Below are positions 1-64,000 of a DNA stretch of 64,000 bases, piece after piece; positions within the stretch are counted from its first letter, which is position 1; the number at the start of each line of letters is the position of its first letter. Location of the stretch: the NCBI RefSeq assembly GCF_000975115.1, contig NZ_BBRE01000001.1, forward strand, positions 1,083,322 through 1,147,321, read 5' to 3'. The DNA is from Demequina oxidasica. Its GTDB lineage: Bacteria > Actinomycetota > Actinomycetes > Actinomycetales > Demequinaceae. The notes below the pieces were generated by a model that did not search any database, was not told where the DNA came from, and was given only the letters and a program-made list of their open reading frames with translations. A program made the position numbers and the translations under genes.

Positions 1-22
1 GGGCACTACTTCAGTCCCACAC

Positions 23-349
23 TCAGCCAAATTCAGAGTTCCGACGCACCACTCGGCCAGTTTCTGGGTCGAGCCTCATTGAGGACACTGCGGTTGCCTC
101 GCCACAAGAGGCACACTCCTTGAATCGAAGATCCAATGCCGGACCGAACTCGCGAGTTGTCTGTTCGATCAATGCCTTCGTGTTTGCACGACGCTCTGGA
201 TCATCCTTGATGTGCTCCGAGAACTCAGCCAGGGTGAACCAACGGACGTCCGATCCGCACTCCCCGCAGGAATCATTAAAGGGGCTCGAAAGAGCGTCCT
301 TCTGTGCGCTAGTTTCATCACTCTGAGTTTGCGAGTCATGCGTGTTCAT
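23..349 (-). CDS. Small cysteine-pair protein of unknown function
   Basis: This 108-residue protein has no family I recognise. Two cysteine pairs are visible, CGEC near residue 29 and CASC near residue 79, which together could bind one zinc in a split zinc-ribbon arrangement. The first 25 residues are Ser/Thr/Gln/Asp-rich and probably disordered. The ATG is preceded by a GAGGAG ribosome site at a normal distance, which supports expression. It stands alone, divergent from the ccdA-like gene, with about 227 bases between them. No membrane segment or signal peptide is seen. Function is unknown and the zinc-binding idea is inference. Confidence 0.6.
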   Translation of the reverse strand: MNTHDSQTQSDETSAQKDALSSPFNDSCGECGSDVRWFTLAEFSEHIKDDPERRANTKALIEQTTREFGPALDLRFKECASCGEATAVSSMRLDPETGRVVRRNSEFG

Positions 350-576
350 GCTGTGCTCCTCGTTGCACTGGAAGGGGTCACTCTGGCGTCCGATATCTCG
401 TTTTGAAGCGTCTCACGTCCTCGGTGGTTCGACAAGTCGGTGGAGATTGTCGTTGAGCGAGCGCCAACTATCTGACCGTCCTGACCCAAACCCATCGCAC
501 CACACGATCACTCCGAATACCATTGGGGTGCTTCACACTGACGCACGCCCACCAGGACTTCGACTAGGGGATCACC

Positions 577-1605
577 ATGCTCGACGGAACCGCGGCGGCG
601 TACGCGCTGCTCCTAGGGGTGGTGGCCGCCTTCAATCCCTGTGGCTTCGCCCTCTTACCCGCCTACATCACCGTACTGGTGACCGGTAGCGCCGAGGAGG
701 GCGTCACCCGGCCGATGGCGGTGCGGCGTGCGCTGTTGTTTGGACTTGCCATGACGCTGGGTTTCATGGCGGTCTTCACCGGTTTCGGCCTGCTCTTTGG
801 CGGCGTCAACGCGGGCCTGCAGGGATCGATCCTTCCGTACCTCTCCTACGTGACGGCCGCCATGGGCGTCATCCTGATCTGGCTCGGGATTGTCCTCGCG
901 AAGGGCGGCGAACTCAAGGGCCCCGGACTGCGCCTCAACTCGAACGCACCCGGCAAGTCCTTCTGGTCACAGACCGCCTACGGCGCCTCGTTCGCCGTCG
1001 CGTCCCTCAGCTGCACCATCGGCCTATTTCTCGCAATCGTCACGCAGGCGCTGGCCGCGACCAACCCGCTCGGCGCCGTGGCACCATTCATTATCTATGG
1101 CCTCGGCATGGGCACGTCGATCCTGATCGTCTCACTCATCGCCGCGCTGGCTGGCTCGGGCGTGGCCAGCGCGCTGCGCTCCAAAACGCCGGCCATCATG
1201 CGCGCCGGTGGAGTCCTGATGATTCTGGCCGGTATCTACGTGCTGCTGTTCGGCCTCTCGGAGATCCTGCCCAAGTTCGGCATTCACACGCTCGACCCGG
1301 TACTCACCACCACCGCCAAGTGGCAGGGCTCAGTGACGTCAGCGATTCAGTCGTGGGGGACGCCGGTGCTGATCGGCTTGGTCGTCCTGACGACGCTTAT
1401 AGTGCTGTGGGTCTTCGTCGCCGGTAGGAACAAGAAGGGCGCCGATGCCGTGGCGACTACCACTCCGACGTCACCCCCGGCGGAGAGTGGCGACTCGGTT
1501 GCGCTCAACGGCACGACCGAGTCCACGCCCTCAGCTTCGAAGTCCGGCCCGCGCATTGCGGACGCCTCCACGCTCGACGCCATCCGCGGCTCTATCAAGA
1601 AGTAA
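577..1605 (+). CDS. ccdA: CcdA/DsbD-type transmembrane electron carrier
   Basis: This family moves electrons from cytoplasmic thioredoxin across the membrane to extracytoplasmic thiol-disulfide proteins. The protein has 342 residues and about six hydrophobic segments. The signature NPCGFALLPAY starts at residue 20, giving redox Cys22, and the partner Cys146 lies in SLSCTIGLF. Both cysteines expected for the CcdA fold are therefore present. After residue 283 comes a hydrophilic Ser/Thr/Pro-rich tail not needed for the fold. The ATG follows AGGGGATCACC. The next two genes, on the other strand, encode lipoprotein thioredoxins that are plausible acceptors, as in the Mpt53/CcdA pairing of mycobacteria. 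Supply to cytochrome c maturation is an alternative, but no ccs genes are in view. Confidence 0.88.
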   Translation: MLDGTAAAYALLLGVVAAFNPCGFALLPAYITVLVTGSAEEGVTRPMAVRRALLFGLAMTLGFMAVFTGFGLLFGGVNAGLQGSILPYLSYVTAAMGVILIWLGIVLAKGGELKGPGLRLNSNAPGKSFWSQTAYGASFAVASLSCTIGLFLAIVTQALAATNPLGAVAPFIIYGLGMGTSILIVSLIAALAGSGVASALRSKTPAIMRAGGVLMILAGIYVLLFGLSEILPKFGIHTLDPVLTTTAKWQGSVTSAIQSWGTPVLIGLVVLTTLIVLWVFVAGRNKKGADAVATTTPTSPPAESGDSVALNGTTESTPSASKSGPRIADASTLDAIRGSIKK

Positions 1606-1630
1606 CGCGGGCTACCCACTGTAGAAAGCA

Positions 1631-1666
1631 CTCAGCCGCAAGCACCGTGAGGTGCTTGCGGCTGAG
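1631..1666. terminator. Strong hairpin between convergent ccdA and thioredoxin genes
   Basis: A perfect 16-base stem (1631-1646 with 1651-1666) closes a GTGA tetraloop. It sits exactly between the stops of two convergent genes, so it probably terminates transcription from both sides, although no long T tract follows on either strand. Confidence 0.7.
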
Positions 1667-1681
1667 GTAAGCGGTGTCGAA

Positions 1682-2362
1682 CTAGTTCGCGGCCAGTTCG
1701 TTGGCGGCGTCGATGACGCCCTGCGCGCTGAGCGAGCCAGGCAGAGTCTCGACCGTGCCGTCGTCATTGATAAAGGCGAACGCCGGCTGGTAGGCCACGT
1801 TGAATCCCGACCATAGCGATCCGTCCTCGTCCACGAGGTGATCGAAGTCCTCGAGGCCGTACTTCGCGGTGAACTCCTTCATCGCGCCAACGTCCGACCG
1901 TCCCGGAACACCGACGATGCTCACGCCCTCGGGAAGGTTGGCCGCGGCGGCCGCGATCTCGCTCGCCTCGGCCTGGCAAGTGGGGCACCAGGGCGCCCAG
2001 AACCACAGCAGGGTGTCCTTGCCGGCGAGCGAGGCGCCGTCGAACTCGGCGCCATCGGCCAGCGTGGTCGAGGTGAACTTCAGCTGCTTGGGAACGTCAA
2101 CGCTCGCCGCTGGTTCCTCGGCCTCTTCCTCGGCCATCGCATCGTCCTCGGTCGTGGCGTCCTCAGCCATGGCATCGTCCGTCATGGCGTCATCTTCCAT
2201 GGCGTCGTGGGTGGGCGAGGGCTCCATGGCATCGGCCGATGCTGTGGGCGCGGTGGCGCTGGGGGATTCAGCTGGCGCATCGGCGCCGCTCGAGCAGGCG
2301 GCCAGCGTGAATCCGGCGACCGCCACGAGGCTGATGGTCTGAAGTGACGTGCGTAGGTTCAT
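1682..2362 (-). CDS. Lipoprotein thioredoxin, TlpA/DsbE-like
   Basis: A predicted exported thiol-disulfide oxidoreductase of 226 residues. The signal peptide ends in lipobox LAAC with lipid-accepting Cys23, so it should be anchored outside the membrane. A very acidic low-complexity linker at about residues 50-83 repeats the unit DDAM. The thioredoxin domain follows, with active site WCPTC (Cys126 and Cys129) and a cis-Pro in AYQPAF. I chose the ATG at 2362 because AAAGGA precedes it and the signal peptide begins there; the frame is open 28 codons further upstream. It lies downstream of a paralogue and faces ccdA, its probable electron donor. Substrates are unknown. Confidence 0.85.
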   Translation of the reverse strand: MNLRTSLQTISLVAVAGFTLAACSSGADAPAESPSATAPTASADAMEPSPTHDAMEDDAMTDDAMAEDATTEDDAMAEEEAEEPAASVDVPKQLKFTSTTLADGAEFDGASLAGKDTLLWFWAPWCPTCQAEASEIAAAAANLPEGVSIVGVPGRSDVGAMKEFTAKYGLEDFDHLVDEDGSLWSGFNVAYQPAFAFINDDGTVETLPGSLSAQGVIDAANELAAN

Positions 2363-2507
2363 GAGGATGTTCCTTTCCAGTGGCGGAACGAACGGCGGAA
2401 TGCATTGATTCCATAGCGCCCCAACGTGGGTACGCTCTCGCTCCACCGCGATTGCCCCCTATTCGGAGCCCTCCGGGAAAAGGATGGGTCAGCCTCGTGA
2501 CCGCAAG

Positions 2508-3083
2508 CTAGCTCTTGAGCAGTTCGTTGGCGTAGTAATCGATGTCGTCGGCGGTCAGCCCGCCGCCGGAGCCCTGCATCGTGCCATCGTCATTCACGAA
2601 GACAAATGCCGGCTGCGAGGCCACGGAGAAGTTCGCCCAGATGCTGCCGTCGGTATCCGCGAGGTGCTCAATGCCGCCCACGCCGTAGTCAGTCACAAAC
2701 TCCTGCATGGCCGCCGGGTCGTCGGACCGTCCCGCCACACCCATCATGGTGACGCCCTCGGGCAGGCCGTCGATCGCCTCAGCGATGATCGGGGCCTCGG
2801 CTGCGCATGTGGGGCACCATGGTGCCCAGAACCACAGCACCACGTCCTGGCCGGCCAGCGCGGTTGCGTCAAATTCCTCGCCGGACATCACGGTCGTGGC
2901 AGTGAAGTCGAACGGGGTGGATGCCTGAGCGTCAGTACTAGGCGTGCCCGCGTCGGTGGCAGGACTCGCGCCCCCTGCGGTCTCGCCCCCCGCTGCGGGG
3001 TCAGCGTCCCCGGCGCATCCCGCCAGGAGCAAGGCGAGCCCGGCGGTGGTCGCTCCAATGAGGGCGCGAAACTTAACGGTCAT
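2508..3083 (-). CDS. Second lipoprotein thioredoxin, TlpA/DsbE-like
   Basis: A 191-residue paralogue of the next gene. The signal peptide ends LAGC with Cys23 as the lipidated residue, followed by a short Ala/Gly/Thr linker and a thioredoxin fold with WCPTC (Cys90, Cys93). The cis-Pro is in ASQPAF. The start at 3083 is supported by GGAAGGAC upstream and by the signal peptide; the reading frame runs much further upstream without protein-like sequence. Unlike its paralogue it lacks the acidic DDAM linker. It lies 67 bases after dnaB on the same strand. Role is inferred as reductant or isomerase for exported proteins fed by the CcdA-type protein. Confidence 0.85.
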   Translation of the reverse strand: MTVKFRALIGATTAGLALLLAGCAGDADPAAGGETAGGASPATDAGTPSTDAQASTPFDFTATTVMSGEEFDATALAGQDVVLWFWAPWCPTCAAEAPIIAEAIDGLPEGVTMMGVAGRSDDPAAMQEFVTDYGVGGIEHLADTDGSIWANFSVASQPAFVFVNDDGTMQGSGGGLTADDIDYYANELLKS

Positions 3084-3150
3084 GACGAGGTCCTTCCGGA
3101 CTGTGAGGCTTCTGCGATCGCACAATACGCACGTTCGTGGATGCACCACG

Positions 3151-4518
3151 CTACATGTCGGGTGCCATGTCCGCGAAGTGCGCGAAGTCCTTACGGAAGG
3201 CGACGGCGATGGTATCCGTGGGTCCAGCGCGGTGCTTGGCGATGATGAAGTCCGCCTCACCAGGGCGGTTGTCGCGGTCGTATGCGTCCTCGCGGTGCAG
3301 CAGGATCACGATGTCGGCGTCCTGCTCGATCGAGCCAGACTCACGCATATCGGAGAGCATCGGCTTCTTGTCGCCACGTTGCTCGGCGCCACGGTTCAGC
3401 TGCGAGATGGCGATGACCGGCACCTCGATCTCCTTGGCAAGCAGCTTGAGCGCACGGGAGAACTCGGAGACCTCCTGCTGGCGCGATTCGACCTTGCGGC
3501 CCGAGCTCATGAGCTGGAGGTAGTCGATCACCACGAGTTGCAAGTCGTGCTGCTGCTTGAGGCGGCGGCACTTGGCACGAATCTCCATGAGCGACATGTT
3601 GGGGCTGTCATCGATGAAGAGCGGTGCCTTGGAGATTGAGGCCGCCGTCTGCGCGAGTCGCTCCCAGTCGTTCGGACCCATGGGGCCCTTGGTGAGCTTG
3701 GTGAGCTTGACGCTCGACTCCGCGGACAACATGCGCTTGGTAATTTCCTCGCGGCTCATTTCCAGCGAGAAGATGACGGAGGCCTTGCCGGCGCCGATGG
3801 CGGCCGCACGGCAAATGTCGAGGCCGAGGGTCGACTTACCGATGGCGGGTCGCGCGGCGATCACCACCATCTGACCCTTCTGCAGTCCACCGGTGAGCTC
3901 GTCGAGTTCGCGGAAGCCCGTGGGGATGCCGCGCATTGAACCGTCGCGGATAGATGAGGCTTCGATCTCATCGATGGTGCGCTCCATCACCTCGCCGATG
4001 GGCAGGTAGTCCTCCGAGTTACGGCGCTCCGTGACCGCGAAGATCTCCGACTGCGCGCTGTCCACGATGTCGTCCACCTGCGAGCCGTCGGCCTCGTAGC
4101 CCATGCCCGCGATGCGCGTACCGGCCTCAACCAGCTTGCGCAGGATTGACTGCTCGCGCACCAGACGGGCGTAGTAGCCAGCCGAAGCGGCGGACGGCAC
4201 CATCGAGATCAACGTGTGCAGGTACTCGGCACCGCCGATGCGGCTGATAGATCCATCACGCTGGAGCTCGGCGCTCACGGTCAGCGCGTCCACCGGGTTG
4301 CCGGAGTTGTAAAGCTTGACGGTGACGTCAAAAATGGTCTCGTGCGCTGGCTTGTAGAAGTCATCGGCTCGAATCGTCTCGATGACGTCAGCCATCGCGT
4401 CCTTCGAGAGCATCATCGCGCCGAGCACGCTCTGCTCAGCTTCGAGGTTCTGCGGCGGCAACCGGTCGAATGATGCGGCGTCGTTGCCGTAGGGAGGAGC
4501 CATCTCGTCAATAGACAT
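3151..4518 (-). CDS. dnaB: Replicative DNA helicase DnaB
   Basis: Hexameric 5'-3' helicase of the replisome. The N-terminal domain carries RLPPQNLEAEQSVLG, typical of DnaB. The RecA-like motor carries Walker A ARPAIGKST, Walker B VVIDYLQLM and the Q-S-G-like segment MRESGSIEQDADIV. No intein interrupts it, unlike some actinobacterial dnaB genes. The start at 4518 gives 455 residues, close to the usual length, and has AGAGGA upstream; in-frame ATGs at 4590 and 4626 would add 24-36 residues with no obvious conservation. It is downstream of rplI but separated by a terminator and about 500 bases, so it likely has its own promoter, which holds DnaA-box-like sequences. Confidence 0.97.
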   Translation of the reverse strand: MSIDEMAPPYGNDAASFDRLPPQNLEAEQSVLGAMMLSKDAMADVIETIRADDFYKPAHETIFDVTVKLYNSGNPVDALTVSAELQRDGSISRIGGAEYLHTLISMVPSAASAGYYARLVREQSILRKLVEAGTRIAGMGYEADGSQVDDIVDSAQSEIFAVTERRNSEDYLPIGEVMERTIDEIEASSIRDGSMRGIPTGFRELDELTGGLQKGQMVVIAARPAIGKSTLGLDICRAAAIGAGKASVIFSLEMSREEITKRMLSAESSVKLTKLTKGPMGPNDWERLAQTAASISKAPLFIDDSPNMSLMEIRAKCRRLKQQHDLQLVVIDYLQLMSSGRKVESRQQEVSEFSRALKLLAKEIEVPVIAISQLNRGAEQRGDKKPMLSDMRESGSIEQDADIVILLHREDAYDRDNRPGEADFIIAKHRAGPTDTIAVAFRKDFAHFADMAPDM

Positions 4519-4676
4519 CTGCGCTCGGATCCTCTCTTCCGGTGTCGGCCTTCGCTGCCGGGCAACAGCCCCAAGGTCGCGACGTGACATCAGCCACTTT
4601 TCAAGTGTCTCTAATGGGACTGACACGCCACCCTATGGCTCGCCCGCGGCTACGCAAAACGGCGTTGCCTGGGACC

Positions 4677-4888
4677 CGTGGATAGGTCGCAATTCTCCGT
4701 GGATGAATTGTGAACAACTCCCGCGACGGCCTGTGGACACATATGTGTATTACGCAAGATCGCCACTCGGCCAAACTGATATACCAGGAACTTTGGTTGT
4801 CACACCACTGGGGATAAACCTTGGGTCTAAAGTTCCGGGCGTGTCGCACATGGGCGTGTCGCCCACGGTCCGAAACGGACTCTCCACA
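4677..4888. promoter_or_regulatory. Cluster of DnaA-box-like 9-mers upstream of dnaB
   Basis: Within about 210 bases there are TGTGAACAA (4709), TGTGGACAC (4732) and TGGGGATAA (4809), each 8/9 to TGTGGAYAA. CGTGGATAG (4677), CGTGGATGA (4699) and CTCTCCACA (4880) match 7/9. The region has no gene and lies just before dnaB, between it and the rplI terminator. Binding by DnaA is inference; control of dnaB or titration of DnaA would fit. Confidence 0.45.
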
Positions 4889-4963
4889 GCCGACGCAGTA
4901 CGTCGATCTCACCAGCTTTCGCACTCAGGCGGTAGCCCGACGACGGCCTTTGCACTGGGCACG

Positions 4964-4997
4964 CAAAAGGCCCGGCCCCTATAAGGGGCCGGGCCTT
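4964..4997 (-). terminator. Terminator of the rpsF-ssb-rpsR-rplI operon
   Basis: A perfect 14-base stem (4967-4980 with 4984-4997) around loop ATA lies 33 bases past the rplI stop. Read on the minus strand it is followed by TTTT. This is a classical intrinsic terminator and separates the ribosomal operon from dnaB. Confidence 0.9.
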
Positions 4998-5030
4998 GAG
5001 ACCAACGGACATCAGCCCGCGAGAAGTGCG

Positions 5031-5474
5031 TTAGCCAGCGACGACGTTCACGGTCACGGTGGCGGAGACGCCATCGTGCAGTGAAACCTTCACCGAGTAC
5101 TCACCGGTCGACTTGATCGGCTGAGCGATCTGAATGCGACGCTTGTCGACCTTGGCGCGGTCGCCGATGGCGTCCGCGATCTCGGCCGTCGTGATGGCAC
5201 CGAACAGGCGACCGGACGGACCGGCCTTTGCCGAAACGGTGACCGGGTTCGACTGAAGAGAGTCGCGTGCGGCCTGAGCCTCTTCAACGCTGGCAATCTT
5301 CTTCTCGTTCTGCGACTTGCGCAGTGCGGCGATCTGCTTCTCCGCGCCAGCTGACCAACGAGTGGCGAGCGAGCGAGGAACCAGATAGTTGTTCGCGTAG
5401 CCGTCCTTGACGTCAACGACGTCACCGGCGACACCGAGGTTGCCCACTTCGTGGGTCAAAATAACCTTTGCCAT
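5031..5474 (-). CDS. rplI: 50S ribosomal protein bL9
   Basis: Component of the large ribosomal subunit that binds 23S rRNA near the L1 stalk. The protein has 147 residues, the family's normal length, with the N-terminal bL9 signature GNLGVAGDVVDVKDGYANNY and a basic helix before the C-terminal domain. The ATG follows AAAGGGAACCCCTC. It is the last gene of the rpsF-ssb-rpsR-rplI operon, 14 bases after rpsR, and is followed by a strong terminator. The order matches that of most actinobacteria. Confidence 0.97.
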   Translation of the reverse strand: MAKVILTHEVGNLGVAGDVVDVKDGYANNYLVPRSLATRWSAGAEKQIAALRKSQNEKKIASVEEAQAARDSLQSNPVTVSAKAGPSGRLFGAITTAEIADAIGDRAKVDKRRIQIAQPIKSTGEYSVKVSLHDGVSATVTVNVVAG

Positions 5475-5488
5475 GAGGGGTTCCCTTT

Positions 5489-5725
5489 CTAGCGGCCGGA
5501 GCCGGCGTAGGGCAGGAGAGCCATTTCACGGGCCACCTTGATGGCACGCGCAACCTGGCGCTGTTCCTGAGTGTTGATGCCCGTCACGCGACGCGAACGG
5601 ATCTTCCCGCGGTCGGAGATGAACTTGCGAAGCAGCGCGGTGTCCTTGTAGTCAACCGTCGTGACCTTAGCGGCCTTGAGCGGGTTCACCTTCTTGCGCG
5701 GCTTGCGAATTTCGTGCTTAGCCAT
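5489..5725 (-). CDS. rpsR: 30S ribosomal protein bS18
   Basis: Small-subunit protein that forms a heterodimer with bS6 on the 16S platform. It has 78 residues and shows the bS18 core, including [15 protein letters not shown] and [18 protein letters not shown]. It has no CxxC zinc motif near its start, so it is probably of the zinc-independent type, although only this copy is in view. It lies 29 bases after ssb and 14 before rplI, co-transcribed with its partner rpsF. Confidence 0.97.
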
Positions 5726-5754
5726 GAGTTGTCCTTAAGAGATAAAAGAAGTGT

Positions 5755-6237
5755 TTAGAACGGCGGCTCGTCGGACGCTGGGGCCGAGGCCCACGGGTCG
5801 TTTGCCGATCCACCGGCAGGTGCGGAAGAACCGCCGCCGCCACCAAAGTTGCCACCGCCGCCTTGGCCGCCACTGCGCTGCGTACGCGTCACCTTGGCGG
5901 TGGCGTATCGCAACGAGGGACCAACCTCGTCGACCTGCATCTCGGTTACGGTGCGCTTCTCCCCGTTCGTCTCCCACGAACGCGAAACCAGGCGGCCGGT
6001 CACAATGACCCGCATGCCCTTCGTCAGCGACTCAGCCACGTTTTCAGCGGCCTCGCGCCAAAGGGAGCAACGCATGAACAGGGTCTCGCCGTCCTTCCAC
6101 TCGTTCGACTGACGGTCGAACGTGCGGGGCGTGGACGCCACCGTGAAGTTAGCTACTGCCGCGCCGGACGAGATGAAGCGGAGCTCCGGGTCGCCGGTGA
6201 GGTTACCTACTACGGTGATTTGCGTGTCGCCTGCCAT
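5755..6237 (-). CDS. ssb: Single-stranded DNA-binding protein
   Basis: Tetrameric SSB that protects single-stranded DNA and recruits repair and replication proteins. Residues 1-110 form the OB fold, starting with [16 protein letters not shown] Gly-rich linker follows and the end is DEPPF, an acidic tip of the kind that docks partner proteins. At 160 residues it is normal for actinobacteria. It sits between rpsF (57 bases upstream) and rpsR in the usual operon, so its supply is tied to ribosomal-protein transcription unless an internal promoter exists. Confidence 0.97.
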
Positions 6238-6294
6238 GGTTTTTCCTTTAGTTTCGTGTGTTGTATTTAGTGAGAGTCGGAACGAGCGTCCGGA

Positions 6295-6585
6295 CTAGTG
6301 TGCGTCCGGACGAAGCAGCTTGGTGCGAAGAATGGACTCGTTGAGACCGAGCTGACGCTCGAGCTCCTTGGCGGTAGCCGACTCGGAGGTGAAGTTCACC
6401 ACCGCGTAGATACCGTCTGCCTTCTTCTTGATCGGGTAAGCCAAACGACGACGGCCCCAGATGTCGAGCTTGTCGACCGTGCCCTTGTCGTTGGTGATAA
6501 CCGTCAGGTACTTCTCGAGCGACGGCTGAACCGTGCGCTCTTCTACCTCGGGGTCAAGGATGACCATCATTTCGTACTGGCGCAT
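6295..6585 (-). CDS. rpsF: 30S ribosomal protein bS6
   Basis: Small-subunit protein that pairs with bS18. The 96-residue product begins [17 protein letters not shown] and keeps the [18 protein letters not shown] core of bS6. The start at 6585 has a perfect AGGAGG eight bases upstream; the frame is open for another 68 codons but without conserved sequence. First gene of the operon with ssb, rpsR and rplI. Its leader contains two hairpins, one followed by a T run, which suggests attenuation or S6:S18 feedback. Confidence 0.97.
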
Positions 6586-6605
6586 TAATACCCACCTCCT
6601 CTGGA

Positions 6606-6702
6606 CTAAAAACGGCCACGGACGATCCGTGGCAGGAGGGTTACGCAGTAGCGGAGAATCCCGCCGATGGCGGCAGGACCTTTTCCACCGCGCACAAGAA
6701 TA
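6606..6702 (-). promoter_or_regulatory. rpsF operon leader with terminator-like hairpin
   Basis: Reading toward rpsF there is a -10-like TATTCT (6702-6697), a small hairpin CCGCC-ATC-GGCGG (6673-6661), then an 8-base perfect stem (6615-6622 with 6626-6633) followed by CGTTTTT, and then the rpsF ribosome site. The upstream neighbour is divergent, so this hairpin cannot terminate any other minus-strand gene. It is a candidate attenuator or S6:S18 autoregulatory leader; which of the two is inference. Confidence 0.5.
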
Positions 6703-6806
6703 CCTTGCCGGCCCGACAATCGGAAGTGCGAGGTCCAGTCTGATGCCCGCGGTGCTCCCGTAGGATGCACCTGACGTGAGTTTCACCACCCGAAGGGCAG
6801 CACCGC

Positions 6807-8027
6807 ATGAAGCTTGGCAACGACGATTTTGTTCCCGTCATCCTTGGTACGGGAGTCGGCGCCTACAACATCGCGCGCTCACTGCACGAGGCTTACCAGG
6901 TGCGTAGCCTGGCGCTAGGACGTGCGGCACTTCACGAGACTGCGAAGTCATCGATCATCTCAGTCCGCGCCTCCCGCGACTTCGACTCACCAGAGGCAAT
7001 CGTCGCGACGCTCCTCGCGGTGGCCGACGAGCACCCTGACCGTCAATTGCTGCTTATCCCCACCATTGAGTACTACACGAACGTCGTGATCGACCACCGT
7101 GACGTGCTTGAGGAGCGATACATCGTCCCCCTCGTCAACCGGGAACTCGCGGACAAGCTCATCGACAAGACCGCGTTCTATCGAACCTGCGAGGAGCACG
7201 GCATCCCCCACCCGCGCACCACGGTGGTGACACCTTCGCAGCAGGGTGACCCCGGCATCGGCGAGGACTTGCCGTTCGAGTATCCCGTGATAGCCAAGCC
7301 TTCCAATACCGATATCTATCAGCGACTTTCCTTTGAGGGCAAGCAGAAGATTTATCGCGTCGACACCCCGGCGGAACTGCGCGAGGTGATCGAGCGCATC
7401 TTTGGCGGCGGCTACGAGGACGACATGATCGTCCAAGAGTTCATCGCCGGCGACGAGACCGTGATGCGCGTCGCCAATACCTACTCCGACCACCAGGGCA
7501 AGATGCGTCTCGCCTCAGTGGGTCAGATCGTGATGGCTGACCAGCACCCGGATCGGGTGGGTAACTACGACGCCATCCTGACCATTGATGACCCCCAGTT
7601 GACGGAGTCGATGCGCAGCCTGCTTGACGCCGTGGGGTACACGGGCACCGCGAACTTCGACGTCATGTGGGACCACCGGGACAACACCTCGAAGGTGCTC
7701 GAGCTCAACCTGCGCCAGGGCGCGGCGTGCTATTACACGATGGCGGCCGGCGGCAACATCGCCCGTGCGCTCGTCGAGGATCGCGTCTATGGCCGTGATC
7801 CCGGTGACCAGGTCACCGCCATCGAGGCGCTATGGATCAACCTGCCGCGCCTGGTCTCGCGCCTATTCATTCCGCGATCGCTCCGCAAACGCGTGCGAGC
7901 CGCCGCGCATCGTCGCACCGCGCACACGCTCTGGTACCGCCCGGACATGGGCGCGGGTCGCATCGTGACGGTCCTGCGCATCGACGTGCGTCACACGCTA
8001 TCGACCTTTAAGTACGCGCGTTCCTGA
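6807..8027 (+). CDS. ATP-grasp ligase, D-aspartate-ligase-like (peptidoglycan cross-bridge)
   Basis: A 406-residue ATP-grasp enzyme. The opening [23 protein letters not shown] and the later [23 protein letters not shown] closely recall Enterococcus D-aspartate ligase (Asl), which attaches D-Asp to the stem-peptide side chain. The ATP-grasp lysine region [11 protein letters not shown], the acidic [10 protein letters not shown] and the metal-binding end [14 protein letters not shown] are visible. The last 90 residues are basic. Neighbours are a FemX-type aminoacyltransferase and a class A PBP, which supports a role in the interpeptide bridge, adding a D-acidic residue (Asp or Glu). The family similarity is from memory of the sequence pattern; the amino acid used is inference. 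It overlaps the convergent DegT gene by 20 bases. Confidence 0.75.
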
Positions 8028-9195
8028 CAGCCTCGATGACCTCGCGAGTGGAGCGCGCGATGCGTTCCGCCTCGGCCTCCGTGACGGCGGTGGGAAGATT
8101 CACGATGCGCTCAATCACGTCTCGAGTGACGGAGAGGTTGGGGTCGTTAGCGTCGTAGAAGTACGTATCGGCATCGGCTACCCCGGGAAACAGCGCTGGC
8201 CGATACCAAGTACCCACGTAGATGCCCCTCTCTCGCAGGCCCCCCACGACGGCACCGGTGTCCGCGGCATCGGGCGTCAGTAGCGGCATCCGGATGAGCG
8301 GCTGGCCCACCACATCCGCGCCCCACGGCATGAGGTCCGACAGCGCCTTCGCGTAGACGGCGACTGCCGCGACACGGGTCGCCTCCAATGCGGGGAGCCC
8401 GGGCAAATGCTCGGACATGTGGCCCACCACCCACGGCGAAACACCCACGTCAGAGTGGGCGAGCCTGCCCTCCTGCTCTGACAGCGCGACTGCCGGCTCG
8501 AACAACTTCACCGAGGACAGGGCGCGCCTCGCGGCACTGCTCATTCCACCAGGAAGCCTGCGCAGGACGGCCATCTGCAGTCTGTACGTGCGAGCAGCGA
8601 ATCCCAGCCGAGCACCCGGGGGCCGCATGCCCTCAAGCCTCCTGGTGATGTCGTCGCGCAACGTCTTGTCCGCCATCTTGGGATTCACCCAAATGGCCCC
8701 GCCGAACTTGGTCGGCAATGACTTCTCCGCGCCAAACGAGTGGACCGAGACATCGGCCAGGGGCGAGCCGGCGCCATCCCGCACCATTCGCGCAAGGCCA
8801 TGCGCGGAGTCCTCCACGACTAGCGCGGAATTAGCACGCGCGGCGTCCACGAGACGCGCCGACCGTTCCGCGTCGACTATTCCGAACGTGTGCTGAATGA
8901 CTAACGCGCCCCACGACTCAGCGGGGAGGAGGCGGTCGGGGTCCAGCGCCAGCGATTGGTCGCTGATATCTGCGTAGACGGGCCGCAGACCCGCCACCAT
9001 GATGGGATCCACGGCGGTCGCGCAGGTGAGCGACTGAGTCATGACTCCGCGCGCCTCGCCGGCAGCATTCAGCGCCGCAAATACCTGCTGCATCCCATAC
9101 CGGGCCTTGAACACCAGGTGCCAATCCTCCGCGGCCGTCGAGGTAAGTTCCGCCAGAGAAGTCCGCACCGTATCCACCGCTCCATTATCCCCCAC
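8008..9195 (-). CDS. DegT/DnrJ/EryC1-family PLP enzyme
   Basis: A 395-residue fold-type I PLP protein. The region SVHSFGAEKSLPTKFGGAIW matches the DegT/AHBA-synthase pattern in which a lysine of the SF..EK segment holds PLP. VVEDSAHGLA corresponds to the Asp that binds the pyridine ring. Most members are sugar aminotransferases, but no sugar-nucleotide genes are nearby. Its place between a D-Asp-ligase-like gene and a FemX-like gene hints at cell-wall precursor chemistry. The start is GTG at 9195, 45 bases from the divergent FemX-like gene. Its last 20 bases overlap the ATP-grasp gene tail to tail. Substrate unknown. Confidence 0.75.
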   Translation of the reverse strand: MGDNGAVDTVRTSLAELTSTAAEDWHLVFKARYGMQQVFAALNAAGEARGVMTQSLTCATAVDPIMVAGLRPVYADISDQSLALDPDRLLPAESWGALVIQHTFGIVDAERSARLVDAARANSALVVEDSAHGLARMVRDGAGSPLADVSVHSFGAEKSLPTKFGGAIWVNPKMADKTLRDDITRRLEGMRPPGARLGFAARTYRLQMAVLRRLPGGMSSAARRALSSVKLFEPAVALSEQEGRLAHSDVGVSPWVVGHMSEHLPGLPALEATRVAAVAVYAKALSDLMPWGADVVGQPLIRMPLLTPDAADTGAVVGGLRERGIYVGTWYRPALFPGVADADTYFYDANDPNLSVTRDVIERIVNLPTAVTEAEAERIARSTREVIEAVRNART

Positions 9196-9240
9196 CGTGT
9201 CTGATTACTTCCCTGCGCACGCGCGGTCTAGGCTCGGCAC

Positions 9241-10287
9241 ATGAGTTCTCCGACTGAATCCGTGCGTATCGAGGCTCTCGCCGATGCCGATTACCTCGCC
9301 TTTGCCGATGCCGCCGCACACACCATCGCGATCGAACAGACACCCCCGTGGGATGCGTACGATGCCGTGGTTGAGGGCCGCACGCCCTGGCGCAGGGTCG
9401 GGGCTTTCGCGGGCGACGCCTCCGAGCCCTTCGCGCTCATCGCGCTTACCGAATACGCGGGGCGTGGCTTTGACTACCTGTGGGCCAAGCACGGACCCAC
9501 GTGGATGGGGGTGCACGACGAAGCCACCGAGCAGGCCCTGCGCGACGCCTTAGTCGCCTACGTCAAGGTCGAGGCGCCGCACATCGTGTTCCTCCGCATG
9601 CACGCGCGCTACCCCGCACCGGACCTCCACGAACTACTGCAAACCATCACCTACGACCGCACCGTAGTGATCGACCTCACGCTCGACGACGATGCCTACC
9701 TCGCGAGCCTGTCCAAGAAATCGCGTGCACGGATGCGGCGCGCGCTGCGGATCGAGGGCACCACTGCGAGGTGGGAGAAGGACCTCACGCGCGAGGCCTT
9801 CGATGAGCTCTACGCCATCTATGAGGAGACTGCCGGCCGCGACGAGTTTGGGATCTACCCGCCGGAGGTCTATTGGGGGATGCTCGAAGCGTTAGGAAGC
9901 AACGCGCGCATGTACGTCGCGCGACGGGCCGACGAGGGACCGAACGGTGAGCCGGCTGGCCGGGCGGTCGCGTGGGTGCTCTCCACCATCTACGGCGCCG
10001 GCGCCGTCTATTACTACGCAGCGGGCAATGCAGAAGCTCGCGACATCGACGCGGCGGCCGTTCTTGTGTGGGCCATGCGGACGTCGCTTCGGGAGGCTGG
10101 CGCCGCGAAGCTCGACCTCATGGGCGTAGAATCCGAGCGCGCGCCGTCGCTTGCCAGCGTGGGCGACTTCAAGCGCAAATGGGGTCCTGAGAGCGACATC
10201 GACGGTGCCTGGGATGTACTGGTAAAGCCCACCAAGTACCGACTTCTCAAGGCCGCCCTCAAGGCGAAGCGCACCCTCCGCGGCTAA
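9241..10287 (+). CDS. FemX/FemAB-type lipid II aminoacyltransferase
   Basis: Members transfer amino acids from aminoacyl-tRNA to the stem peptide of lipid II to start the interpeptide bridge. The 348-residue protein has two GNAT-like halves. The basic KKSRARMRRALR (159-170) is typical of the first, and the final DLMGVES...FKRKWGPE is the FemAB/FemX ending. The -10-like TAGGCT lies six bases before the ATG and no ribosome site is seen, so the transcript may be leaderless. It ends four bases inside the convergent PBP gene. With the D-Asp-ligase-like neighbour it suggests a mixed bridge of an L-residue plus a D-acidic residue. Which amino acid is unknown. Confidence 0.82.
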   Translation: MSSPTESVRIEALADADYLAFADAAAHTIAIEQTPPWDAYDAVVEGRTPWRRVGAFAGDASEPFALIALTEYAGRGFDYLWAKHGPTWMGVHDEATEQALRDALVAYVKVEAPHIVFLRMHARYPAPDLHELLQTITYDRTVVIDLTLDDDAYLASLSKKSRARMRRALRIEGTTARWEKDLTREAFDELYAIYEETAGRDEFGIYPPEVYWGMLEALGSNARMYVARRADEGPNGEPAGRAVAWVLSTIYGAGAVYYYAAGNAEARDIDAAAVLVWAMRTSLREAGAAKLDLMGVESERAPSLASVGDFKRKWGPESDIDGAWDVLVKPTKYRLLKAALKAKRTLRG

Positions 10288-12650
10288 GGAACCGCCGGCA
10301 CCGCGACACGATCTGCCGCGGGGGCAGGCGTTGCCGAGGGTTGCGGCACCGGTGCCTGCGTGGGGAGGGGATCCGGCGTAGGCGACGGCTGCGGTTCCGG
10401 TGCCTGCGTGGGCTGGGGATCCGGAGTGAACGATGGCTGCGGTGCTGGTGCCTGCGTGGGCTCCGGAATCGCGGAAGGAGTCACCGAGGGCGTCGGCGAC
10501 GGCTTTGGCTTTGCGATCTTGCGATCTGTGCCCACGTTGGCGCGCGCAGGGAAGTCTACGACTGGCATGTCCTCGAGGATGGGGTCCATCATCGCCGTCC
10601 ACACCCGAACCGGGACCGAGCCACCCGTGATCTGGTTGAACCCGGCGAACGGCGTGATCGTCTCGGCAGAGCCGTCCTCGCCCACCTGATACATCGCGAC
10701 GGCGCCCACCATGTTGGGAGCGAAGCCCACGAACCATGCCGACTTGTTGTCGGTGGACGTACCCGTCTTGCCCGCCAGCGGGCGACCAATGTCCTTGGCG
10801 AAGGTGCCCGAACCGTAGTTGACGACCTGTTGCATCGCGTAGGCGGTGTCGGCCATCACATCCGCGGCGAACACGTCCTCGGACTCGACCTCGTGCTTGA
10901 AGAACTCGGTGCCGTCGCTCTCAAGTACCGAGCTCACCATGAAGGGCTCTGTGCTGACACCCGCATTTGCGATGGTCGCGTATGCCGATGCCATGTCGAT
11001 CGTGTGGGGTGAAGCATTTCCCAGGACGTTGTTCAGACTCGCGTCCAAGCCATTGGTGTCCTCGGGAATGCCGGCACGGATGGCGGTCTCCATGACGGCC
11101 TGCGAGCCGACCTCCTCGGAGAGCTGAATGTATGCCGTGTTGATGGAGTCCTGGGTCGCCTTGATGAGGTCGACCTTGCCGAAGCTGTGGTTCTCAAAGT
11201 TTTGGACCGGCTCCTCGAAGCCCGGGAAGGACATCGGACTATTCGCGATGTACTCGGTCCCAAGACCAATGCCACGCTCGAGTCCGCTGATCAGCGCGAA
11301 GGGTTTGAAGGTCGAGCCCGCCTGCGCGATGTCCTGAGTGACAGCGTTGCGCTGTATCTCCAGGTAGTCGTCGCCGCCGTACATTGACGTCACCGCCCCG
11401 GTTGCGGGATCCATCGTGACTGCCGCGACCCGCATCTTGGGGTCAGCGCCCTCTGGCATTTCCCGTACCGCTGCGACGGCATCGGCCTGGTGCTTGGGGT
11501 CTATCGTCGTGGTGATCTTGAAACCACGCGTCTCGATCTCCTCGCGGGTCACGCCGGTGTCTGCGATCGTCTCGTCGATGGCGGCCTGCAACAGGTAACC
11601 CTTGGTGCCGGCGAACACGTCATCCTGCTTGTACTCAATCGTGTCAGGGAACGTCTGTGCATCACGCTCACTCTGAGTGATGAAGCCGGTCTCGACCATG
11701 CCATCGAGCACGTAATTCCACTTCTGCTCCGCTTTGTCCGGGTCGAGGCGCGGGTCCCACGCACTCGGTGCGGGCACGATGCCAGCGAGCATTGCAGACT
11801 CTGACAAGGTCAGGTCCGCGGCGTGCTTGCCAAAGTACTCGTTCGCGGCAGCTTCAATCCCGTAGGCACCGCGGCCAAAGTAGATGGTGTTGATGTAATT
11901 TCCGAGCACCTCGGACTTGTCCTGCTGCGAGTCGATCTTCATTGCCATCAGGGCTTCCTTGATCTTGCCCGGAATGTCCGTGGTGGTCTCACCGACGTAG
12001 TAACGCTCTACGTACTGCTGCGTGATGGTCGACCCACCCTGCGTCTTGCCCTCGACCACGGTCTTGAAGAGCGCGCGCCCCATGCCCAACACGTCTACGC
12101 CTGGGTTGGTATAGAAACTGCGGTCCTCTGCGGCGACGAATACGTTGCCGACGTAGTCAGGGAGGGTGTCGATGTCGACGATCTCGCGGTTTGCCTCGCC
12201 CAGGCGACCCATCTCGGAACCGTCCGCGTAGTAAATGATCGAAGACTGCTGCAGTGCAAAGTCATTGGGCTCGGGAACCTCGAGCGTCGAGTACACGACA
12301 ACCAGGCCAATCACCGCGACCGTGGCGGTCACCAGACCACCGATCAACGCCCACAGGCCCACACCTCGCAGGATCCGCTTCCAGCGCGGCATGTCCGCGC
12401 GGCGCTGCTTGCGCGCGCTGCCCTTGCCTCCACCAGCACCACCCTTGCCCGAACCCTTGCCAGCTCCGCCGGTCTTGGTCGCGGGCGCAGCCGCCCTCGC
12501 GCTGCCCGATGCAGCGGCCGGCTTGGCACTTGCGGGACGGGTCGACTTGCGTACGGGAGTATCCGCCCTGGGGCGGGCCGAGGTGGGCTGCGTCCCAGTG
12601 ACGGGCTTAAACGCGGAGGTGCGCTTGGGGGTGGGCTTGGGTTCAGTCAC
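10284..12650 (-). CDS. Bifunctional penicillin-binding protein, class A (PonA type)
   Basis: Polymerises glycan strands and cross-links peptides outside the membrane. After a basic, Ala/Pro-rich cytoplasmic region comes one membrane helix. The glycosyltransferase 51 domain follows with EDRSFYTNPGVD, QGGSTITQQYVE and the NYINTIYFGRGAYGIEAA motif. The transpeptidase has the active-site STFK in QAGSTFKPFA and GKTGTSTDNKSAW. The tail is Pro/Thr-rich with a 16-residue repeat. I chose GTG at 12650, which opens VTEPKPTPKR and has GGGGAA upstream; 17 more codons are open. In Mycobacterium ponA1 also lies near ino1 and rpsF, so this position is conserved. Confidence 0.93.
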   Translation of the reverse strand: MTEPKPTPKRTSAFKPVTGTQPTSARPRADTPVRKSTRPASAKPAAASGSARAAAPATKTGGAGKGSGKGGAGGGKGSARKQRRADMPRWKRILRGVGLWALIGGLVTATVAVIGLVVVYSTLEVPEPNDFALQQSSIIYYADGSEMGRLGEANREIVDIDTLPDYVGNVFVAAEDRSFYTNPGVDVLGMGRALFKTVVEGKTQGGSTITQQYVERYYVGETTTDIPGKIKEALMAMKIDSQQDKSEVLGNYINTIYFGRGAYGIEAAANEYFGKHAADLTLSESAMLAGIVPAPSAWDPRLDPDKAEQKWNYVLDGMVETGFITQSERDAQTFPDTIEYKQDDVFAGTKGYLLQAAIDETIADTGVTREEIETRGFKITTTIDPKHQADAVAAVREMPEGADPKMRVAAVTMDPATGAVTSMYGGDDYLEIQRNAVTQDIAQAGSTFKPFALISGLERGIGLGTEYIANSPMSFPGFEEPVQNFENHSFGKVDLIKATQDSINTAYIQLSEEVGSQAVMETAIRAGIPEDTNGLDASLNNVLGNASPHTIDMASAYATIANAGVSTEPFMVSSVLESDGTEFFKHEVESEDVFAADVMADTAYAMQQVVNYGSGTFAKDIGRPLAGKTGTSTDNKSAWFVGFAPNMVGAVAMYQVGEDGSAETITPFAGFNQITGGSVPVRVWTAMMDPILEDMPVVDFPARANVGTDRKIAKPKPSPTPSVTPSAIPEPTQAPAPQPSFTPDPQPTQAPEPQPSPTPDPLPTQAPVPQPSATPAPAADRVAVPAVP
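10317..10460 (-). repeat. Three 48-base tandem repeats in the PBP tail
   Basis: The coding sequence repeats a 16-residue unit beginning PTQAP.PQPS.TP three times without a break at the C-terminus of the PBP. DNA identity between copies is high at GGTGCCTGCGTGGG, which recurs every 48 bases. It lies outside the catalytic domains, probably as a flexible extracellular spacer. Confidence 0.75.
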
Positions 12651-12915
12651 GTGAATTGTTCCCCGGAAGTTAGGAGGTGGATGTGGCGGCGCCACCTGCA
12701 TTGCGTGGAGATTGAAGCGGCGGCGGTGGCTGCGGCGCCACCCTCTTCAACGAACGGGACTCCCGATAAGTGCCAGCGAACTCGTCGCAGCGGCCCGTCT
12801 CGCAACCCCGCAACACACGCTACTCGATGTATCGCGCCGATACAACGGTTTGCTATGATGATGACCGCGCACCGCATTCCGCGGCAAAGCGACCCAACGC
12901 GGAGAGGAGGGAACA

Positions 12916-13506
12916 ATGGCCAAGACCGACGTGCTCACGCTTGCAATCTTGGGCATGCTCAGCGAGCAGCCTCTCCACGGCTACCAACTGCGCAAGCAAC
13001 TGGGATCCGAGCTCGGTGCTTTCCGCGCCTTGAGCTACGGTTCGCTGTATCCTGCCCTCAAGCGCATGGTCGGCAGCGGCCTCATCGCCGCTGACGCAAA
13101 CGAGGCAGAGGACGCCCACGCGGCATCCTCGCGCCGCTCACGCATCGCCTACCGCCTCACCGATGCGGGCAAGGCGCGGCTGGCAGACGAACTCGCTTCC
13201 GCCGGCGCCTCGTCGTGGGACGACGACGCCTTCGACGTGCGGTTCTCAATGTTCGACAAGACTGACTCAGCGACGCGTCTACGCATCCTCGAGGGGCGTC
13301 GCTCCCGGCTCGCGGAGAGGCTTGAAGAAGTCTCGGAATCCATGCAACAGCGCCGCGAGCGCAACGATGCCTACACCACGGAACTGCAGCGCCACGGCCT
13401 CGAGAGGGTCGAACGCGAGGTTCAGTGGCTCGACCAACTCATCGAAACCGAACGATCCGCCCCCGGCGGAAACACTAAAGCCGCCACCGGCGGGGAAAAC
13501 AACTAA
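12916..13506 (+). CDS. PadR-family transcriptional regulator
   Basis: A 196-residue repressor-type protein. Residues 1-80 form the PadR winged helix, with [21 protein letters not shown] and [12 protein letters not shown]. The rest is a longer helical domain (PadR C-terminal/Vir-like) that usually dimerises. The ATG follows GGAGAGGAGGGAACA. It is 10 bases upstream of ino1 on the same strand, the same pairing as Rv0047c and Rv0046c of M. tuberculosis, so regulation of its own operon is likely. Effector unknown. Confidence 0.92.
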
Positions 13507-13516
13507 GGAGACAATC

Positions 13517-14608
13517 ATGGCCTCACTGCGCGTCGCCATCGTGGGCGTTGGCAACTGTGCCACGTCGCTCATTCAGGGCGTTGAGTTTTACAAGGACGCC
13601 AAGGCAGGCGACACCGTTCCCGGCCTCATGCACGTCCAGTTCGGTGACTATCACGTCTCCGACATCGAGTTCGTAGCGGCGTTTGACGTCGACTCGCTCA
13701 AGGTCGGCAAGGAGCTCGTTGAGGCCACCCAGTGCTCCGAGAACAACACCATCAAGATTGCCGATGTCCCCAAGACGGACATCCAGGTGCTGCGCGGCAA
13801 CACGCTCGACGGCCTCGGCAAGTACTACCGCGAGACCATCACCGAGTCGGACGAGGCTCCCGTGGACGTCGTCCAGGTCCTCAAAGACACGCAGGCCGAT
13901 GTCCTCGTGTGCTACCTCCCCGTGGGGTCGGAGCAGGCCGCCAAGTTCTACGCGCAGTGCGCGATTGACGCCAAGGTGGCGTTCGTCAACGCACTCCCCG
14001 TCTTCATCGCATCGGACCCCGTCTGGGCCAAGAAGTTCGAGGACGCCGGTGTCGCCATCGTTGGTGACGACATCAAGTCGCAGGTCGGCGCAACCATCAC
14101 GCACCGCGTGATGGCCAAGCTGTTCGAAGACCGCGGTGTGCGCCTCGACCGCACCTACCAGCTCAACGTCGGCGGAAACATGGACTTCAAGAACATGCTT
14201 GAGCGCGAGCGCCTCGAGTCCAAGAAGATCTCCAAGACGCAGGCCGTCACCTCGAACCTCGCGGGTCCGCTCGCGGGTCTCAAGGACTCGAAGAACGTAC
14301 ACATCGGCCCGTCCGACTACGTCGCATGGCTCGACGACCGCAAGTGGGCTTACGTCCGTCTCGAAGGTTCCGCGTTCGGCGAAGTGCCCCTGAACCTTGA
14401 GTACAAGCTCGAGGTCTGGGACTCCCCCAACTCGGCCGGCATCATCATCGACGCCGTGCGCGCCGCGAAGATCGCCAAGGACCGCGGCGTTGGTGGCCCG
14501 ATCCTGTCGGCAGCGTCATACTTCATGAAGTCCCCGCCCGTCCAGGTTGAGGACACGCAGTCCGCCAAGAACGTCGAGGCCTTCATCGCCGGCGACGTCG
14601 AGCGCTAA
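13517..14608 (+). CDS. ino1: Inositol-3-phosphate synthase
   Basis: Converts glucose 6-phosphate to inositol phosphate with internal NAD recycling, the first step toward phosphatidylinositol and mycothiol. The 363-residue protein opens with the dinucleotide-binding [31 protein letters not shown] and [18 protein letters not shown] are typical of the short actinobacterial form. The ATG at 13517 has AAGGAG upstream, so upstream in-frame codons that overlap padR are not used. It forms an operon with padR and ends at an intrinsic terminator. Its presence supports an actinobacterial host. Confidence 0.95.
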
Positions 14609-14642
14609 GCAATCGCACGTTGGCGCGGAGCGCCAACGCAGA

Positions 14643-14680
14643 AAGGCCGGGTCACCCCTTCGGGTGGCCCGGCCTTTTGC
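14643..14680 (+). terminator. Intrinsic terminator after ino1
   Basis: A 15-base stem with one G-U pair (14643-14657 with 14662-14676) around a short CTTC loop is followed by TTTTGCTC on the plus strand, 35 bases past the ino1 stop. Confidence 0.9.
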
Positions 14681-14762
14681 TCTTGCGTTGAGGCTTGCGC
14701 CTTAGGGGCGGCGCCCTATGAGGAATCACCGGCCGTGCCGGGAATCAACGCGACCACACCCG

Positions 14763-15437
14763 CTATTTGGTCGATGCCTCGCGAAGGGCCTCGTCAACCG
14801 GAGTGCTACCCGAGACAAGCTCCCATTGGTGGCCGGCGCTCTGTGGGATTCGCAAACTCGCGGCGATGACAGCGGCGACGTCAGAACGCGCAACCGTGCC
14901 GCGCTCGACCTCGGTTGCCAATGTCACACGACCCGTCGCGTCATCGTCGGTCAGCCCGCCTGGTCGCACGACCGTCCACGCGAGGTCGCTAGCCCGTAGT
15001 GCGGCATCGGCGTCGCGCTTTGCCGCGACATACGCGGCCCACACCTCGCCAGCATCGTCCGGCACGGGCTTGTCGACGCCGAAGGCGGAGATCTGGACAA
15101 ACCGGTAAGCGCCGGAGGTGCGAGCACCCGCGATCGACTTGAGGGAGCCCTCGAGGTCTACCGTGCGTTTGCGCTCGATGTCGCCATCGGCTCCGCCGCC
15201 AGCGGCGAAGACCACTGCGTCGCTACGACCAAAGGCGGCAGCGAAGTCGTCCTCGCTAGCCTTCTCAATGTCGAGGCGGCGTGGAATGGCCCCCAGCGTG
15301 GCGAGATGGTCGAGCTGTTCGTCGCGCCTGGCCAATGCGACCACCTCATGGCCCTGGTCAATCAACATAGGGATGAGTAGGCGGGCAATCTTTCCGTGTC
15401 CGCCCACGATGGCAATTCTTTCTAGTTGAGTGCTCAT
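14763..15437 (-). CDS. NAD(P)-binding atypical short-chain dehydrogenase
   Basis: A 224-residue Rossmann protein of the NAD(P)H-binding, NmrA/atypical SDR kind. The N-terminal IAIVGGHGKIARLLIP carries the glycine-rich loop. VVFAAGGGAD follows the fourth strand, and YVAAKRDADAALRASDLAWTVVRPGGL contains the YxxxK-like segment and the family's VVRPG motif. I chose ATG at 15437, which begins just before the first beta strand; the frame is open 28 codons upstream with poorer sequence. It stands alone facing ino1. The exact substrate cannot be told; many relatives reduce flavin or quinone or act as NADPH sensors. Confidence 0.8.
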   Translation of the reverse strand: MSTQLERIAIVGGHGKIARLLIPMLIDQGHEVVALARRDEQLDHLATLGAIPRRLDIEKASEDDFAAAFGRSDAVVFAAGGGADGDIERKRTVDLEGSLKSIAGARTSGAYRFVQISAFGVDKPVPDDAGEVWAAYVAAKRDADAALRASDLAWTVVRPGGLTDDDATGRVTLATEVERGTVARSDVAAVIAASLRIPQSAGHQWELVSGSTPVDEALREASTK

Positions 15438-15577
15438 ATGGGCTACAACACGGATAGGGGCTCGTCCCTTCCCGAGGGGCGCTCGTCCTGACCGGGAGAT
15501 TACTTGTTGCCCACACAACAACGGCCGGACCCACAGTGGAGGTCCGGCCGGAGTTGGTGGAACTTATGCGCTGTGTC

Positions 15578-16201
15578 CTACTGCACCGGCGGTGCTGGCG
15601 GAGCGGGCGGTGCTGGTGGTGCGGGAGGAGCCGGGGGCGCTGCTTGCTGCGGGGGTGCGGGAGGGGTGGCTGCCGGTGGGGCCGGAGGCGCGTATCCAGG
15701 CTGCGGCGAACCGTAACCCTGCGCCTGGTATCCCTGGCCAGGGTAGCCGCCAGGAAGCTGGCCGCGCTCATCAGCCTTGGGGTCCTCTCCCCACTGGTTA
15801 GCGCCCACTTGGGTGTCCATGAAGGCCATGATGAGAGGCACGATTCCTAGGCCGACGAGGCTCAGCAATACCCACCAACCCGACTGCCCCATGTCGTGCA
15901 AGCGGCGCACCATCACGGCGTAGCTCGGCAAGAGCAGAGCGAGTGCGACCACCGCGTAGAGGATTCCGCCAATGAGCATTGGGGCCCAGTTCACGGCAGC
16001 AGCGTCGAGGTTGCCATTCGAGTCAGTCGCCTCCACCGCAGACACTGCGGAGATGATGTAGGTGACCATAAAAATGATCCCGAACGGAAGCAGCACTAGG
16101 AAACTGAAAAGCTGCCACCACCAGAACTCGCTACGACGCGCGCGCCCACTAAATGTGGCGTACTTGCCAAAGACGGACTTGACGGCCTGTCCAAAACTCA
16201 T
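15578..16201 (-). CDS. DUF805 membrane protein with Pro/Ala-rich tail
   Basis: A 207-residue integral membrane protein of the DUF805 (YhaH) family. The signature SFGQAVKSVFGKYATFSGRA then RRSEFWWW lies at the start. Four hydrophobic segments follow, and YAVMVRRLHDMGQSGWW is the second family motif. The last 60 residues are Gly/Gln/Tyr- then Pro/Ala-rich, ending in a run of APP units, probably cytoplasmic. The ATG at 16201 has AGGAGA upstream. It is the third of three consecutive DUF805 genes on the minus strand. Molecular function of the family is unknown. Confidence 0.88.
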   Translation of the reverse strand: MSFGQAVKSVFGKYATFSGRARRSEFWWWQLFSFLVLLPFGIIFMVTYIISAVSAVEATDSNGNLDAAAVNWAPMLIGGILYAVVALALLLPSYAVMVRRLHDMGQSGWWVLLSLVGLGIVPLIMAFMDTQVGANQWGEDPKADERGQLPGGYPGQGYQAQGYGSPQPGYAPPAPPAATPPAPPQQAAPPAPPAPPAPPAPPAPPVQ

Positions 16202-16282
16202 GGTGAATCTCCTGTGTTGAGGTCTCTTCCGGCGTGAGGCCGGGGTTATGCGATCGCCGCTCACGTGCGGCCTTGGCAGTAG

Positions 16283-16696
16283 TTAGCGTTCGAGCTCTTT
16301 GGGGTCCGGACCGTACTTGTTGGGCTGTGCGTCGCCATCAAAGAGCGCAATGATCCACACCACGATGGGTAAAAACAGCAGGAAAATCGCCCACCAACCT
16401 GTTCGGCCAGAGTCGTGCATACGGCGAACTGTGACGGCGAAGTAGGGGACGATCAGCCCGAGCGACACGACGAGTGCCGCAATGTAGAAGATCCATCCCG
16501 ACAGACCGATCTGGCCGACGTCCAGCGTGGAGCCTTCGAGAGCACCACTCTGCACTGCCATCACCGAGAACATCGCGACCAGAAATCCGACGACGAACCA
16601 CTGAATCAGCACGAACCACCAGAACTCCCGGCGACGGGCGCGGTTGTGAAAATCCGCGTACTGCGTCAGGGCCTTCATGAACCAACCAATAGTCAT
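16283..16696 (-). CDS. DUF805 membrane protein
   Basis: A 137-residue DUF805 protein: FMKALTQYADFHNRARRREFWW at the start, about four hydrophobic segments, then VRRMHDSGRTGWW and the ending NKYGPDPKE typical of the family. The ATG at 16696 is preceded by GGAG; a second ATG six codons in is possible. It is the middle member of a three-gene tandem set, 76 bases after the upstream paralogue and about 80 before the next. Function unknown. Confidence 0.87.
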   Translation of the reverse strand: MTIGWFMKALTQYADFHNRARRREFWWFVLIQWFVVGFLVAMFSVMAVQSGALEGSTLDVGQIGLSGWIFYIAALVVSLGLIVPYFAVTVRRMHDSGRTGWWAIFLLFLPIVVWIIALFDGDAQPNKYGPDPKELER

Positions 16697-16772
16697 CGTT
16701 CAAACTCCGCTCGTAGGCATGTGTCGTGACAGAACGTACCGCCTGGACGCGCTACGCACAATCACACGCGCA

Positions 16773-17174
16773 TCACACGTCGGTAGAAATGGGGTCCGGA
16801 CCGTACCTGTTGGCGGTGGCGTCCCCGGGAAGAAGCGCGAGGATATAAACCACGAGCGGGATGATGAAGAGGAAGAGCACCCAAGCGCCGGACTTGCCAG
16901 AGTCATGCATGCGCCGCACCGACACTGCGAAATGCGGAATGATCAAAATGAGCCCGATCGCGAGTGCGGCGATGAGGAATGCCCATCCCGAGGTCGTGAC
17001 CACGGCACTGTTGAAGGTAGATCCCTCGACCGCGTCACCTGACGTCGCGAAGAACCCTCCCGCCAGGACCCATAGAAGGACCCAGCTGATGATCACAAAC
17101 CACCAGTACTCCTTGCGACGCGAGCGTCCACTGAACTCGCCATAGCGGCCGATCGCCCTAAAGAACCAGTTCAT
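16773..17174 (-). CDS. DUF805 membrane protein
   Basis: A 133-residue DUF805 protein with MNWFFRAIGRYGEFSGRSRR, KEYWWFVI, about four hydrophobic segments, VRRMHDSGKSGAW and the ending NRYGPDPI. It is first in the tandem set of three. The ATG follows GGGGGAC. It is closer to the middle copy than to the one with the long Pro-rich tail, suggesting a recent duplication of this pair. It diverges from the MFS gene. Function unknown. Confidence 0.87.
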   Translation of the reverse strand: MNWFFRAIGRYGEFSGRSRRKEYWWFVIISWVLLWVLAGGFFATSGDAVEGSTFNSAVVTTSGWAFLIAALAIGLILIIPHFAVSVRRMHDSGKSGAWVLFLFIIPLVVYILALLPGDATANRYGPDPISTDV

Positions 17175-17276
17175 GACGTCCCCCGTCGGTTATGCCCGCG
17201 CTTCCTTGCACCGAGTGATTCCAATATAGGACACGCCTGGCGCACCGGCGAGGCAATCACGCCTAGGGTGTGAGCC

Positions 17277-18608
17277 ATGTCGTTACCTCGAGATCTCCGC
17301 ACGCTGTGGCACTCGCGTGGGTTCCGAAGGCTCACCTACACCCGGGCGTTATCGCAGGCAGGCGACGGCATGTTCCAGGTGGGCATTGCGACTGCGTTCT
17401 TCTTTGATCCCACTCAGGCGGCGACGGCGCGCGATATCGCGATCGGGTTCATCGTCCTGCTTGCGCCCTTCACGCTGGTCGGCCCCTTCGTGGGTCCGCT
17501 CATTGATCGGTGGCAGCGCCAGCGCATATTGCTGGTGGGAAACCTAGTCCGGCTCGCGCTGGTGGTGGCTATCTGTGCCGTGTTGTTAGTGGACGCCGAC
17601 GGCTCCAAGTGGGCGCTGTACACGTTGGCCCTGCTCGCGTTATCCGTGAACCGCTTCCTGAACGCCGCGATGACCGCGGGTATCCCCAAAGTAGTCGAGC
17701 CCCACGAACTGCTCGCGGCCAACTCGATCATGCCCACGCTCGGCACCATTGCCTCGGCCATTGGGGCCGCCGCCGGAGGCATTGCCACCATCATCGCTCC
17801 ATCGGCAACCGACGCCAATCTCGCCCTGGCCGCGCTTGCTGGCTCCACCATCGGCTTCGCGGGTGCCGCGTGGGTCGTCACGGGCCTCGGTCGACGCGAG
17901 CTCGGCCCGGACCACCCCCTCGAGTCGCTCCACTTGGTGCAGCAAGTCCGTAGCCTCGGCCACGAATTGCGCGGGGGCGTCAAGTACCTTCACGCGCGGG
18001 TTACTCCCTTCCAAGGGCTCGGCGTCATGGCAGCCCAACGGCTTCTTTACGGAGTCATGTTCGTGGCGGCAATCCTCATCTCGCGCAACGTGCTCGGGGA
18101 CCCCGACCATCCAGAGCAGGCCATCCAGAAATTTACGCTGGTGCTTGGCTTTGCCGCCGTGGGCTTCTTTGCCGCCGCCGTGATCACGCCCTCGATCGTG
18201 GACCGCATGGCACCGCAACAGTGGATTGTTCTCTCGCTGATCATTGGCGCGGTGGGCCAGGCCGTCTTTGCCATCTCCTCCGAGCCATGGACGTTGTTCA
18301 CGGCGACCATCGTCGTGAGCTACGCCGTGCAAGCCGCGAAGATCGCAGTCGACACCATCGTCCAGCGCGACACGGACGATGCGGTGCGCGGCCGGGCCTT
18401 CACGCTGTACGACATGGCCTTCAACGTGGCGTTCATTCTGGCGGCCGTCGTGGGCGCCATGGTGCTCCCCGACTCGGGTTACTCGCGACCGGTGATCTTT
18501 GTGCTGGTGGCCTCCTACCTGGCGGTGGCAGCCCTGTACTCGCGCGCTCCCAGGGAGCCGATGCCGGCGCCGGTTCCGGCGCAATCTACGAAGTCGCTGA
18601 CCAACTGA
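17277..18608 (+). CDS. MFS transporter
   Basis: A 443-residue membrane protein with about 12 hydrophobic segments. The loop VGPLIDRWQRQRILLVGNLVRL after the second pair of helices is the MFS motif A region (G..DR..RR). The layout resembles drug-efflux MFS proteins of the Bcr/EntS-like group, but the substrate cannot be told. A -10-like TAGGGT lies seven bases before the ATG and no ribosome site is seen, so it may be leaderless. It stands alone between the DUF805 set and the convergent CCA transferase gene. Confidence 0.88.
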   Translation: MSLPRDLRTLWHSRGFRRLTYTRALSQAGDGMFQVGIATAFFFDPTQAATARDIAIGFIVLLAPFTLVGPFVGPLIDRWQRQRILLVGNLVRLALVVAICAVLLVDADGSKWALYTLALLALSVNRFLNAAMTAGIPKVVEPHELLAANSIMPTLGTIASAIGAAAGGIATIIAPSATDANLALAALAGSTIGFAGAAWVVTGLGRRELGPDHPLESLHLVQQVRSLGHELRGGVKYLHARVTPFQGLGVMAAQRLLYGVMFVAAILISRNVLGDPDHPEQAIQKFTLVLGFAAVGFFAAAVITPSIVDRMAPQQWIVLSLIIGAVGQAVFAISSEPWTLFTATIVVSYAVQAAKIAVDTIVQRDTDDAVRGRAFTLYDMAFNVAFILAAVVGAMVLPDSGYSRPVIFVLVASYLAVAALYSRAPREPMPAPVPAQSTKSLTN

Positions 18609-18683
18609 CGTACTCCGCTGGCATCTCGCGTCGCACGGTTGGGCGGGGTCAGGACGACGGGCGGCCGCTGCCGCAGCGTCACC

Positions 18684-20162
18684 TCAGGAGCGCTCGGCCC
18701 ACCATGTCAACAGTGCGTCACGCGCGCGCTCGTCCCCGAGTGGACCGTGCTCCATGCGCAGCTCGAGCATGTGCTTGTACGCCTGACCCACCTCGCGCCC
18801 GGGGGAAATGCCAAGAATCTCCATGATCTGCGTGCCATCGAGGTCTGGGCGAATCGAGTCGACCTCCTCGCGCTCGCGAAGGTCCGCGATGCGCTGTTCC
18901 AGGTCGTCATAGGCGAATGACAGCCGGTCTGCCTTGCGCCGGTTGCGGGTGGTGACGTCCGCGCGGGTAAGCCGGTGCAGCCGCTCCAGTTGCGCGCCAG
19001 CGTCCGTCACGTAGCGCCGCACGGCCGAGTCTGACCAGCGCGCGTCGCCGTAGCCGTGGAAGCGCAAGTGCAACTCCACTAGGTGGGTGACAGCCTTGGT
19101 GGTGTCCTTGTCAAACCTCAGCGCCTTCATCCGCTTGGCGGTGAGCTTGGCGCCCACCACCTCGTGATGGTGGAAACTCACTCCGCCGCCGGCCTCGAGG
19201 CGGCGCGTGGCCGGCTTGCCGATGTCGTGCATCAGCGCGGCCAAGCGCAGGATCAGGTCCGGTGCCGGTACGGCACCGTCAGCGCCGGTCTCGAGGTCGA
19301 TGGCCTGCTCCACCACCGTCAGTGTGTGCTCGTAGACGTCCTTGTGGTGATGGTGCTCGTCGATCTCGAGTTTCAGCGCCGGCAACTCCGGTAGAACCAC
19401 GGCGGCGAGGCCGGAATCCACGAGCGCTGCCAGCCCCTCGCGCGGGTGAGCACCCCGCAGCAGCTTGCATAGCTCGTCGCGCACTCGCTCCGCAGAGACC
19501 ATCGCGATCCGGTCCGCCATTGCAGTCATCGCCGCGAACGTGGCTGGCTCGATGTCGAAGCCCAACTGGGACGCGAAGCGTGCCCCGCGCATCATGCGCA
19601 GGGGGTCATCGCCAAAGGACACGGCTGGGTCGATCGGCGTTCGGAGCAGACCCCCGGCAAGGTCCTCGAGACCACCGTGCGGGTCGACAAACTCAAGGCT
19701 CGGCACACGGACGGCCATGGAGTTGACCGTGAAATCGCGGCGGGCGAGGTCACCGGCAAGTGAGTCACCAAAGGCGACAACTGGTTTACGGGTCTCGCCG
19801 TCATACGTGTCAGCGCGGTATGTCGTGATCTCCACGTCCACATCACCGCGACGGCCGCCGATCGTGCCGAATTCTCGGCCCATGTCCCAGGTAGCGCGGG
19901 TCCAAGACTTAAGAATCGCCTCGGTCTGGTCCGGTCGCGCGGAGGTCGTGAAGTCCAAGTCCGCGCTCGACCGTCCTAGGAAGGCGTCTCGAACGGGGCC
20001 TCCTACCAGCGCGAGCTCGTGGCCTTGCGCATCGAACAGGTGTGCAAGTTCGAGTACCTCTGCGGGAAGCGCCGCCCACAGACTGACGGCACGCTGTCGT
20101 AGTACGTCGATGCTGACGCGCGCGGCAGAGGCGCCTTCTCGCTTGGGGTGTGGGGTGGTCAC
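18684..20162 (-). CDS. CCA tRNA nucleotidyltransferase
   Basis: Adds or repairs the 3' CCA end of tRNA, needed here because the two tRNA genes in the window lack an encoded CCA. The 492-residue protein has the pol-beta-type head ALVGGPVRDAFLG and DLDFTTSARP with catalytic Asp residues. The arm DPLRMMRGARFASQLGFDIEP follows, and then an HD domain with HHHHKDVYEHTL and LAALMHDIGKP. The HD-fused form (Rv3907c-like) is typical of actinobacteria. GTG start at 20162 with GGGAGA upstream. It is divergent from the Nudix-DUF6049-murJ operon, the conserved order. Confidence 0.94.
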   Translation of the reverse strand: MTTPHPKREGASAARVSIDVLRQRAVSLWAALPAEVLELAHLFDAQGHELALVGGPVRDAFLGRSSADLDFTTSARPDQTEAILKSWTRATWDMGREFGTIGGRRGDVDVEITTYRADTYDGETRKPVVAFGDSLAGDLARRDFTVNSMAVRVPSLEFVDPHGGLEDLAGGLLRTPIDPAVSFGDDPLRMMRGARFASQLGFDIEPATFAAMTAMADRIAMVSAERVRDELCKLLRGAHPREGLAALVDSGLAAVVLPELPALKLEIDEHHHHKDVYEHTLTVVEQAIDLETGADGAVPAPDLILRLAALMHDIGKPATRRLEAGGGVSFHHHEVVGAKLTAKRMKALRFDKDTTKAVTHLVELHLRFHGYGDARWSDSAVRRYVTDAGAQLERLHRLTRADVTTRNRRKADRLSFAYDDLEQRIADLREREEVDSIRPDLDGTQIMEILGISPGREVGQAYKHMLELRMEHGPLGDERARDALLTWWAERS

Positions 20163-20249
20163 GCATCAAGTCTCCCAGAAACGCACGAGCATCACCCGCA
20201 CCGGGCACGGGTGCTACGCCTAACGGCCCACCGTAGTTAGAGTGGGGCC

Positions 20250-20795
20250 ATGTCCATGCGCCCTGTCCCGCGCCCCAGCGGGACCCCTATGCCGCCCGGC
20301 GGTGCGTCGTTGCGCCAACGGCGTGACAGCGCGGCCGGGCGCGCCTCGCACCTCCCGGTGAGCAACGAGACCTCCTCCGGAGGCATCGCGGTGCGCATAG
20401 AAAATGGCGTCGCGGAGGCAGCCTGCATCGGCCGTCGCAACCGCGCCGGCAGGCTCGAGTGGTGCCTACCCAAGGGGCACATCGAGGCCGGAGAGACTCC
20501 GGAGATCGCAGCAGTGCGAGAGATCGCGGAGGAGACCGGAATCGACGCTGAGATCATCCAGCCCCTCGGGACTATTGACTACTGGTTCACTGGGGACGAC
20601 CGTCGCGTCCACAAGGTGGTCCACCACTTCCTCCTCGAGGCTCGCGGCGGTGTCATTACCGTGGAGAACGATCCCGACCACGAGGCCGAGGTAGCGAAAT
20701 GGATCCCCGTGCACGCCCTCGCGAGCGAGCTCGCCTTCCCGAACGAGCGCAAGATGGCGGAGGCTGCCGCCGCCCTGCTTGACGTAGCGGTGTGA
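20250..20795 (+). CDS. Nudix hydrolase, MutT4-like
   Basis: A 181-residue Nudix protein. The Nudix box runs over residues 76-98 as GHIEAGETPEIAAVREIAEETGI in full agreement with Gx5Ex7REUxEExGU, so hydrolase activity is expected. The N-terminal 45 residues are Pro/Arg/Ser-rich. The position next to the CCA transferase and before DUF6049 and murJ matches Rv3908 (MutT4), but the substrate is not shown by sequence. TAGAGT ends seven bases before the ATG, suggesting a leaderless transcript. Its stop overlaps the next start. Confidence 0.92.
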   Translation: MSMRPVPRPSGTPMPPGGASLRQRRDSAAGRASHLPVSNETSSGGIAVRIENGVAEAACIGRRNRAGRLEWCLPKGHIEAGETPEIAAVREIAEETGIDAEIIQPLGTIDYWFTGDDRRVHKVVHHFLLEARGGVITVENDPDHEAEVAKWIPVHALASELAFPNERKMAEAAAALLDVAV

Positions 20796-22834
20796 TGGCG
20801 CTCAACCGCAGCGTGCATCGGCGCGCGCACTTGTCGCCCCGTCTGCTCGCCGGCATCGCCGTCGGCGCGCTCGTGGCCCTCGTGGGAGGATCGGCCGCCA
20901 TCGCCACCCCTGTTGCCGTGGATCCCGAGCCCTCGCCGAGCGCCAGCCCCGCGCCTGAGCCCACCGGAACCGTCGACGACGTCTCCGCCGTGCTCGATAC
21001 CTACGGGCCCTTCGTAGTAGCCGGCGGTCAGTCGCTGTCCGCGAACGTCACTCTCACCAATGCCGCTGACGACCCGGTGCCCGAAGTGGCCGTGAGGCTG
21101 TCGATCACCGAGAGCCCGCTCGACTCGCGCGAGGCGCTCGCCGAATTCTTCGACGATCCGGCGGTGGCTCCAATGCGGGTAATGAAATCCGTCGCGGCCG
21201 GCACCCCCGAGGTGGACGAGGACGATGAGCCGCTACACACCGGCACCCTAAGGCCGAGCAATCCGACGCAGGTCCGCGTGTCCGCCTCCTCCAAGGACCT
21301 CTCGCTCCCGGAAGGAACGGCTGGCGTCTACGGCGTCACGGCATCTTTTACCGTTGGCTCCTCCACGGTTTTCATTGACTCGATGGCGGTCACATGGCTC
21401 GACGCAGATATCGCCGCCCTCCCAGTCACTGCGATCGCCACCATCGCGGGCGCGCCGTCACGGGCCGCCAGCCTGCTCGCGGGAGCGGACGTGGAAGGCG
21501 TCACGTTCGCGGTCGACCCCACCGCGCTGACGGGCGCCAGCACGCTCGACGCGCTTGCAGGACGCGAGACCTACCTCCTGCCCGCGACCAACCCCGACGT
21601 GGCCTCGCTCGCCCATGCGGGGGACACCGACCTGATCGAGTTCGCTCTCGCTGACGCACGGTCTCGCATCTGGACCTCCGTCGCGCAACGACCTTGGCTA
21701 GCCGTGTCCGCAGTCGCAGACAAGTCCGTCGCCGGCTGGGCCAACTCCACTGGCGCAGTTGCCACGCTTTTTGACGACGGGAACGCAACCGAAGTCCCGG
21801 CCTTCGACGAGGCCGATGGCTCGGCTCCCTCCGTTGTTGGCGTTGACGTCGCGGACGAGAAGGACGTTTCGATCCTCGTTCCCGATGCTGCGCTCAGCAA
21901 CCTCGTGGCGAGTTTTAGGCCATCCGACCCCGCCGGTCCCTCCCGGATTGTCGCCGAATCCGCACTGCTCGCGTTCGATGGTGATGGAGTCGCAGGCATC
22001 GTGGTCTCACCTGGACTTGGTTGGACGGTCGTGGATAACGAACCTTCCGCCAATCTGTCCGCGCTGATGTCCGCTCCGTGGGTCACTCACCGTCCACTCA
22101 CCGAAGCACTCGCCAACCCCTCCCCAGGAGTGGCGATTCCCAAGGTTCAGGGCGCGACACAGGACGTCCCCGTCGACAGGGTCGCCGCGCTGAGTGCGCG
22201 TCTGGCGGGCCTTGACCGCCTCGCGCAGACCCTCGACAACCCTTCTGCCATCCTTCAGCCAGACGGCCAGACGCTGCTGGGTGCGGTTTCGTCAGCGTCT
22301 CGTGGAAACACCTCACTGCAGTCAGCTGAGTACGAGTCGGCGATCGCCGAGGTGGACACGACCTTGAGCTCGGTGGGCATTGTCCGCAGCTCCGATGTCA
22401 ATCTCATCGCCACCAGTGGCGAGGTGCCGATCACGATTCACAATGATCTCGCATACGACTCAACCGTGACGGTAGTAATGAGGTCGACGTCTCCCAATCT
22501 GCAGGTGCGGGACCGACCCGTGATCACGGTGCCAGCGGGTGAAGAGGCGACCGCCATGGTGCCGGTGGAGGCCGTCTCCAGTGCGAACGTCTCCCTCAGC
22601 GTCTGGTTAGTCAACGCCGACGGCGACCCCGTCTCCGAGGCCCAGGACTTTACGATGCGGGTGCGCGCCGACTGGGGAAATGCGGCAACTGCCGTCTTCA
22701 CCGGGCTACTGGTGCTGGTGTTGATTGGCGGGGTCATCCGCACTATCCGCCGTGGCCGCAAAGACACCCGCACCGGACCCGGGGAACCCGCTGAGGGCCC
22801 ACACACCGTTGTCGAGGAAGAAACTGATGACTGA
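20792..22834 (+). CDS. DUF6049 secreted/membrane protein
   Basis: A 680-residue protein equivalent in position to Rv3909. The N-terminal region ends in a hydrophobic signal stretch. A large extracytoplasmic part follows, with beta-rich domains and a segment (about 560-610) resembling an Ig-like fold. A single membrane helix near 635-655 precedes a short basic cytoplasmic tail. Start may be GTG at 20792 (four-base overlap with the Nudix gene) or ATG at 20795; the two differ by one residue. It overlaps murJ by eight bases. Function is unknown, but its constant link to murJ suggests a cell-envelope role. Confidence 0.85.
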   Translation: MMALNRSVHRRAHLSPRLLAGIAVGALVALVGGSAAIATPVAVDPEPSPSASPAPEPTGTVDDVSAVLDTYGPFVVAGGQSLSANVTLTNAADDPVPEVAVRLSITESPLDSREALAEFFDDPAVAPMRVMKSVAAGTPEVDEDDEPLHTGTLRPSNPTQVRVSASSKDLSLPEGTAGVYGVTASFTVGSSTVFIDSMAVTWLDADIAALPVTAIATIAGAPSRAASLLAGADVEGVTFAVDPTALTGASTLDALAGRETYLLPATNPDVASLAHAGDTDLIEFALADARSRIWTSVAQRPWLAVSAVADKSVAGWANSTGAVATLFDDGNATEVPAFDEADGSAPSVVGVDVADEKDVSILVPDAALSNLVASFRPSDPAGPSRIVAESALLAFDGDGVAGIVVSPGLGWTVVDNEPSANLSALMSAPWVTHRPLTEALANPSPGVAIPKVQGATQDVPVDRVAALSARLAGLDRLAQTLDNPSAILQPDGQTLLGAVSSASRGNTSLQSAEYESAIAEVDTTLSSVGIVRSSDVNLIATSGEVPITIHNDLAYDSTVTVVMRSTSPNLQVRDRPVITVPAGEEATAMVPVEAVSSANVSLSVWLVNADGDPVSEAQDFTMRVRADWGNAATAVFTGLLVLVLIGGVIRTIRRGRKDTRTGPGEPAEGPHTVVEEETDD

Positions 22835-24560
22835 CGCGCCCGGAGCGATTCCGCCCTCCGACCCGGCGCCTTCTGAACTGCGCGCCAAATCCCTGGGCAA
22901 GAACACCGCAATCATGGCATCGGGAACCCTGGTGTCGCGTGTGCTCGGGCTCGTTCGAAACGCCATGCTAGTCGCAGCCATCGGCGTCAATGTTGGCGTG
23001 GCGGACGCCTACGACATCGCCAACAAGCTTCCCAACACGCTTTACGCGGTCGTGGCCGCGGGCGTTATCAATGCCGCACTAGTGCCTCAGATCCTCAAGG
23101 CCTTTGGCCGCCGCGACGGCAAGCGCACCGTGGACCGCATCCTCACTGTCGGCACGGTCATCTCGCTCGGCGTGACCGTGGTGCTCACCATCGCCGCACC
23201 GCTGCTGGTGATGGCTTACGCGCCCTCCAACTGGTCTCCGGAGCTCATGGCGCTGGCCGTCGCCTTCGCACTGTGGTGCATCCCGCAGTTACTCTTCTAC
23301 GCGATTTACACGCTGTTCGGACAGGTGCTGAACGCCAAGGAGCAGTTCGGCCCGTACATGTGGGCACCTGTAGTGAACAACATCATCGGAATCGTGGGCC
23401 TCGCGGCATACCTGGTGGTCTTTGGGCCGCAAATTAAGGGAGTGCCAGCCCTGACTGGCGATGCCCTCACCATCGCGTGGACGCCCTTCCGTATTGCGCT
23501 CATCGCAGGCGTCGCCACTCTCGGCATCGCCGCCCAAGCGCTGATTCTTATCTGGCCCATGGTTCGCGGCGGGTACCGCTTCGCGTGGGTGTGGCGGGGA
23601 CCCAAGGGGGAGCTATCCGGCGTACGAACCGTCATCTCGTGGGCACTCGGCGCCGTCCTCATCGAGCAGCTCGGCGTGCTGTGGGCTACCCGGGTGGCGG
23701 CCGCCGCCCCAGCGGCTGCCCTCGCGGCTGATCCCAGCACCCCCGCCGGATCAATCGCCGGCAACGCCGCGTACTTTCAGGGCCTACTGATCTATCTCGT
23801 ACCGCACTCGCTCATCACAGTCTCGATCGTCACCGCCCTCACCACCTCGATGTCCCGCCTCTGGGTGGCCCACGACATCACTGGGCTCCGTGCGGAGATC
23901 TCACGTGGCCTGAGGACCATCGGCATCTTCACCATCTTTGCCACCGTCGTCACCATCGCCATCGCTCCATCGATTACCCGTCTGATGAACCCCAGCGCCA
24001 GCCCGGCAGAGGTCACCTCCGTCTCGCAGGTCCTGATAGCGCTCGCGCTGGGGCTCGCCGCGCTGGGCGCGATGGTGCTTATCAAGCGCGTCTACTTCAT
24101 CCTGGAGGACGCCAAGGCGATCTTCATGATTCACATTCCTATGACGGTCGTGCTCATTGGTGTTTCGCTCGCAGTGCGCCAGTACATGGACCCCAAGTGG
24201 TGGGTCGTGGGCGTCGCGCTGGGCCTGAGCCTATCCAACGTCATGGGCGTGCTACTGCGAACCTGGGGCCTACGCAACCGGCTTGGAGGGCTAGATGGGC
24301 GCAACATCATGCGCACCCACGCCAAGGCGTTGGCGGGTGCAGTGCCCGCGGGTCTTGCGGGTTGGGCCCTTACCCTCGTGCTGCCTGATCCCGTTAACAA
24401 CACCGGAGTTGTGGGGTTCGCCGCAGCCGTCACCAACATCGCCGCCAGTGGTTTGCTCATGCTGGTGATCTACGCACTTATCTTGAGAATGCTCCGCACG
24501 CCAGAGCTCGGTGAAGTCATGTCTCCAGTGACTCGGCGGATTTCGCGCCGAGTACGATAG
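22827..24560 (+). CDS. murJ: Lipid II flippase MurJ
   Basis: Flips lipid-linked peptidoglycan precursor to the outer face. The 577-residue protein has about 14 membrane segments and the MurJ opening SGTLVSRVLGLVRNAMLVAAIG followed by ADAYDIANKLPN. I chose ATG at 22827, eight bases inside DUF6049, with GAGGAAG upstream; the frame extends back inside DUF6049 but is not protein-like there. Unlike mycobacterial MviN it ends after the membrane domain and lacks the fused pseudokinase. That domain is encoded separately by the next gene, 32 bases on. Confidence 0.95.
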   Translation: MTDAPGAIPPSDPAPSELRAKSLGKNTAIMASGTLVSRVLGLVRNAMLVAAIGVNVGVADAYDIANKLPNTLYAVVAAGVINAALVPQILKAFGRRDGKRTVDRILTVGTVISLGVTVVLTIAAPLLVMAYAPSNWSPELMALAVAFALWCIPQLLFYAIYTLFGQVLNAKEQFGPYMWAPVVNNIIGIVGLAAYLVVFGPQIKGVPALTGDALTIAWTPFRIALIAGVATLGIAAQALILIWPMVRGGYRFAWVWRGPKGELSGVRTVISWALGAVLIEQLGVLWATRVAAAAPAAALAADPSTPAGSIAGNAAYFQGLLIYLVPHSLITVSIVTALTTSMSRLWVAHDITGLRAEISRGLRTIGIFTIFATVVTIAIAPSITRLMNPSASPAEVTSVSQVLIALALGLAALGAMVLIKRVYFILEDAKAIFMIHIPMTVVLIGVSLAVRQYMDPKWWVVGVALGLSLSNVMGVLLRTWGLRNRLGGLDGRNIMRTHAKALAGAVPAGLAGWALTLVLPDPVNNTGVVGFAAAVTNIAASGLLMLVIYALILRMLRTPELGEVMSPVTRRISRRVR

Positions 24561-24592
24561 TTGCAAGACATATTGGGCTTAAGGGGACATTA

Positions 24593-26017
24593 GTGGTGCA
24601 CATCGGAGCGAGGCTCGCGCGCCGATTCACGCTTCTCACTTCTGAAGACGTGGACGTCCCGGGCCTCGAGCGTTTCACGGCGCATGACAGTCGACTGCAC
24701 CGCAATGTGCGCGTCGATGTCATCACCGCACTCGCACCCTCCGCAGTACGCCAAGCGGCGGCAGCCGCCGCACGTGTGCGCGACCCCCGCCTGCTGCGTG
24801 TCCTCGCCTCCGGGCGCGAGCGAATTGACGAGGAATCCTGGACCTACATGGTCACGGACGTTCCCGAGGGCATGCGATTCGCGGAACTCCTGACACGCCG
24901 GCGAGTCCCTGCCAGAATTGCCGGCACGATCATCGGCGATGCGGCTCGCGCGCTCGAGAAGGCCGCGGATGAGGGGGTCCACCACGGCTACCTTCGATCC
25001 TCTTCAATCTCCGTAGCCAACACCGGCCGGGTGACCGTCTCAGGGCTCGCAGTCGATGGTGAACTCGCCATGCAAGCTGGCGTGGGCCGGGGGGCCAGCG
25101 AGGCGACTGACGCGATGGCGCTCGGCAAGCTCTATCTCGCGGCTGTCACCGGCGTTGACCCAGACTCCGCGACCGAGCGGGATCTGCCATCCGATCTGGG
25201 CGTACGTGGGCGCAAACTCTGCATACACGTGATCGGTGGCACCGGGCCGCTGACTCTCGATTCGGTGTTGCACTCGCTCACTCCCATCGACTCGCGGATC
25301 CTCCGTGATTTCGCCACCTCCGTCCGTGGCATGCCTGCTCTACCCGCCGCGACGCTCGAGATTCAGGCTCGTGAAAAGCGCGCGGATGACGACGCCGCGG
25401 GCATGGGCATCACGGTCGGTGCCGATGCTCTGGACCGCGCGGATCGCGCCACACAGGAGGACTTGGCCGAGGGACGTTCAGATCCTCAGCTCAGTTCCTC
25501 GCTCGCGCGCATCGACGCAAAGTCAAAGTTTGGCCTGGTTTACGACGAAGATGACGCGGATTCCGAAGTCGATGAGGACGACGCTCCCATTTTGCGTGAG
25601 GTGCTCGCGAGCCACCCAGAGGTTGAAGAGCCACTAGGAGCAAACGAGCTCCACGACCTCTACGAGTTCGACGAAATGGTCGAGGTGCAGGACGTCAACA
25701 ACACGACGTCGGTTTGGGAGGCGCTGCTCGAGAGACTGCACCGTCGCTGGCCAGGCTCAGAGACTCTCACCCGTCGCCTAGAGCGCGCGCACGCGCGCGC
25801 CAATCGTGCCGGACCCATCAAGGCCGCACCGATCCTCATTCCCCTATTCGCTATCGCAGTCATCGTGACGACGGTATGGGCCTTCTCGATGCTCAAGACC
25901 CCTCTTGACCCGGAGCTCCTGGGCCCAGACTCGCCTCAGAACACCTATCCGGCCTTTACCCACTCGCCGGAACCGTCACCGTCCGCGTCGGCATCAGATA
26001 AAGCAGACGACGAGTAA
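24593..26017 (+). CDS. Pseudokinase membrane protein partnered with MurJ
   Basis: A 474-residue protein. Residues 1-240 have the outline of a protein kinase but lack a Gly-rich loop and a VAIK lysine. The catalytic HRD loop is degenerate ([11 protein letters not shown]) and DFG is replaced by VSGL. It should therefore be inactive, like the pseudokinase fused to MviN of M. tuberculosis, which docks the phosphopeptide reader FhaA. An acidic linker, one membrane helix at about 410-434 and a short Ser/Pro-rich outer tail follow. GTG start at 24593 with AAGGGG upstream. It lies in the murJ operon. The assignment rests on fold pattern and context. Confidence 0.75.
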
Positions 26018-26112
26018 TACGCGGTGCCTCAGAGTCGGGAACACATCCGCATACGCCGCTGTTACGAACTACGGCTATACACTTACCGCCAAACCCAAGC
26101 AAGGAAGTCACT

Positions 26113-27432
26113 GTGAGCGACACCCGCAACGTCATCATCGTCGGATCCGGCCCCGCCGGCTACACGGCCGCCATCTACGCCGCACGCGCCGGACTGGAGC
26201 CCCTCGTGGTCGCCGGTTCCGTCACCGCAGGTGGGGCGCTCATGAACACGACCGAGGTTGAGAACTTCCCCGGCTTCGTCGAGGGGATTCAGGGCCCCGA
26301 GCTCATGGAGACGCTACAGGCGCAGGCCGAGCGCTTTGGCGCCGAAGTTCAGTTTGACGACGTCACCGAGATGTCGCTCGAGGGCGACGTCAAGACCGTC
26401 ACCACCGGAATGGGAAAGACGTTTTCCGCAAAGTCGATCATCCTCTCCACCGGCTCCGCATACCGCGAGCTCGGGCTTGAGGACGAGAAGCGACTCAGCG
26501 GTAAGGGTGTCTCCTGGTGTGCCACGTGCGACGGCTTCTTCTTCCGCGACCAGGAGGTCGTAGTAGTCGGCGGCGGCGACTCTGCCGTCGAAGAAGCCAC
26601 ATTCCTCACGCGCTTCGCCTCCAAGGTCACTCTGGTTCACCGCCGTGGCGAGCTCCGCGCGTCCAAGATCATGGCCGATCGTGCCGCAAATGACCCCAAG
26701 ATCGAGTTCGAGTGGAATTCAGAGGTGGTCGGCATCGAGGGTGGCGACAAGGTCTCCGGAGTCGTCGTTAAGAACGTCGAATCCGGTGAGGAGCGCACCA
26801 TCGCAGCAACCGGATTGTTCGTCGCAATCGGTCACATCCCACGTTCCGAGCTCCTCACGGGCGTCATTGACACGGACGCCGAGGGCTACGTACTCGTCGA
26901 AGGACGCACCACGGCCACCAACGTGGCTGGGGTCTTCGCGGCCGGCGACCTGGTGGACAACCGTTACCGCCAGGCCATCACCGCCGCAGGTTCCGGCTGT
27001 GCCGCTGCCTTGGACGCCCAGCACTACCTGGACGCGCTCGAAGACTCAGCCGTCGCATCGGGCGACGCCGTAGTGGTGGAGAAGGAGGCCCCCGCGGCCG
27101 CCGTTCTCACGGCCCCCGTCGCTGCGTCTGAGGACACGTTCAAGGCCGAGGTGCTCGAGTCCGACATTCCCGTGCTCGTGGACTTCTGGGCGACCTGGTG
27201 CGGCCCGTGCCGCGCTGTGGCGCCCATCCTGGACGAAATCGCTTCCGAGTACGCAGGAAAGGTCAAGATCGTGAAGGTCGACACCGACGCCAACCCGGAA
27301 CTTGCGATGGCGTACGGCGTGACGTCCATCCCCACGCTGAACTTCTTCAAGAACGGCTCGATTGTGAAGTCGGTGACCGGCGCGAAGCCTAAGCCCACGC
27401 TGACGGGTTACATCGACGAGGTCCTCGCGTAG
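26113..27432 (+). CDS. trxB: Thioredoxin reductase-thioredoxin fusion
   Basis: A 439-residue fusion. Residues 1-305 are thioredoxin reductase: FAD site [14 protein letters not shown], redox CATC (Cys136, Cys139), NADPH site [13 protein letters not shown] and the ending [14 protein letters not shown]. An Ala/Val/Glu linker of about 30 residues leads to a complete thioredoxin with WCGPC (Cys363, Cys366) and cis-Pro in TSIPTL. Both halves look active. In most relatives trxB and trxA are adjacent genes; a fusion is known from Mycobacterium leprae. GTG start after AAGGAAG. No sigM or cwlM gene is found beside it. Could feed electrons to the CcdA-type protein at the left edge. Confidence 0.95.
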
Positions 27433-27526
27433 GTTTTGGTGCCGCCCGGCGCCATACTGGCGCCTCGACCAACGAGTTCATGCCCGATGCAGTGATGAGT
27501 GGTCTGGGCGTGGGAGACTGACTCGC

Positions 27527-28828
27527 ATGAACGCGTCCGAACCCCGTGGCAACCGACTCGACCCCTGGTTTGATTCGTACGCTGCCCGAGCCCACAACAT
27601 GCGCGCCTCCGAGGTGCGCGCGTTGTTCTCGGTCGTTGACCGGCCCGAGGTAGTTTCGCTCGCCGGCGGCATGCCTTACATCGGCGGACTTCCCCTCGAG
27701 GAGATCGGCGAGATGATGAAGCGCCTCGTCATGGAGCGGGGCGAGAAGGCGCTGCAGTATGGGTCAGGCCAGGGTCACGAAGAGTTGCGCGAGCACATCG
27801 TCGAGGTCATGGAGCTCGAAGGAATCAACGCGCACGCAGACGATGTCGTGGTCACCACCGGCTCGCAGCAGGCTTTGGACCTGGTCACCAATATCTTCAT
27901 CGATCCGGGTGACGTGGTGGTCGCCGAGGCGCCTTCGTACGTGGGCGCACTGGGCGTATTCCGTGCGCACGAGGCCGAGGTCGTCCATACTCCCATGGAC
28001 GCCGACGGGCTCATCCCTGAGGACCTCGAGACTACGCTCGCCGCGCTCAAGGCTGAAGGCAAGCGGGTCAAGTTTCTCTACACTGTGCCGAACTATCACA
28101 ACCCCGGTGGCGTAACGTTGTCGCTCGAGCGCCGCCCCAAGGTGCTTGAGATCTGTGCCAGGTACGGGGTGCTGGTACTCGAGGACAACCCCTACGGGCT
28201 CTTGGGATTCGACCGCGAGCCGCTTCCCGCCATGCGCTCGATGTCTGAAGACGGCGTGGTTTACCTGGGGTCATTCTCTAAGACCTTCGCCCCCGGCTTT
28301 CGAGTGGGCTGGGCCGTGGCGCCTCACGCCGTCCGCGAGAAGTTGGTGCTCGCCTCTGAGGCGGCAATTTTATGTCCCTCCAACGCTTCGCAGCTCGCCA
28401 TCTCGACCTACCTCACGCATGCGGACTGGAAGGGTCAGATTAAGAAGTTCCGTGAGCAGTACCGGGAGCGTCGCGACGCCATGATTCGCGCGCTCGAGGA
28501 GTACATGCCGTCCGCCTCGTGGAACGTTCCGGATGGCGGCTTCTACGTGTGGGTCAAGCTCCCCGATGGACTCGACTCCAAGGCGATGCTGCCGCGCGCG
28601 GTGACCGCTCGCGTTGCATACGTGCCCGGCACCGCGTTCTACTACGACGGGCAGGGCACCAACTACATGCGCCTGTCCTACTGTTACCCGACTCCCGAGG
28701 CGATTCGGGAGGGTGTGAGACGACTCGCGGGAGTGATTGACGACGAACTCGAGACTGTCCGGATCTTCGGCACCAATGGCGGCCGACCTTCGGGGCAGGT
28801 CGATTTCCCCTCACCCAACATCGTCTAA
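27527..28828 (+). CDS. PLP-dependent aminotransferase, class I/II (2-aminoadipate-like)
   Basis: A 433-residue fold-type I aminotransferase. The PLP lysine is in LGSFSKTFAPGFRVGW, the cofactor Asp/Tyr in LEDNPYGLLG, the Asn in VPNYHNPGG, and the substrate Arg in NYMRLSYC. It resembles the catalytic half of MocR proteins and LysN-type 2-aminoadipate transaminases, but has no DNA-binding domain. This gene is commonly found between trx and parB in actinobacteria, followed by a Ddl-like gene as here. The true amino donor is unknown; supply of a D- or unusual amino acid to the next enzyme is speculation. Confidence 0.85.
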   Translation: MNASEPRGNRLDPWFDSYAARAHNMRASEVRALFSVVDRPEVVSLAGGMPYIGGLPLEEIGEMMKRLVMERGEKALQYGSGQGHEELREHIVEVMELEGINAHADDVVVTTGSQQALDLVTNIFIDPGDVVVAEAPSYVGALGVFRAHEAEVVHTPMDADGLIPEDLETTLAALKAEGKRVKFLYTVPNYHNPGGVTLSLERRPKVLEICARYGVLVLEDNPYGLLGFDREPLPAMRSMSEDGVVYLGSFSKTFAPGFRVGWAVAPHAVREKLVLASEAAILCPSNASQLAISTYLTHADWKGQIKKFREQYRERRDAMIRALEEYMPSASWNVPDGGFYVWVKLPDGLDSKAMLPRAVTARVAYVPGTAFYYDGQGTNYMRLSYCYPTPEAIREGVRRLAGVIDDELETVRIFGTNGGRPSGQVDFPSPNIV

Positions 28829-28849
28829 GCACAACCCAAGGAGGCATTG

Positions 28850-29785
28850 ATGGACGTCACAATCCTGGCTGGTGGTATGTCCCACGAACGCGATGTTTCT
28901 GTGCGATCGGGCCGACGTGTTCGAGAGGCATTGCGCACGCGGGGGGTCAAGGCGAGATTGCGAGACGTTGACGCAAACGTGGTGCAAACTTTGCGCGAGA
29001 TTGATGATGGCGTGGTGTGGCCACTGCTTCATGGCGCCGCTGGCGAGGATGGATCTCTTCAAGCCCTACTTGAGTTGACCGGCGTGCCGTTTGTGGGCAC
29101 TACATCGAGCATTGCACGTGTGGCGTGGAGCAAGCCCGTAGCGAAGGAGGTGCTCCGCCGGGCCGGCGTGGCGACCCCTCACGGTGTGGCACTGCCTCAA
29201 ACGCTCTTTCGCGACGTCGGGGCGGAACACGTCCTCAACGCTGTGGAGGAAAGCTTCTCCTTCCCGCTGGTGGTCAAGCCAGCCCGAGGCGGATCTGCGT
29301 TGGGCGTGACCCTCGTGACAGAGCGCTCTGAACTGTCCCGAGCAATGGTGCATTGCTTCGCGTATTGCGAAGCGGCTCTGGTGGAGAAGGCTCTGGTCGG
29401 TACTGAGGTCGCGGTGTCCGTCGTCGGCACCGGCGATCAGGCGCGTACGCTGCCCGCGGTCGAAATCGTCAGCAATGGGCCATACGACTACGACGCCCGT
29501 TACAACGCTGGCCGGGTCGAGTACTTTGTGCCCGCGCGGCTAGGAGCAGAGGAAGTTGAACTCGTCGAACGCGCGGCCCTCGTCGCTCATCAGGAACTGG
29601 GCCTGCGAGACTATTCGCGCATCGACATCATCCTCAGCGACGGCGCGGCCAACGTCATCGACGTGAACATCGCTCCGGGAATGACCGAAACGTCGCTATT
29701 TCCGCAGGCCGTCGGTGCGTCAGGAGACAATCTGGGCGCCATTTGCGAGCGTATCGCCACCGAGGCAATGCAGCGCGGCGCTTAG
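28850..29785 (+). CDS. D-Ala-D-Ala ligase-like ATP-grasp protein
   Basis: A 311-residue member of the Ddl family. Visible motifs are GGMSHERDVSVRSG near the start, LHGAAGEDGSLQALLE, VVKPARGGSALGV and YDYDARY. Near the end it has IDVNIAPGMTETSLFP, where classical Ddl has an E-x-N-T-x-P-G-M-T metal site; here the Glu is Asp. It is shorter than housekeeping Ddl (about 350-370), so it is probably a paralogue. ATG at 28850 with AAGGAGG upstream, 21 bases after the aminotransferase gene, in one operon. It could join two amino acids or act in peptidoglycan synthesis; substrate uncertain. Confidence 0.82.
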   Translation: MDVTILAGGMSHERDVSVRSGRRVREALRTRGVKARLRDVDANVVQTLREIDDGVVWPLLHGAAGEDGSLQALLELTGVPFVGTTSSIARVAWSKPVAKEVLRRAGVATPHGVALPQTLFRDVGAEHVLNAVEESFSFPLVVKPARGGSALGVTLVTERSELSRAMVHCFAYCEAALVEKALVGTEVAVSVVGTGDQARTLPAVEIVSNGPYDYDARYNAGRVEYFVPARLGAEEVELVERAALVAHQELGLRDYSRIDIILSDGAANVIDVNIAPGMTETSLFPQAVGASGDNLGAICERIATEAMQRGA

Positions 29786-29862
29786 AATCGCTCTCACACA
29801 ACTTTTTGAGGTCTAATCCGGGGCAAGATCGGGGCTTATGGCCGCTTACCGGACAAAGTAGT

Positions 29863-30915
29863 CTACTTAAAGACGCCTGGGTCGGTCGGGTCGATGAGGG
29901 CCACTAACCGGTTAAGGTCCTCAACTGTCGCGAAGTCGATAGTGATCTTGCCGCGGGCACGTCCCAGTTGCACCTTCACCCTCGTGTCGAGGTGGTCCCC
30001 CAGACGGGCCGAGAGGTCATCCAACGCCGCCGTGTGGCCGCCAGAACGTACTGAACCCTTCTTCTCTGGCTTGACCTCGACCCCTAGAGTTACGGCCTCC
30101 TCAGTGGCGCGTACGGACAAGCCTTCCGCGACTATGCGCGTGGCCAGTTGATCCATGGCGTCCGAGTTTTCAAGACCGAGCAAGGCCCGTGCGTGTCCGG
30201 CGCTGAGGACGCCGGCGGCGACACGACGCTGTACGGGCGGCGGTAGCTTTAGCAGGCGGAGCGTATTTGATATCTGAGGGCGGGATCGGGAGATTCGCTC
30301 GGCAAGTTGCTCGTGAGTGATTCCAAAATCATCCAGGAGCTGACGGTACGCTGCCGCCTCTTCTAGCGGGTTGAGTTGGCTACGGTGGAGGTTCTCCACG
30401 AGCGCATCACGAAGCAGGTCCACGTCCTCGGTCTCACGGACGATCGCCGGAATCTCCGTGAGTCCAGCCTCCTTGGACGCGCGCAACCGGCGCTCACCCA
30501 TGATGAGCTCAAACCCCTCGCCCGAGGGATTGGTGCGCACCACGATTGGCTGCAATACGCCGATCTCGCGAATGGAGCCGACCAGTTCAGCGAGGGCTTC
30601 CTCATCAAAGACCGTACGTGGCTGACGCGGGTTTGGAACCACCGAGTAGGGATCGATGTGCGCGAACGTCGCTCCCGGTACGGGAACCAGGTTGGATTCC
30701 GAATCCCCGCTGTCGGCGCCTAACGATGCCTCGGCGGCCGTTGCCGAAGCACTTTCACGAACCTGAGCGGAAGTGCCCTGTTCCCGTGCTGAGTCCTTGC
30801 TCGAGTCACCAAAGAAGACGTCGCTAGGACGCGGGCCGGATGGAGCCTGCGGGCTCGCCTCGGTGGGGATCAACGCACCTAGGCCACGACCGAGACCTCG
30901 TTTTGGCTTGCTCAC
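29863..30915 (-). CDS. parB: Chromosome partitioning protein ParB
   Basis: CTP-dependent clamp that loads at parS and spreads along DNA. The 350-residue protein begins with [15 protein letters not shown], the usual ParA-contact end. It then has a linker, the N-domain with [15 protein letters not shown], the CTP/arginine patch [13 protein letters not shown], the helix-turn-helix [16 protein letters not shown] and a C-terminal dimer domain. It overlaps parA by four bases (ATGA), so the two are translationally coupled. Four perfect target sites lie within 4.5 kb upstream. Confidence 0.97.
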
Positions 30916-32114
30916 AGCTGTCCTCCTGAATGGGAAGCGGTGTGCCCGCGTTCCGCGATGTCCTTGGCGGCAGCCAAATAGGCAACTGCGCCGGTCGAGT
31001 GGGGGTCGTACGTCATCACCGTCTGCGCGAAGCTGGGAGCCTCCGACACCCGCACGCTGCGCGGAATAGTCTGCTCGAGCGTCTGGTTCGGGAAGTGCGC
31101 CCGCACCTCGGATGCCACCTCGCGTGCCAAGTTGGTGCGGGCATCGAACATTGTCAGCACGATCGTGCTGACGTGAATCTCCGGATTTAGGTGCTTCTTG
31201 ACCATGTCAACGGTCTTGATGAGCTGCGTGAGGCCCTCGAGCGCGTAGTACTCACACTGAATGGGGATGAGTACCTCATTCGAGACCACCATCGCGTTTA
31301 GCGTCAGCAATCCCAAGCTAGGCGGGCAGTCGATGAAGATGTAGTCGAGGTTCTTGCCCGGTCCCTTGAGGAGTTCATGGATCGCAGTGTGAAGACGGAA
31401 CTCGCGCCGCACTACAGAGACCAGTTCGATATCCGCGCCGGCGAGGTCGATTGTGGCAGGAACGCACCACAAGGTGTCGATGTCGGGGCAGCGCTGCGCA
31501 ACTTTGGAGATCGGCTCGTCGTCTAGCAGGACGTCGTAGATTGACGGAGTGCCCGCGTGGTGCGGAACACCCAGCGCCGTCGAGGCATTTCCCTGTGGGT
31601 CGGAGTCTATGACGAGCACGTTGGCACCTCTGGAGGCGAGCGCTGCCGCAAGGTTCACGGAGGTAGTGGTCTTACCCACGCCACCCTTCTGGTTGGTCAC
31701 AGTAATGATGCGGGTCGTCGGTGGCCGAGGGAAGTCAGTTGCTTCCAATGCGCGGCGTTTGCGTTCAGTCTCGATCATTTCCCTCGCCAACGGGCTCTCG
31801 TCGTCTTCCGTGATTCCGACGAATGCGTCATCGGCCGTTTCACGTGAAACATTGAGTGCGTCACCCACCGCGGGATTCTCCCCCGTCGCGGCGACGTCCG
31901 TCGTAACAGCTGATGAGCCAGTCGTTTCTGCGGCCGCCTTAGCGCTGGGGAAAGCGCTCCCGCCGCCTACACGGTCCGAGTCGACCGGCGCGTACACAGG
32001 TACGCCGCGCCGACCCCCCTTAGACAAGGTGCCCGCACTGGCCGTCGGCTCGTTGTCGTGTGGACTTGCTGATGCTGGTGCACCGCCCTGATTCGGGGGC
32101 GTCGGCTCCGTCAC
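30912..32114 (-). CDS. parA: Chromosome partitioning ATPase ParA
   Basis: Walker-type ATPase that moves ParB-bound origins. The deviant Walker A is [19 protein letters not shown], with [13 protein letters not shown] and [12 protein letters not shown] following. The first 135 residues are an unstructured extension not found in short ParA/Soj proteins. This extension encodes NVSRET, the peptide read from a parS site embedded in the gene (31837-31850). The start is GTG at 32114 with CAGGAG five bases upstream. A long gene-free zone with further parS sites lies upstream. Confidence 0.96.
31837..31850. promoter_or_regulatory. parS site inside parA
   Basis: Perfect palindrome GTTTCACGTGAAAC, the universal ParB-binding core, in the coding sequence for the ParA N-terminal extension. 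Confidence 0.93.
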
Positions 32115-32549
32115 GCATTACTCCTGTCCGCGCCACCGACCCGAGGGCCTGGCGCACCGCACGCCGCCCAAAACGGCGACGCAACTACTCGTTGACAATC
32201 TATCCCGAGTAGAAAATCGCCTCGGGCCGGCCTCGTTGGATAAGCAACTGAGTCATCCACCAACCGGATCCTGATAAATCCTATCCGTCATAGCGCCGGG
32301 CATCGTCGCCCTCCCCGTCTACCGCGCGCTCCTGCCGCGATTCGGCTCATAGCTGGCGGCCCGATTCAGACCCTCACGACACAGCGCAGGTCGCCGCACG
32401 CCAAGCCGAATTCAAGCACCGCCCCGGCTCCGTCCACACGGTCCGGCCGTCGCGCGTCAGCCATGTACGGCCACTAGTGACACGCGACTCAACCACCGTA
32501 GCCTCCTCCACCCCTGTGGCGCCAGGCGAGGGCGAGGGCATCCCTGGCG

Positions 32550-32565
32550 TGTTTCACGTGAAACA
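32550..32565. promoter_or_regulatory. parS site
   Basis: Perfect 16-base palindrome TGTTTCACGTGAAACA in the gene-free zone upstream of parA. Confidence 0.95.
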
Positions 32566-33325
32566 CCGCCGAGCAGAGGAGTCCACAGTGCCCACCAACG
32601 CCCTCCTCACTACTGCCCGTCGCGTAGCCAAGGGAATCGCGATCATCACGTGCAGCCAGGAAAGCAGCCCGCAACCACTCTCCACCACGACGGCGCGCAC
32701 CTTCCCTCACCACTGAACTACAGGCGTCAGATGCATTGCCGCGCCTCAGCCACGGCGAGGGCGGAGGCTCTCAGCCAAGCTCTACAAGAATCCGCCACCA
32801 CCAGGCGGCGCTCGAGAACCGCCTGGCAGGACTCCGCGAAAAGCGACGGCAATACAACCTAGTGTGCGGCGATGGCCTGGACCCGCAGTGCGATGGCCCC
32901 TCGGCCACTGCTAGGCGGGGCCCCACTGGAGGCCACAGGAGCGCAGCCTCGTGTGCGCTCATGGGCGGACGCTGCCAATGCGGCAGGCCCCTTCCGGACC
33001 CCGCATGCCGTGCTAGACACCCATACGTAGCCAGCATGGTCCTCTGGTACTCACGCGTGGCCCCGGTCCCTGTAGCGCGCAGGAAACCGCGACAAGTCGA
33101 CTCTCACCCGCCATGCAGTGGCGCACTCAACTACCGGCAAGAACCAAGATGGAGCCCGTCGCACTGAGTCGCAAGCATCATGGCCCAGGATCACCATCCT
33201 CATCAACACCCTGACAAGGCGGGCAGACATGGGCCGTGAGCAACAATGGAGCGCTCCTGCAAAACGGGATCCCCGCACAACGGGGCGGGCCTCAAACAAC
33301 CAGAGAGACAAAGGCGCCCTCATCA

Positions 33326-33341
33326 TGTTTCACGTGAAACA
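33326..33341. promoter_or_regulatory. parS site
   Basis: Perfect 16-base palindrome TGTTTCACGTGAAACA, 160 bases past the rsmG stop in the gene-free zone. Confidence 0.95.
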
Positions 33342-33400
33342 TGGTGTGGGAAACACCGCGAACCACGGAGAGACGTAGTGTCGCAAAAAATGCGCACGCC

Positions 33401-33466
33401 TGTGGAAAGACGGTGCGTATTGCCCCATTCCACGCATAAAACGGCTGTGGAGAACTTTGGGGATAA
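33401..33466. promoter_or_regulatory. DnaA-box-like trio near rsmG end
   Basis: TGTGGAAAG (33401, 7/9), TGTGGAGAA (33446, 8/9) and TGGGGATAA (33458, 8/9) resemble the DnaA box TGTGGAYAA, all in the same orientation. None is perfect, and binding is unproven. Confidence 0.35.
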
Positions 33467-33499
33467 CTGCACCGGCCGCGCGTAGGAAGCAGGGCGGGG

Positions 33500-34243
33500 T
33501 TAAGACCGAGTGAGTGTGACCACCGTCGTCGCATCGACACCCGCAATGGTGGGAGCCGAATGCACGGCACCCTGCAGCCCGTGCTTACGCAACACATACT
33601 TGGCACGCTCCAACTCCTCCGGAGCTGAACGCCCCTTGAGGAACACCATCTGCCCCGTGGGAGACAGGAGCGGGGCACACCACTTCACCAGCTTGTCGAT
33701 CGAAGCCACAGCACGCGCAGTGATCACGTCGGCTTCCACCACGTCGGATACCTCCTCGGCACGCCCGCGGACCACCGTAACGTTGTCAATACCCGTTATC
33801 TCCGCAGCCTCAAACAACCAGGCCGTACGCCGTTCCATGGGCTCCACCAGCACCACAGGACGGGAAGGCTCCATCGCAGCCAGCACCATGCCAGGTAGGC
33901 CAGCACCGGAACCGACGTCCACGAGCGTGCCGTCAGGCAAGAAGGGTGCCAATGCGGCCGAGTTAAGGATGTGGCGCTCCCAAATTCGGGTCAACTCCCT
34001 AGGGCCTATAAGCCCACGCAGGATGCCCTGATCGGCCAATAGTTCCGCGAAAGAACGCACGCGTCCGAGCGAGTCGCCAAAAAACTCCTCAAGTGCGGGG
34101 GAGTCATTGAGGGGATCCCCCGTCAGGGTGCGCAGTGCTGGATCTACATCACCAACAACTGAACCCGACTTAGGGGTGGACGACACCAGATGCCCTTGCC
34201 CTGATGCTGAGGCATGGAACTCGTCTTCACTTGATGCGGTCAT
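33500..34243 (-). CDS. rsmG: 16S rRNA (guanine-527-N7)-methyltransferase
   Basis: SAM-dependent enzyme (GidB) that methylates G527 of 16S rRNA; loss gives low-level streptomycin resistance in other bacteria. The 247-residue protein has a 45-residue Ser/Asp-rich extension, then EEFFGDSLGRVRSFAELLA, the SAM loop LVDVGSGAGLPGMVLA and the RsmG motif VITARAVASIDKLVKW. It keeps the conserved place between jag and parA. The start is the first ATG of the frame; the extension may mean a downstream start is used instead. A parS site lies between it and jag. Confidence 0.93.
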   Translation of the reverse strand: MTASSEDEFHASASGQGHLVSSTPKSGSVVGDVDPALRTLTGDPLNDSPALEEFFGDSLGRVRSFAELLADQGILRGLIGPRELTRIWERHILNSAALAPFLPDGTLVDVGSGAGLPGMVLAAMEPSRPVVLVEPMERRTAWLFEAAEITGIDNVTVVRGRAEEVSDVVEADVITARAVASIDKLVKWCAPLLSPTGQMVFLKGRSAPEELERAKYVLRKHGLQGAVHSAPTIAGVDATTVVTLTRS

Positions 34244-34262
34244 CCCCTACACCTCCCCGGTT

Positions 34263-34276
34263 GTTTCACGTGAAAC
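34263..34276. promoter_or_regulatory. parS site between rsmG and jag
   Basis: Perfect GTTTCACGTGAAAC core in the 79-base gap before rsmG, the closest parS to dnaA in the window (about 2.7 kb). Confidence 0.95.
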
Positions 34277-34331
34277 ACTACCCGCCACCCGCGATTTCAC
34301 CGAGGGTGGTCAGGAATGACTTGTGAGCCTT

Positions 34332-34823
34332 CTATTCGCTGGCAGGAAGAATGACGACGTGACGCGACGGGTCTTCACCCTCGGACTCGGACCTGAGCCC
34401 GGCCTCGAGCACGACGTCGTGTACCACCTTGCGCTCGAACGCGTTCATGGGGTCAAGGGCCAACGCCTGTCCTGACTCCCTTACCTTGGCTACGGCTTCG
34501 CGTGCCGCCTCCGCAAGGCGCTCACGTCGACCAGCGCGGAAGTCGGTGATGTCCAGCATTAGGCGACTCATCTCACCGGTCTCAGACTGCACCGCGAGGC
34601 GAGCGAGGTCCTGCAGCGCGTCAAGTACCTCTCCATCGGGGCCAACTAAGCGACGAAGGTTCTGGTTAGGACCTTCGGAGACGATGGCAACCTTGGCGCG
34701 TCCGGCCTCGACGGAGATGTCAATGTCTCCGTCCATATCCAAAATGTCGAGCAGCTCTTCGAGAAAGTCTGCGGCTGCGTCTCCCTCAGCGTCGAGGGAC
34801 GAGGTGTTGGTGGATTCAGTCAT
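34332..34823 (-). CDS. jag: Jag/KhpB-like RNA-binding protein, R3H domain
   Basis: A 163-residue cytoplasmic RNA-binding protein. The middle has a KH-type domain with NLRRLVGPDGEVLDALQDLARL, and the end an R3H domain with LDPMNAFERKVVHD. The N-terminus is acidic. I chose ATG at 34823; a GTG at 34847 adds eight residues but has no ribosome site. It follows yidC in the operon. The family is thought to bind small RNAs and influence division and cell-wall synthesis; here that is family knowledge only. Confidence 0.92.
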   Translation of the reverse strand: MTESTNTSSLDAEGDAAADFLEELLDILDMDGDIDISVEAGRAKVAIVSEGPNQNLRRLVGPDGEVLDALQDLARLAVQSETGEMSRLMLDITDFRAGRRERLAEAAREAVAKVRESGQALALDPMNAFERKVVHDVVLEAGLRSESEGEDPSRHVVILPASE

Positions 34824-34924
34824 CGGGGTTCTTTCAGTGATGGCCACGAGGAGGGGTGCTCCTCATGGTGCGGCATGGAAAATTCTAGAGCTTGAAGTAG
34901 CGCCTTGCGCCAACCGGAAAGCAG

Positions 34925-35872
34925 CTATCGCTTCTTGCGTGGCTTCTTCTTGGGCTGCACACGCTGTCCGCTGGACTCGCCCGCCTCGATCACGGGGTGC
35001 TCGGGGTCGGTGTTATCGATGAGCGGCGTGCCCTTCTTTGCGGCCTTAGCGGCCAGTCGCGCCTTGTACGTCTTCTCCGCGTCAGATCCGGGAGTAGGGT
35101 TTCGCCGAATCACGTAGAACTGCTGACCCATGGTCCACAAGTTAGTGGTGGTCCAGTAGATGAGGACACCGATCGGGAAGTTGGGTCCGGAGATCACGAA
35201 GATGAACGGTAGGACATACATCAGCACCTTCTGCTGCTGAGCCATAGGGCCCTCGAGTGCAGAAGCTGGCATGTTCTTGCGAGTCAACTGACGCTGCGTA
35301 AGGAAGGTAGTAGCGACCATCGCGATGATCAGAACGGACGCCACGATCTTGGTCGTCATAGTCGAGCCGGGCTCCAGGAACGACGAGGACAGCGGTGCCC
35401 CAAAAAGGCTCGCTGAGTCGGCCTGCGCGGATAGCTCCGGCGTTAGCCAACCAATACCGGCTGCGTCGGGGCCGATCTCATAGTTGAGGACACGAAACAG
35501 CGCGAAGAAGATAGGCGCCTGCACGAGCATGGGCAGACACGAGGCAAAGGGGTTTGTCTTGTGCTTGGAATACAACTCCATGGTCTCGCGGCTCATCGCC
35601 TCGCGAGAGGCCGCATCCTTCTTGCCCTTGTACTTGGCCTGCACCGCTTTCAGTTCCGGAGCGATCATCTGCATCGCACGGGAAGCCTTGATCTGCTTCA
35701 CGAACAGCGGCACCAGAATGATGCGGATCGTGATCACCAGACCGACAATGGACAGCGCCCACGCGGCACCCGAATCCGGCGGAAGTCCCAGCCAGGTCAG
35801 CATGGTGTGCCAGACCACCATGATGTCGGCCACGACAATCTCGATAGGCCGGAAGATGATCATAAAGTTCAT
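34925..35872 (-). CDS. yidC: Membrane protein insertase YidC
   Basis: Inserts membrane proteins alone or with SecYEG. The 315-residue protein has five to six hydrophobic segments, a conserved Arg in IVGLVITIRIILVPLFVKQ, the cytoplasmic hairpin MIAPELKAVQAKYKGKKD, and the basic tail QPKKKPRKKR that helps ribosome contact. It lacks the large periplasmic domain of proteobacterial YidC, as expected for Gram-positives. It is 8 bases downstream of yidD and about 100 bases upstream of jag in the rpmH-rnpA-yidD-yidC-jag run. Confidence 0.96.
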   Translation of the reverse strand: MNFMIIFRPIEIVVADIMVVWHTMLTWLGLPPDSGAAWALSIVGLVITIRIILVPLFVKQIKASRAMQMIAPELKAVQAKYKGKKDAASREAMSRETMELYSKHKTNPFASCLPMLVQAPIFFALFRVLNYEIGPDAAGIGWLTPELSAQADSASLFGAPLSSSFLEPGSTMTTKIVASVLIIAMVATTFLTQRQLTRKNMPASALEGPMAQQQKVLMYVLPFIFVISGPNFPIGVLIYWTTTNLWTMGQQFYVIRRNPTPGSDAEKTYKARLAAKAAKKGTPLIDNTDPEHPVIEAGESSGQRVQPKKKPRKKR

Positions 35873-35880
35873 GGTTGTCC

Positions 35881-36237
35881 TTAGTTGCTGGTCAGAGAAT
35901 GAAGGCTAGGCGAGGCGACAGCGTCGTCGGTAGCGGCCATCGCGGCGTTGTTACGGGAAAGTCGAAAGCGCTTCTGACCCGGAGCGGGGACGTCGTCGAC
36001 GCCTCCGTTGCTCCACGGGTTACACCGCAGCACTCGCCACGCAGCCAGTGCACTACCCGTCAGCGCGCCGTGGCTCTGGATTGCTTCCAGTCCATAGTGT
36101 GAGCACGAGGGGTAGTACTTGCAACGCGGGCCAGTGAGGGGAGAGATCACTGACTGGTAGCCGCGAATGGTGAAGATCAGCACGGCACTGGGAGCCGATG
36201 CCACGGCTCGGGCCGCCTTGCCTGCCTGCCCGCTCAT
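35881..36237 (-). CDS. yidD: Membrane protein insertion efficiency factor YidD
   Basis: Small cytoplasmic-face protein that assists YidC-dependent insertion. The 118-residue sequence holds the hallmark YQSVISPLTGPRCKYYPSCSHYGLEAI with its cysteines. A longer tail after residue 85 is Asp/Pro/Arg-rich and not conserved. It overlaps rnpA by four bases (GTGA/ATGA type), so it is translated together with it. Confidence 0.95.
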   Translation of the reverse strand: MSGQAGKAARAVASAPSAVLIFTIRGYQSVISPLTGPRCKYYPSCSHYGLEAIQSHGALTGSALAAWRVLRCNPWSNGGVDDVPAPGQKRFRLSRNNAAMAATDDAVASPSLHSLTSN

Positions 36238-36578
36238 GCGGGAACCTTCGCATCGGCCGCCGCGAGGGCACCGGAAAGATCCGCCCGTAGCTGCGCGTAG
36301 GAAGCGTCGGCCGCAGCCGGGAGCGCACGCACAACAACGCCACTACCAGGGGAAAGCGTGGGAAGAAGCTCCGCCATGATGGCGCGCATGCGCCGCTTGA
36401 CTCGGTTACGAATCACGGCACCTCCCACTGCTTTAGATACGGCAAAACCGGCCATGCTCGTCGCATCGCCGGTTCGCGCTAGATAAACCACTGCCGTCTT
36501 CCGACCACTCTTAGAACCGCGACGCATCACGAACTGGAAGTCCGATGCCGCGCGCATCCGAGAGCTGGCAGGAAGCAA
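36234..36578 (-). CDS. rnpA: Ribonuclease P protein component
   Basis: Protein subunit that helps the RNase P RNA cut tRNA 5' leaders. The 114-residue sequence has the signature AVIRNRVKRRMRAIM and an aromatic N-terminal part RMRAASDFQFVMRRG. The start at 36578 is TTG, three bases after the rpmH stop; no ribosome site is seen, so translation coupling to rpmH is likely. An ATG seven codons later is the alternative. The RNA subunit is not in this window. Confidence 0.95.
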   Translation of the reverse strand: MLPASSRMRAASDFQFVMRRGSKSGRKTAVVYLARTGDATSMAGFAVSKAVGGAVIRNRVKRRMRAIMAELLPTLSPGSGVVVRALPAAADASYAQLRADLSGALAAADAKVPA

Positions 36579-36581
36579 GTG

Positions 36582-36719
36582 TTATGCCGAGATCTTGCCG
36601 CGGCCCTTGCGACGACGGGTGGAAAGGATGGATCGGCCGGCACGGGTGCGCATACGCAGGCGGAAGCCATGCGTCTTAGCGCGCTTGCGTACATTCGGCT
36701 GGAAAGTCCGCTTGCTCAC
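36582..36719 (-). CDS. rpmH: 50S ribosomal protein bL34
   Basis: A 45-residue, very basic protein of the large subunit. The translation begins [18 protein letters not shown] and includes [19 protein letters not shown], the bL34 pattern, ending KGRGKISA. The start is GTG at 36719 with TTGGAG about 10 bases upstream. It is the first gene of the leftward operon and faces away from dnaA, the classic order at bacterial origins. Confidence 0.96.
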
Positions 36720-36915
36720 GGGAGTACTCCAAGACGTTTGAGGGGTGGGTCAAATCAGCGACCTAACGTTACGCCGAACTGGAACCGTGGTCAAATCACA
36801 CGTCTCGCGTTGGTTACACCGCCTGAACAAGATAGGCTCCACCATCTCGGACTCGTTTGTTGGCAGCGACACGCCGATGAGCTGAGTAACGAAAAGATGA
36901 CAGCCCATTCACCCC

Positions 36916-36936
36916 TGTGGATAATGCTGTGGACAA
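36916..36936 (+). promoter_or_regulatory. Two perfect DnaA boxes before dnaA
   Basis: TGTGGATAA (36916-36924) and TGTGGACAA (36928-36936) are exact DnaA boxes, same orientation, three bases apart, 21 bases before the dnaA start codon. They suggest autoregulation of dnaA and may contribute to the origin. Confidence 0.85.
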
Positions 36937-36957
36937 GCAGAAAGGGCGAACGTAAAC

Positions 36958-38343
36958 GTGGCTTCAGACGAGTTGACTCAGACCATCGATGAGGTGTGGT
37001 CGCAAGCGGTCGACTTGCTGCACGAGGACGATGAGCTTTCGCCCCAGAACCGTTCCTTCCTCCGCCTGATCAAGCCACTGGCTGTCGTCGAGGGCAACGT
37101 GTTCTTGGCGGTCGCCGAGGAGTTCACCAAGAACAAGGTTGAGTCCACCATTCGTGGTCCACTCACCGAGGCGCTCAGTGAGGTCATCGGACACGACATT
37201 CGGATCGCCGTCACTGTCGACTCTTCCATTCGCCCGCCCAGCCCCGCTCGCGCGAACGATGACGGTGAGCACCACACCCCGCGGCCACCGCGCCGGGTCG
37301 CTCCCATCGAAGATCCGCACCTTAACCCCAGGTACACGTTCGACACCTTCGTCATTGGCTCGTCCAATCGCTTTGCGCACGCCGCGGCGCTAGCCGTCGC
37401 CGAGTCACCCGGCAAGACCTACAACCCGCTCTTCATCTACGGCGACTCCGGACTGGGCAAGACCCACCTGCTGCATGCGATCGGTCACTACACTCGCCAC
37501 CTGAAGCCAGACACTCGGGTGCGCTATGTGAACTCCGAGGAGTTCACCAACGACTTCATTAACTCGATTCGAGACGATCGGTCACTGAGCTTCAAGCGCC
37601 AGTATCGCGAAGTCGATGTATTGCTGGTCGACGACATTCAGTTCCTGCAGGGCAAGGAACAGACTCTCGAGGAGTTTTTCCACACTTTCAATGCTCTGCA
37701 TAACGCTGGCAAGCACGTGGTCATCACTGCTGACGTCAGTCCGCGAAACCTGGCCGGCATCGAAGACCGCATGCGCACCCGGTTCGAGTGGGGCCTCATG
37801 ACCGACGTGCAGCCGCCCGACCTCGAAACCCGCATCGCCATCCTTCGCAAGAAGGCACAGGCGGACGATGTCCAGGCCCCAGGCGACGTGCTCGAGTACA
37901 TCGGCTCCAACATCACCAGCAATATCCGCGAGTTGGAGGGCGCGCTTATTCGCGTCACCGCGTTCGCCGCGCTCAACAAGCAGCCGGTTGACCTGAGCCT
38001 CGCCCAGGTGGTGCTCAAGGATCTAATCTCTGACGACGATTCCGAGATCACCGCGGCAACCATCATCTCGATCACTGCCGAGTACTTCAGCATCACGATC
38101 GACGAGCTCACGGGCACCAGTCGTAGCCGTGTCTACGTCACGGCACGGCAAATCGCGATGTACCTCTGCCGCCAACTCACCGACCTTTCGCTACCCAAGA
38201 TCGGCGACCACTTTGGCGGCAAGGACCACACCACGGTGATGTACGCGGTCAAGAAGGTCGAAGACCAAATCGCGCAGCGTCGTCAGATGTACAACCAGGT
38301 CAACGAGATCCACGCCCGCATTAAGCAGCAGTCGCGCGGCTAG
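36958..38343 (+). CDS. dnaA: Chromosomal replication initiator DnaA
   Basis: Initiator that melts oriC and loads DnaB. Domain I is at about 1-90, a short linker follows, then the AAA+ domain with Walker [12 protein letters not shown] (162-172) and Walker [13 protein letters not shown]. Domain IV ends with the box-binding signature [16 protein letters not shown]. At 461 residues it is shorter than many actinobacterial DnaA proteins because the linker (domain II) is small. GTG start at 36958. It overlaps the convergent TPR gene by four bases. Confidence 0.98.
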
Positions 38344-38834
38344 TGCTTGGTGATGCCCTCCGCATAGGCCTTCATGGAACGGTTGTACCTGGGCAGCGTC
38401 TCCGCGAGACCCAAGAGCGCCACTTGCAGGCCTAACGTGGTGAGACCCAGATCGTGGAGCGCTAGCGCACGCACCAGCGCGGGCGCTTGCCCCACGACGG
38501 CCGATGCATCGGTTCCGGTCGCTTCCCAGGCATCCAGGACGGCGAGGCACTCCTTGGCGGAGCCCTCGGCGCGCAGCGAGCTCGCTAGTTGCAACGAGGC
38601 CTGAGGCGCACGCTCGTGGTCAAGACCCGCCTCGATGGCGTGTCGATACAGCTCGATGGCACTGCGGGTCATGCCAAGCGAGTCGTGAATCGACGCCCAC
38701 TCAAACAGGGCGGCCCCATCACCCACATCGCGTTGTGCGATCAGTTCTCGCATCTGATCGAGCATCTCTGCCGGCCTCGTATCATCCATTTGGGCCCAAA
38801 ACTGGTCAATGTGTGCTTCCCACGAGGTATTCAT
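38340..38834 (-). CDS. Tetratricopeptide-repeat protein between dnaA and dnaN
   Basis: A 164-residue, all-helical protein. [30 protein letters not shown] and the following [24 protein letters not shown] are TPR units, matching the TPR_5 group of small soluble proteins. It is read toward dnaA and overlaps its stop by four bases. No signal peptide or membrane helix is visible. The gene sits in what is usually the oriC spacer of actinobacteria, so it shortens the non-coding part to about 460 bases. A protein-binding scaffold is expected; the partner is unknown. Confidence 0.8.
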
Positions 38835-38861
38835 GGGTCCATTCTCACGAGTTTTCAGTGA

Positions 38862-39295
38862 TCATGCGGACGCCATCACTATGTCGTTCCGTCCAGTTTG
38901 ATGTCGTTAGCCCGTCGTGCACACCTGTGAATAACTATGTGCATACTCGTGGAGACAAGCGTGAGCGTCCGTGGACGAGATGTGAAGAAATCACAAGTTC
39001 TGTGGGCGGGGGATCCGTCGTTCACAACCCGCCTGTCGTTCATCAACGTGCTATCCGCAATTCGTTCACAACCCAATATTGTGATTTACCAGCCTGATCG
39101 AACGATCTCCACAGTTTCACCGGTGCCTATGACTACTACTCATCTTCTTCTCTAGGTTTTCCACTGGTCCTTCATAAGGCTCACGCCACCCCGGCATCAC
39201 ACCCGTTGTCCGAGCTTGCTGGTTAGATGGATTCAACCCTTGTCATTCAGACCCAGTCTTGCCGTAGTCTGTCCGACAGACCCGAGGAGTATTCA
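38862..39295. other. Candidate oriC (dnaA-dnaN spacer)
   Basis: No gene is seen. It holds TGTGAATAA (38926, 8/9 to a DnaA box), TGTGCATAC, CGTGGACGA, ATCTCCACA and TTTTCCACT (7/9 each). A 12-mer CGTTCACAACCC occurs twice 44 bases apart (39019 and 39063). The segment around 39050-39090 is locally AT-rich (CAATATTGTGATTTACC). Gene order and the switch of gene direction at about 36.8 kb support an origin here, but no box is perfect; the perfect ones lie before dnaA. Confidence 0.6.
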
Positions 39296-40423
39296 ATGAA
39301 GTTTTCCGTCGACCGCGACGTACTGGCTGACGCCGTTGCCTGGACTTCGCGCGCCGTTCCGGCGCGACCACCCGTTCCGGTCCTCGCCGGCGTCCGCATC
39401 GTCGCCGACGACTCGGGCACTGTGAGGCTCGCCAGCTTCGACTATGAAGTCTCCGCCCGCAGCGAGTTTGCTGCCGACGTTGAGACCCCTGGTGAGGTTC
39501 TAGTCTCCGGTCGTTTGCTCAAGGAAATCGCGAACGCTCTGCCACACAAGCCGGTGCAGTTCGTCCTCGATGGCACTAAGGTCGCGGTCACGTGTGGTGC
39601 TTCGCGATTCACCCTTGCGACCATGCCCGTTGACCAGTACCCCACCCTTCCCGAGTTCCCCGCACAGTCCGGCACGATTGACGGCGCGGAGTTCCAGCAC
39701 GCAGTCAGCCAGGTGACCTCCGCCGCCTCACGGGACGAGACGTTGCCGATTCTGACCGGTGTCCGGATGGAGATTGAGGGCTCGCACATTTCGCTACTCG
39801 CGACCGACCGTTACCGCCTCGCGCTACGCGAGGTGGGTTGGAAGCCGTCGTCACCCGACGCATCGGCCGTCGCGTTGGTTCGCGCCAAGACCTTGAATGA
39901 AACCGCGAAGTCGTTGAGTGCCGGTGATGTCACCGTCGCACTGAGTTCCGGCCAGGGTGTCGACCTTGTCGGATTCGAGGCGGGCGGCCTGGTCACCACG
40001 TCGCTACTGATGGACGGCGACTACCCGCAGGTACGTCGACTCTTCCCAGACGAGAGCCCCATCACAGCGGTCGTGAAGACGTCGGACCTGATCGAGGCGA
40101 CCAAGCGAGTCTCGTTGGTGGCAGAGCGCAACTCTTCCGTGCGGCTTGCCTTCACCGAAGGTGAGGTCACCCTCGATGCGGGCCAGACCGACGATGCTCA
40201 GGCTTCCGAGGCACTCGAGTGCGCACTCGATGGCGAGCCGATTGTGGTCGCCTTCAACCCCACGTTCCTGCTGGATGGCCTGAACGCTCTGGGATCCGAG
40301 TACGTGCAGTTGGGCTTCACTCAGGACACCAAGCCCGTTGAGTTCGTCGGGCTGGACAAGCCGGGCGGCACCGTCGCGTCCGAGTTCCGGTACCTGCTCG
40401 TCCCCATCCGCATCGCCTCCTAA
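39296..40423 (+). CDS. dnaN: DNA polymerase III sliding clamp (beta subunit)
   Basis: Ring-shaped clamp of three repeated domains per subunit. The 375-residue protein opens MKFSVDRDVLADAVAWTSRA, includes DRYRLALREV in domain 2, and ends FRYLLVPIRIAS, the usual clamp ending. The start at 39296 has CGAGGAG upstream; the frame is open 23 codons further back, inside the oriC spacer. It precedes recF by 11 bases. Confidence 0.98.
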   Translation: MKFSVDRDVLADAVAWTSRAVPARPPVPVLAGVRIVADDSGTVRLASFDYEVSARSEFAADVETPGEVLVSGRLLKEIANALPHKPVQFVLDGTKVAVTCGASRFTLATMPVDQYPTLPEFPAQSGTIDGAEFQHAVSQVTSAASRDETLPILTGVRMEIEGSHISLLATDRYRLALREVGWKPSSPDASAVALVRAKTLNETAKSLSAGDVTVALSSGQGVDLVGFEAGGLVTTSLLMDGDYPQVRRLFPDESPITAVVKTSDLIEATKRVSLVAERNSSVRLAFTEGEVTLDAGQTDDAQASEALECALDGEPIVVAFNPTFLLDGLNALGSEYVQLGFTQDTKPVEFVGLDKPGGTVASEFRYLLVPIRIAS

Positions 40424-40434
40424 AGCGCGCGCCG

Positions 40435-41637
40435 ATGCGCGTCACGCACCTGCAGCTCACGGATTTCCGCTCGTATGAGGGGATTGATGTGAAGTTCGGC
40501 CCTGGCGTCACCACGTTGGTCGGACGCAACGGACAGGGTAAGACCAACGTGGTCGAGGCAGTGCGGTATTTGTCCACATTGTCGAGTCACCGTGTTGCGA
40601 CCGATGCTCCGTTGATTCGCTTCGGTGCTCCGAGGGGTGTCATCGGGGCGCGGGTAGATAAGGCCGGTCGCTCTCTCTCGCTTGAGATAACGCTGGTGCC
40701 AGGCAAGGCGAACACCGCGCGCCTCAACCGCGGCACCGCACGACCACGTGATCTCATGGGAATTGTGCGGACTGTGGTCTTCGCCCCGGAAGACCTAGCG
40801 TTGGTCAAGGGAGATCCCGGCGGCCGTAGGACCTTCATGGACGAACTGTGTGTGGCACTTCAACCTGCACTCGCGGGCGACATGGCCGACTACGACCGCG
40901 TCCTCCGGCAGCGTTCCAGCATGCTGAAGAGCGCACGTCATGCACGTGGCGACCTGACGATGCTCGATGTTTGGGATGAGAAACTTGCGGATCTGGGAGG
41001 CCGGATCGTGGCGGCGCGGCGCCGCGCGGTCGCCGCGCTCGCGCCCTACGTCTCGACCGCCTACGCGGATGTTGCGCCTGACGGCGGCGACTGCCTGGTG
41101 TCCTACTCGACTTCGTTGGACCGAGGCGAGGGCCGCGACGATCACGTCGAACCTCTGCCAGCTGATGCATCGGCGGCGGATATTGGCGTTCGGCTTGTGG
41201 AACGGCTAGGTCAGCTGCGCCCCAAGGAGTTGGACCGTGGCGTGACGCTCGCGGGTCCGCACCGCGATGACCTGGAGATTCGCCTGGGCGAGATGCCGGC
41301 TAAGGGGTACGCGAGTCACGGTGAGAGTTGGTCCTGCGCGCTAGCACTGCGCTTGGGATCCTACGACTTGCTGACGGCGGATGACGGCCCGGACGCCGGC
41401 GACGATGGTGAGCCGATACTGATTCTGGACGACGTGTTTGCCGAACTTGATGCTGGCCGTCGTGCCGCACTCGCCGCGCGGCTGGTCAACGCCAGCCAGG
41501 TGTTAATCACTGCGGCCGTCGCCGAGGACGTGCCCGATGCCCTCGCAGGCGACGTCGTTCGAGTGGCCGACGGAAAAATTTTCAGCGGCGGCTCCGCCGC
41601 CGCCCCAGACCCGGCGCTTGGTTTCAAGAATGAATGA
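40435..41637 (+). CDS. recF: DNA replication and repair protein RecF
   Basis: SMC-like ATPase that helps load RecA at single-strand gaps. The 400-residue protein starts MRVTHLQLTDFRSYEG, with Walker A VGRNGQGKTNVVEAV, the signature-like GESWSCALALRLGSYDLL, and Walker B PILILDDVFAELDAGRRAAL. It follows dnaN by 11 bases and overlaps dciA by eight. The order is standard for the origin region. Confidence 0.97.
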   Translation: MRVTHLQLTDFRSYEGIDVKFGPGVTTLVGRNGQGKTNVVEAVRYLSTLSSHRVATDAPLIRFGAPRGVIGARVDKAGRSLSLEITLVPGKANTARLNRGTARPRDLMGIVRTVVFAPEDLALVKGDPGGRRTFMDELCVALQPALAGDMADYDRVLRQRSSMLKSARHARGDLTMLDVWDEKLADLGGRIVAARRRAVAALAPYVSTAYADVAPDGGDCLVSYSTSLDRGEGRDDHVEPLPADASAADIGVRLVERLGQLRPKELDRGVTLAGPHRDDLEIRLGEMPAKGYASHGESWSCALALRLGSYDLLTADDGPDAGDDGEPILILDDVFAELDAGRRAALAARLVNASQVLITAAVAEDVPDALAGDVVRVADGKIFSGGSAAAPDPALGFKNE

Positions 41638-42187
41638 CGAGGACGGAACCGGCGCCGACGAGACTGAGCAGAATCCGCCGGCCACTCGCAAGGACGGCGC
41701 GGACCTAGCTCGCGAGGCGATGGCCCGGGCTCGCGCATCGGCTCGCGAACGCGGTGCGTATCGCACCTCACCCAAGGCGGCTCGCGTGAAGCGCGAGACT
41801 AAGCGGCGTGAGAGCCAGCCGTTCCAGGGTGGCCGAGACCCGCTCGCGATGAGTGATGCAGTGGATACGCTGATGCGTCGCATGGGTTGGACTGAGCAAC
41901 TCGAAGTGTCGGGAGTAACGGGTCGCTGGCGCGAAGTGGTGGGCGACCAAATTGCGGATCACTGCGAACCATTGGGTTTTGACGAGGGCATCCTGACGGT
42001 GAAGGCTAGTTCTACCGCGTGGGCCACCCAGCTCACCATCATGTCGGGCCAGATTCGCCACCGGATCAATGAGGAGTTTGGCCGCGACATCGTGCGCGAG
42101 ATCAAGGTTGCCGGTCCCACCACCCGCTCCTGGACCAAGGGTCCACGCACGGTCAAGGGCCGCGGCCCTCGAGATACTTACGGATGA
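41630..42187 (+). CDS. dciA: DciA-like protein (DUF721)
   Basis: DUF721 proteins of the DciA type load or recruit the replicative helicase in bacteria without DnaC/DnaI. The 185-residue protein has a charged, Arg/Ala-rich N-terminal half and a C-terminal KH-like core with RWREVVGDQIADHCEP and ILTVKASSTAWATQLTIM. ATG at 41630, eight bases inside recF, so translationally coupled. The matching position in M. tuberculosis is Rv0004. The dnaB gene it probably serves is 37 kb away in this window. Confidence 0.92.
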   Translation: MNDEDGTGADETEQNPPATRKDGADLAREAMARARASARERGAYRTSPKAARVKRETKRRESQPFQGGRDPLAMSDAVDTLMRRMGWTEQLEVSGVTGRWREVVGDQIADHCEPLGFDEGILTVKASSTAWATQLTIMSGQIRHRINEEFGRDIVREIKVAGPTTRSWTKGPRTVKGRGPRDTYG

Positions 42188-42259
42188 TGCCGTTTTTGGT
42201 GGGGTGTCCCGTTCTTCACAGATAGCCGAAAATCACACAAATTCCGGCCTAAAACGCGC

Positions 42260-42265
42260 TAGAAT
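42260..42265 (+). promoter_or_regulatory. -10-like element before gyrB
   Basis: TAGAAT lies in the 136-base gap between dciA and gyrB, about 58 bases before the GTG start. This is the only clear -10-like match in the gap; no convincing -35 is seen. Confidence 0.4.
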
Positions 42266-42323
42266 GATCCGAGTTATCCTGCGTGCCGTCTAGGCGTGCG
42301 ACATCCGCTTAAAAGGGGAATTT

Positions 42324-44315
42324 GTGGCCAAGAACGACGCACAGGCGGTCGAGCCTGAATACGGTGCCGGAAATATCACCGTACTAGAGGGACTCGAGGC
42401 AGTCCGCAAGCGCCCCGGTATGTACATCGGTTCAACCGGTGAACGAGGCCTTCATCACTTGGTTTATGAGGTTGTCGACAACTCCGTTGACGAGGCGCTT
42501 GCCGGGTATTGCGACACCATCACCGTGACCTTGCTGGCCGACGGCGGCGTCCGCACCACCGACAACGGCCGCGGTATTCCCGTCGACATCCACCCCACCG
42601 AGGGCAAGCCCACGGTCGAGGTCGTCATGACGATCCTGCACGCCGGCGGTAAGTTCGGCGGGGGCGGCTACGCAGTCTCCGGTGGACTCCACGGTGTGGG
42701 TATCTCCGTCGTGAACGCGCTGAGCTCCAAGGTCGAGACGGTCGTCAAGCGCCAGGGCAACGTGTGGCGCCAGACCTTTGCCGACGGTGGTGCCCCGCAG
42801 GGCACGCTTGAGAAGGGCGAGGCCACCGAGGACACCGGAACGCAGCAGACGTTCTGGGCCGATGACACCATCTTTGAGACCACGGACTACGACTTCGAAA
42901 CGCTGCGCGCCCGCTTCCAGCAGATGGCCTTCCTGAACAAGGGCCTGGCCATCTCCCTCACGGACGAGCGTCCGGAGCACATGGAAGAGGACGAGGACGG
43001 CAACCAGACGCAGCGTGCCGTGACGTACAAGTACGACGGTGGACTTGTCGACTATGTCGCCCACCTCAACGCCGCCAAGAAGGCGGACCTCGTCCACCCC
43101 GAGGTCATCAGCTTTGAGCAGGAGAGCCCGGACAAGAAGATCTCCGCTGAACTCGCAATGCAGTGGACCAACGCCTACTCCGAGTCAGTCTTCACGTACG
43201 CCAACACGATCGCAACGACCGAGGGCGGTGCGCACGAGGAGGGCTTCCGCGCTGCGATGACCTCGCTCATCAATCGTTACGCACGCGAGAAGGGCATCCT
43301 CAAGGAGAAGGACGACAACCTCACCGGCGACGACGTCCGCGAGGGCCTGACCGCAGTCATCTCCGTCAAGCTGGCAGAACCGCAGTTCGAGGGCCAGACC
43401 AAGACCAAGCTCGGTAATACCGAGGCGAAGACCTTTGTCCAGAAGGCAGTGCACGAGCTACTCACCGACTGGTTCGACGGCCACCCCAACGAGGGCAAAG
43501 AAGTCATTCGGAAGGCGATCCAGGCGTCGCAGGCGCGCATGGCCGCACGCAAGGCACGCGAGGCCACACGTCGCAAGGGCCTGCTCGAGTCGGGCGGCAT
43601 GCCAGGAAAGCTCAAGGACTGCCAATCCAAGAACCCCGAAGAGTGTGAGATCTTCATCGTGGAGGGCGACTCCGCAGGCGGTAGCGCCGGAGCTGGTCGT
43701 GAGCCCCACAACCAGGCCATTTTGCCTATTCGCGGAAAGATCCTGAACGTCGAGCGGGCACGCCTCGACCGTGCGCTCGGCAACAACGAGGTCCAGGCCC
43801 TGATCACCGCGTTCGGCGCTGGCATTGGCGAGGACTTCGACATCGACAAGGCCAGGTACCACAAGATTGTGCTGATGGCCGATGCCGACGTCGACGGCCA
43901 GCACATTGCCACGCTGCTGCTCACACTGCTGTTCCGGTACATGCGCCCGCTGATCGAAGCCGGTTACGTGTACCTGGCGCAGCCGCCGCTGTTCAAGCTC
44001 AAGTGGACCAACGCCGACCACGAGTACGTGTACTCGGACCGCGAGCGGGATAACCGTCTCGAAGAAGGGGCCAAGGAAGGCAAGAAGATCCCCAAGGAGA
44101 ACGGCATCCAGCGCTACAAGGGTCTGGGCGAGATGAATGACGAAGAACTGCGCGTCACCACGATGGACCCGGAGACCCGCACACTGCTCAAGGTCACCAT
44201 GGACGATGCAGCAGCCGCCGAGGAAGTCTTTGTCACCCTCATGGGAGACGACGTCGAGGCACGCCGTAACTTTATCCAGCGCAACGCGAAGGACGTGAGG
44301 TTCCTTGACATCTAA
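42324..44315 (+). CDS. gyrB: DNA gyrase subunit B
   Basis: ATPase subunit of gyrase. The 663-residue protein has the GHKL site ending [21 protein letters not shown], the transducer, and the TOPRIM motifs EGDSAGGS and [12 protein letters not shown] start at 42324 with AAGGGGAA upstream. In the segment after EGDSAGGS it reads [13 protein letters not shown] where most GyrB proteins have a lysine (SAK.GR); this looks unusual and is noted separately. It overlaps gyrA by 11 bases. No intein is present. Confidence 0.98.
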
Positions 44316-46998
44316 TCCCATTACACCCGGCATCAGCGAGCGGGTCGTAAACCACGGAACCATCGAGGCAGTGGACCTCAATACCGAGATGCAGCGGTCC
44401 TACCTGGACTACGCCATGTCGGTCATTGTGGGACGCGCCCTCCCCGACGTTCGCGACGGACTCAAGCCCGTCCACCGGCGCGTCATGTACGCGATGTTCG
44501 ACGGCGGCTACCGCCCGGACCGCGCCTACTCGAAGTGTTCGCGCGTGGTCGGCGACGTCATGGGTAAGTTTCACCCCCACGGCGACTCGGCAATTTACGA
44601 TGCGATGGTTCGGCTGGTTCAGCCCTGGGCCCTGCGCTACCCGCTGATCGACGGCCAGGGAAACTTCGGTTCCTCTGGTAACGACGGCGCCGCCGCCTCG
44701 CGGTACACCGAGTGCAAGATGGCGCCGCTCGCCCTCGAGCTCGTCCGCGAGATCGACAAGGACACCGTCGACTTCCAGGACAACTACGACGGCCGCACGC
44801 AGGAGCCTGTCGTCCTGCCCGCACGCTTCCCCAACCTGCTGGTCAACGGCTCGTCAGGAATTGCGGTCGGTATGGCCACCAACATTCCCCCGCACAACCT
44901 CCGCGAGGTTGCCGAGGGGGTGCAGTGGTACCTGGACAACCCCACGGCTTCCCGCGAGGAGCTACTCGAGGCGCTCATCGAGCGCATCAAGGGGCCCGAC
45001 TTCCCCACCGGCGCCACAATTCTTGGCCGCCGCGGCATCGAAGAGGCGTACCGCACCGGTCGAGGCTCCGTCACGATGCGCGCGGTCGTCAACATCGAGG
45101 AGATCCAGGGCCGCATGTGCCTGGTCGTCACCGAGCTGCCGTACCAGGCCAACCGCGACAACCTGGCGATCAAGATCGCCGAGCTCGTCAAGGACGGCAA
45201 GGTGCAGGGCATCGCCGACCTGCGCGACGAGACTTCCGGTCGGACCGGCCAGCGCCTCGTCGTGGTCCTCAAGCGTGACGCCGTCGCCAAGGTTGTCCTC
45301 AACAACCTCTACAAGCACACGCAGCTGCAGGAGTCTTTCGGTTGTAACATGCTCGCGATCGTGGACGGCGTGCCCCGCACGCTCGCCCTTGACGGATTCG
45401 TTCGGCACTGGGTCACGCACCAGCTCGAGGTCATCGTCCGCCGCACGCGGTACCGCTTGCGTGAGGCCGAGCGCGAGGCTCACATCCTGCAGGGCTACCT
45501 CAAGGCGCTCGACGCGATCGACGAGGTCATTGCCCTCATCCGCCGCTCGCCCACTGTGGACGAGGCCCGCGCGGGTCTGATGGAGCTACTTGACGTGGAC
45601 GAGGTCCAGGCGACCGCGATCCTCAACCTGCAGCTCCGCCGCCTCGCGGCACTCGAGCAGCAGTCCATCACCTCGCAGTACGAGGCGCTCATGACGGAGA
45701 TCAAGGATCTCAACTCGATTCTTGAGTCGCAGGACCGCCAGCGCGCGATCATCGGCGAGGAGCTCGGCGAGATTGTCCGCAAGTACGGCGACGACCGCCG
45801 CACGGAGATCTCGCTGTTCGATGGCGAGGTCAACATGGAAGACCTCATCGCCGAAGAGGAGGTAGTCGTCACGATCACCTCGGGCGGCTACGCCAAGCGC
45901 ACCCGCTCGGACCAGTACCGCGCGCAGAAGCGTGGCGGTAAGGGAATCCGCGGCGCCACGCTGCGTAGTGATGACATGGTCGACACCTTCATGGTCACGA
46001 CGACGCATCACTGGCTGCTGTTCTTCACGAACATGGGCCGCGTGTATCGCGCCAAGGGTTACGACCTGCCCGAGGGCGGCCGCGACTCCAAGGGCCAGCA
46101 CGTCGCGAACCTGCTCGAGTTCCAGCCGGGCGAGGAGATCGCCCAGGTCATGGACCTGCGTACCTACGCCGACAAGCCGTACCTGGTGCTTGCCACCAAG
46201 CGCGGCCTGGTCAAGAAGAGCCGCCTGGAGGATTACGACTCGAACCGCTCGCGCGGTCTGATCGCGATCAACCTGCGGGACGTCGAGGGCGAGGACGGCG
46301 AATTGCGTCCCGACGAGTTGGTCGCTGCGCGACTAGTCTCCGACGACGACGACCTCATGCTGGTATCCCGCAAGGGTCAGTCCCTCCGCTTCAACGCGCA
46401 CGACGGCGAGTTGCGTCCCACCGGACGTGCGACCTCAGGCGTCAAGGGCATGAGCTTCCGCGACGAGGACGAGCTGCTGGCGATGGACGTCATCGCCGCA
46501 GGCGTTCCCGAGGCGGGAGATGAGTCGGAAGACGACGCGGCGGACGATGCCGTGGTCACCGATACCGAGGGTCCCTACTCATTTGTGGTCACCGAACACG
46601 GGTTTGCCAAGCGCACCGCGGCATCGGCCTGGCGCGCGAAGCACCGCGGTGGCCTTGGCGTCAAGGTCGCCAAGTTGACCGAGGAGCGCGGCGACCTGAT
46701 CGGCGCACTGCTCGTGGACGAGGGCGACGAGGTGCTGGTCATCATGCAGTCCGGCAAGGTGCTGCGCTCGAGCGTGGACCAGGTCGACGCACGCGGCAAG
46801 AACACCATGGGCGTGACCTTCGCGAAGCCCGCCAAGGGAGACCGCATCATCGGCATCGCGCGCAACGTCGAGCGCAAGCTTGCCGGTGACGATGAGGCGG
46901 AAGGCGACGCGGAGGCCCCAGCCGCTGCAGCATCGGGCGACGTGGTGGAAGCCGCCCCCGAGGCAACCGCTGAAGCCGAGCCGACCACCGAAGACTAG
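44305..46998 (+). CDS. gyrA: DNA gyrase subunit A
   Basis: Breaks and rejoins DNA. The 897-residue protein has the quinolone region [17 protein letters not shown] with Ser and Asp at the usual resistance positions (susceptible-type), the catalytic Tyr in ASRYTECKM, and the GyrA box [10 protein letters not shown] in the C-terminal propeller. An acidic insertion at about 734-752 ([15 protein letters not shown]) lies between propeller blades, and the last 35 residues are Ala/Glu/Asp-rich. The start is TTG at 44305 inside gyrB with GAGG upstream. No intein is present. Confidence 0.98.
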
Positions 46999-47003
46999 AA
47001 ACG

Positions 47004-47050
47004 CAAAGAGCCCGGGCGTCCTCCTGAACGGAGGGTGACCCGGGCTTTTG
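47004..47050 (+). terminator. Terminator after gyrA
   Basis: A long imperfect stem: AAGAGCCCGGG and CCTCC on the left pair with GGAGG and CCCGGGCTTTT on the right, followed by TTTTG, six bases past the gyrA stop. Confidence 0.9.
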
Positions 47051-47127
47051 CGTTTGTGCCGATGTCGCTCTGTGCGTTGAGAAGGACAACCGAGTGGGTT
47101 GACCGTCTCAACGCCCATTATTTCTGC

Positions 47128-48531
47128 TTAGACGGACGACTGGCCGACCTGTCCTTCTGAGCGCACCGCCGGGGGCATCTTCACGAACAGCAGCATGATC
47201 ATCCCCGCGAGGACCACGGAGATGATTCCGAACACGCCCCAGATGGTCGCGCCGGTGAGGGTAATCACGATCGACGACATGGCGGGTGCGAGGAATGACG
47301 CCGCTCTCCCGGTGGTGGCGTAGAGGCCAAAAATCTCACTCTCGCGACCGGGCGGGCTGACCCGTGCCAGGAGGGAGCGGGACGCAGCCTGGGCGGGGCC
47401 CACGAAGGCGGTGAGTAGCAACCCGAAGACCCAGAAGACGATGTTGCCTTCAGCGTGCAGGATGACCACGGCCAGGCCGGAGAACACAATCCCTCCGAGC
47501 GCAAACAGGATGACCGCGCGGGGGCCCAGCCAGTCATCGAAGCGTCCGGCGATGATCGTCGACACCCCGGCGATCAGGTTGGCCGCGATGCCGAACATGA
47601 TGACTTCCTGGTTGGAGAACCCGAACGACTTGGAGGCGATGATCGCGCCAAAGGTGAAGACTCCGGCCAGGCCGTCGCGGTAGACGGCGGAGGCGAACAG
47701 GAACCACAGCGTGCTGCGGGCATCGCGCCAGAGTTCCTTGAGGTCGTGAATCAGCACGGCATAGCCGCGCCAGATGCTCACTCGCGCGTGCTGGGTGCCG
47801 GTCACCTCGGGCACGTACGCGAAGATGGGCCACGCGAACAGGACGGTCCACACGGCACACCCGACGGCAATCAGGCGATACGCCATCCCGTTGGACGTGT
47901 CCATGCCCCACCAGTCGGCGCCGTCCGCGACGACCACGATGACCAAGGCCACGATCCCGCCGATGTAACCCAAGCCCCAGCCGAGCCCCGACACGCGACC
48001 CACGGACTTCTTGTTGCTGACCTGGACGAGCATGGCGTTGTAGTTCACGCCAGCAATCTCGTTGAAGACAGCGCCGATCGCGATGAGGGAGGCGCCCAGC
48101 AGGAAGAACGACGGCTGTGCCTGGACAAAGAAAAGGCCGAACATGCACCCGATCAGGACCAGGGTGCAGCCACCCAGCCACACCTTGCGACGCCCGCTCG
48201 AGTCTGCCCGCTGCCCGATGACCGGCGCGATCAGGGCAACGAAGACCCCGGCAATGGTGACGGCCCAGCCCACCTTGGAGACGAGCGCGGCGATGGCAGC
48301 GTCGTACGTCGCATTCCCCTCGCCCAGCGCTGCGATCGCGGGATCGATGAAACTGTCGCTCGCGAGGTAGAGCGCGACAAAGACGAAGGTGATGATCACG
48401 GAGTTGAACGGCTGCGTCGCCCAGTCCCAGAGCGCCCAGGAGATCACTCGTTTACGCGGAATCCGCTCCGCTACCCCGGAGCCGGGGTCGCCCAAGGCGA
48501 GTACGTGCGGGGGCGTCGGCGCGTCCGTCAT
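47128..48531 (-). CDS. MFS transporter, UMF1/Atg22-like
   Basis: A 467-residue membrane protein with 11-12 hydrophobic segments. WALWDWATQPFNSVIITFVF near the start and the loop VSGLGWGLGYIGGIVALVIV are typical of UMF1-type MFS proteins, relatives of yeast vacuolar Atg22, for which amino-acid efflux has been proposed. PVIGQRADSSGRRKVWL is MFS motif A. It converges with gyrA and begins an accessory block absent from the usual gyrA-DUF3566 neighbourhood. The substrate is unknown. Confidence 0.87.
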   Translation of the reverse strand: MTDAPTPPHVLALGDPGSGVAERIPRKRVISWALWDWATQPFNSVIITFVFVALYLASDSFIDPAIAALGEGNATYDAAIAALVSKVGWAVTIAGVFVALIAPVIGQRADSSGRRKVWLGGCTLVLIGCMFGLFFVQAQPSFFLLGASLIAIGAVFNEIAGVNYNAMLVQVSNKKSVGRVSGLGWGLGYIGGIVALVIVVVADGADWWGMDTSNGMAYRLIAVGCAVWTVLFAWPIFAYVPEVTGTQHARVSIWRGYAVLIHDLKELWRDARSTLWFLFASAVYRDGLAGVFTFGAIIASKSFGFSNQEVIMFGIAANLIAGVSTIIAGRFDDWLGPRAVILFALGGIVFSGLAVVILHAEGNIVFWVFGLLLTAFVGPAQAASRSLLARVSPPGRESEIFGLYATTGRAASFLAPAMSSIVITLTGATIWGVFGIISVVLAGMIMLLFVKMPPAVRSEGQVGQSSV

Positions 48532-48611
48532 AAGACATAGTGTGCCGGTGGACGGTGACCAACGGGTAACGAACGCGCGAACGCCGCGAATTTGAGCGAT
48601 ACGATCAGAAA

Positions 48612-49601
48612 ATGGACAAGCGCGAAGCCCCCGTCAACCCCACGGCCACGGTGATGGATTGGCACCCTGACATCCTCGAGGGATACGAGGCAGCGAGGCT
48701 GCCGGAGCCCACACGAACACGTCGCAACCGTGGTGCGGTGCGCACCCTGGTACGCCGCATTGATCAGCCCGCCCATCCGCGCGGCATCGTCGTGCACGTC
48801 CATGGCCGCAATGACTATTACTTCCAGACTCACGTGGCCGATGCTTTTGCTGGGCACGGATTGGCGTTCTACGCCGTGGACATGCGCCGCGCGGGCCGTT
48901 CGCTCCAGCCGGATGAACTCCCCCACCACTTCACGCGCATCGCCGAACTAGGCGAGGACATCACCGCCGCGATCGATGCCGCGGTTGCCGATGCTGGTGA
49001 CCTGCCGGTGATAGTCCATAGTCACTCCACCGGAGCGCTCGGTGCGGCGATCTGGGCCAGCGATGTGTCCCACCCCAACCTCGCGGGCGTGATCCTCAAC
49101 AGCCCCCTCTTTGGGCTCAGGCTCAAGAGCTGGAAGGCCATCGGAATCGAACTCACGCCGGTAATCGGAGCGGTCGCCCCCACCTTAATCATGGATCCAG
49201 CACCCACCGTCTACACCCAGCGCCTCGCAGCCCAGGACGGCGGTGGCTGGGTGTTCGACGGCGCCTGGAAGAAGTCGACGGGCGAGCCGGCCACCGCGGG
49301 CTGGCTGGGAGCCACCGTCTCCGCGCGTCGCCGCGTGGCCAAGGGGTTGAGTATTGAGGTGCCCGTGCTCGTCGCCCATGCCGACTCCACCGGCCCTGAC
49401 AAGTTCGACAACCCGCGCGTGGACTCCCAGGACACCGTGGTGGACGTGGACCCGATCCGCAAGAGTGGACCCGGCCTCGGAGCCAACGTGACAATGCTGG
49501 AGGTGGCGGGAGCGATGCACGACGTTTCGTTGTCAGCGCCGGGCCCCCGGCAGGTCTACTTCGATGCGGTGACGCAGTGGCTCGACTCCATCCTGGACTA
49601 G
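48612..49601 (+). CDS. Alpha/beta hydrolase (monoglyceride-lipase/serine-aminopeptidase type)
   Basis: A 329-residue hydrolase. The oxyanion region GIVVHVHGRNDYYF, nucleophile elbow HSHSTGALGAA, acid AHADSTGPDKFDNPR and GAMHDVSLS His form a plausible catalytic triad. The elbow lacks the first glycine of GxSxG (Ser instead). No signal peptide is seen, so it is cytoplasmic. It precedes a GDPD enzyme by 45 bases on the same strand; together they may act on glycerol-type lipids, which is inference. TACGAT ends seven bases before the ATG, so a leaderless mRNA is possible. Confidence 0.83.
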   Translation: MDKREAPVNPTATVMDWHPDILEGYEAARLPEPTRTRRNRGAVRTLVRRIDQPAHPRGIVVHVHGRNDYYFQTHVADAFAGHGLAFYAVDMRRAGRSLQPDELPHHFTRIAELGEDITAAIDAAVADAGDLPVIVHSHSTGALGAAIWASDVSHPNLAGVILNSPLFGLRLKSWKAIGIELTPVIGAVAPTLIMDPAPTVYTQRLAAQDGGGWVFDGAWKKSTGEPATAGWLGATVSARRRVAKGLSIEVPVLVAHADSTGPDKFDNPRVDSQDTVVDVDPIRKSGPGLGANVTMLEVAGAMHDVSLSAPGPRQVYFDAVTQWLDSILD

Positions 49602-49646
49602 CGTTCGCTGCGCCCCAGATGTAGCCGGCGTGGGTACCGTGGAGAC

Positions 49647-50417
49647 ATGACGACTCGGCACCCGTACTTCGACAACAACGGTCTTCCCATCGCGCTCGCG
49701 CATCGAGGCTTCTCGCTGGATGGCCTAGAGAACTCGATGCGGGCTTTCCAGTCCGCGGTTGACCTAGGCTACGGCTACCTCGAGACCGATGCCCACGGAA
49801 CTCTGGATGGCGTGGCGGTGGCGCTGCACGACGCGACGCTCGACCGGACTACCGACGCGACGGGCGAGGTTTCCAACCGGCGCTGGGACTCGGTGAAGGT
49901 GGCCCGCATCGGCGGCATCGAACCCGTTCCCGCCCTGGAGGACGTGTTGGGCACCTGGCCCACCGTCAAGGTCAACATCGACGTCAAGGGCGTCTCTGCC
50001 ATTGAGCCTGTCGCGAAGGTGATCGAGAAGACCAAGTCGCACGACCGCGTGTGCATCGGGTCCTTCTCTGCGGATCGTCGCCGCAAGACCCTCAAACTAC
50101 TCAGCCGGCCGGTCGCGAGCCCCGCAGCTCAGCGCGAGGCGATTGGGTGGCTGATCGGCTCGGTTCTGGGCGCCGACCCGGAGATCACGCTCGGCGAGGT
50201 CGATGCGCTACAGATTCCCTGGCGCAATGGCCGCGTCAAGTTCCTCCGCAAGCGCCAGGTGGCGTCAGCGCATGAGGCGGGCCGCCAGATTCACGTGTGG
50301 ACCATCAACGACCGTGACGAGATGGTGGAACTGCTGGATCTAGGCGTGGACGGCATCGTGAGCGATCGAGCCGACATTCTCAAGGAAGTGCTGGTGGAAC
50401 GCGGCCAGTGGGCCTAG
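49647..50417 (+). CDS. Glycerophosphodiester phosphodiesterase
   Basis: Splits glycerophosphodiesters to glycerol 3-phosphate and an alcohol. The 256-residue protein has the GDPD hallmarks IALAHRGFSLDGLENS, YLETDAHGTLDGVAVALHD with metal ligands, and VWTINDRDEMVELLDLGVDGIVSD. No signal peptide is visible, so intracellular. TACCGT ends seven bases before the ATG, suggesting a leaderless mRNA. The glycerol kinase gene at the window's end would fit the same glycerol route but is 13 kb away. Confidence 0.92.
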   Translation: MTTRHPYFDNNGLPIALAHRGFSLDGLENSMRAFQSAVDLGYGYLETDAHGTLDGVAVALHDATLDRTTDATGEVSNRRWDSVKVARIGGIEPVPALEDVLGTWPTVKVNIDVKGVSAIEPVAKVIEKTKSHDRVCIGSFSADRRRKTLKLLSRPVASPAAQREAIGWLIGSVLGADPEITLGEVDALQIPWRNGRVKFLRKRQVASAHEAGRQIHVWTINDRDEMVELLDLGVDGIVSDRADILKEVLVERGQWA

Positions 50418-50445
50418 TGCCCGAGCAAGCCACCGCATCGGCTTC

Positions 50446-50482
50446 TTTTGACTGAATCAAAACAAGCCCCTAGGCTAATGAG
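50446..50482 (+). promoter_or_regulatory. furA promoter with overlapping palindrome
   Basis: A -35 TTGACT (50448-50453), 17-base spacer, and -10 TAGGCT (50471-50476) place the start of transcription at the furA GTG (50483), giving a leaderless mRNA. A perfect inverted repeat TTTTGA-N5-TCAAAA (50446-50462) covers the -35, where a bound repressor would block polymerase. FurA binding itself to this site is inference. Confidence 0.65.
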
Positions 50483-50968
50483 GTGACCACCACGCAGCCC
50501 GCGACCCTCGCGCCCGATGGCGCCAGCGTGCTACGCGCGGCCGGCTTGCGGGTCACCGATTCGCGTGTCCAGGTGATGATCGCGCTCGCGGCGATTCCCC
50601 ACGCTGGCGCCGATGCTGTCTATGCTCGCGTCCGCGAGTCCCTGCCGAACACCTCGCGCCAGGCTGTCTACAACGTGCTTGGCGACTTGACCCGTGCCGG
50701 GATCGTCCGTCGCATCGAGCCTGCCGGACAGCCGGGCCTCTTCGAGCTTCGCGTGGGGGACAACCATCACCACGTGATCTGTACCAACTGTGGCGTGGTT
50801 GCCGACGTCGATTGCGCGGTTGGTCACGCACCGTGCTTGACCCCGAGCACCGAGGGTGGCTTTGTCATCGCCGAGGCCGAGGTCACCTACTGGGGGCTGT
50901 GCGGCGACTGCCGGTCAGGATCCACGGCACAAGTTTCAACCAATCTCATCTCAACGAAGGAGAAGTGA
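50483..50968 (+). CDS. furA: Fur-family regulator, FurA/CatR-like
   Basis: A 161-residue metal-dependent repressor. The winged helix holds [27 protein letters not shown]. The metal/dimer part has [20 protein letters not shown] and the CGDC pair near the C-terminus. In actinobacteria, FurA lies directly before a catalase and represses it until peroxide oxidises the protein. The start is GTG at 50483, exactly where the promoter predicts transcription to begin, so no ribosome site is expected. The stop is one base from katA. Confidence 0.92.
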
Positions 50969-50969
50969 C

Positions 50970-52481
50970 ATGACTGAAAAGTTCACGACCAATGATGCAG
51001 GCGCTCCGGTCGCGTCCGACGACCACTCGCTCAGTGTCGGCCAAGACGGCCCCATTTCGCTGACCGACCACTACCTGGTCGAGAAGCTCGCGCAGTTCAA
51101 CCGCGAGCGTGTCCCTGAGCGCGTGGTGCACGCCAAGGGCGGCGGAGCCTTCGGCACCTTGACCGTCACCGAGGACGTGTCCAAGTACACCCGTGCCGCA
51201 CTTTTCCAGCCGGGCGCGAAGACCGAGATGCTCGCACGCTTCTCCACCGTGGCTGGCGAGCAGGGCTCACCCGACACCTGGCGTGACCCGCGCGGCTTTG
51301 CGCTCAAGTTCTACACGACTGAGGGCAACTACGACCTAGTCGGCAACAACACCCCCGTCTTCTTCATCAAGGACGGCATCAAGTTCCCCGACTTTATCCG
51401 CTCGCAGAAGCGCCTTCCCGGCTCGCACCTGCGCGACAACGACATGCAGTGGGACTTCTGGACGCTGCGCCCCGAGTCCGCTCACCAGGTCACCTGGCTC
51501 ATGGGTGACCGTGGCCTGCCGCGTTCGTGGCGTGAGATGAACGGCTACGGCTCGCACACGTACCAGTGGATTAACGCCGAGGGTGAGCGCTTCTGGGTGA
51601 AGTACCACTTCATCTCCGAGCAGGGCGTTCACAACATGACGGGTGACGAGGCAGCTCAGCTGGCGGGATCGGACTCCGACCACCACATCCGTGACCTCTA
51701 TACGCACATCGAGGAGGGTGAGTTCCCCACGTGGACGTTGTACGTGCAGATCATGCCCTACGACGAGGCAAAGGACTACCGCTTCAACCCGTTCGACCTC
51801 ACCAAGACCTGGTCCAAGGATGACTACCCGCGCATCAAGGTGGGCACCATGGAGCTCAACCGCAACCCGGAGAACTACTTTGGCGAGATTGAGTCGGCGA
51901 CGTTCTCCCCGGCGAACTTTGTCCCCGGCATTGGCCCGTCGCCAGACAAGATGCTGATGGCCCGCATCTTCAGCTACGCGGATGCTCACCGCTACCGCGT
52001 GGGCACCAATCACGCGCAGTTGCCCGTCAACCAGCCCAAGAACGCCGATGCGAACGGCCACTCGTACTCCAAGGAAGGCTCGATGCGCTACAACTTTGCG
52101 TCGGCCGACACCCCGGTGTACGCGCCCAACTCGAAGGGTGGAGCTCACGCCGACCCCGAGCGCGCCGCCGAGTCCGGTGGCTGGGAGACCGACGGCGAGA
52201 TGACTCGCGCTGCCGCTACCCTGCACGCTGAGGACGACGACTTCGGTCAGCCCGGAACGCTCTACCGCGAGGTGTTCAACGATGCCGAGCGTCAGAGCCT
52301 GCTCGACCAGATCACCGGGCACGTGGGCGCCGTCAAGTCCGACGACATTCGTGAGCGCGCGATCCAGTACTGGACCAACGTGGATGGCGACCTCGGCGCC
52401 AAGCTGCGCGCGAACCTCGCTGGCGAGGCTCCCGACGAGGCCGGTGACCCCGGCACCAAGTGGGAGCCCACCGACGCGTAG
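50970..52481 (+). CDS. katA: Monofunctional heme catalase
   Basis: Breaks hydrogen peroxide into water and oxygen. The 503-residue protein has the active His in [13 protein letters not shown], the Asn in [12 protein letters not shown], and the heme-ligand Tyr in [14 protein letters not shown]. The length fits small-subunit clade 3 catalases. The ATG at 50970 has GAAGGAG upstream, one base after the furA stop, so the two genes form an operon. The open frame that starts inside furA is not used. A strong terminator follows. Confidence 0.96.
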
Positions 52482-52523
52482 GTAAACCACTGCGCCGGCA
52501 CGACGCATCACTGATCACGCCTG

Positions 52524-52557
52524 AAGGGCCGGGTCTCCGAAAGGAGGCCCGGCCCTT
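52524..52557 (+). terminator. Terminator after katA
   Basis: A stem of about 15 base pairs (52524-52538 with 52543-52557) is closed by a stable GAAA tetraloop and followed by CTGCG rather than a T run. Confidence 0.8.
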
Positions 52558-52593
52558 CTGCGCGCCAGCGCGCAAGGGCGAGGGTCTTCGCCC

Positions 52594-52644
52594 AGCAGTC
52601 GCTCAGTGCGGGTTTGGACCCCACTTTCGCACTGAGTGACTGCT
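52594..52644. repeat. Long inverted repeat between katA and sulP
   Basis: Arms of 17 bases with one mismatch (52594-52610 and 52628-52644, AGCAGTCGCTCAGTGCG and its partner) flank a 17-base GGTTTGG-containing loop. There is no T run and the katA terminator already lies just upstream. The 390-base gap between katA and sulP holds only these two hairpins and no gene. Confidence 0.75.
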
Positions 52645-52872
52645 CAGAGGCACTCGGTGGCGCGGCGTCACCGTTGGGCGACGGGACGCGGAACCCGGCC
52701 GCAGCATCGGGCAAAATGGGACGCAAGATTCCCGTCGGGTACCCTGGTGTAGGCCGTCGACGGCCACCACCCAATTTTTTGCGCGGACATACGCCTGCGC
52801 CCCGGCCGGTGCGCGCCTTGCGCCACGGCGACGATTTGAGGCGAGAATCTACTCGCCGCCGTGAGGATAGCC

Positions 52873-54501
52873 ATGACGACGAGCAAGAACAGCCAGCCAG
52901 AAAACAACTCCGAGACCCAAGAGCCCACACCCCAAGAACAGACGGCCGATGCGGCGGTTCAGACCATCGCGGAAGCTCGCACCGCGACGGGAGTGCCCGA
53001 GGTGACGAACGCGTGGGGTCGCATCACGCAGCCCAAGACGTGGGGTCGCCCCGAGTGGCTGAGCCCGCGCATCGCTCGCACCGAGATCTTGTCGGGCTTG
53101 GTCGTGGCGCTCGCGCTTATCCCAGAAGCCATCAGCTTCTCGATCATCGCCGGCGTGGACCCCCGCGTGGGTCTCTTCGCTTCGTTCACCATGGCGATCT
53201 CGATCGCCTTTCTGGGCGGACGCCCCGCGATGATCTCGGCCGCGACGGCCGCCGTCGCCCTAGTGCTTGCGCCGCTCGCGCGTGACTACGGCCTCGACTA
53301 CATGATCGCCGCAGTCATCCTGGGCGGAATCATCCAGGTGCTGTTCGCGGTGCTCGGCATCGCCAAGCTGATGCGCTTCATTCCCCGCTCGGTCATGGTG
53401 GGATTTGTCAACGCGCTCGCGATCCTCATCTTTATGTCGCAGATCCCCCACCTACAGAACGTGTCCTGGGTGGTCTACCCGTTGGTGATTGCCGGACTAG
53501 CGATCATTACGTTCTTCCCCAAGCTCACCAAGGTGGTGCCGGCACCGCTCGTCGCGATCGTTGGCCTGACCCTGGTGACCACCATCTTCGCGATCGCAGT
53601 TCCCACCGTCGGTGACGAGGGCGCGTTGCCCGAGGGCCTGCCATCACTGCTGTTCCCGAACGTCCCGTTCAACCTGGAGACGTTGCAGATCATCTTCCCG
53701 TTCGCGCTTGGTATGGCCGCGGTTGGCCTGCTCGAGTCGCTAATGACCGCCAAGCTCGTGGACGATGTGACGGATACCCACTCGGACAAGACTCGCGAGG
53801 CCTGGGGCCAGGGTGCCGCGAACATCATCACCGGCTTCTTTGGTGGCATGGGTGGTTGCGCGATGATCGGCCAGACCATGATCAACGTGAAGGTGGGGCG
53901 TGCACGCACGCGCCTGTCGACGTTCATGGCCGGCATCTTCCTGCTAATCCTGATCCTGGTGCTCGGCGACGTAGTCGCGTCGATCCCCATGGCCGCGCTG
54001 GTCGCCGTGATGATCTTTGTCGCGTGGGCGACGTTTGACTGGCACTCGATGCGCTGGAGCACGCTCAAGCGCATGCCTAAGTCGGAGACCGCCGTCATGC
54101 TAGTCACTGTCGCTGTGGTGGTCGTGACTCACAACCTCGCGTACGGCGTCGTGGCCGGCGTGCTGCTGGCCAGCATCCTGTTCGCGCGTCGCGTCGCGCA
54201 CCTCGCGACTGTCGTGGGCGGCCCCATCGAGGGAAACACCCGCCGCTACACCGTCACTGGCGAGCTCTTCTTTGCGAGCTCCAACGACCTGTTCAGTCAG
54301 TTCGACTATGCCGGTGACCCCGAGAACATCGTGATCGACATGACCCAGTCACACGTGTGGGATGCCTCAACCGTCGCGACCCTCGACAGCATCGTCTACA
54401 AGTACGAGAACCACGGCAAGAGCGTGGACATCCAGGGCCTGAACGACGAGTCTCTCAAGTTCCACGGCCGTATGTCGGGTCACCTGGGTGGCGGTCACTA
54501 A
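52873..54501 (+). CDS. SulP-family anion transporter with STAS domain
   Basis: A 542-residue membrane protein. The N-terminal 55 residues are Gln/Glu/Thr-rich, then about 11 hydrophobic segments. ALALIPEAISFSIIAGVDPR is the SulP signature. A C-terminal STAS domain (about 425-542) contains IVIDMTQSHVWDASTVATLD. Substrates in this family include sulfate, bicarbonate and other anions; none can be chosen here. ATG at 52873 with GAGGAT upstream; a GTG four codons earlier is possible. It converges with the DUF2156 gene. A link to the adjacent catalase is not evident. Confidence 0.93.
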   Translation: MTTSKNSQPENNSETQEPTPQEQTADAAVQTIAEARTATGVPEVTNAWGRITQPKTWGRPEWLSPRIARTEILSGLVVALALIPEAISFSIIAGVDPRVGLFASFTMAISIAFLGGRPAMISAATAAVALVLAPLARDYGLDYMIAAVILGGIIQVLFAVLGIAKLMRFIPRSVMVGFVNALAILIFMSQIPHLQNVSWVVYPLVIAGLAIITFFPKLTKVVPAPLVAIVGLTLVTTIFAIAVPTVGDEGALPEGLPSLLFPNVPFNLETLQIIFPFALGMAAVGLLESLMTAKLVDDVTDTHSDKTREAWGQGAANIITGFFGGMGGCAMIGQTMINVKVGRARTRLSTFMAGIFLLILILVLGDVVASIPMAALVAVMIFVAWATFDWHSMRWSTLKRMPKSETAVMLVTVAVVVVTHNLAYGVVAGVLLASILFARRVAHLATVVGGPIEGNTRRYTVTGELFFASSNDLFSQFDYAGDPENIVIDMTQSHVWDASTVATLDSIVYKYENHGKSVDIQGLNDESLKFHGRMSGHLGGGH

Positions 54502-54514
54502 CACCTGCCGATCG

Positions 54515-56875
54515 CTAGTCGTCCTTGTGGACGGCCGCGCGAATCAGGTCTGTCGCATTCGCGTCCGGTAGGTAGGCGCGCAGGATGGCGAGTGAGATTC
54601 CGGGCAGTTGCGCCTCATCCTCGAATGCGAGGTACATCGGAACGTGTTCTGGCTTGAACTTGGCTTTGAAACGCTCGAGGCTGGTGAACCCGTAATACGG
54701 CTCCATTTTGTCCGCGAGGATATCGAGCATGCGTTCCAGCGGGCTACCGGTCTCCGCGGAGTACGACAACGGAGCGCAGGACAGTGAGATGAACTCGTAG
54801 CCTTGCTCCTTGAACTCCATCGCGGTTTGCGCGATGAGGAATTCCATCACGCCGCTCATGACGCCGTCGTCGAGGCGGCGCTGCATGATGTCGATGGTCC
54901 ATCCCACCACGTCGCCGTCGCGGTAGACGGGCATCCAGCTGGTCATGCCGTGAACCGTGCCGTCTTCGTGAACTGCAAGGTGCATGACCACGTTGGGATC
55001 CTCGGCTTCCTTGAGCCCGCCCAGCGTAAAGCCCATCTCGGGTAGCGACTTATCGCCCACCCATTGAGCGGCGATGGTTCCGAGTTGGTCCTTGAGGCCA
55101 CGGGGCGCATCGTGCATGCGTACCGCCGTCATGGTGACGCCCTCGCGGTTTGCCCGGTTGATCGCGCTACGGACGTCCTGCCAGGCCTTGCCCTTGAACT
55201 CGAGTTCGGGAAGACGGATGACGGTGTCCTCAGCCACCTGGATGGACCGGTAGTCGAAGGCCTCGAGCACGTCGCGGAACTCCGCGGTCACGGAGAAGAA
55301 CGTGGGTCGCAAACCGTGCGAGCGGCAGAAGTCGAAGAACTCGTGCATGTCCTCGCGCACGTCCTCCGGCCTGCCGACGGCGTCCGACAGCACGATCGCA
55401 GTACCGCCCACTTGCTTGAAGGCGATGGCGACTCGCTCCGCGTCCGACACCCAGTACGCCAGACCGTCCCAGCGGGCCATGTACCCCACGTCCGTCATCC
55501 CCGGGGTGTCCGTCTGAAGCTGGATGAAGCGTTCCTTCTTGGTGGGGTCCGTCGCGGCGGCGCGGCTGTTCAGCATGATGGCTGCGAACGCGATTGCGAC
55601 GGCGACGAACCAGATCACCCCGATTGAGCTCACCAGAATGCGGGCGGCTGTGGTGGTGGGCTCACTCTCACCGCTAGTGAGGCCAAAGATCCGCAGGACC
55701 GACTCGCCGATCGCGGTGCCAAGGGTGGGCGACGGTGTGAAACTGTCGCGTAGCGCCATGATGGCCACCACGTTGAAGGTAGCGACCCCAAGGCCAAGGA
55801 ACAGAATGCGCCGATACGTGCGTCGACGCGTCCGCCGGTCACCACGCACCATGAAGTGACGGCGCCAGGTGAACAGAATTGCCACGAGTGCGAGGTCGAG
55901 TGCGAGGTCGAGCCACTGACTTGGGTGCAGGTTGGGAATCCCGATCCCGATGAGGACGGCGCCGCCGATCGTGATGATGAGGATGATGATTCGCGCCGCC
56001 CGCCGTCCGCGGTGAAGCGCATACGACAGGGTGAGCGAGATGATCGTGAAGCCGAGCTGGGTGAGAAGCGAATACTCAGAGGTGTCCTCGGGGACACCAA
56101 AACTAAGGACGCCTCCCTGTCCGGGCCAGAGGCGCGTCAGCAGGTGGTGGATTGCACCGAACGCGACGATGATCCCGGCCAGGTCACGAATCTCCTGGCG
56201 GCCCACATGCCAATCCATCTTCTCGTAGGGGCGGCCCACGACGAGTGGACCAATCGCGAGGCCGATGAACAATGCCGCGGCGTGCGTGAAGTCCCAGATC
56301 TCCCCCGCGTAAAGAATCATCGCGATGGCGTACAGGGAACCAATCAGCCGGACACGACGGCGCCAGAGCGGCGCCATCGCGGCGGTGGCGGCACCGAGTG
56401 CACCAAACCCGCCGTTGGACAGCCCCACATCACGTACCTGCGACAGTTCCTGGATCCAAGCCACGTCGATGTCGCTCAGCGCCCAGAACATGGTGGCGAC
56501 CACCAGCACGGCGCCGATGTGTGTGCCAATCACCGCGAGAAGCATGCGCCAGGCGCCAAAACGGTACTCGAGGTAGCCCGCACCAATGGCGAAGGTGGTG
56601 AGGATCAGCGCGTACATCCACGGTTCGGGCGAGATGGCCGCGCCCACAAACACCGTGTACCACTGGCCCTCCTGGAAGGCGGGAAGGCCAAAGCCCCATC
56701 GCTCGGTGAGTCCCATCTCCGTTGCTGACTCCCACAACGCGTGAGTGACTATGCCCACACCGAGTACCACCAGGATGGTGATGAGCGTCGCGGGGATGCG
56801 CTTGAGGATCCCCAGCGCATCGTGAAGTGAACTGCTCGACGAGTCGTCTTCTGGAGGGGCCGTTGCCGTAGTCAT
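54515..56875 (-). CDS. Rhomboid-like membrane domain fused to DUF2156 (MprF-type) domain
   Basis: A 786-residue protein. Residues 30-430 hold about 10 hydrophobic segments. The first six resemble a rhomboid fold, with ERWGFGLPAFQEGQWYT, IGTHIGAVLV, GLSNGGFGALGAATAAM and DFTHAAALFIGLAIG. The usual catalytic GxSG is not clear, so protease activity is doubtful. Residues 440-786 are DUF2156, the GNAT-like part of lysyl-phosphatidylglycerol synthases, with SLSCAPLSYS near the end. A role in aminoacylating a lipid is likely but the amino acid is unknown. It is ATG-started and faces sulP tail to tail. Confidence 0.82.
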   Translation of the reverse strand: MTTATAPPEDDSSSSSLHDALGILKRIPATLITILVVLGVGIVTHALWESATEMGLTERWGFGLPAFQEGQWYTVFVGAAISPEPWMYALILTTFAIGAGYLEYRFGAWRMLLAVIGTHIGAVLVVATMFWALSDIDVAWIQELSQVRDVGLSNGGFGALGAATAAMAPLWRRRVRLIGSLYAIAMILYAGEIWDFTHAAALFIGLAIGPLVVGRPYEKMDWHVGRQEIRDLAGIIVAFGAIHHLLTRLWPGQGGVLSFGVPEDTSEYSLLTQLGFTIISLTLSYALHRGRRAARIIILIITIGGAVLIGIGIPNLHPSQWLDLALDLALVAILFTWRRHFMVRGDRRTRRRTYRRILFLGLGVATFNVVAIMALRDSFTPSPTLGTAIGESVLRIFGLTSGESEPTTTAARILVSSIGVIWFVAVAIAFAAIMLNSRAAATDPTKKERFIQLQTDTPGMTDVGYMARWDGLAYWVSDAERVAIAFKQVGGTAIVLSDAVGRPEDVREDMHEFFDFCRSHGLRPTFFSVTAEFRDVLEAFDYRSIQVAEDTVIRLPELEFKGKAWQDVRSAINRANREGVTMTAVRMHDAPRGLKDQLGTIAAQWVGDKSLPEMGFTLGGLKEAEDPNVVMHLAVHEDGTVHGMTSWMPVYRDGDVVGWTIDIMQRRLDDGVMSGVMEFLIAQTAMEFKEQGYEFISLSCAPLSYSAETGSPLERMLDILADKMEPYYGFTSLERFKAKFKPEHVPMYLAFEDEAQLPGISLAILRAYLPDANATDLIRAAVHKDD

Positions 56876-57061
56876 ACGCCAAACCTAGCGCTCCGGGCTG
56901 CTAATGAGCAGGAGCCGGCAACGCCAAGCCGTCACTGTACGTTGACGAGAGGTACACGAGAGCGCCCGCCGGCTTTTGGCGCGGCCACATGACTACGGTC
57001 ACCGCCTCAAGTACGATGGCACTGACGTACGCGCTCACGCGCGCCCATCAAGAGGAGTTAT

Positions 57062-57889
57062 ATGAACGCGGATGACCGCGCCAAGCCGTCGAGCGCGCGC
57101 ATATTTAGCCCGGTGAATGATCAGGCTGCGAAGCCTGCGGGTCAAGCACAGCCTGCCTCCGGCCAGACTCCCGTCACGGACCAAGGGGCTACCGCCGGAC
57201 AGGCGTCCGGCACTGGACAGGCGCCGACGACCGGGACGGTGCCGCAGCGCACCGCGATGCGACCCACCCGATCCTCACAGTTTGCGACCACCCAGGTTCC
57301 AGCAGCTGCCGTGAGCGCACCGGCCGCTCCCGCTCCGCAGCCCTCGAGCGCCACGCCTCCCGCAACCTCGTCACAGCCCACGACCGCAGGATCTGCATTC
57401 TCCGCCGGGGCAGCCGGTGCCGCCGGTGCGGTAGGAGCGGGAATGGGAAAGCTCAAGGGCTATGCCAACAAGGCCAAGGAGTCGCTGACTGAGGGTGACG
57501 ACGTCACCGCGACTCGGAGCAAGGGTGGGCCGCGCAAGGCGCGAGTCCTGCTCTCCCGTATTGACCCCTGGTCGGCGCTGAAAATGGGCTTCCTGCTGTC
57601 GATCGCGATCGGCATCATGATGGTTGTTGCGGTGTTCGTGCTGTGGAACGTCGTGAACCAGATGGGCGTCTTCGTCATGATCAATGACTGGATCGTGAAG
57701 TTGTTCACCTCCAATCAGGAGGTCGACCTGCTGCAGTTCACAAGCCTCGAGAAGGTGATGTCCGCGACCGTGTTGCTGTCCATCATTAACGTCGTTCTGC
57801 TCACCGCGCTCACCACCATTGGCGCGTTCCTGTACAACACGGTGTCCTCGGTGGTGGGCGGCGTTTATGTCACTTTGACCGACGACTAG
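57062..57889 (+). CDS. DUF3566 membrane protein
   Basis: A 275-residue protein whose first 150 residues are a low-complexity Pro/Ala/Thr/Gln region. The DUF3566 part follows: PRKARVLLSRIDPWSALKMGFLLS and VVAVFVLWNVVNQMGVF in the first membrane pass, and a second pass ending LTTIGAFLYNTVSSVVGGVYVTL. In most actinobacteria it directly follows gyrA; here 10 kb separates them. ATG after AAGAGGAG. Its exact role is not settled. A hairpin and tRNA-Ile follow. Confidence 0.9.
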   Translation: MNADDRAKPSSARIFSPVNDQAAKPAGQAQPASGQTPVTDQGATAGQASGTGQAPTTGTVPQRTAMRPTRSSQFATTQVPAAAVSAPAAPAPQPSSATPPATSSQPTTAGSAFSAGAAGAAGAVGAGMGKLKGYANKAKESLTEGDDVTATRSKGGPRKARVLLSRIDPWSALKMGFLLSIAIGIMMVVAVFVLWNVVNQMGVFVMINDWIVKLFTSNQEVDLLQFTSLEKVMSATVLLSIINVVLLTALTTIGAFLYNTVSSVVGGVYVTLTDD

Positions 57890-57900
57890 ACCTTCAAAGT

Positions 57901-57942
57901 CCCACTTCAGGCGCGAGTTTGAGTCTGCGCGCCTGAGTGGGG
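57901..57942. repeat. Bulged inverted repeat before tRNA-Ile
   Basis: CCCACTTCAGGCGCG (57901-57915) pairs with CGCGCCTGAGTGGGG (57928-57942) with one bulged T and a loop AGTTTGAGTCTG. It starts 11 bases past the DUF3566 stop and could end its transcript, though no T run follows. It resembles the hairpin at 52594-52644 in size and in a GTTTG-containing loop. Confidence 0.65.
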
Positions 57943-57973
57943 TATCCTAGGTCGCCGCGGCAACGCGGCATCA

Positions 57974-58047
57974 GGGCCCATAGCTCAGGCGGTTAGAGCG
58001 CTTCGCTGATAACGAAGAGGTCGGAGGTTCAAGTCCTCCTGGGCCCA
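57974..58047 (+). tRNA. tRNA-Ile (GAT)
   Basis: A 74-base cloverleaf: acceptor GGGCCCA pairs with its 3' partner, D-arm AGCTCAGGCGGTTAGAGCG, anticodon loop CTGATAA with GAT flanked by stem CTTCG/CGAAG, and T-arm GGAGGTTCAAGTCCTCC. The 3' CCA is not encoded (CAG follows the discriminator A), so the CCA transferase is needed. Confidence 0.97.
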
Positions 58048-58059
58048 CAGAGGTGAGAC

Positions 58060-58173
58060 ATGAAGAAGTTAGTTTTGCTTGGACTTGCCTTTGTGGCGGG
58101 TGCGGTGATCTACACATGGATTGCTGACAACACCAACCGCGATTTGTGGGATGATGTTCATCGTGGGATTTGA
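58060..58173 (+). CDS. DLW-39 family small protein
   Basis: A 37-residue protein: MKKLVLLGLAFVAGAVIYTW is one hydrophobic segment and DNTNRDLWDDVHRGI is a short acidic end with the DLW motif for which the family is named. Such proteins are found between tRNA-Ile and tRNA-Ala in many actinobacteria, as here. The ATG follows GAGGTGAGAC. Too short for usual gene calls; function unknown. Confidence 0.85.
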   Translation: MKKLVLLGLAFVAGAVIYTWIADNTNRDLWDDVHRGI

Positions 58174-58209
58174 TTCACGCAGTAACTGATTGAGTGGCAA
58201 CGCTCATTC

Positions 58210-58282
58210 GGGGCCTTAGCTCAATTGGTAGAGCGCCTGCTTTGCAAGCAGGAGGTCGGGGGTTCGATTCCCCCAGGCTCCA
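58210..58282 (+). tRNA. tRNA-Ala (TGC)
   Basis: A 73-base cloverleaf: acceptor GGGGCCT with AGGCTCC (one G-U pair), D-arm AGCTCAATTGGTAGAGC, anticodon loop TTTGCAA with TGC and stem CCTGC/GCAGG, T-arm GGGGGTTCGATTCCCCC. The discriminator is A and CCA is not encoded. Confidence 0.97.
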
Positions 58283-58290
58283 CAGAGAAG

Positions 58291-58320
58291 AAAAGCCCCG
58301 GCCAGCAGGCCGGGGCTTTT
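58291..58320. terminator. Bidirectional terminator after tRNA-Ala
   Basis: A 13-base perfect stem (58291-58303 with 58308-58320) starts AAAA and ends TTTT, so it can stop transcription from tRNA-Ala on the plus strand and from the PH-domain gene on the minus strand. Confidence 0.92.
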
Positions 58321-58338
58321 CTTGTTTGGTGCTGGCTA

Positions 58339-58872
58339 TTAGCGCCGCGAGTTCCTGTCACGGTCGTCATCGTCGTCCTGAGTGTCCGACACCTCTTGGT
58401 AGAGCAACGAGTGAACACGCTCGACATTCGGGATGTCCTCGAACGACAGTGGATCGTCGGAAGCGGACTCGATGATAAGCGTGCCAGTTCTAAACATCCG
58501 ATCAATCATGCCGTGGCGGAACTGCACGCTATTGATGCGGCTGACCGGAATGTCGATGCCGCTACGGGAGAGGACTCCCGTACGGAACATCACTCGACGG
58601 GTGGTCACCACAAAGTGATTGGTTGCCCACCTGATGACGGGTACGGCGAAGAGCCAGATTGCGACGATGAGCCAGATGACGCCCAGGATGATCATGACGG
58701 CGAGCTCCGCGCCATCGCTCCAGTTCTGGGAGTTCGCCCACGTCCAGGCAAAGATGACAAGGGCGGTGATCACCACGATGAAGAACACGGGGGCGATGAG
58801 CGCCTTCCAGTGCGTGCGGCTGTGAATGATAATGCGCTCGTCCTCGACGAGGTTGTCCTCCGGATATCCCAC
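58339..58872 (-). CDS. PH-domain (bPH2-like) membrane protein
   Basis: A 177-residue protein. Residues 22-80 hold two membrane segments (LIAPVFFIVVITALVIF and LAVMIILGVIWLIVAIWLF). NHFVVTTRRVMFRTGVLSRSGIDIP then forms the start of the bacterial PH domain (DUF304/YdbS type), facing the cytoplasm. The tail is Asp/Arg-rich. I chose GTG at 58872, with GGGAG upstream; the 60 further codons upstream are not protein-like. It lies convergent with tRNA-Ala across a shared terminator. Function of the family is uncertain. Confidence 0.88.
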   Translation of the reverse strand: MGYPEDNLVEDERIIIHSRTHWKALIAPVFFIVVITALVIFAWTWANSQNWSDGAELAVMIILGVIWLIVAIWLFAVPVIRWATNHFVVTTRRVMFRTGVLSRSGIDIPVSRINSVQFRHGMIDRMFRTGTLIIESASDDPLSFEDIPNVERVHSLLYQEVSDTQDDDDDRDRNSRR

Positions 58873-59090
58873 GGTTCTACTCCCAGCTAGAAATAAACAC
58901 AATGCGTTGGTGTGATTCACAGCGTAGCGACACCGGGGTCCTGCCATCCTCTCAACCTGTGACGCATTGCCATTTCCTGAACCTTGTGTGAAGGCTCGGT
59001 GAAGTGGTGCGTATTGCGTTGACCCAGGCAGGCTCGGTTGATTGACTCGCACACGGCACCCGCCACAGACGCCTCAATCTTGGAGCACAC

Positions 59091-62000
59091 GTGTCAGCAG
59101 TCGCTGCCGTTCGTCCATTGCCTGTCACTCGCCTGCTGGTTGCAGCGGTTACCTTGGCGGCGACCGCTGTTGTCCTGGTGGCCGGAACAGCCTCGGCCAC
59201 GGCATCGGCGGGAAGGGCGGCGCTACCGACATTGAACTGGCCGCCACCCGAACCTGTGCGGTATGAGCCCTTGCTACAAGTGAGCGAGATCGTCGCCAAT
59301 TCGCCCAATGCAGCGGGCGCTGATGCCTTCGAGTACGTCGAGGTACGCAATGCCTCGGACGCCCCACTGGCCTGGGACGACTTCACCGTTCGCTATCTGT
59401 ATCCACTGGTCGATCACACGACCGTGGCAAGCGTGCTGTGGCCTACCGTCACTGAGGGCGCGGTCATTGAACCGGGCCGCACACTGGTGCTGTGGGTGCG
59501 CAACGCATCATCGGCGGGACGCAGCGTTGCGGACTTCAACGCAGCGTATGGCACCGACCTGGTCGACGGCGAGGACCTTGTTCAGCTCGACGGCGATGGT
59601 CTCGCTAACTCGCTCATGCGCGGGATTGAAATTCTGAGCCGGTCCGGGGTGCAGCTGTCGCGGGCCTACTACAACGAGGAGGGCGCGGCCGATGCCGCGG
59701 TTGCCTCGGGCGTCCAATACGGCGCGGTCTTTGCAGAGGCGGCAATACAGCCACGACTCGGCCTGGCAGAACCCTCGCCGGGGAAGCTCACGCGCGAACA
59801 AGGCGGTGTCGAACTCCTGGGCGCGCCCACGGCGGGCCTTGAGCCGCGGATCCTCGATGAGGCGCCGGCGACGTTCACCCCCGGCAACGCGATCGCCCTC
59901 GACGCCTGGGTGACGGACGACGCCCTGCTTCACACGGTGCAGGTGGAGGTCTCGACGGACCTCGACGCGACGGTGACCCATGATGTGATGGTTGATGAAC
60001 TGGGCATGTATGGCATGGACCTGGGCCGGGCGGACACTGTCGGCCGCTCTGAACTGACCTATCGGTTCATCGCCTCGGACGGCTTCTCAACTGTCGAGGG
60101 ACCGGAGCACACCCTTCGAGATGCGGCCACGACCTCGGCGCTAAGGATCGGCGGCGGCCACGCGGGCCAGCCCATTGAAGACATGCTGGCCGAAGTCACT
60201 CCTGCGCGCCTTACCCGTGACGATGGGGACGATCTCGCCGGCGCTGCGCTCATGGTCGCGGGAGGCGACTCCTACCCCGCATCACACGAACTCTCCATCG
60301 ACGGTGAGCCGGTCGAGGGTTCAGCTGAGTTGGAGCACGAGCCGATCTTCGCCTTTGAGGCCACACTCACTGACCCCTACTTCCGCAATGGGGTGGTGAT
60401 GGACGGCGACATCCTCACCATCTTCGACGAGGGCTTCTTTGGGGATACCCGCACGGTCGAGGCCTCGCTACCGCTCGACAGGGTCAACCCCGGCGAGGAC
60501 GTCAAGGTGCGGATCTACTCCGGTACTAAGGCGGCGCCTGCGATTGACCCGGACGAGGTGAACGACGACTTCGTGGCACGGAACCTACGCCTGGCGCTCC
60601 CAGATGGGCGGGTTCTGCGACCCGTCAACATCACCGATCCCTCCGAGTGGATCGACATCGGCGACAACAAGGGGGCGAGCGACTTCTTCGAGGCGACGTT
60701 CCGCGTGCCGGACGATGCCTTTACTGCGCTCGCGTTTGCGTGGGACACCACGACCGTCGCGGATGGCGAGCACACCTTCGCCGCGTCGAACGGGCCCCAA
60801 AGTGCGGCGCTCAGGGTGAACGTGGACAACACCGGCCCGACCGTGGCATCCACCGTCGAGTCGGGTTCGGAGGTGCGCGGCGACGTCACCCTCGACGCGG
60901 ACGTTCAGGATCAGGGCGCCGGCGTGGAGTCGGTCACGGCCACCCTCGACGGCGCGACAGTGCGGCTTCCGTATGAGCTGTCCTCCCTGACCACCGAGCC
61001 GGGCGACCACCACGCCGTGATCACCGCGACGGATCGCATCGGGAACACCACCGAACTCCCGATCGACTACTCGATTCCGGCGGAGAAGCCCACCGTGGCA
61101 TCGGCTTGGCCGAACGACGGCAGGACGGTGGGTGGCTCAACGACCGTCGCGGCCGTGATCGATGACGCCTCTGGGGACGACCTGGACGTCACCATCGCGC
61201 GCGGACAGGCGCTCGCCTTGGGAGACGACGTCACGGTGAGTGTGGGAGAGGCGACCGATGCCCTGGCCGTGGATCGTCCCACGGCCCGGGTCGTCGATGC
61301 GGATGACGTCGCGCGGCTGGGTTCGGTGGACGGCACCTCGATGCAGTCCGCGAGCGCCCGCAAGTTGCCGTACGTGCTGATCGAGTCGACCGTGTCGGAA
61401 GGCGCCAAGGGGCAAGCGCACGTCGTGTGGAACGGAAGCGCGAACGGCAATGCGAAGGTGCTCTTATATGTCCTCGACCCAGCCACCTCTCAATGGATGG
61501 AGGTCGACCGCCACGTGACAGCGGCATCGTCGACCACAGCGGACGTCTTCACGCTCGAGGCGACGGTGCCGGTCGCGGAGTTCGTGAAGGATGGCACGCT
61601 GGTCGCATTGGTGCAGCACTCGGAGGGTTTTGCGGGTGACGACCTATCTACGCGCGATGACAAGATCGAGCCCCATCACCCTGATGACACCCCCCGTCAG
61701 GAGTACGACTTCACGCTCGCGTGGGAGTCGGACACTCAGTACTACAACGCACGCGCGGACATCTACGACCGCCAGACCTCGATCCACGACTACTTGCTAG
61801 AGGAGCGCGAGGACCTCAACTTGCAATACCTGATCCACACGGGTGACATCGTGGACTGGGCCGCGGAGGAGGCGCAGTGGGAAAGGGCCGATGCGACCTA
61901 CGACGAGCTCGACGAGGCTGGGTTGCCGTATGGGGTGCTGGCCGGTAACCACGACGTCAACCAGCGCACCAATGACTACACGGCTTACTCCGCCATGTTT

Positions 62001-62774
62001 GGCGACGAGCGTTTTGCCGCGAATCCCTGGTTTGGCGGCAGCCTGCAAGACAACCGCGGTCACTACGACCTGATCACCGCTGGGGGCGTCGACTTCCTGT
62101 TCCTCTACATGGGTTGGGGGGCCGGTGACGAGCAGATCGACTGGATGAACGAGGTGTTGGCGCAGTACCCCGAGCGCGTCGCCCTGGTCAACCTGCACGA
62201 GTTCATGCTGACCACCGGCGGGCTAGGTCCGCTACCCCAACGCATCTACGACGAAGTCATTGCGACCAACGCTAACGTCAAGTTTGTGCTGAGTGGGCAC
62301 TATCACGACGCCTTTACCCGCCTGGATTCATTTGACGACGATGGCGACGGCAAGGACGACCGCACGGTCACGTCGATGTTGTTCGACTATCAGGATCTGC
62401 CGCACGGAGGCGAGGGATACATGCGTCTGTTGCACTTTGACTCCGAGGCGGACACCATCACGGTCCGCACGTACTCGGACTACCTGCGCGACTACGACGC
62501 GGTCAACCAGGCGCTGGACCAGGCCAACCAGGAGTTCGTCATCCCGTACGATCGGGCCGCAATCACGTCGCCCCGCAAGGTGCTTCTCACTGATGCACTT
62601 AGCGTGGACGTGCTGGGAGACGAGGTCATCGCCAGCTTTGAACATGTGAAGGCTGGCAGCCTCGTGGAGACCCAGTGGGAGCCGGAGGCCGGCGCCACGT
62701 CCTGGTACTTGCGAGCCGAGGACCCCTACGGCGCGCAGGTGGTCACGGACGTGCGCACCGTGGCCTCTTCGTAG
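59091..62774 (+). CDS. Large secreted metallophosphoesterase with lamin-tail and Ig-like domains
   Basis: A 1227-residue exported protein. After a signal peptide (about 1-40, hydrophobic up to ATASA) comes a lamin-tail-like domain (about 60-190) with LLQVSEIVANSP and FEYVEVRNASDAP. Beta-rich and Ig-like parts follow to about 870. A calcineurin-like phosphoesterase then has WESDTQ, GDIVDW, GNHD and SGHYHD (about 877-1068). The first metal motif lacks the usual DxH His (it has SDTQ). No membrane anchor or sortase motif is seen at the end. The start is GTG after TTGGAG. A likely role is phosphate scavenging or nuclease activity outside the cell. Confidence 0.85.
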   Translation: MSAVAAVRPLPVTRLLVAAVTLAATAVVLVAGTASATASAGRAALPTLNWPPPEPVRYEPLLQVSEIVANSPNAAGADAFEYVEVRNASDAPLAWDDFTVRYLYPLVDHTTVASVLWPTVTEGAVIEPGRTLVLWVRNASSAGRSVADFNAAYGTDLVDGEDLVQLDGDGLANSLMRGIEILSRSGVQLSRAYYNEEGAADAAVASGVQYGAVFAEAAIQPRLGLAEPSPGKLTREQGGVELLGAPTAGLEPRILDEAPATFTPGNAIALDAWVTDDALLHTVQVEVSTDLDATVTHDVMVDELGMYGMDLGRADTVGRSELTYRFIASDGFSTVEGPEHTLRDAATTSALRIGGGHAGQPIEDMLAEVTPARLTRDDGDDLAGAALMVAGGDSYPASHELSIDGEPVEGSAELEHEPIFAFEATLTDPYFRNGVVMDGDILTIFDEGFFGDTRTVEASLPLDRVNPGEDVKVRIYSGTKAAPAIDPDEVNDDFVARNLRLALPDGRVLRPVNITDPSEWIDIGDNKGASDFFEATFRVPDDAFTALAFAWDTTTVADGEHTFAASNGPQSAALRVNVDNTGPTVASTVESGSEVRGDVTLDADVQDQGAGVESVTATLDGATVRLPYELSSLTTEPGDHHAVITATDRIGNTTELPIDYSIPAEKPTVASAWPNDGRTVGGSTTVAAVIDDASGDDLDVTIARGQALALGDDVTVSVGEATDALAVDRPTARVVDADDVARLGSVDGTSMQSASARKLPYVLIESTVSEGAKGQAHVVWNGSANGNAKVLLYVLDPATSQWMEVDRHVTAASSTTADVFTLEATVPVAEFVKDGTLVALVQHSEGFAGDDLSTRDDKIEPHHPDDTPRQEYDFTLAWESDTQYYNARADIYDRQTSIHDYLLEEREDLNLQYLIHTGDIVDWAAEEAQWERADATYDELDEAGLPYGVLAGNHDVNQRTNDYTAYSAMFGDERFAANPWFGGSLQDNRGHYDLITAGGVDFLFLYMGWGAGDEQIDWMNEVLAQYPERVALVNLHEFMLTTGGLGPLPQRIYDEVIATNANVKFVLSGHYHDAFTRLDSFDDDGDGKDDRTVTSMLFDYQDLPHGGEGYMRLLHFDSEADTITVRTYSDYLRDYDAVNQALDQANQEFVIPYDRAAITSPRKVLLTDALSVDVLGDEVIASFEHVKAGSLVETQWEPEAGATSWYLRAEDPYGAQVVTDVRTVASS

Positions 62775-62778
62775 CGGT

Positions 62779-64000
62779 CTAGTCGATCCAGTCGAACGTG
62801 CGGGAGACGGCCTTGTGCCACTGAATGAGGCCCTCTGCCCGAGCATCGGCTTCCGTGGTCGGTTCCCAGCGTGCGTCCTCTCGCCACAGCGATCGGATTT
62901 CCTCGAGATCCTTCCAGAAGCCCACGGCAAGCCCGGCGGCGTACGCGGCGCCGAGCGCAGTTGTCTCGATCACCACCGGACGGATGACGGGGATGCCTAG
63001 GACGTCCGCCTGAATCTGCAGCAACAGGCTGTTGACGACCATCCCGCCGTCGACCTTGATCTCGGAGAACTCAATACCAGTGTCCGCGGCGACCGCGTCC
63101 AGCACCTCACGAGACTGGTACGCGACGGCCTCGAGAGCCGCACGAGCAATGTGGCGCTTGTCGGCGAACCGAGTGAGACCGAGTATCGCGCCGCGTGCGT
63201 CTGGCCGCCAGTAGGGGGCGAACAGTCCCGAGAATGCCGGAACAATCACCACTCCGCCGTTGTCGTCCACCTCGCTGGCAAGGGTTTCAACCTCTGCCGC
63301 CGTGGCGATGATGCCGAGGTTGTCGCGGAGCCACTGGATCAGCGAGCCAGTGACTGCGATGGAACCCTCGAGAGCGTAGAGCGGGTCCTCGCCGGCGATC
63401 TGATACGCCACCGTACTGATGAGCCCATGGTCCGAGCGCACCAGCTCGTGACCGGTGTTGGCGAGCACAAAATTGCCGGTGCCGTAGGTGTTCTTAGACT
63501 CGCCGCGCGAGAACGCCGCTTGCCCGAACGCCGCGGCCTGCTGGTCGCCGAGGATGCCAGAAATGGGGACCTCGCGCAGCAGGCTGGAGGACTCGACCTT
63601 CCCATAGACATCCGAAGAGCCCCGGATCTCCGGAAGCATTGAGCGCGGGATGTTCAGTTCGGTGAGAATGTGCTCAGACCATTCAAGGGTGGTCAGGTTC
63701 ATCAGCATGGTGCGACTGGCGTTCGTGACGTCCGTGGCATGAACTCCGCCGTCGGTCCCCCCGGTCAAGTTCCACAGCACCCATGTGTCCATGGTGCCGA
63801 ACAGCAGGTCTCCGGCCTCGGCGCGCTCGCGAGCTCCTTCGACGTTGTCCAGCAGCCACATGATCTTGCTGGCGGAGAAGTAGGTCGCGAGAGGAAGTCC
63901 CGTCTCTTCGCGGTACCGGTCGGTTCCGTGCTCGCTGCCCTGAGCAAGCGAGTCCACAATGTTTTGCGTTCTGGTGTCCTGCCACACGATGGCGTGGTGG
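62779..64000 (-). CDS. glpK: Glycerol kinase, truncated by the window end
   Basis: Phosphorylates glycerol to glycerol 3-phosphate. The last 407 residues are visible. The reading frame continues past 64000, and the first visible residues [10 protein letters not shown] correspond to about residue 75 of a usual GlpK of about 500, so the start is missing. [39 protein letters not shown] and [18 protein letters not shown] are family motifs. The stop is five bases from the metallophosphoesterase stop. Confidence 0.95.

Follow-up and report, generated by a model that had tools for sequence, protein, structure and literature searches.

A conserved array of predicted DnaA boxes in register with a predicted dnaB promoter in Demequina oxidasica and most of the class Actinomycetes

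DnaA is both the replication initiator and a transcription factor, and a group of DnaA boxes away from the dnaA-dnaN spacer can be read in several ways. The window analysed here (the whole stretch of 64,000 nucleotides from Demequina oxidasica, contig NZ_BBRE01000001.1) carries such a group directly upstream of dnaB, the gene of the replicative helicase. The question raised by this locus, already put in an earlier note on the same DNA, is whether these boxes serve DnaA control of helicase supply, the titration of DnaA, or a remnant or auxiliary origin of replication.

The boxes lie in an intergenic region of 512 bp (window 4519–5030), with dnaB on one side (ATG at 4516–4518) and the stop codon of rplI (at 5031) on the other, and the stretch is gene-free, as had been claimed for some 210 bases of it. 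The dnaB product is well conserved, with 79–100% identity for the main match in 43 of the 44 Demequina genomes (in the 44th, G011, it comes in pieces), and the DnaB of Demequina aurantiaca is 100% identical to that of the window. The features of the locus are as follows, with distances measured from the predicted -35 element.

3151–4518, minus strand: dnaB, replicative helicase, 455 aa, from translation and start codon placement
4630–4635, minus strand: predicted -10 element of the dnaB promoter, TAGGGT, from the pattern TTGNNN-N16..19-TANNNT and a conserved block in the Demequina alignment
4652–4657, minus strand: predicted -35 element, TTGCGT, with a 16-bp spacer (the alternative TTTGCG at 4653–4658 gives 17)
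4677–4685, minus strand: predicted DnaA box CTATCCACG, 7/9, at 28 bp
4698–4706, minus strand: predicted DnaA box TCATCCACG, 7/9, at 49 bp
4709–4717, minus strand: predicted DnaA box TTGTTCACA, 8/9, at 60 bp
4732–4740, minus strand: predicted DnaA box GTGTCCACA, 8/9, at 83 bp
4744–4752, minus strand: predicted DnaA box TAATACACA, 7/9, at 95 bp
4809–4817, minus strand: predicted DnaA box TTATCCCCA, 8/9, at 160 bp
4837–4866, minus strand: two 15-bp direct repeats with the core GCGACACGCC, from a repeat search, in conserved columns of Demequina
4880–4888, plus strand: weak predicted DnaA box CTCTCCACA, 7/9, in the opposite orientation, at 231 bp
4967–4997, minus strand: perfect 14-bp inverted repeat, a probable rplI terminator, from a repeat search

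A plain sigma-70 scan of the dnaB-rplI gap reported no promoter, and the looser TTGNNN/TANNNT pattern was substituted for it in promoter calling. The inverted repeat at 4967–4997 was not among the calls of a T-run terminator scan of the gap; from its sequence it is a probable terminator of rplI, which would part the ribosomal operon from dnaB. The tandem repeat at 4837–4866, upstream of the box array, appears with its full pattern in 31 of the 44 Demequina genomes and at none of the 56 named loci from other genera; it may be bound by another factor that regulates dnaB. Downstream of it there is a conserved CCTGGTA-like word at 4782–4787. When the words of the Demequina gap (the tandem repeat, CCTGGTA, and TGTCAGACC) were searched outside the genus, they were rare or absent.

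Boxes were scored against the actinobacterial consensus TTRTCCACA, with the E. coli consensus TTATCCACA as the stricter alternative. With the former, the gap contains three 8/9 matches (4709, 4732, and 4809) and at least four 7/9 matches (4677, 4698, 4744, and 4880), bearing out the three and three reported at first, and a further 7/9 match at 4708 overlaps the 4709 box on the opposite strand. With TTATCCACA there are one 8/9 and six 7/9 matches, so the number of 8/9 boxes depends on the consensus chosen. At the 4744 box the Demequina consensus (ATCCACA) matches better than the window sequence itself, and it is doubtful that the 4880–4888 box belongs to the array. The earlier note had also described the cluster as being as dense as the dnaA-dnaN spacer of the window. 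For matches of at least 7/9 we count 8 in the dnaB gap against up to 10 per 212 bp in the spacer, but of 8/9 matches the spacer has only one.

Over 2,623,557 bp of the genome, 612 sites differ from the motif by no more than one mismatch, compared with 353 for the reversed-motif control. In a 520-kb sample of the window genome we found 0.229 sites per kb, a highest count of six 7/9 matches in 212 bp, and only one other place with at least three sites in 212 bp, so that an equal density elsewhere, which would have spoken against the cluster, was nearly absent from this sample. Density within one genome, taken alone, is suggestive, and it is conservation that decides. In 47 gaps upstream of dnaB (44 Demequina and three Demequinaceae MAGs) we counted 178 sites and 32 exact boxes, where first-order Markov shuffles predict 5.85 and 0.33, respectively.

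Other DnaA sites, together with parS sites, are found elsewhere in the window. Immediately before dnaA (36916–36936), two perfect DnaA boxes, TTATCCACA and TTGTCCACA, stand 12 bp apart, a pair that from its sequence probably serves dnaA autoregulation. Four parS sites (three perfect and one with one mismatch) are located at 31836–34277, in and around parA-gidB, and two 8/9 DnaA boxes, also 12 bp apart (33446–33466), lie in the parA-gidB interval, with a parS site roughly 100 bp away.

The dnaB-upstream cluster is conserved in most of the class, far beyond chance. Within 600 bp upstream of dnaB there are 174 sites in 26,284 bp in the 44 Demequina genomes (6.62 per kb), 201 in 33,390 bp at the 56 named loci of other genera (6.02 per kb; the genera include Cellulomonas, Actinotalea, Oerskovia, Promicromonospora, Sanguibacter, and Arthrobacter), and 282 in 48,600 bp at 81 class/order loci (5.80 per kb), compared with 0.16, 0.07, and 0.27 sites per kb, respectively, farther upstream at the same loci. 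At least two 8/9 boxes are present within this distance in 42 of the 44 Demequina, 51 of the 56 named loci, and 66 of the 81 loci from other Actinomycetes; loss of the motifs in close relatives, named beforehand as a possible refutation, is thus not what the genus displays. The class sample comprised 40 of the 104 genomes with a match, and the order sample 30 loci plus 20 further stretches from 99 genomes with a match; L222 and L223 were excluded as duplicates, as were genomes whose DnaB match starts inside the gene (intein type). No box of at least 8/9 was detected near dnaB in seven of the 81 class/order loci, so the element is dispensable in some lineages, and the poor loci (one or zero sites) include families f39 and f43 (six loci together), one genus of f2, and f14. 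Outside the class Actinomycetes the signal is weaker, with 23 sites in 15,541 bp and at least two sites in seven of 26 loci, drawn from 76 genomes of the phylum with a dnaB match.

The cluster travels with dnaB and not with rplI. In Cellulomonas-type genomes rplI is often 1.7–2.9 kb from dnaB, and the boxes still adjoin dnaB. The distance between dnaB and dnaA in complete genomes is usually about 20–85 kb; in one genome of family f38 (G192) it is about 130 kb, and four sites are retained there (L246). In family f43, dnaB is found about 270–380 kb from dnaA (G197, G211, G235, and G285) with rplI still near dnaA. At 17 rplI loci (f39, f43, and one f2 genus), all in lineages whose dnaB has few boxes or none, there were zero or one site each, and no cluster had been left behind. 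The idea that the cluster is a property of rplI, or of a place near oriC, was rejected on the basis of the genomes in which dnaB and rplI are apart. In f43 (L248, L254, L243, and L265–L272) boxes are missing at both the displaced dnaB and rplI, which makes this family a natural experiment on losing the proposed DnaA control of dnaB.

The position of the boxes relative to the predicted promoter was analysed in arrays with at least two boxes, in which the pattern TTGNNN-N16..19-TANNNT was sought in the 90 bp that follow the last box. It was found in 29 of 42 Demequina, 33 of 51 named-genus, and 26 of 66 class/order arrays (0.3, 0.5, and 1.4 expected, respectively), or in 88 of 159 arrays altogether versus about 2.2 expected; the remaining 71, with no promoter matching the pattern, were excluded from the phasing test. 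The spacer is 17 bp in 63 of the 88 predicted promoters, and their predicted leaders have a median length of about 98 nt. Measured from the -35 element, the forward boxes fall on a grid of 11.0 bp with R = 0.807 (202 sites, 76 distinct arrays), a value reached by none of 300 nulls generated by whole-array shifts. The slots across genomes are near 16, 27, 38, 49, 60, 71, 82, 93, and 104 bp; those from 27 to 93 are occupied by forward sites of at least 6/9 in 40–69 of the 88 arrays, and the half-way positions in 0–5. Genomes of the same family are not independent, and kinship within families was addressed solely by a test with one genome per family, in which 16 families gave R = 0.847 versus a null maximum of 0.604, and only R = 0.130 when the start codon was the reference point. 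The phase of the grid is 5.33 within Demequina and 5.32 outside it, and the six forward boxes of the window (28, 49, 60, 83, 95, and 160 bp) are each at most 2 bp off the grid. An 11-bp periodicity is common to the dnaB-upstream boxes and the Demequina dnaA-dnaN spacer. In orientation, the 8/9 boxes near dnaB are divided 152 to 17, versus 48 to 37 in the spacer. The possibility that the phasing is an artefact of boxes miscalled as -35 elements was discarded, since not one of the 88 -35 elements scores 7/9 as a box, and the grid has a phase of about 5.3 instead of 0. The boxes hold an 11-bp register with the predicted -35 in 16 families, which points to the cluster as a promoter element, an oriC-like array next to the predicted dnaB promoter.

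A box array that is conserved, faces mostly one way and keeps this register is most likely a DnaA-binding control region of the predicted dnaB promoter, judging from the sequences compared here, and the initiator would probably control in this manner the supply of its own helicase. Experimental data from mycobacteria agree. IDAP-seq in M. tuberculosis ranked the region upstream of dnaB (at Rv0057) among the top five DnaA sites, the same five, dnaB upstream region included, were recovered by ChIP-seq in M. smegmatis, and in M. tuberculosis the DnaA mutant I282T combines reduced binding upstream of dnaB with a unique under-expression of this gene, as reported in PMC7738170, where DnaA binding upstream of dnaB in Caulobacter is also cited. 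DnaA control of helicase supply, the first of the three readings, is thus well supported by the promoter register, by boxes that follow dnaB and by the mycobacterial binding and expression data. We infer for Demequina that DnaA would bind at a real promoter as follows. It would occupy mostly same-facing boxes whose spacing is 11 bp (box of 9 bp, gap of 2 bp) or a multiple of it, and form an ordered oligomer along the dnaB strand, ending just upstream of the -35, where the end of the oligomer could contact RNA polymerase. This contact would most likely activate transcription of dnaB, with repression possible at high DnaA, and helicase supply would thereby be coupled to the amount or the ATP state of the initiator. 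Activation is favored because one mycobacterial mutant with weaker DnaA binding at this place under-expresses dnaB. Both signs of control may nevertheless occur, since at E. coli nrdAB DnaA activates via high-affinity boxes and represses at high DnaA-ATP (PMC8203912).

The array could instead be purely repressive, with DnaA shutting dnaB off as it does with dnaA. DnaA is described as repressing its own promoter in several bacteria (PMC8203912), and the slots nearest the promoter abut the -35; the boxes, however, are placed upstream of the -35 and not over the promoter, and dnaB mRNA is lower, not higher, in the mycobacterial mutant whose DnaA binds less (PMC7738170), so that we consider repression rather unlikely. 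That a set of weak motifs arose here by chance could be argued from the single 8/9 site left by the strict E. coli consensus, but class-wide conservation and register refute this, and its probability is practically negligible.

The other two readings concern replication itself. The boxes could be a store of DnaA near oriC, of the type of the B. subtilis clusters or E. coli datA, with any effect on dnaB incidental. They are indeed clustered outside oriC, would be copied early given that dnaB is usually about 20–85 kb from dnaA, and their 8/9 matches are denser (178 in 26,121 bp) than those of the dnaA-dnaN spacer (85 in 25,798 bp), while B. subtilis deprived of six such clusters is reported to initiate early (PMC5295017). 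Titration, however, needs no 11-bp promoter register, the cluster is not kept independently of the neighboring gene, being absent at the 17 rplI loci, and G192 retains its cluster in spite of the displacement of dnaB. The window genome also has a better-suited separate cluster about 34 kb to the left of the window (L292:19316–19393), with five sites of at least 8/9 between convergent genes, predicted to encode a HAD-type hydrolase and a CtaG-like protein; since its flanking genes are convergent, this cluster is at no promoter, and it is from its sequence a better titration candidate than the one at dnaB. In 16 of 30 Demequina loci the CtaG-like gene is followed by at least two 8/9 boxes (53 sites in 9,000 bp). 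We therefore hold titration to be unlikely as the main role of the dnaB cluster, and possible as a side effect. An auxiliary or displaced origin could likewise be suspected in the dnaB gap, which, like oriC, holds a DnaA-box cluster, with 8/9 boxes outnumbering those of the dnaA-dnaN spacer and an oriC-like 11-bp spacing. Against it, the spacer retains its own conserved boxes (85 sites versus 8.2 expected in 43 Demequina loci), the boxes at dnaB are tied to a promoter, and the dnaB gap is less AT-rich, with a median highest AT in 50 bp of 0.53 versus 0.56 in the spacer (p = 1.6e-5), so that this genus-wide comparison does not point to an AT-rich unwinding element in the gap; in the window alone the two values (0.58 and 0.62) are nearer than the genus medians. 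GC skew, computed for the window and for 200 kb of two other Demequina genomes, was so weak that no origin could be located from it. The remnant or auxiliary origin proposed at the outset is not supported and is highly improbable.

Returning to DnaA control of the dnaB promoter, DnaA binding at dnaB was already known, and what appears to be new is the class-wide, promoter-locked 11-bp comb: neither a box array in promoter register nor class-wide conservation at dnaB was found in the freely accessible literature searched. Such a comb would account for the ranking of the dnaB upstream region among the strongest mycobacterial DnaA sites, and it suggests that helicase supply may be tied in general to the level of the initiator in the class that contains Streptomyces and the mycobacteria. 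As an array locked in register across a class, with sharp predictions of slot and phase, it also offers a test system for communication between a DnaA oligomer and the polymerase. A bolder idea, which we offer tentatively as possible rather than probable, is that the dnaB promoter of Actinomycetes might be a transcriptional twin of oriC: an 11-bp comb of the kind assembled at the origin would be built in one direction as far as the -35, RNA polymerase at dnaB would sense the state of DnaA assembly by which the origin is fired, and every initiation would thereby call for its own helicase.

In E. coli oriC, arrays of 9-mer boxes with 2-bp gaps, that is, an 11-bp repeat, support DnaA oligomers, and the same repeat (9-mer plus 2 bp) is seen at dnaB. 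Unlike the dnaA-dnaN spacer of Demequina, which is more AT-rich and has boxes facing both ways, the dnaB array is one-way and locked to a promoter. DnaA boxes outside oriC are shared with clusters in B. subtilis, studied as titration sites, and in Streptomyces, where the clusters H24, H69, and D78 have reportedly been studied in the same role. The arrangement of multiple DnaA boxes beside a promoter also resembles the E. coli nrdAB and dnaA promoters, where activation and/or repression is described (PMC8203912), with three boxes at nrdAB in that account versus up to about ten one-orientation slots on an 11-bp grid upstream of the dnaB -35. A close likeness is to the mycobacterial site, a DnaA-bound region immediately upstream of dnaB within the same class, where binding is experimental and here it is predicted from sequence. 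The boxes of the window lie directly upstream of dnaB, are kept in relatives and are placed in register with the predicted promoter. The account in PMC7738170, as far as it was available, gives binding and the effect of the mutant on expression, and mentions neither a box array nor its promoter register nor class-wide conservation.

Follow-up and report, generated by a model that had tools for sequence, protein, structure and literature searches.

A probable interpeptide-bridge locus of Demequina oxidasica pairs an Asl-type ATP-grasp ligase and a FemX-type transferase with a DegT-family PLP enzyme

Introduction

The classification of Actinobacteria has drawn on A4 cross-bridges for decades. 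To our knowledge, tests of mixed L/D bridges and of the genes that place D-Asp or D-Glu are confined to lactic acid bacteria and enterococci.

For D-Asp bridges, racD and aslA lie in one operon, and AsnH amidates the D-Asp (PMC4155827). The wall of the family Demequinaceae is of the A4α or A4β type (PMC6113628). A preliminary description of the locus studied here had proposed an A4-type wall for its host, which fits the A4β peptidoglycan with ornithine reported at the genus level for Demequina (PMC4400432); the bridge sequence of D. oxidasica itself was not found in the open literature searched.

Here, we analyze the rpsF-ino1 interval of D. oxidasica within a window of 64,000 nucleotides, the whole stretch of DNA that was analyzed. 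The cluster very probably builds a short peptide bridge that cross-links the cell wall. It joins two known kinds of bridge enzyme to a third enzyme that recurs beside them in unrelated bacteria, making an old cell-wall question testable.

Results

The interval and its borders comprise the following genes.

6295..6789, minus strand: rpsF, which bounds the modular locus on the left
6807..8027, plus strand: ATP-grasp D-amino-acid ligase of the Asl kind, Demequina clade I (homology, predicted fold, tree)
8008..9195, minus strand: DegT/DnrJ/EryC1-family PLP enzyme (Pfam; Lys-158 invariant in 10 homologues)
9241..10287, plus strand: predicted FemABX aminoacyl-tRNA-dependent peptidyltransferase (Pfam FemAB)
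10284..12650, minus strand: class A (bifunctional) PBP (Pfam; likely GTG start at 12650, open reading frame to 12701)
12916..13506, plus strand: PadR-family regulator, right border, followed by ino1

The four central open reading frames were recovered as the preliminary description had placed them, with family assignments by profile and with both tail-to-tail overlaps: 20 bases between the ligase end (8027) and the low end of degT (8008), and 4 bases between the femX end (10287) and the low end of the PBP gene (10284). The ligase and degT genes are convergent, as are femX and the PBP gene, and degT and femX diverge across a 45-base gap. Because both overlaps are convergent, the four genes do not form one operon. 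The order rpsF-ligase-degT-femX-PBP-PadR-ino1 is kept in Demequina aurantiaca (84-99% identity) and Demequina iriomotensis (49-90% identity), indicating that the four frames are real conserved genes rather than chance open reading frames.

A Pfam search with the ligase returned nothing at 0.001, and its NCBIfam matches were weak hits to carbamoyl-phosphate-synthase-like ATP-grasp proteins. Structure prediction, one of the checks proposed earlier, gave a confident AlphaFold model (pLDDT 87.3) with an ATP-grasp fold, the best PDB match of which was 2pn1 (Z 25.7, rmsd 2.8 over 289 residues); a profile built from relatives of the ligase also matches VanA-type D-Ala ligases. The protein is homologous over its full length, at about 30-35% identity, to ligases of lactobacilli with D-Asp bridges, and its named relatives come from Lapidilactobacillus, lactobacilli, Ornithinimicrobium, Collinsella, and Macrococcus. 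The relative in Lactobacillus curvatus is paired with an amino-acid racemase gene and that in Lactobacillus crispatus with asnB, an arrangement that matches the racD-aslA operon and the amidation by AsnH (PMC4155827); another is present in Lactobacillus fermentum. These data support the suggested kinship with Asl.

The ligase family was found in 148 of 297 genomes in a sample of the order, and a search of the D. oxidasica genome detected only one member. Clade-I ligases carry Ala or Gly after the NxRxG motif, where most relatives have Arg, so their side-chain preference could differ. We considered the Arg-to-Ala change as a substrate switch linked to DegT and rejected it, as most DegT-linked ligases of Coriobacteriaceae keep the Arg. 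One of the latter, in genome G619 (L118), reads NARPGANTYY and has Ala at this position like clade I. Elsewhere in the family, Lapidilactobacillus dextrinicus has two ligase-family genes that fall in separate clades of the tree (L004 9986-11245 and 11941-13155). Macrococcus carouselicus, whose wall is not known to be of the D-Asp type, has a full-length family member (L011 9986-11212).

FemX scores 37.9 bits against Pfam FemAB (cut-off 24), and its profile matches FemX structures (4ii9, 4e-8) and the lipid II glycyltransferase 6snr (9e-14), in agreement with its earlier description as a FemX-type transferase. It is the only FemAB protein detected in the D. oxidasica genome. The PBP has both a transglycosylase domain (Pfam Transgly, 191.9 bits) and a transpeptidase domain (Transpeptidase, 108.4 bits), each scoring above its Pfam cut-off. 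The GTG near 12650 is preceded by GGGGAA and, judged from the sequence, is a more likely start than the ATG at 12701. The PBP gene adjoins every bridge architecture seen at the Demequinaceae locus and looks like a general neighbor rather than a cassette-specific part.

The DegT protein matches Pfam DegT_DnrJ_EryC1 with 55.9 bits (cut-off 19.8). Its PLP-lysine region is conserved, with Lys-158 invariant in 10 homologues, as is a C-terminal motif; its structural model (pLDDT 60) was too poor for a structure search. Among 47 Demequinaceae genomes, DegT occurs in all nine that have a clade-I ligase and is missing from the remaining 38 (Fisher p 7e-10, with shared ancestry ignored); this and all other co-occurrence counts given here treat genomes as independent and leave shared ancestry aside. 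Its presence in only 1 of 297 sampled Actinomycetes genomes marks a narrow subfamily. It reappears in 14 of 67 Coriobacteriaceae, near a ligase and a FemAB gene and, in the loci checked, downstream of murJ. A FemAB gene is present in each of the 23 genomes with DegT (9 Demequinaceae and 14/14 Coriobacteriaceae), and in the tree DegT is associated with at least three separate ligase clades (clade I, the G343 type, and G654/G657).

This linkage of DegT with the ligase and FemX, which is the new part here, argues for a shared pathway and does not reveal the reaction. The ligase and FemX might make the bridge while DegT, a mere neighbor at the locus, serves the synthesis of a wall glycan or glycolipid as a sugar-nucleotide aminotransferase: its closest solved relatives are sugar or inosose aminotransferases, and its NCBIfam matches, all far below cut-off, are sugar aminotransferases as well. 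We regard this as unlikely, since we identified neither a glycosyltransferase gene nor any other sugar gene next to degT, and its pairing with the ligase and FemX is tight in two actinobacterial classes and across several ligase clades. The literature searched held no paper connecting such a PLP enzyme with peptidoglycan bridges.

The contents of the interval between rpsF/ssb and the PBP gene vary among the 47 Demequinaceae genomes searched and the loci fetched. The interval may hold a clade-I ligase with DegT and FemX, a clade-II ligase with FemX, FemX by itself, the ligase then lying at another site (after gnd in G016), or two tandem ligases. A relative of the D. oxidasica FemX is absent from all seven two-ligase genomes (7/7). 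In G037 and G636, a different FemAB gene lies beside the ligase, so another type of FemX may be encoded elsewhere in the two-ligase genomes. In the tree, one ligase of each tandem pair in G022 and G029 falls among FemX-linked ligases, and the second ligase thus appears to stand where FemX would. The tandem ligases of G029 (L085) and G022 (L086) carry different NxR motifs, NPRIGR and NPRLSR. Walls of the related genus Actinotalea contain L-Orn-D-Ser-D-Glu or L-Orn-D-Ser-D-Asp (PMC8878594), which suggests that one of the tandem ligases may be a D-Ser ligase.

To weigh D-Asp against D-Glu, we compared the distribution of racemases. A ligase is present in 66 of 67 Coriobacteriaceae; of the 44 genomes that have a non-MurI racemase of the Asp/Glu family, 42 carry it no more than 1.5 kb from the ligase. 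D. oxidasica has a RacD-like Asp/Glu racemase after gnd (G000:C7 381196-381843; L092 5197-5844), outside the bridge locus, and D. aurantiaca has one at gnd too. Racemase and ligase are linked in G033 and G044, and the order gnd-ligase-racemase in G044 together with gnd-ligase in G016 points to gnd as a second site for bridge genes. A racemase gene of G033 (L081 10366-11088), just upstream of FemX and a clade-I ligase, matches the cysteate racemase model with 202 bits (cut-off 190). We took a further racemase, found across the genus (G000 C8:1339350), to have no relation to the bridge and left it out of account.

The RacD-like racemase at gnd in D. oxidasica and D. aurantiaca favors D-Asp, and the lack of a second racemase in most FemX-bearing Coriobacteriaceae and in other clade-I species favors D-Glu. 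That the ligase uses D-Glu made by MurI is quite possible, at somewhat under an even chance. A second Asp/Glu racemase is absent from 17 of 18 Coriobacteriaceae genomes with FemX, most clade-I Demequina do without a RacD-like racemase, and Ornithinimicrobium walls contain Orn, Ala, Gly, and Glu (PMC9973731). However, the gnd racemase of D. oxidasica is 61% identical to the ligase-linked one of G044 and 39% to that of L. curvatus, and the clade-I ligase groups on the D-Asp-ligase side of the tree with support of 92/83, which is not strong. We also asked whether DegT replaces an Asp racemase, as 13 of 14 DegT-bearing Coriobacteriaceae lack that racemase. This candidate was rejected: all four FemX genomes without DegT lack the racemase as well, and D. 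oxidasica, D. aurantiaca, and G033 carry both, so the absence goes with FemX and not with DegT.

Discussion

We conclude that the rpsF-PBP interval is in all likelihood the interpeptide-bridge locus of D. oxidasica, with FemX, the ligase, and DegT acting in one pathway. The cross-bridge role put forward in the preliminary description is supported by the A4β wall of the genus, the kinship of the ligase with those of D-Asp-bridge lactobacilli, and the single FemX. It is very improbable that the trio instead serves to decorate a surface glycan with amino acids or to produce a small peptide metabolite. Non-ribosomal peptide clusters do also bring together ATP-grasp, GNAT-fold Fem, and PLP enzymes (PMC2922099), but here the trio lies near a class A PBP gene in Demequina and near murJ in Coriobacteriaceae, where the ligase is near-universal. 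Such enzymes are, moreover, required for the A4 wall of the genus, and only one ligase and one FemAB protein were detected in D. oxidasica.

From the genes, families, fold, co-occurrence, and locus swapping observed above, we propose a bridge pathway whose substrates, order of addition, and catalytic steps are all predicted from knowledge of the families. FemX would take L-Ser, L-Ala, or Gly from aminoacyl-tRNA and attach this single residue to the side-chain amine of the diamino acid at position 3 of the peptidoglycan precursor. The ligase would then use ATP to activate a carboxylate of D-Asp or D-Glu and join this D-amino acid to the FemX-placed residue, and a PBP would cross-link the free amine of the D-residue to the D-Ala of a neighbor. 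DegT would belong to this pathway as well, and our working guess is that it makes or modifies the residue that the ligase uses. On the earlier suggestion that the PLP enzyme may supply a substrate, what the comparison shows is strong genomic linkage. The earlier proposal of a mixed bridge, with an L-residue placed by the Fem enzyme and D-Asp or D-Glu by the ligase, fits one FemX and one ligase, with D-Asp and D-Glu both candidates for the D-residue and L-Ser, L-Ala, or Gly for the one placed by FemX.

More tentatively, and at close to an even chance, two further propositions may hold together: that the DegT-type PLP enzyme is a dedicated, unrecognized enzyme of peptidoglycan biosynthesis that produces or alters an amino acid of the bridge and combines in modular fashion with FemX and ATP-grasp ligases across two classes of Actinomycetota, and that in tandem-ligase Demequina an ATP-grasp ligase, for example a D-Ser ligase, replaces FemX. 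Swapping of FemX and ligases within a modular locus would make the wall type predictable from the genome and checkable by muropeptide analysis. The locus also draws attention to a PLP enzyme for which the literature searched gave no tie to peptidoglycan bridges.

Several known systems resemble parts of this locus. AslA and Aslfm of lactic acid bacteria and Enterococcus faecium, compared here via the lactobacillal ligases, are likewise ATP-grasp enzymes of about 400 amino acids, whereas the Demequina ligase is adjoined by FemX and DegT genes with the racemase outside the locus and, in clade I, has Ala or Gly for the Arg after NxRxG. PylC, the D-ornithine to lysine ligase, shares the fold (Z about 23, rmsd 3.6 over 297 residues) and joins a D-amino acid to a side-chain amine, chemistry comparable to the predicted ligase reaction, but it has only 11-12% identity to the Demequina ligase and serves another pathway. 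With the FemABX enzymes (FemX of Weissella, MurM, FemA/B), the Demequina FemX shares a Pfam FemAB score above cut-off and the match to FemX structures; it is divergent (best NCBIfam score 37 bits versus a cut-off of 260) and would share the bridge with an ATP-grasp ligase rather than build it alone. Finally, the Demequina DegT resembles the DegT/DnrJ/EryC1/StrS aminotransferases in its Pfam score above cut-off, PLP-lysine region, and C-terminal motif, and differs from them in sitting with cross-bridge genes rather than in an identified sugar pathway.
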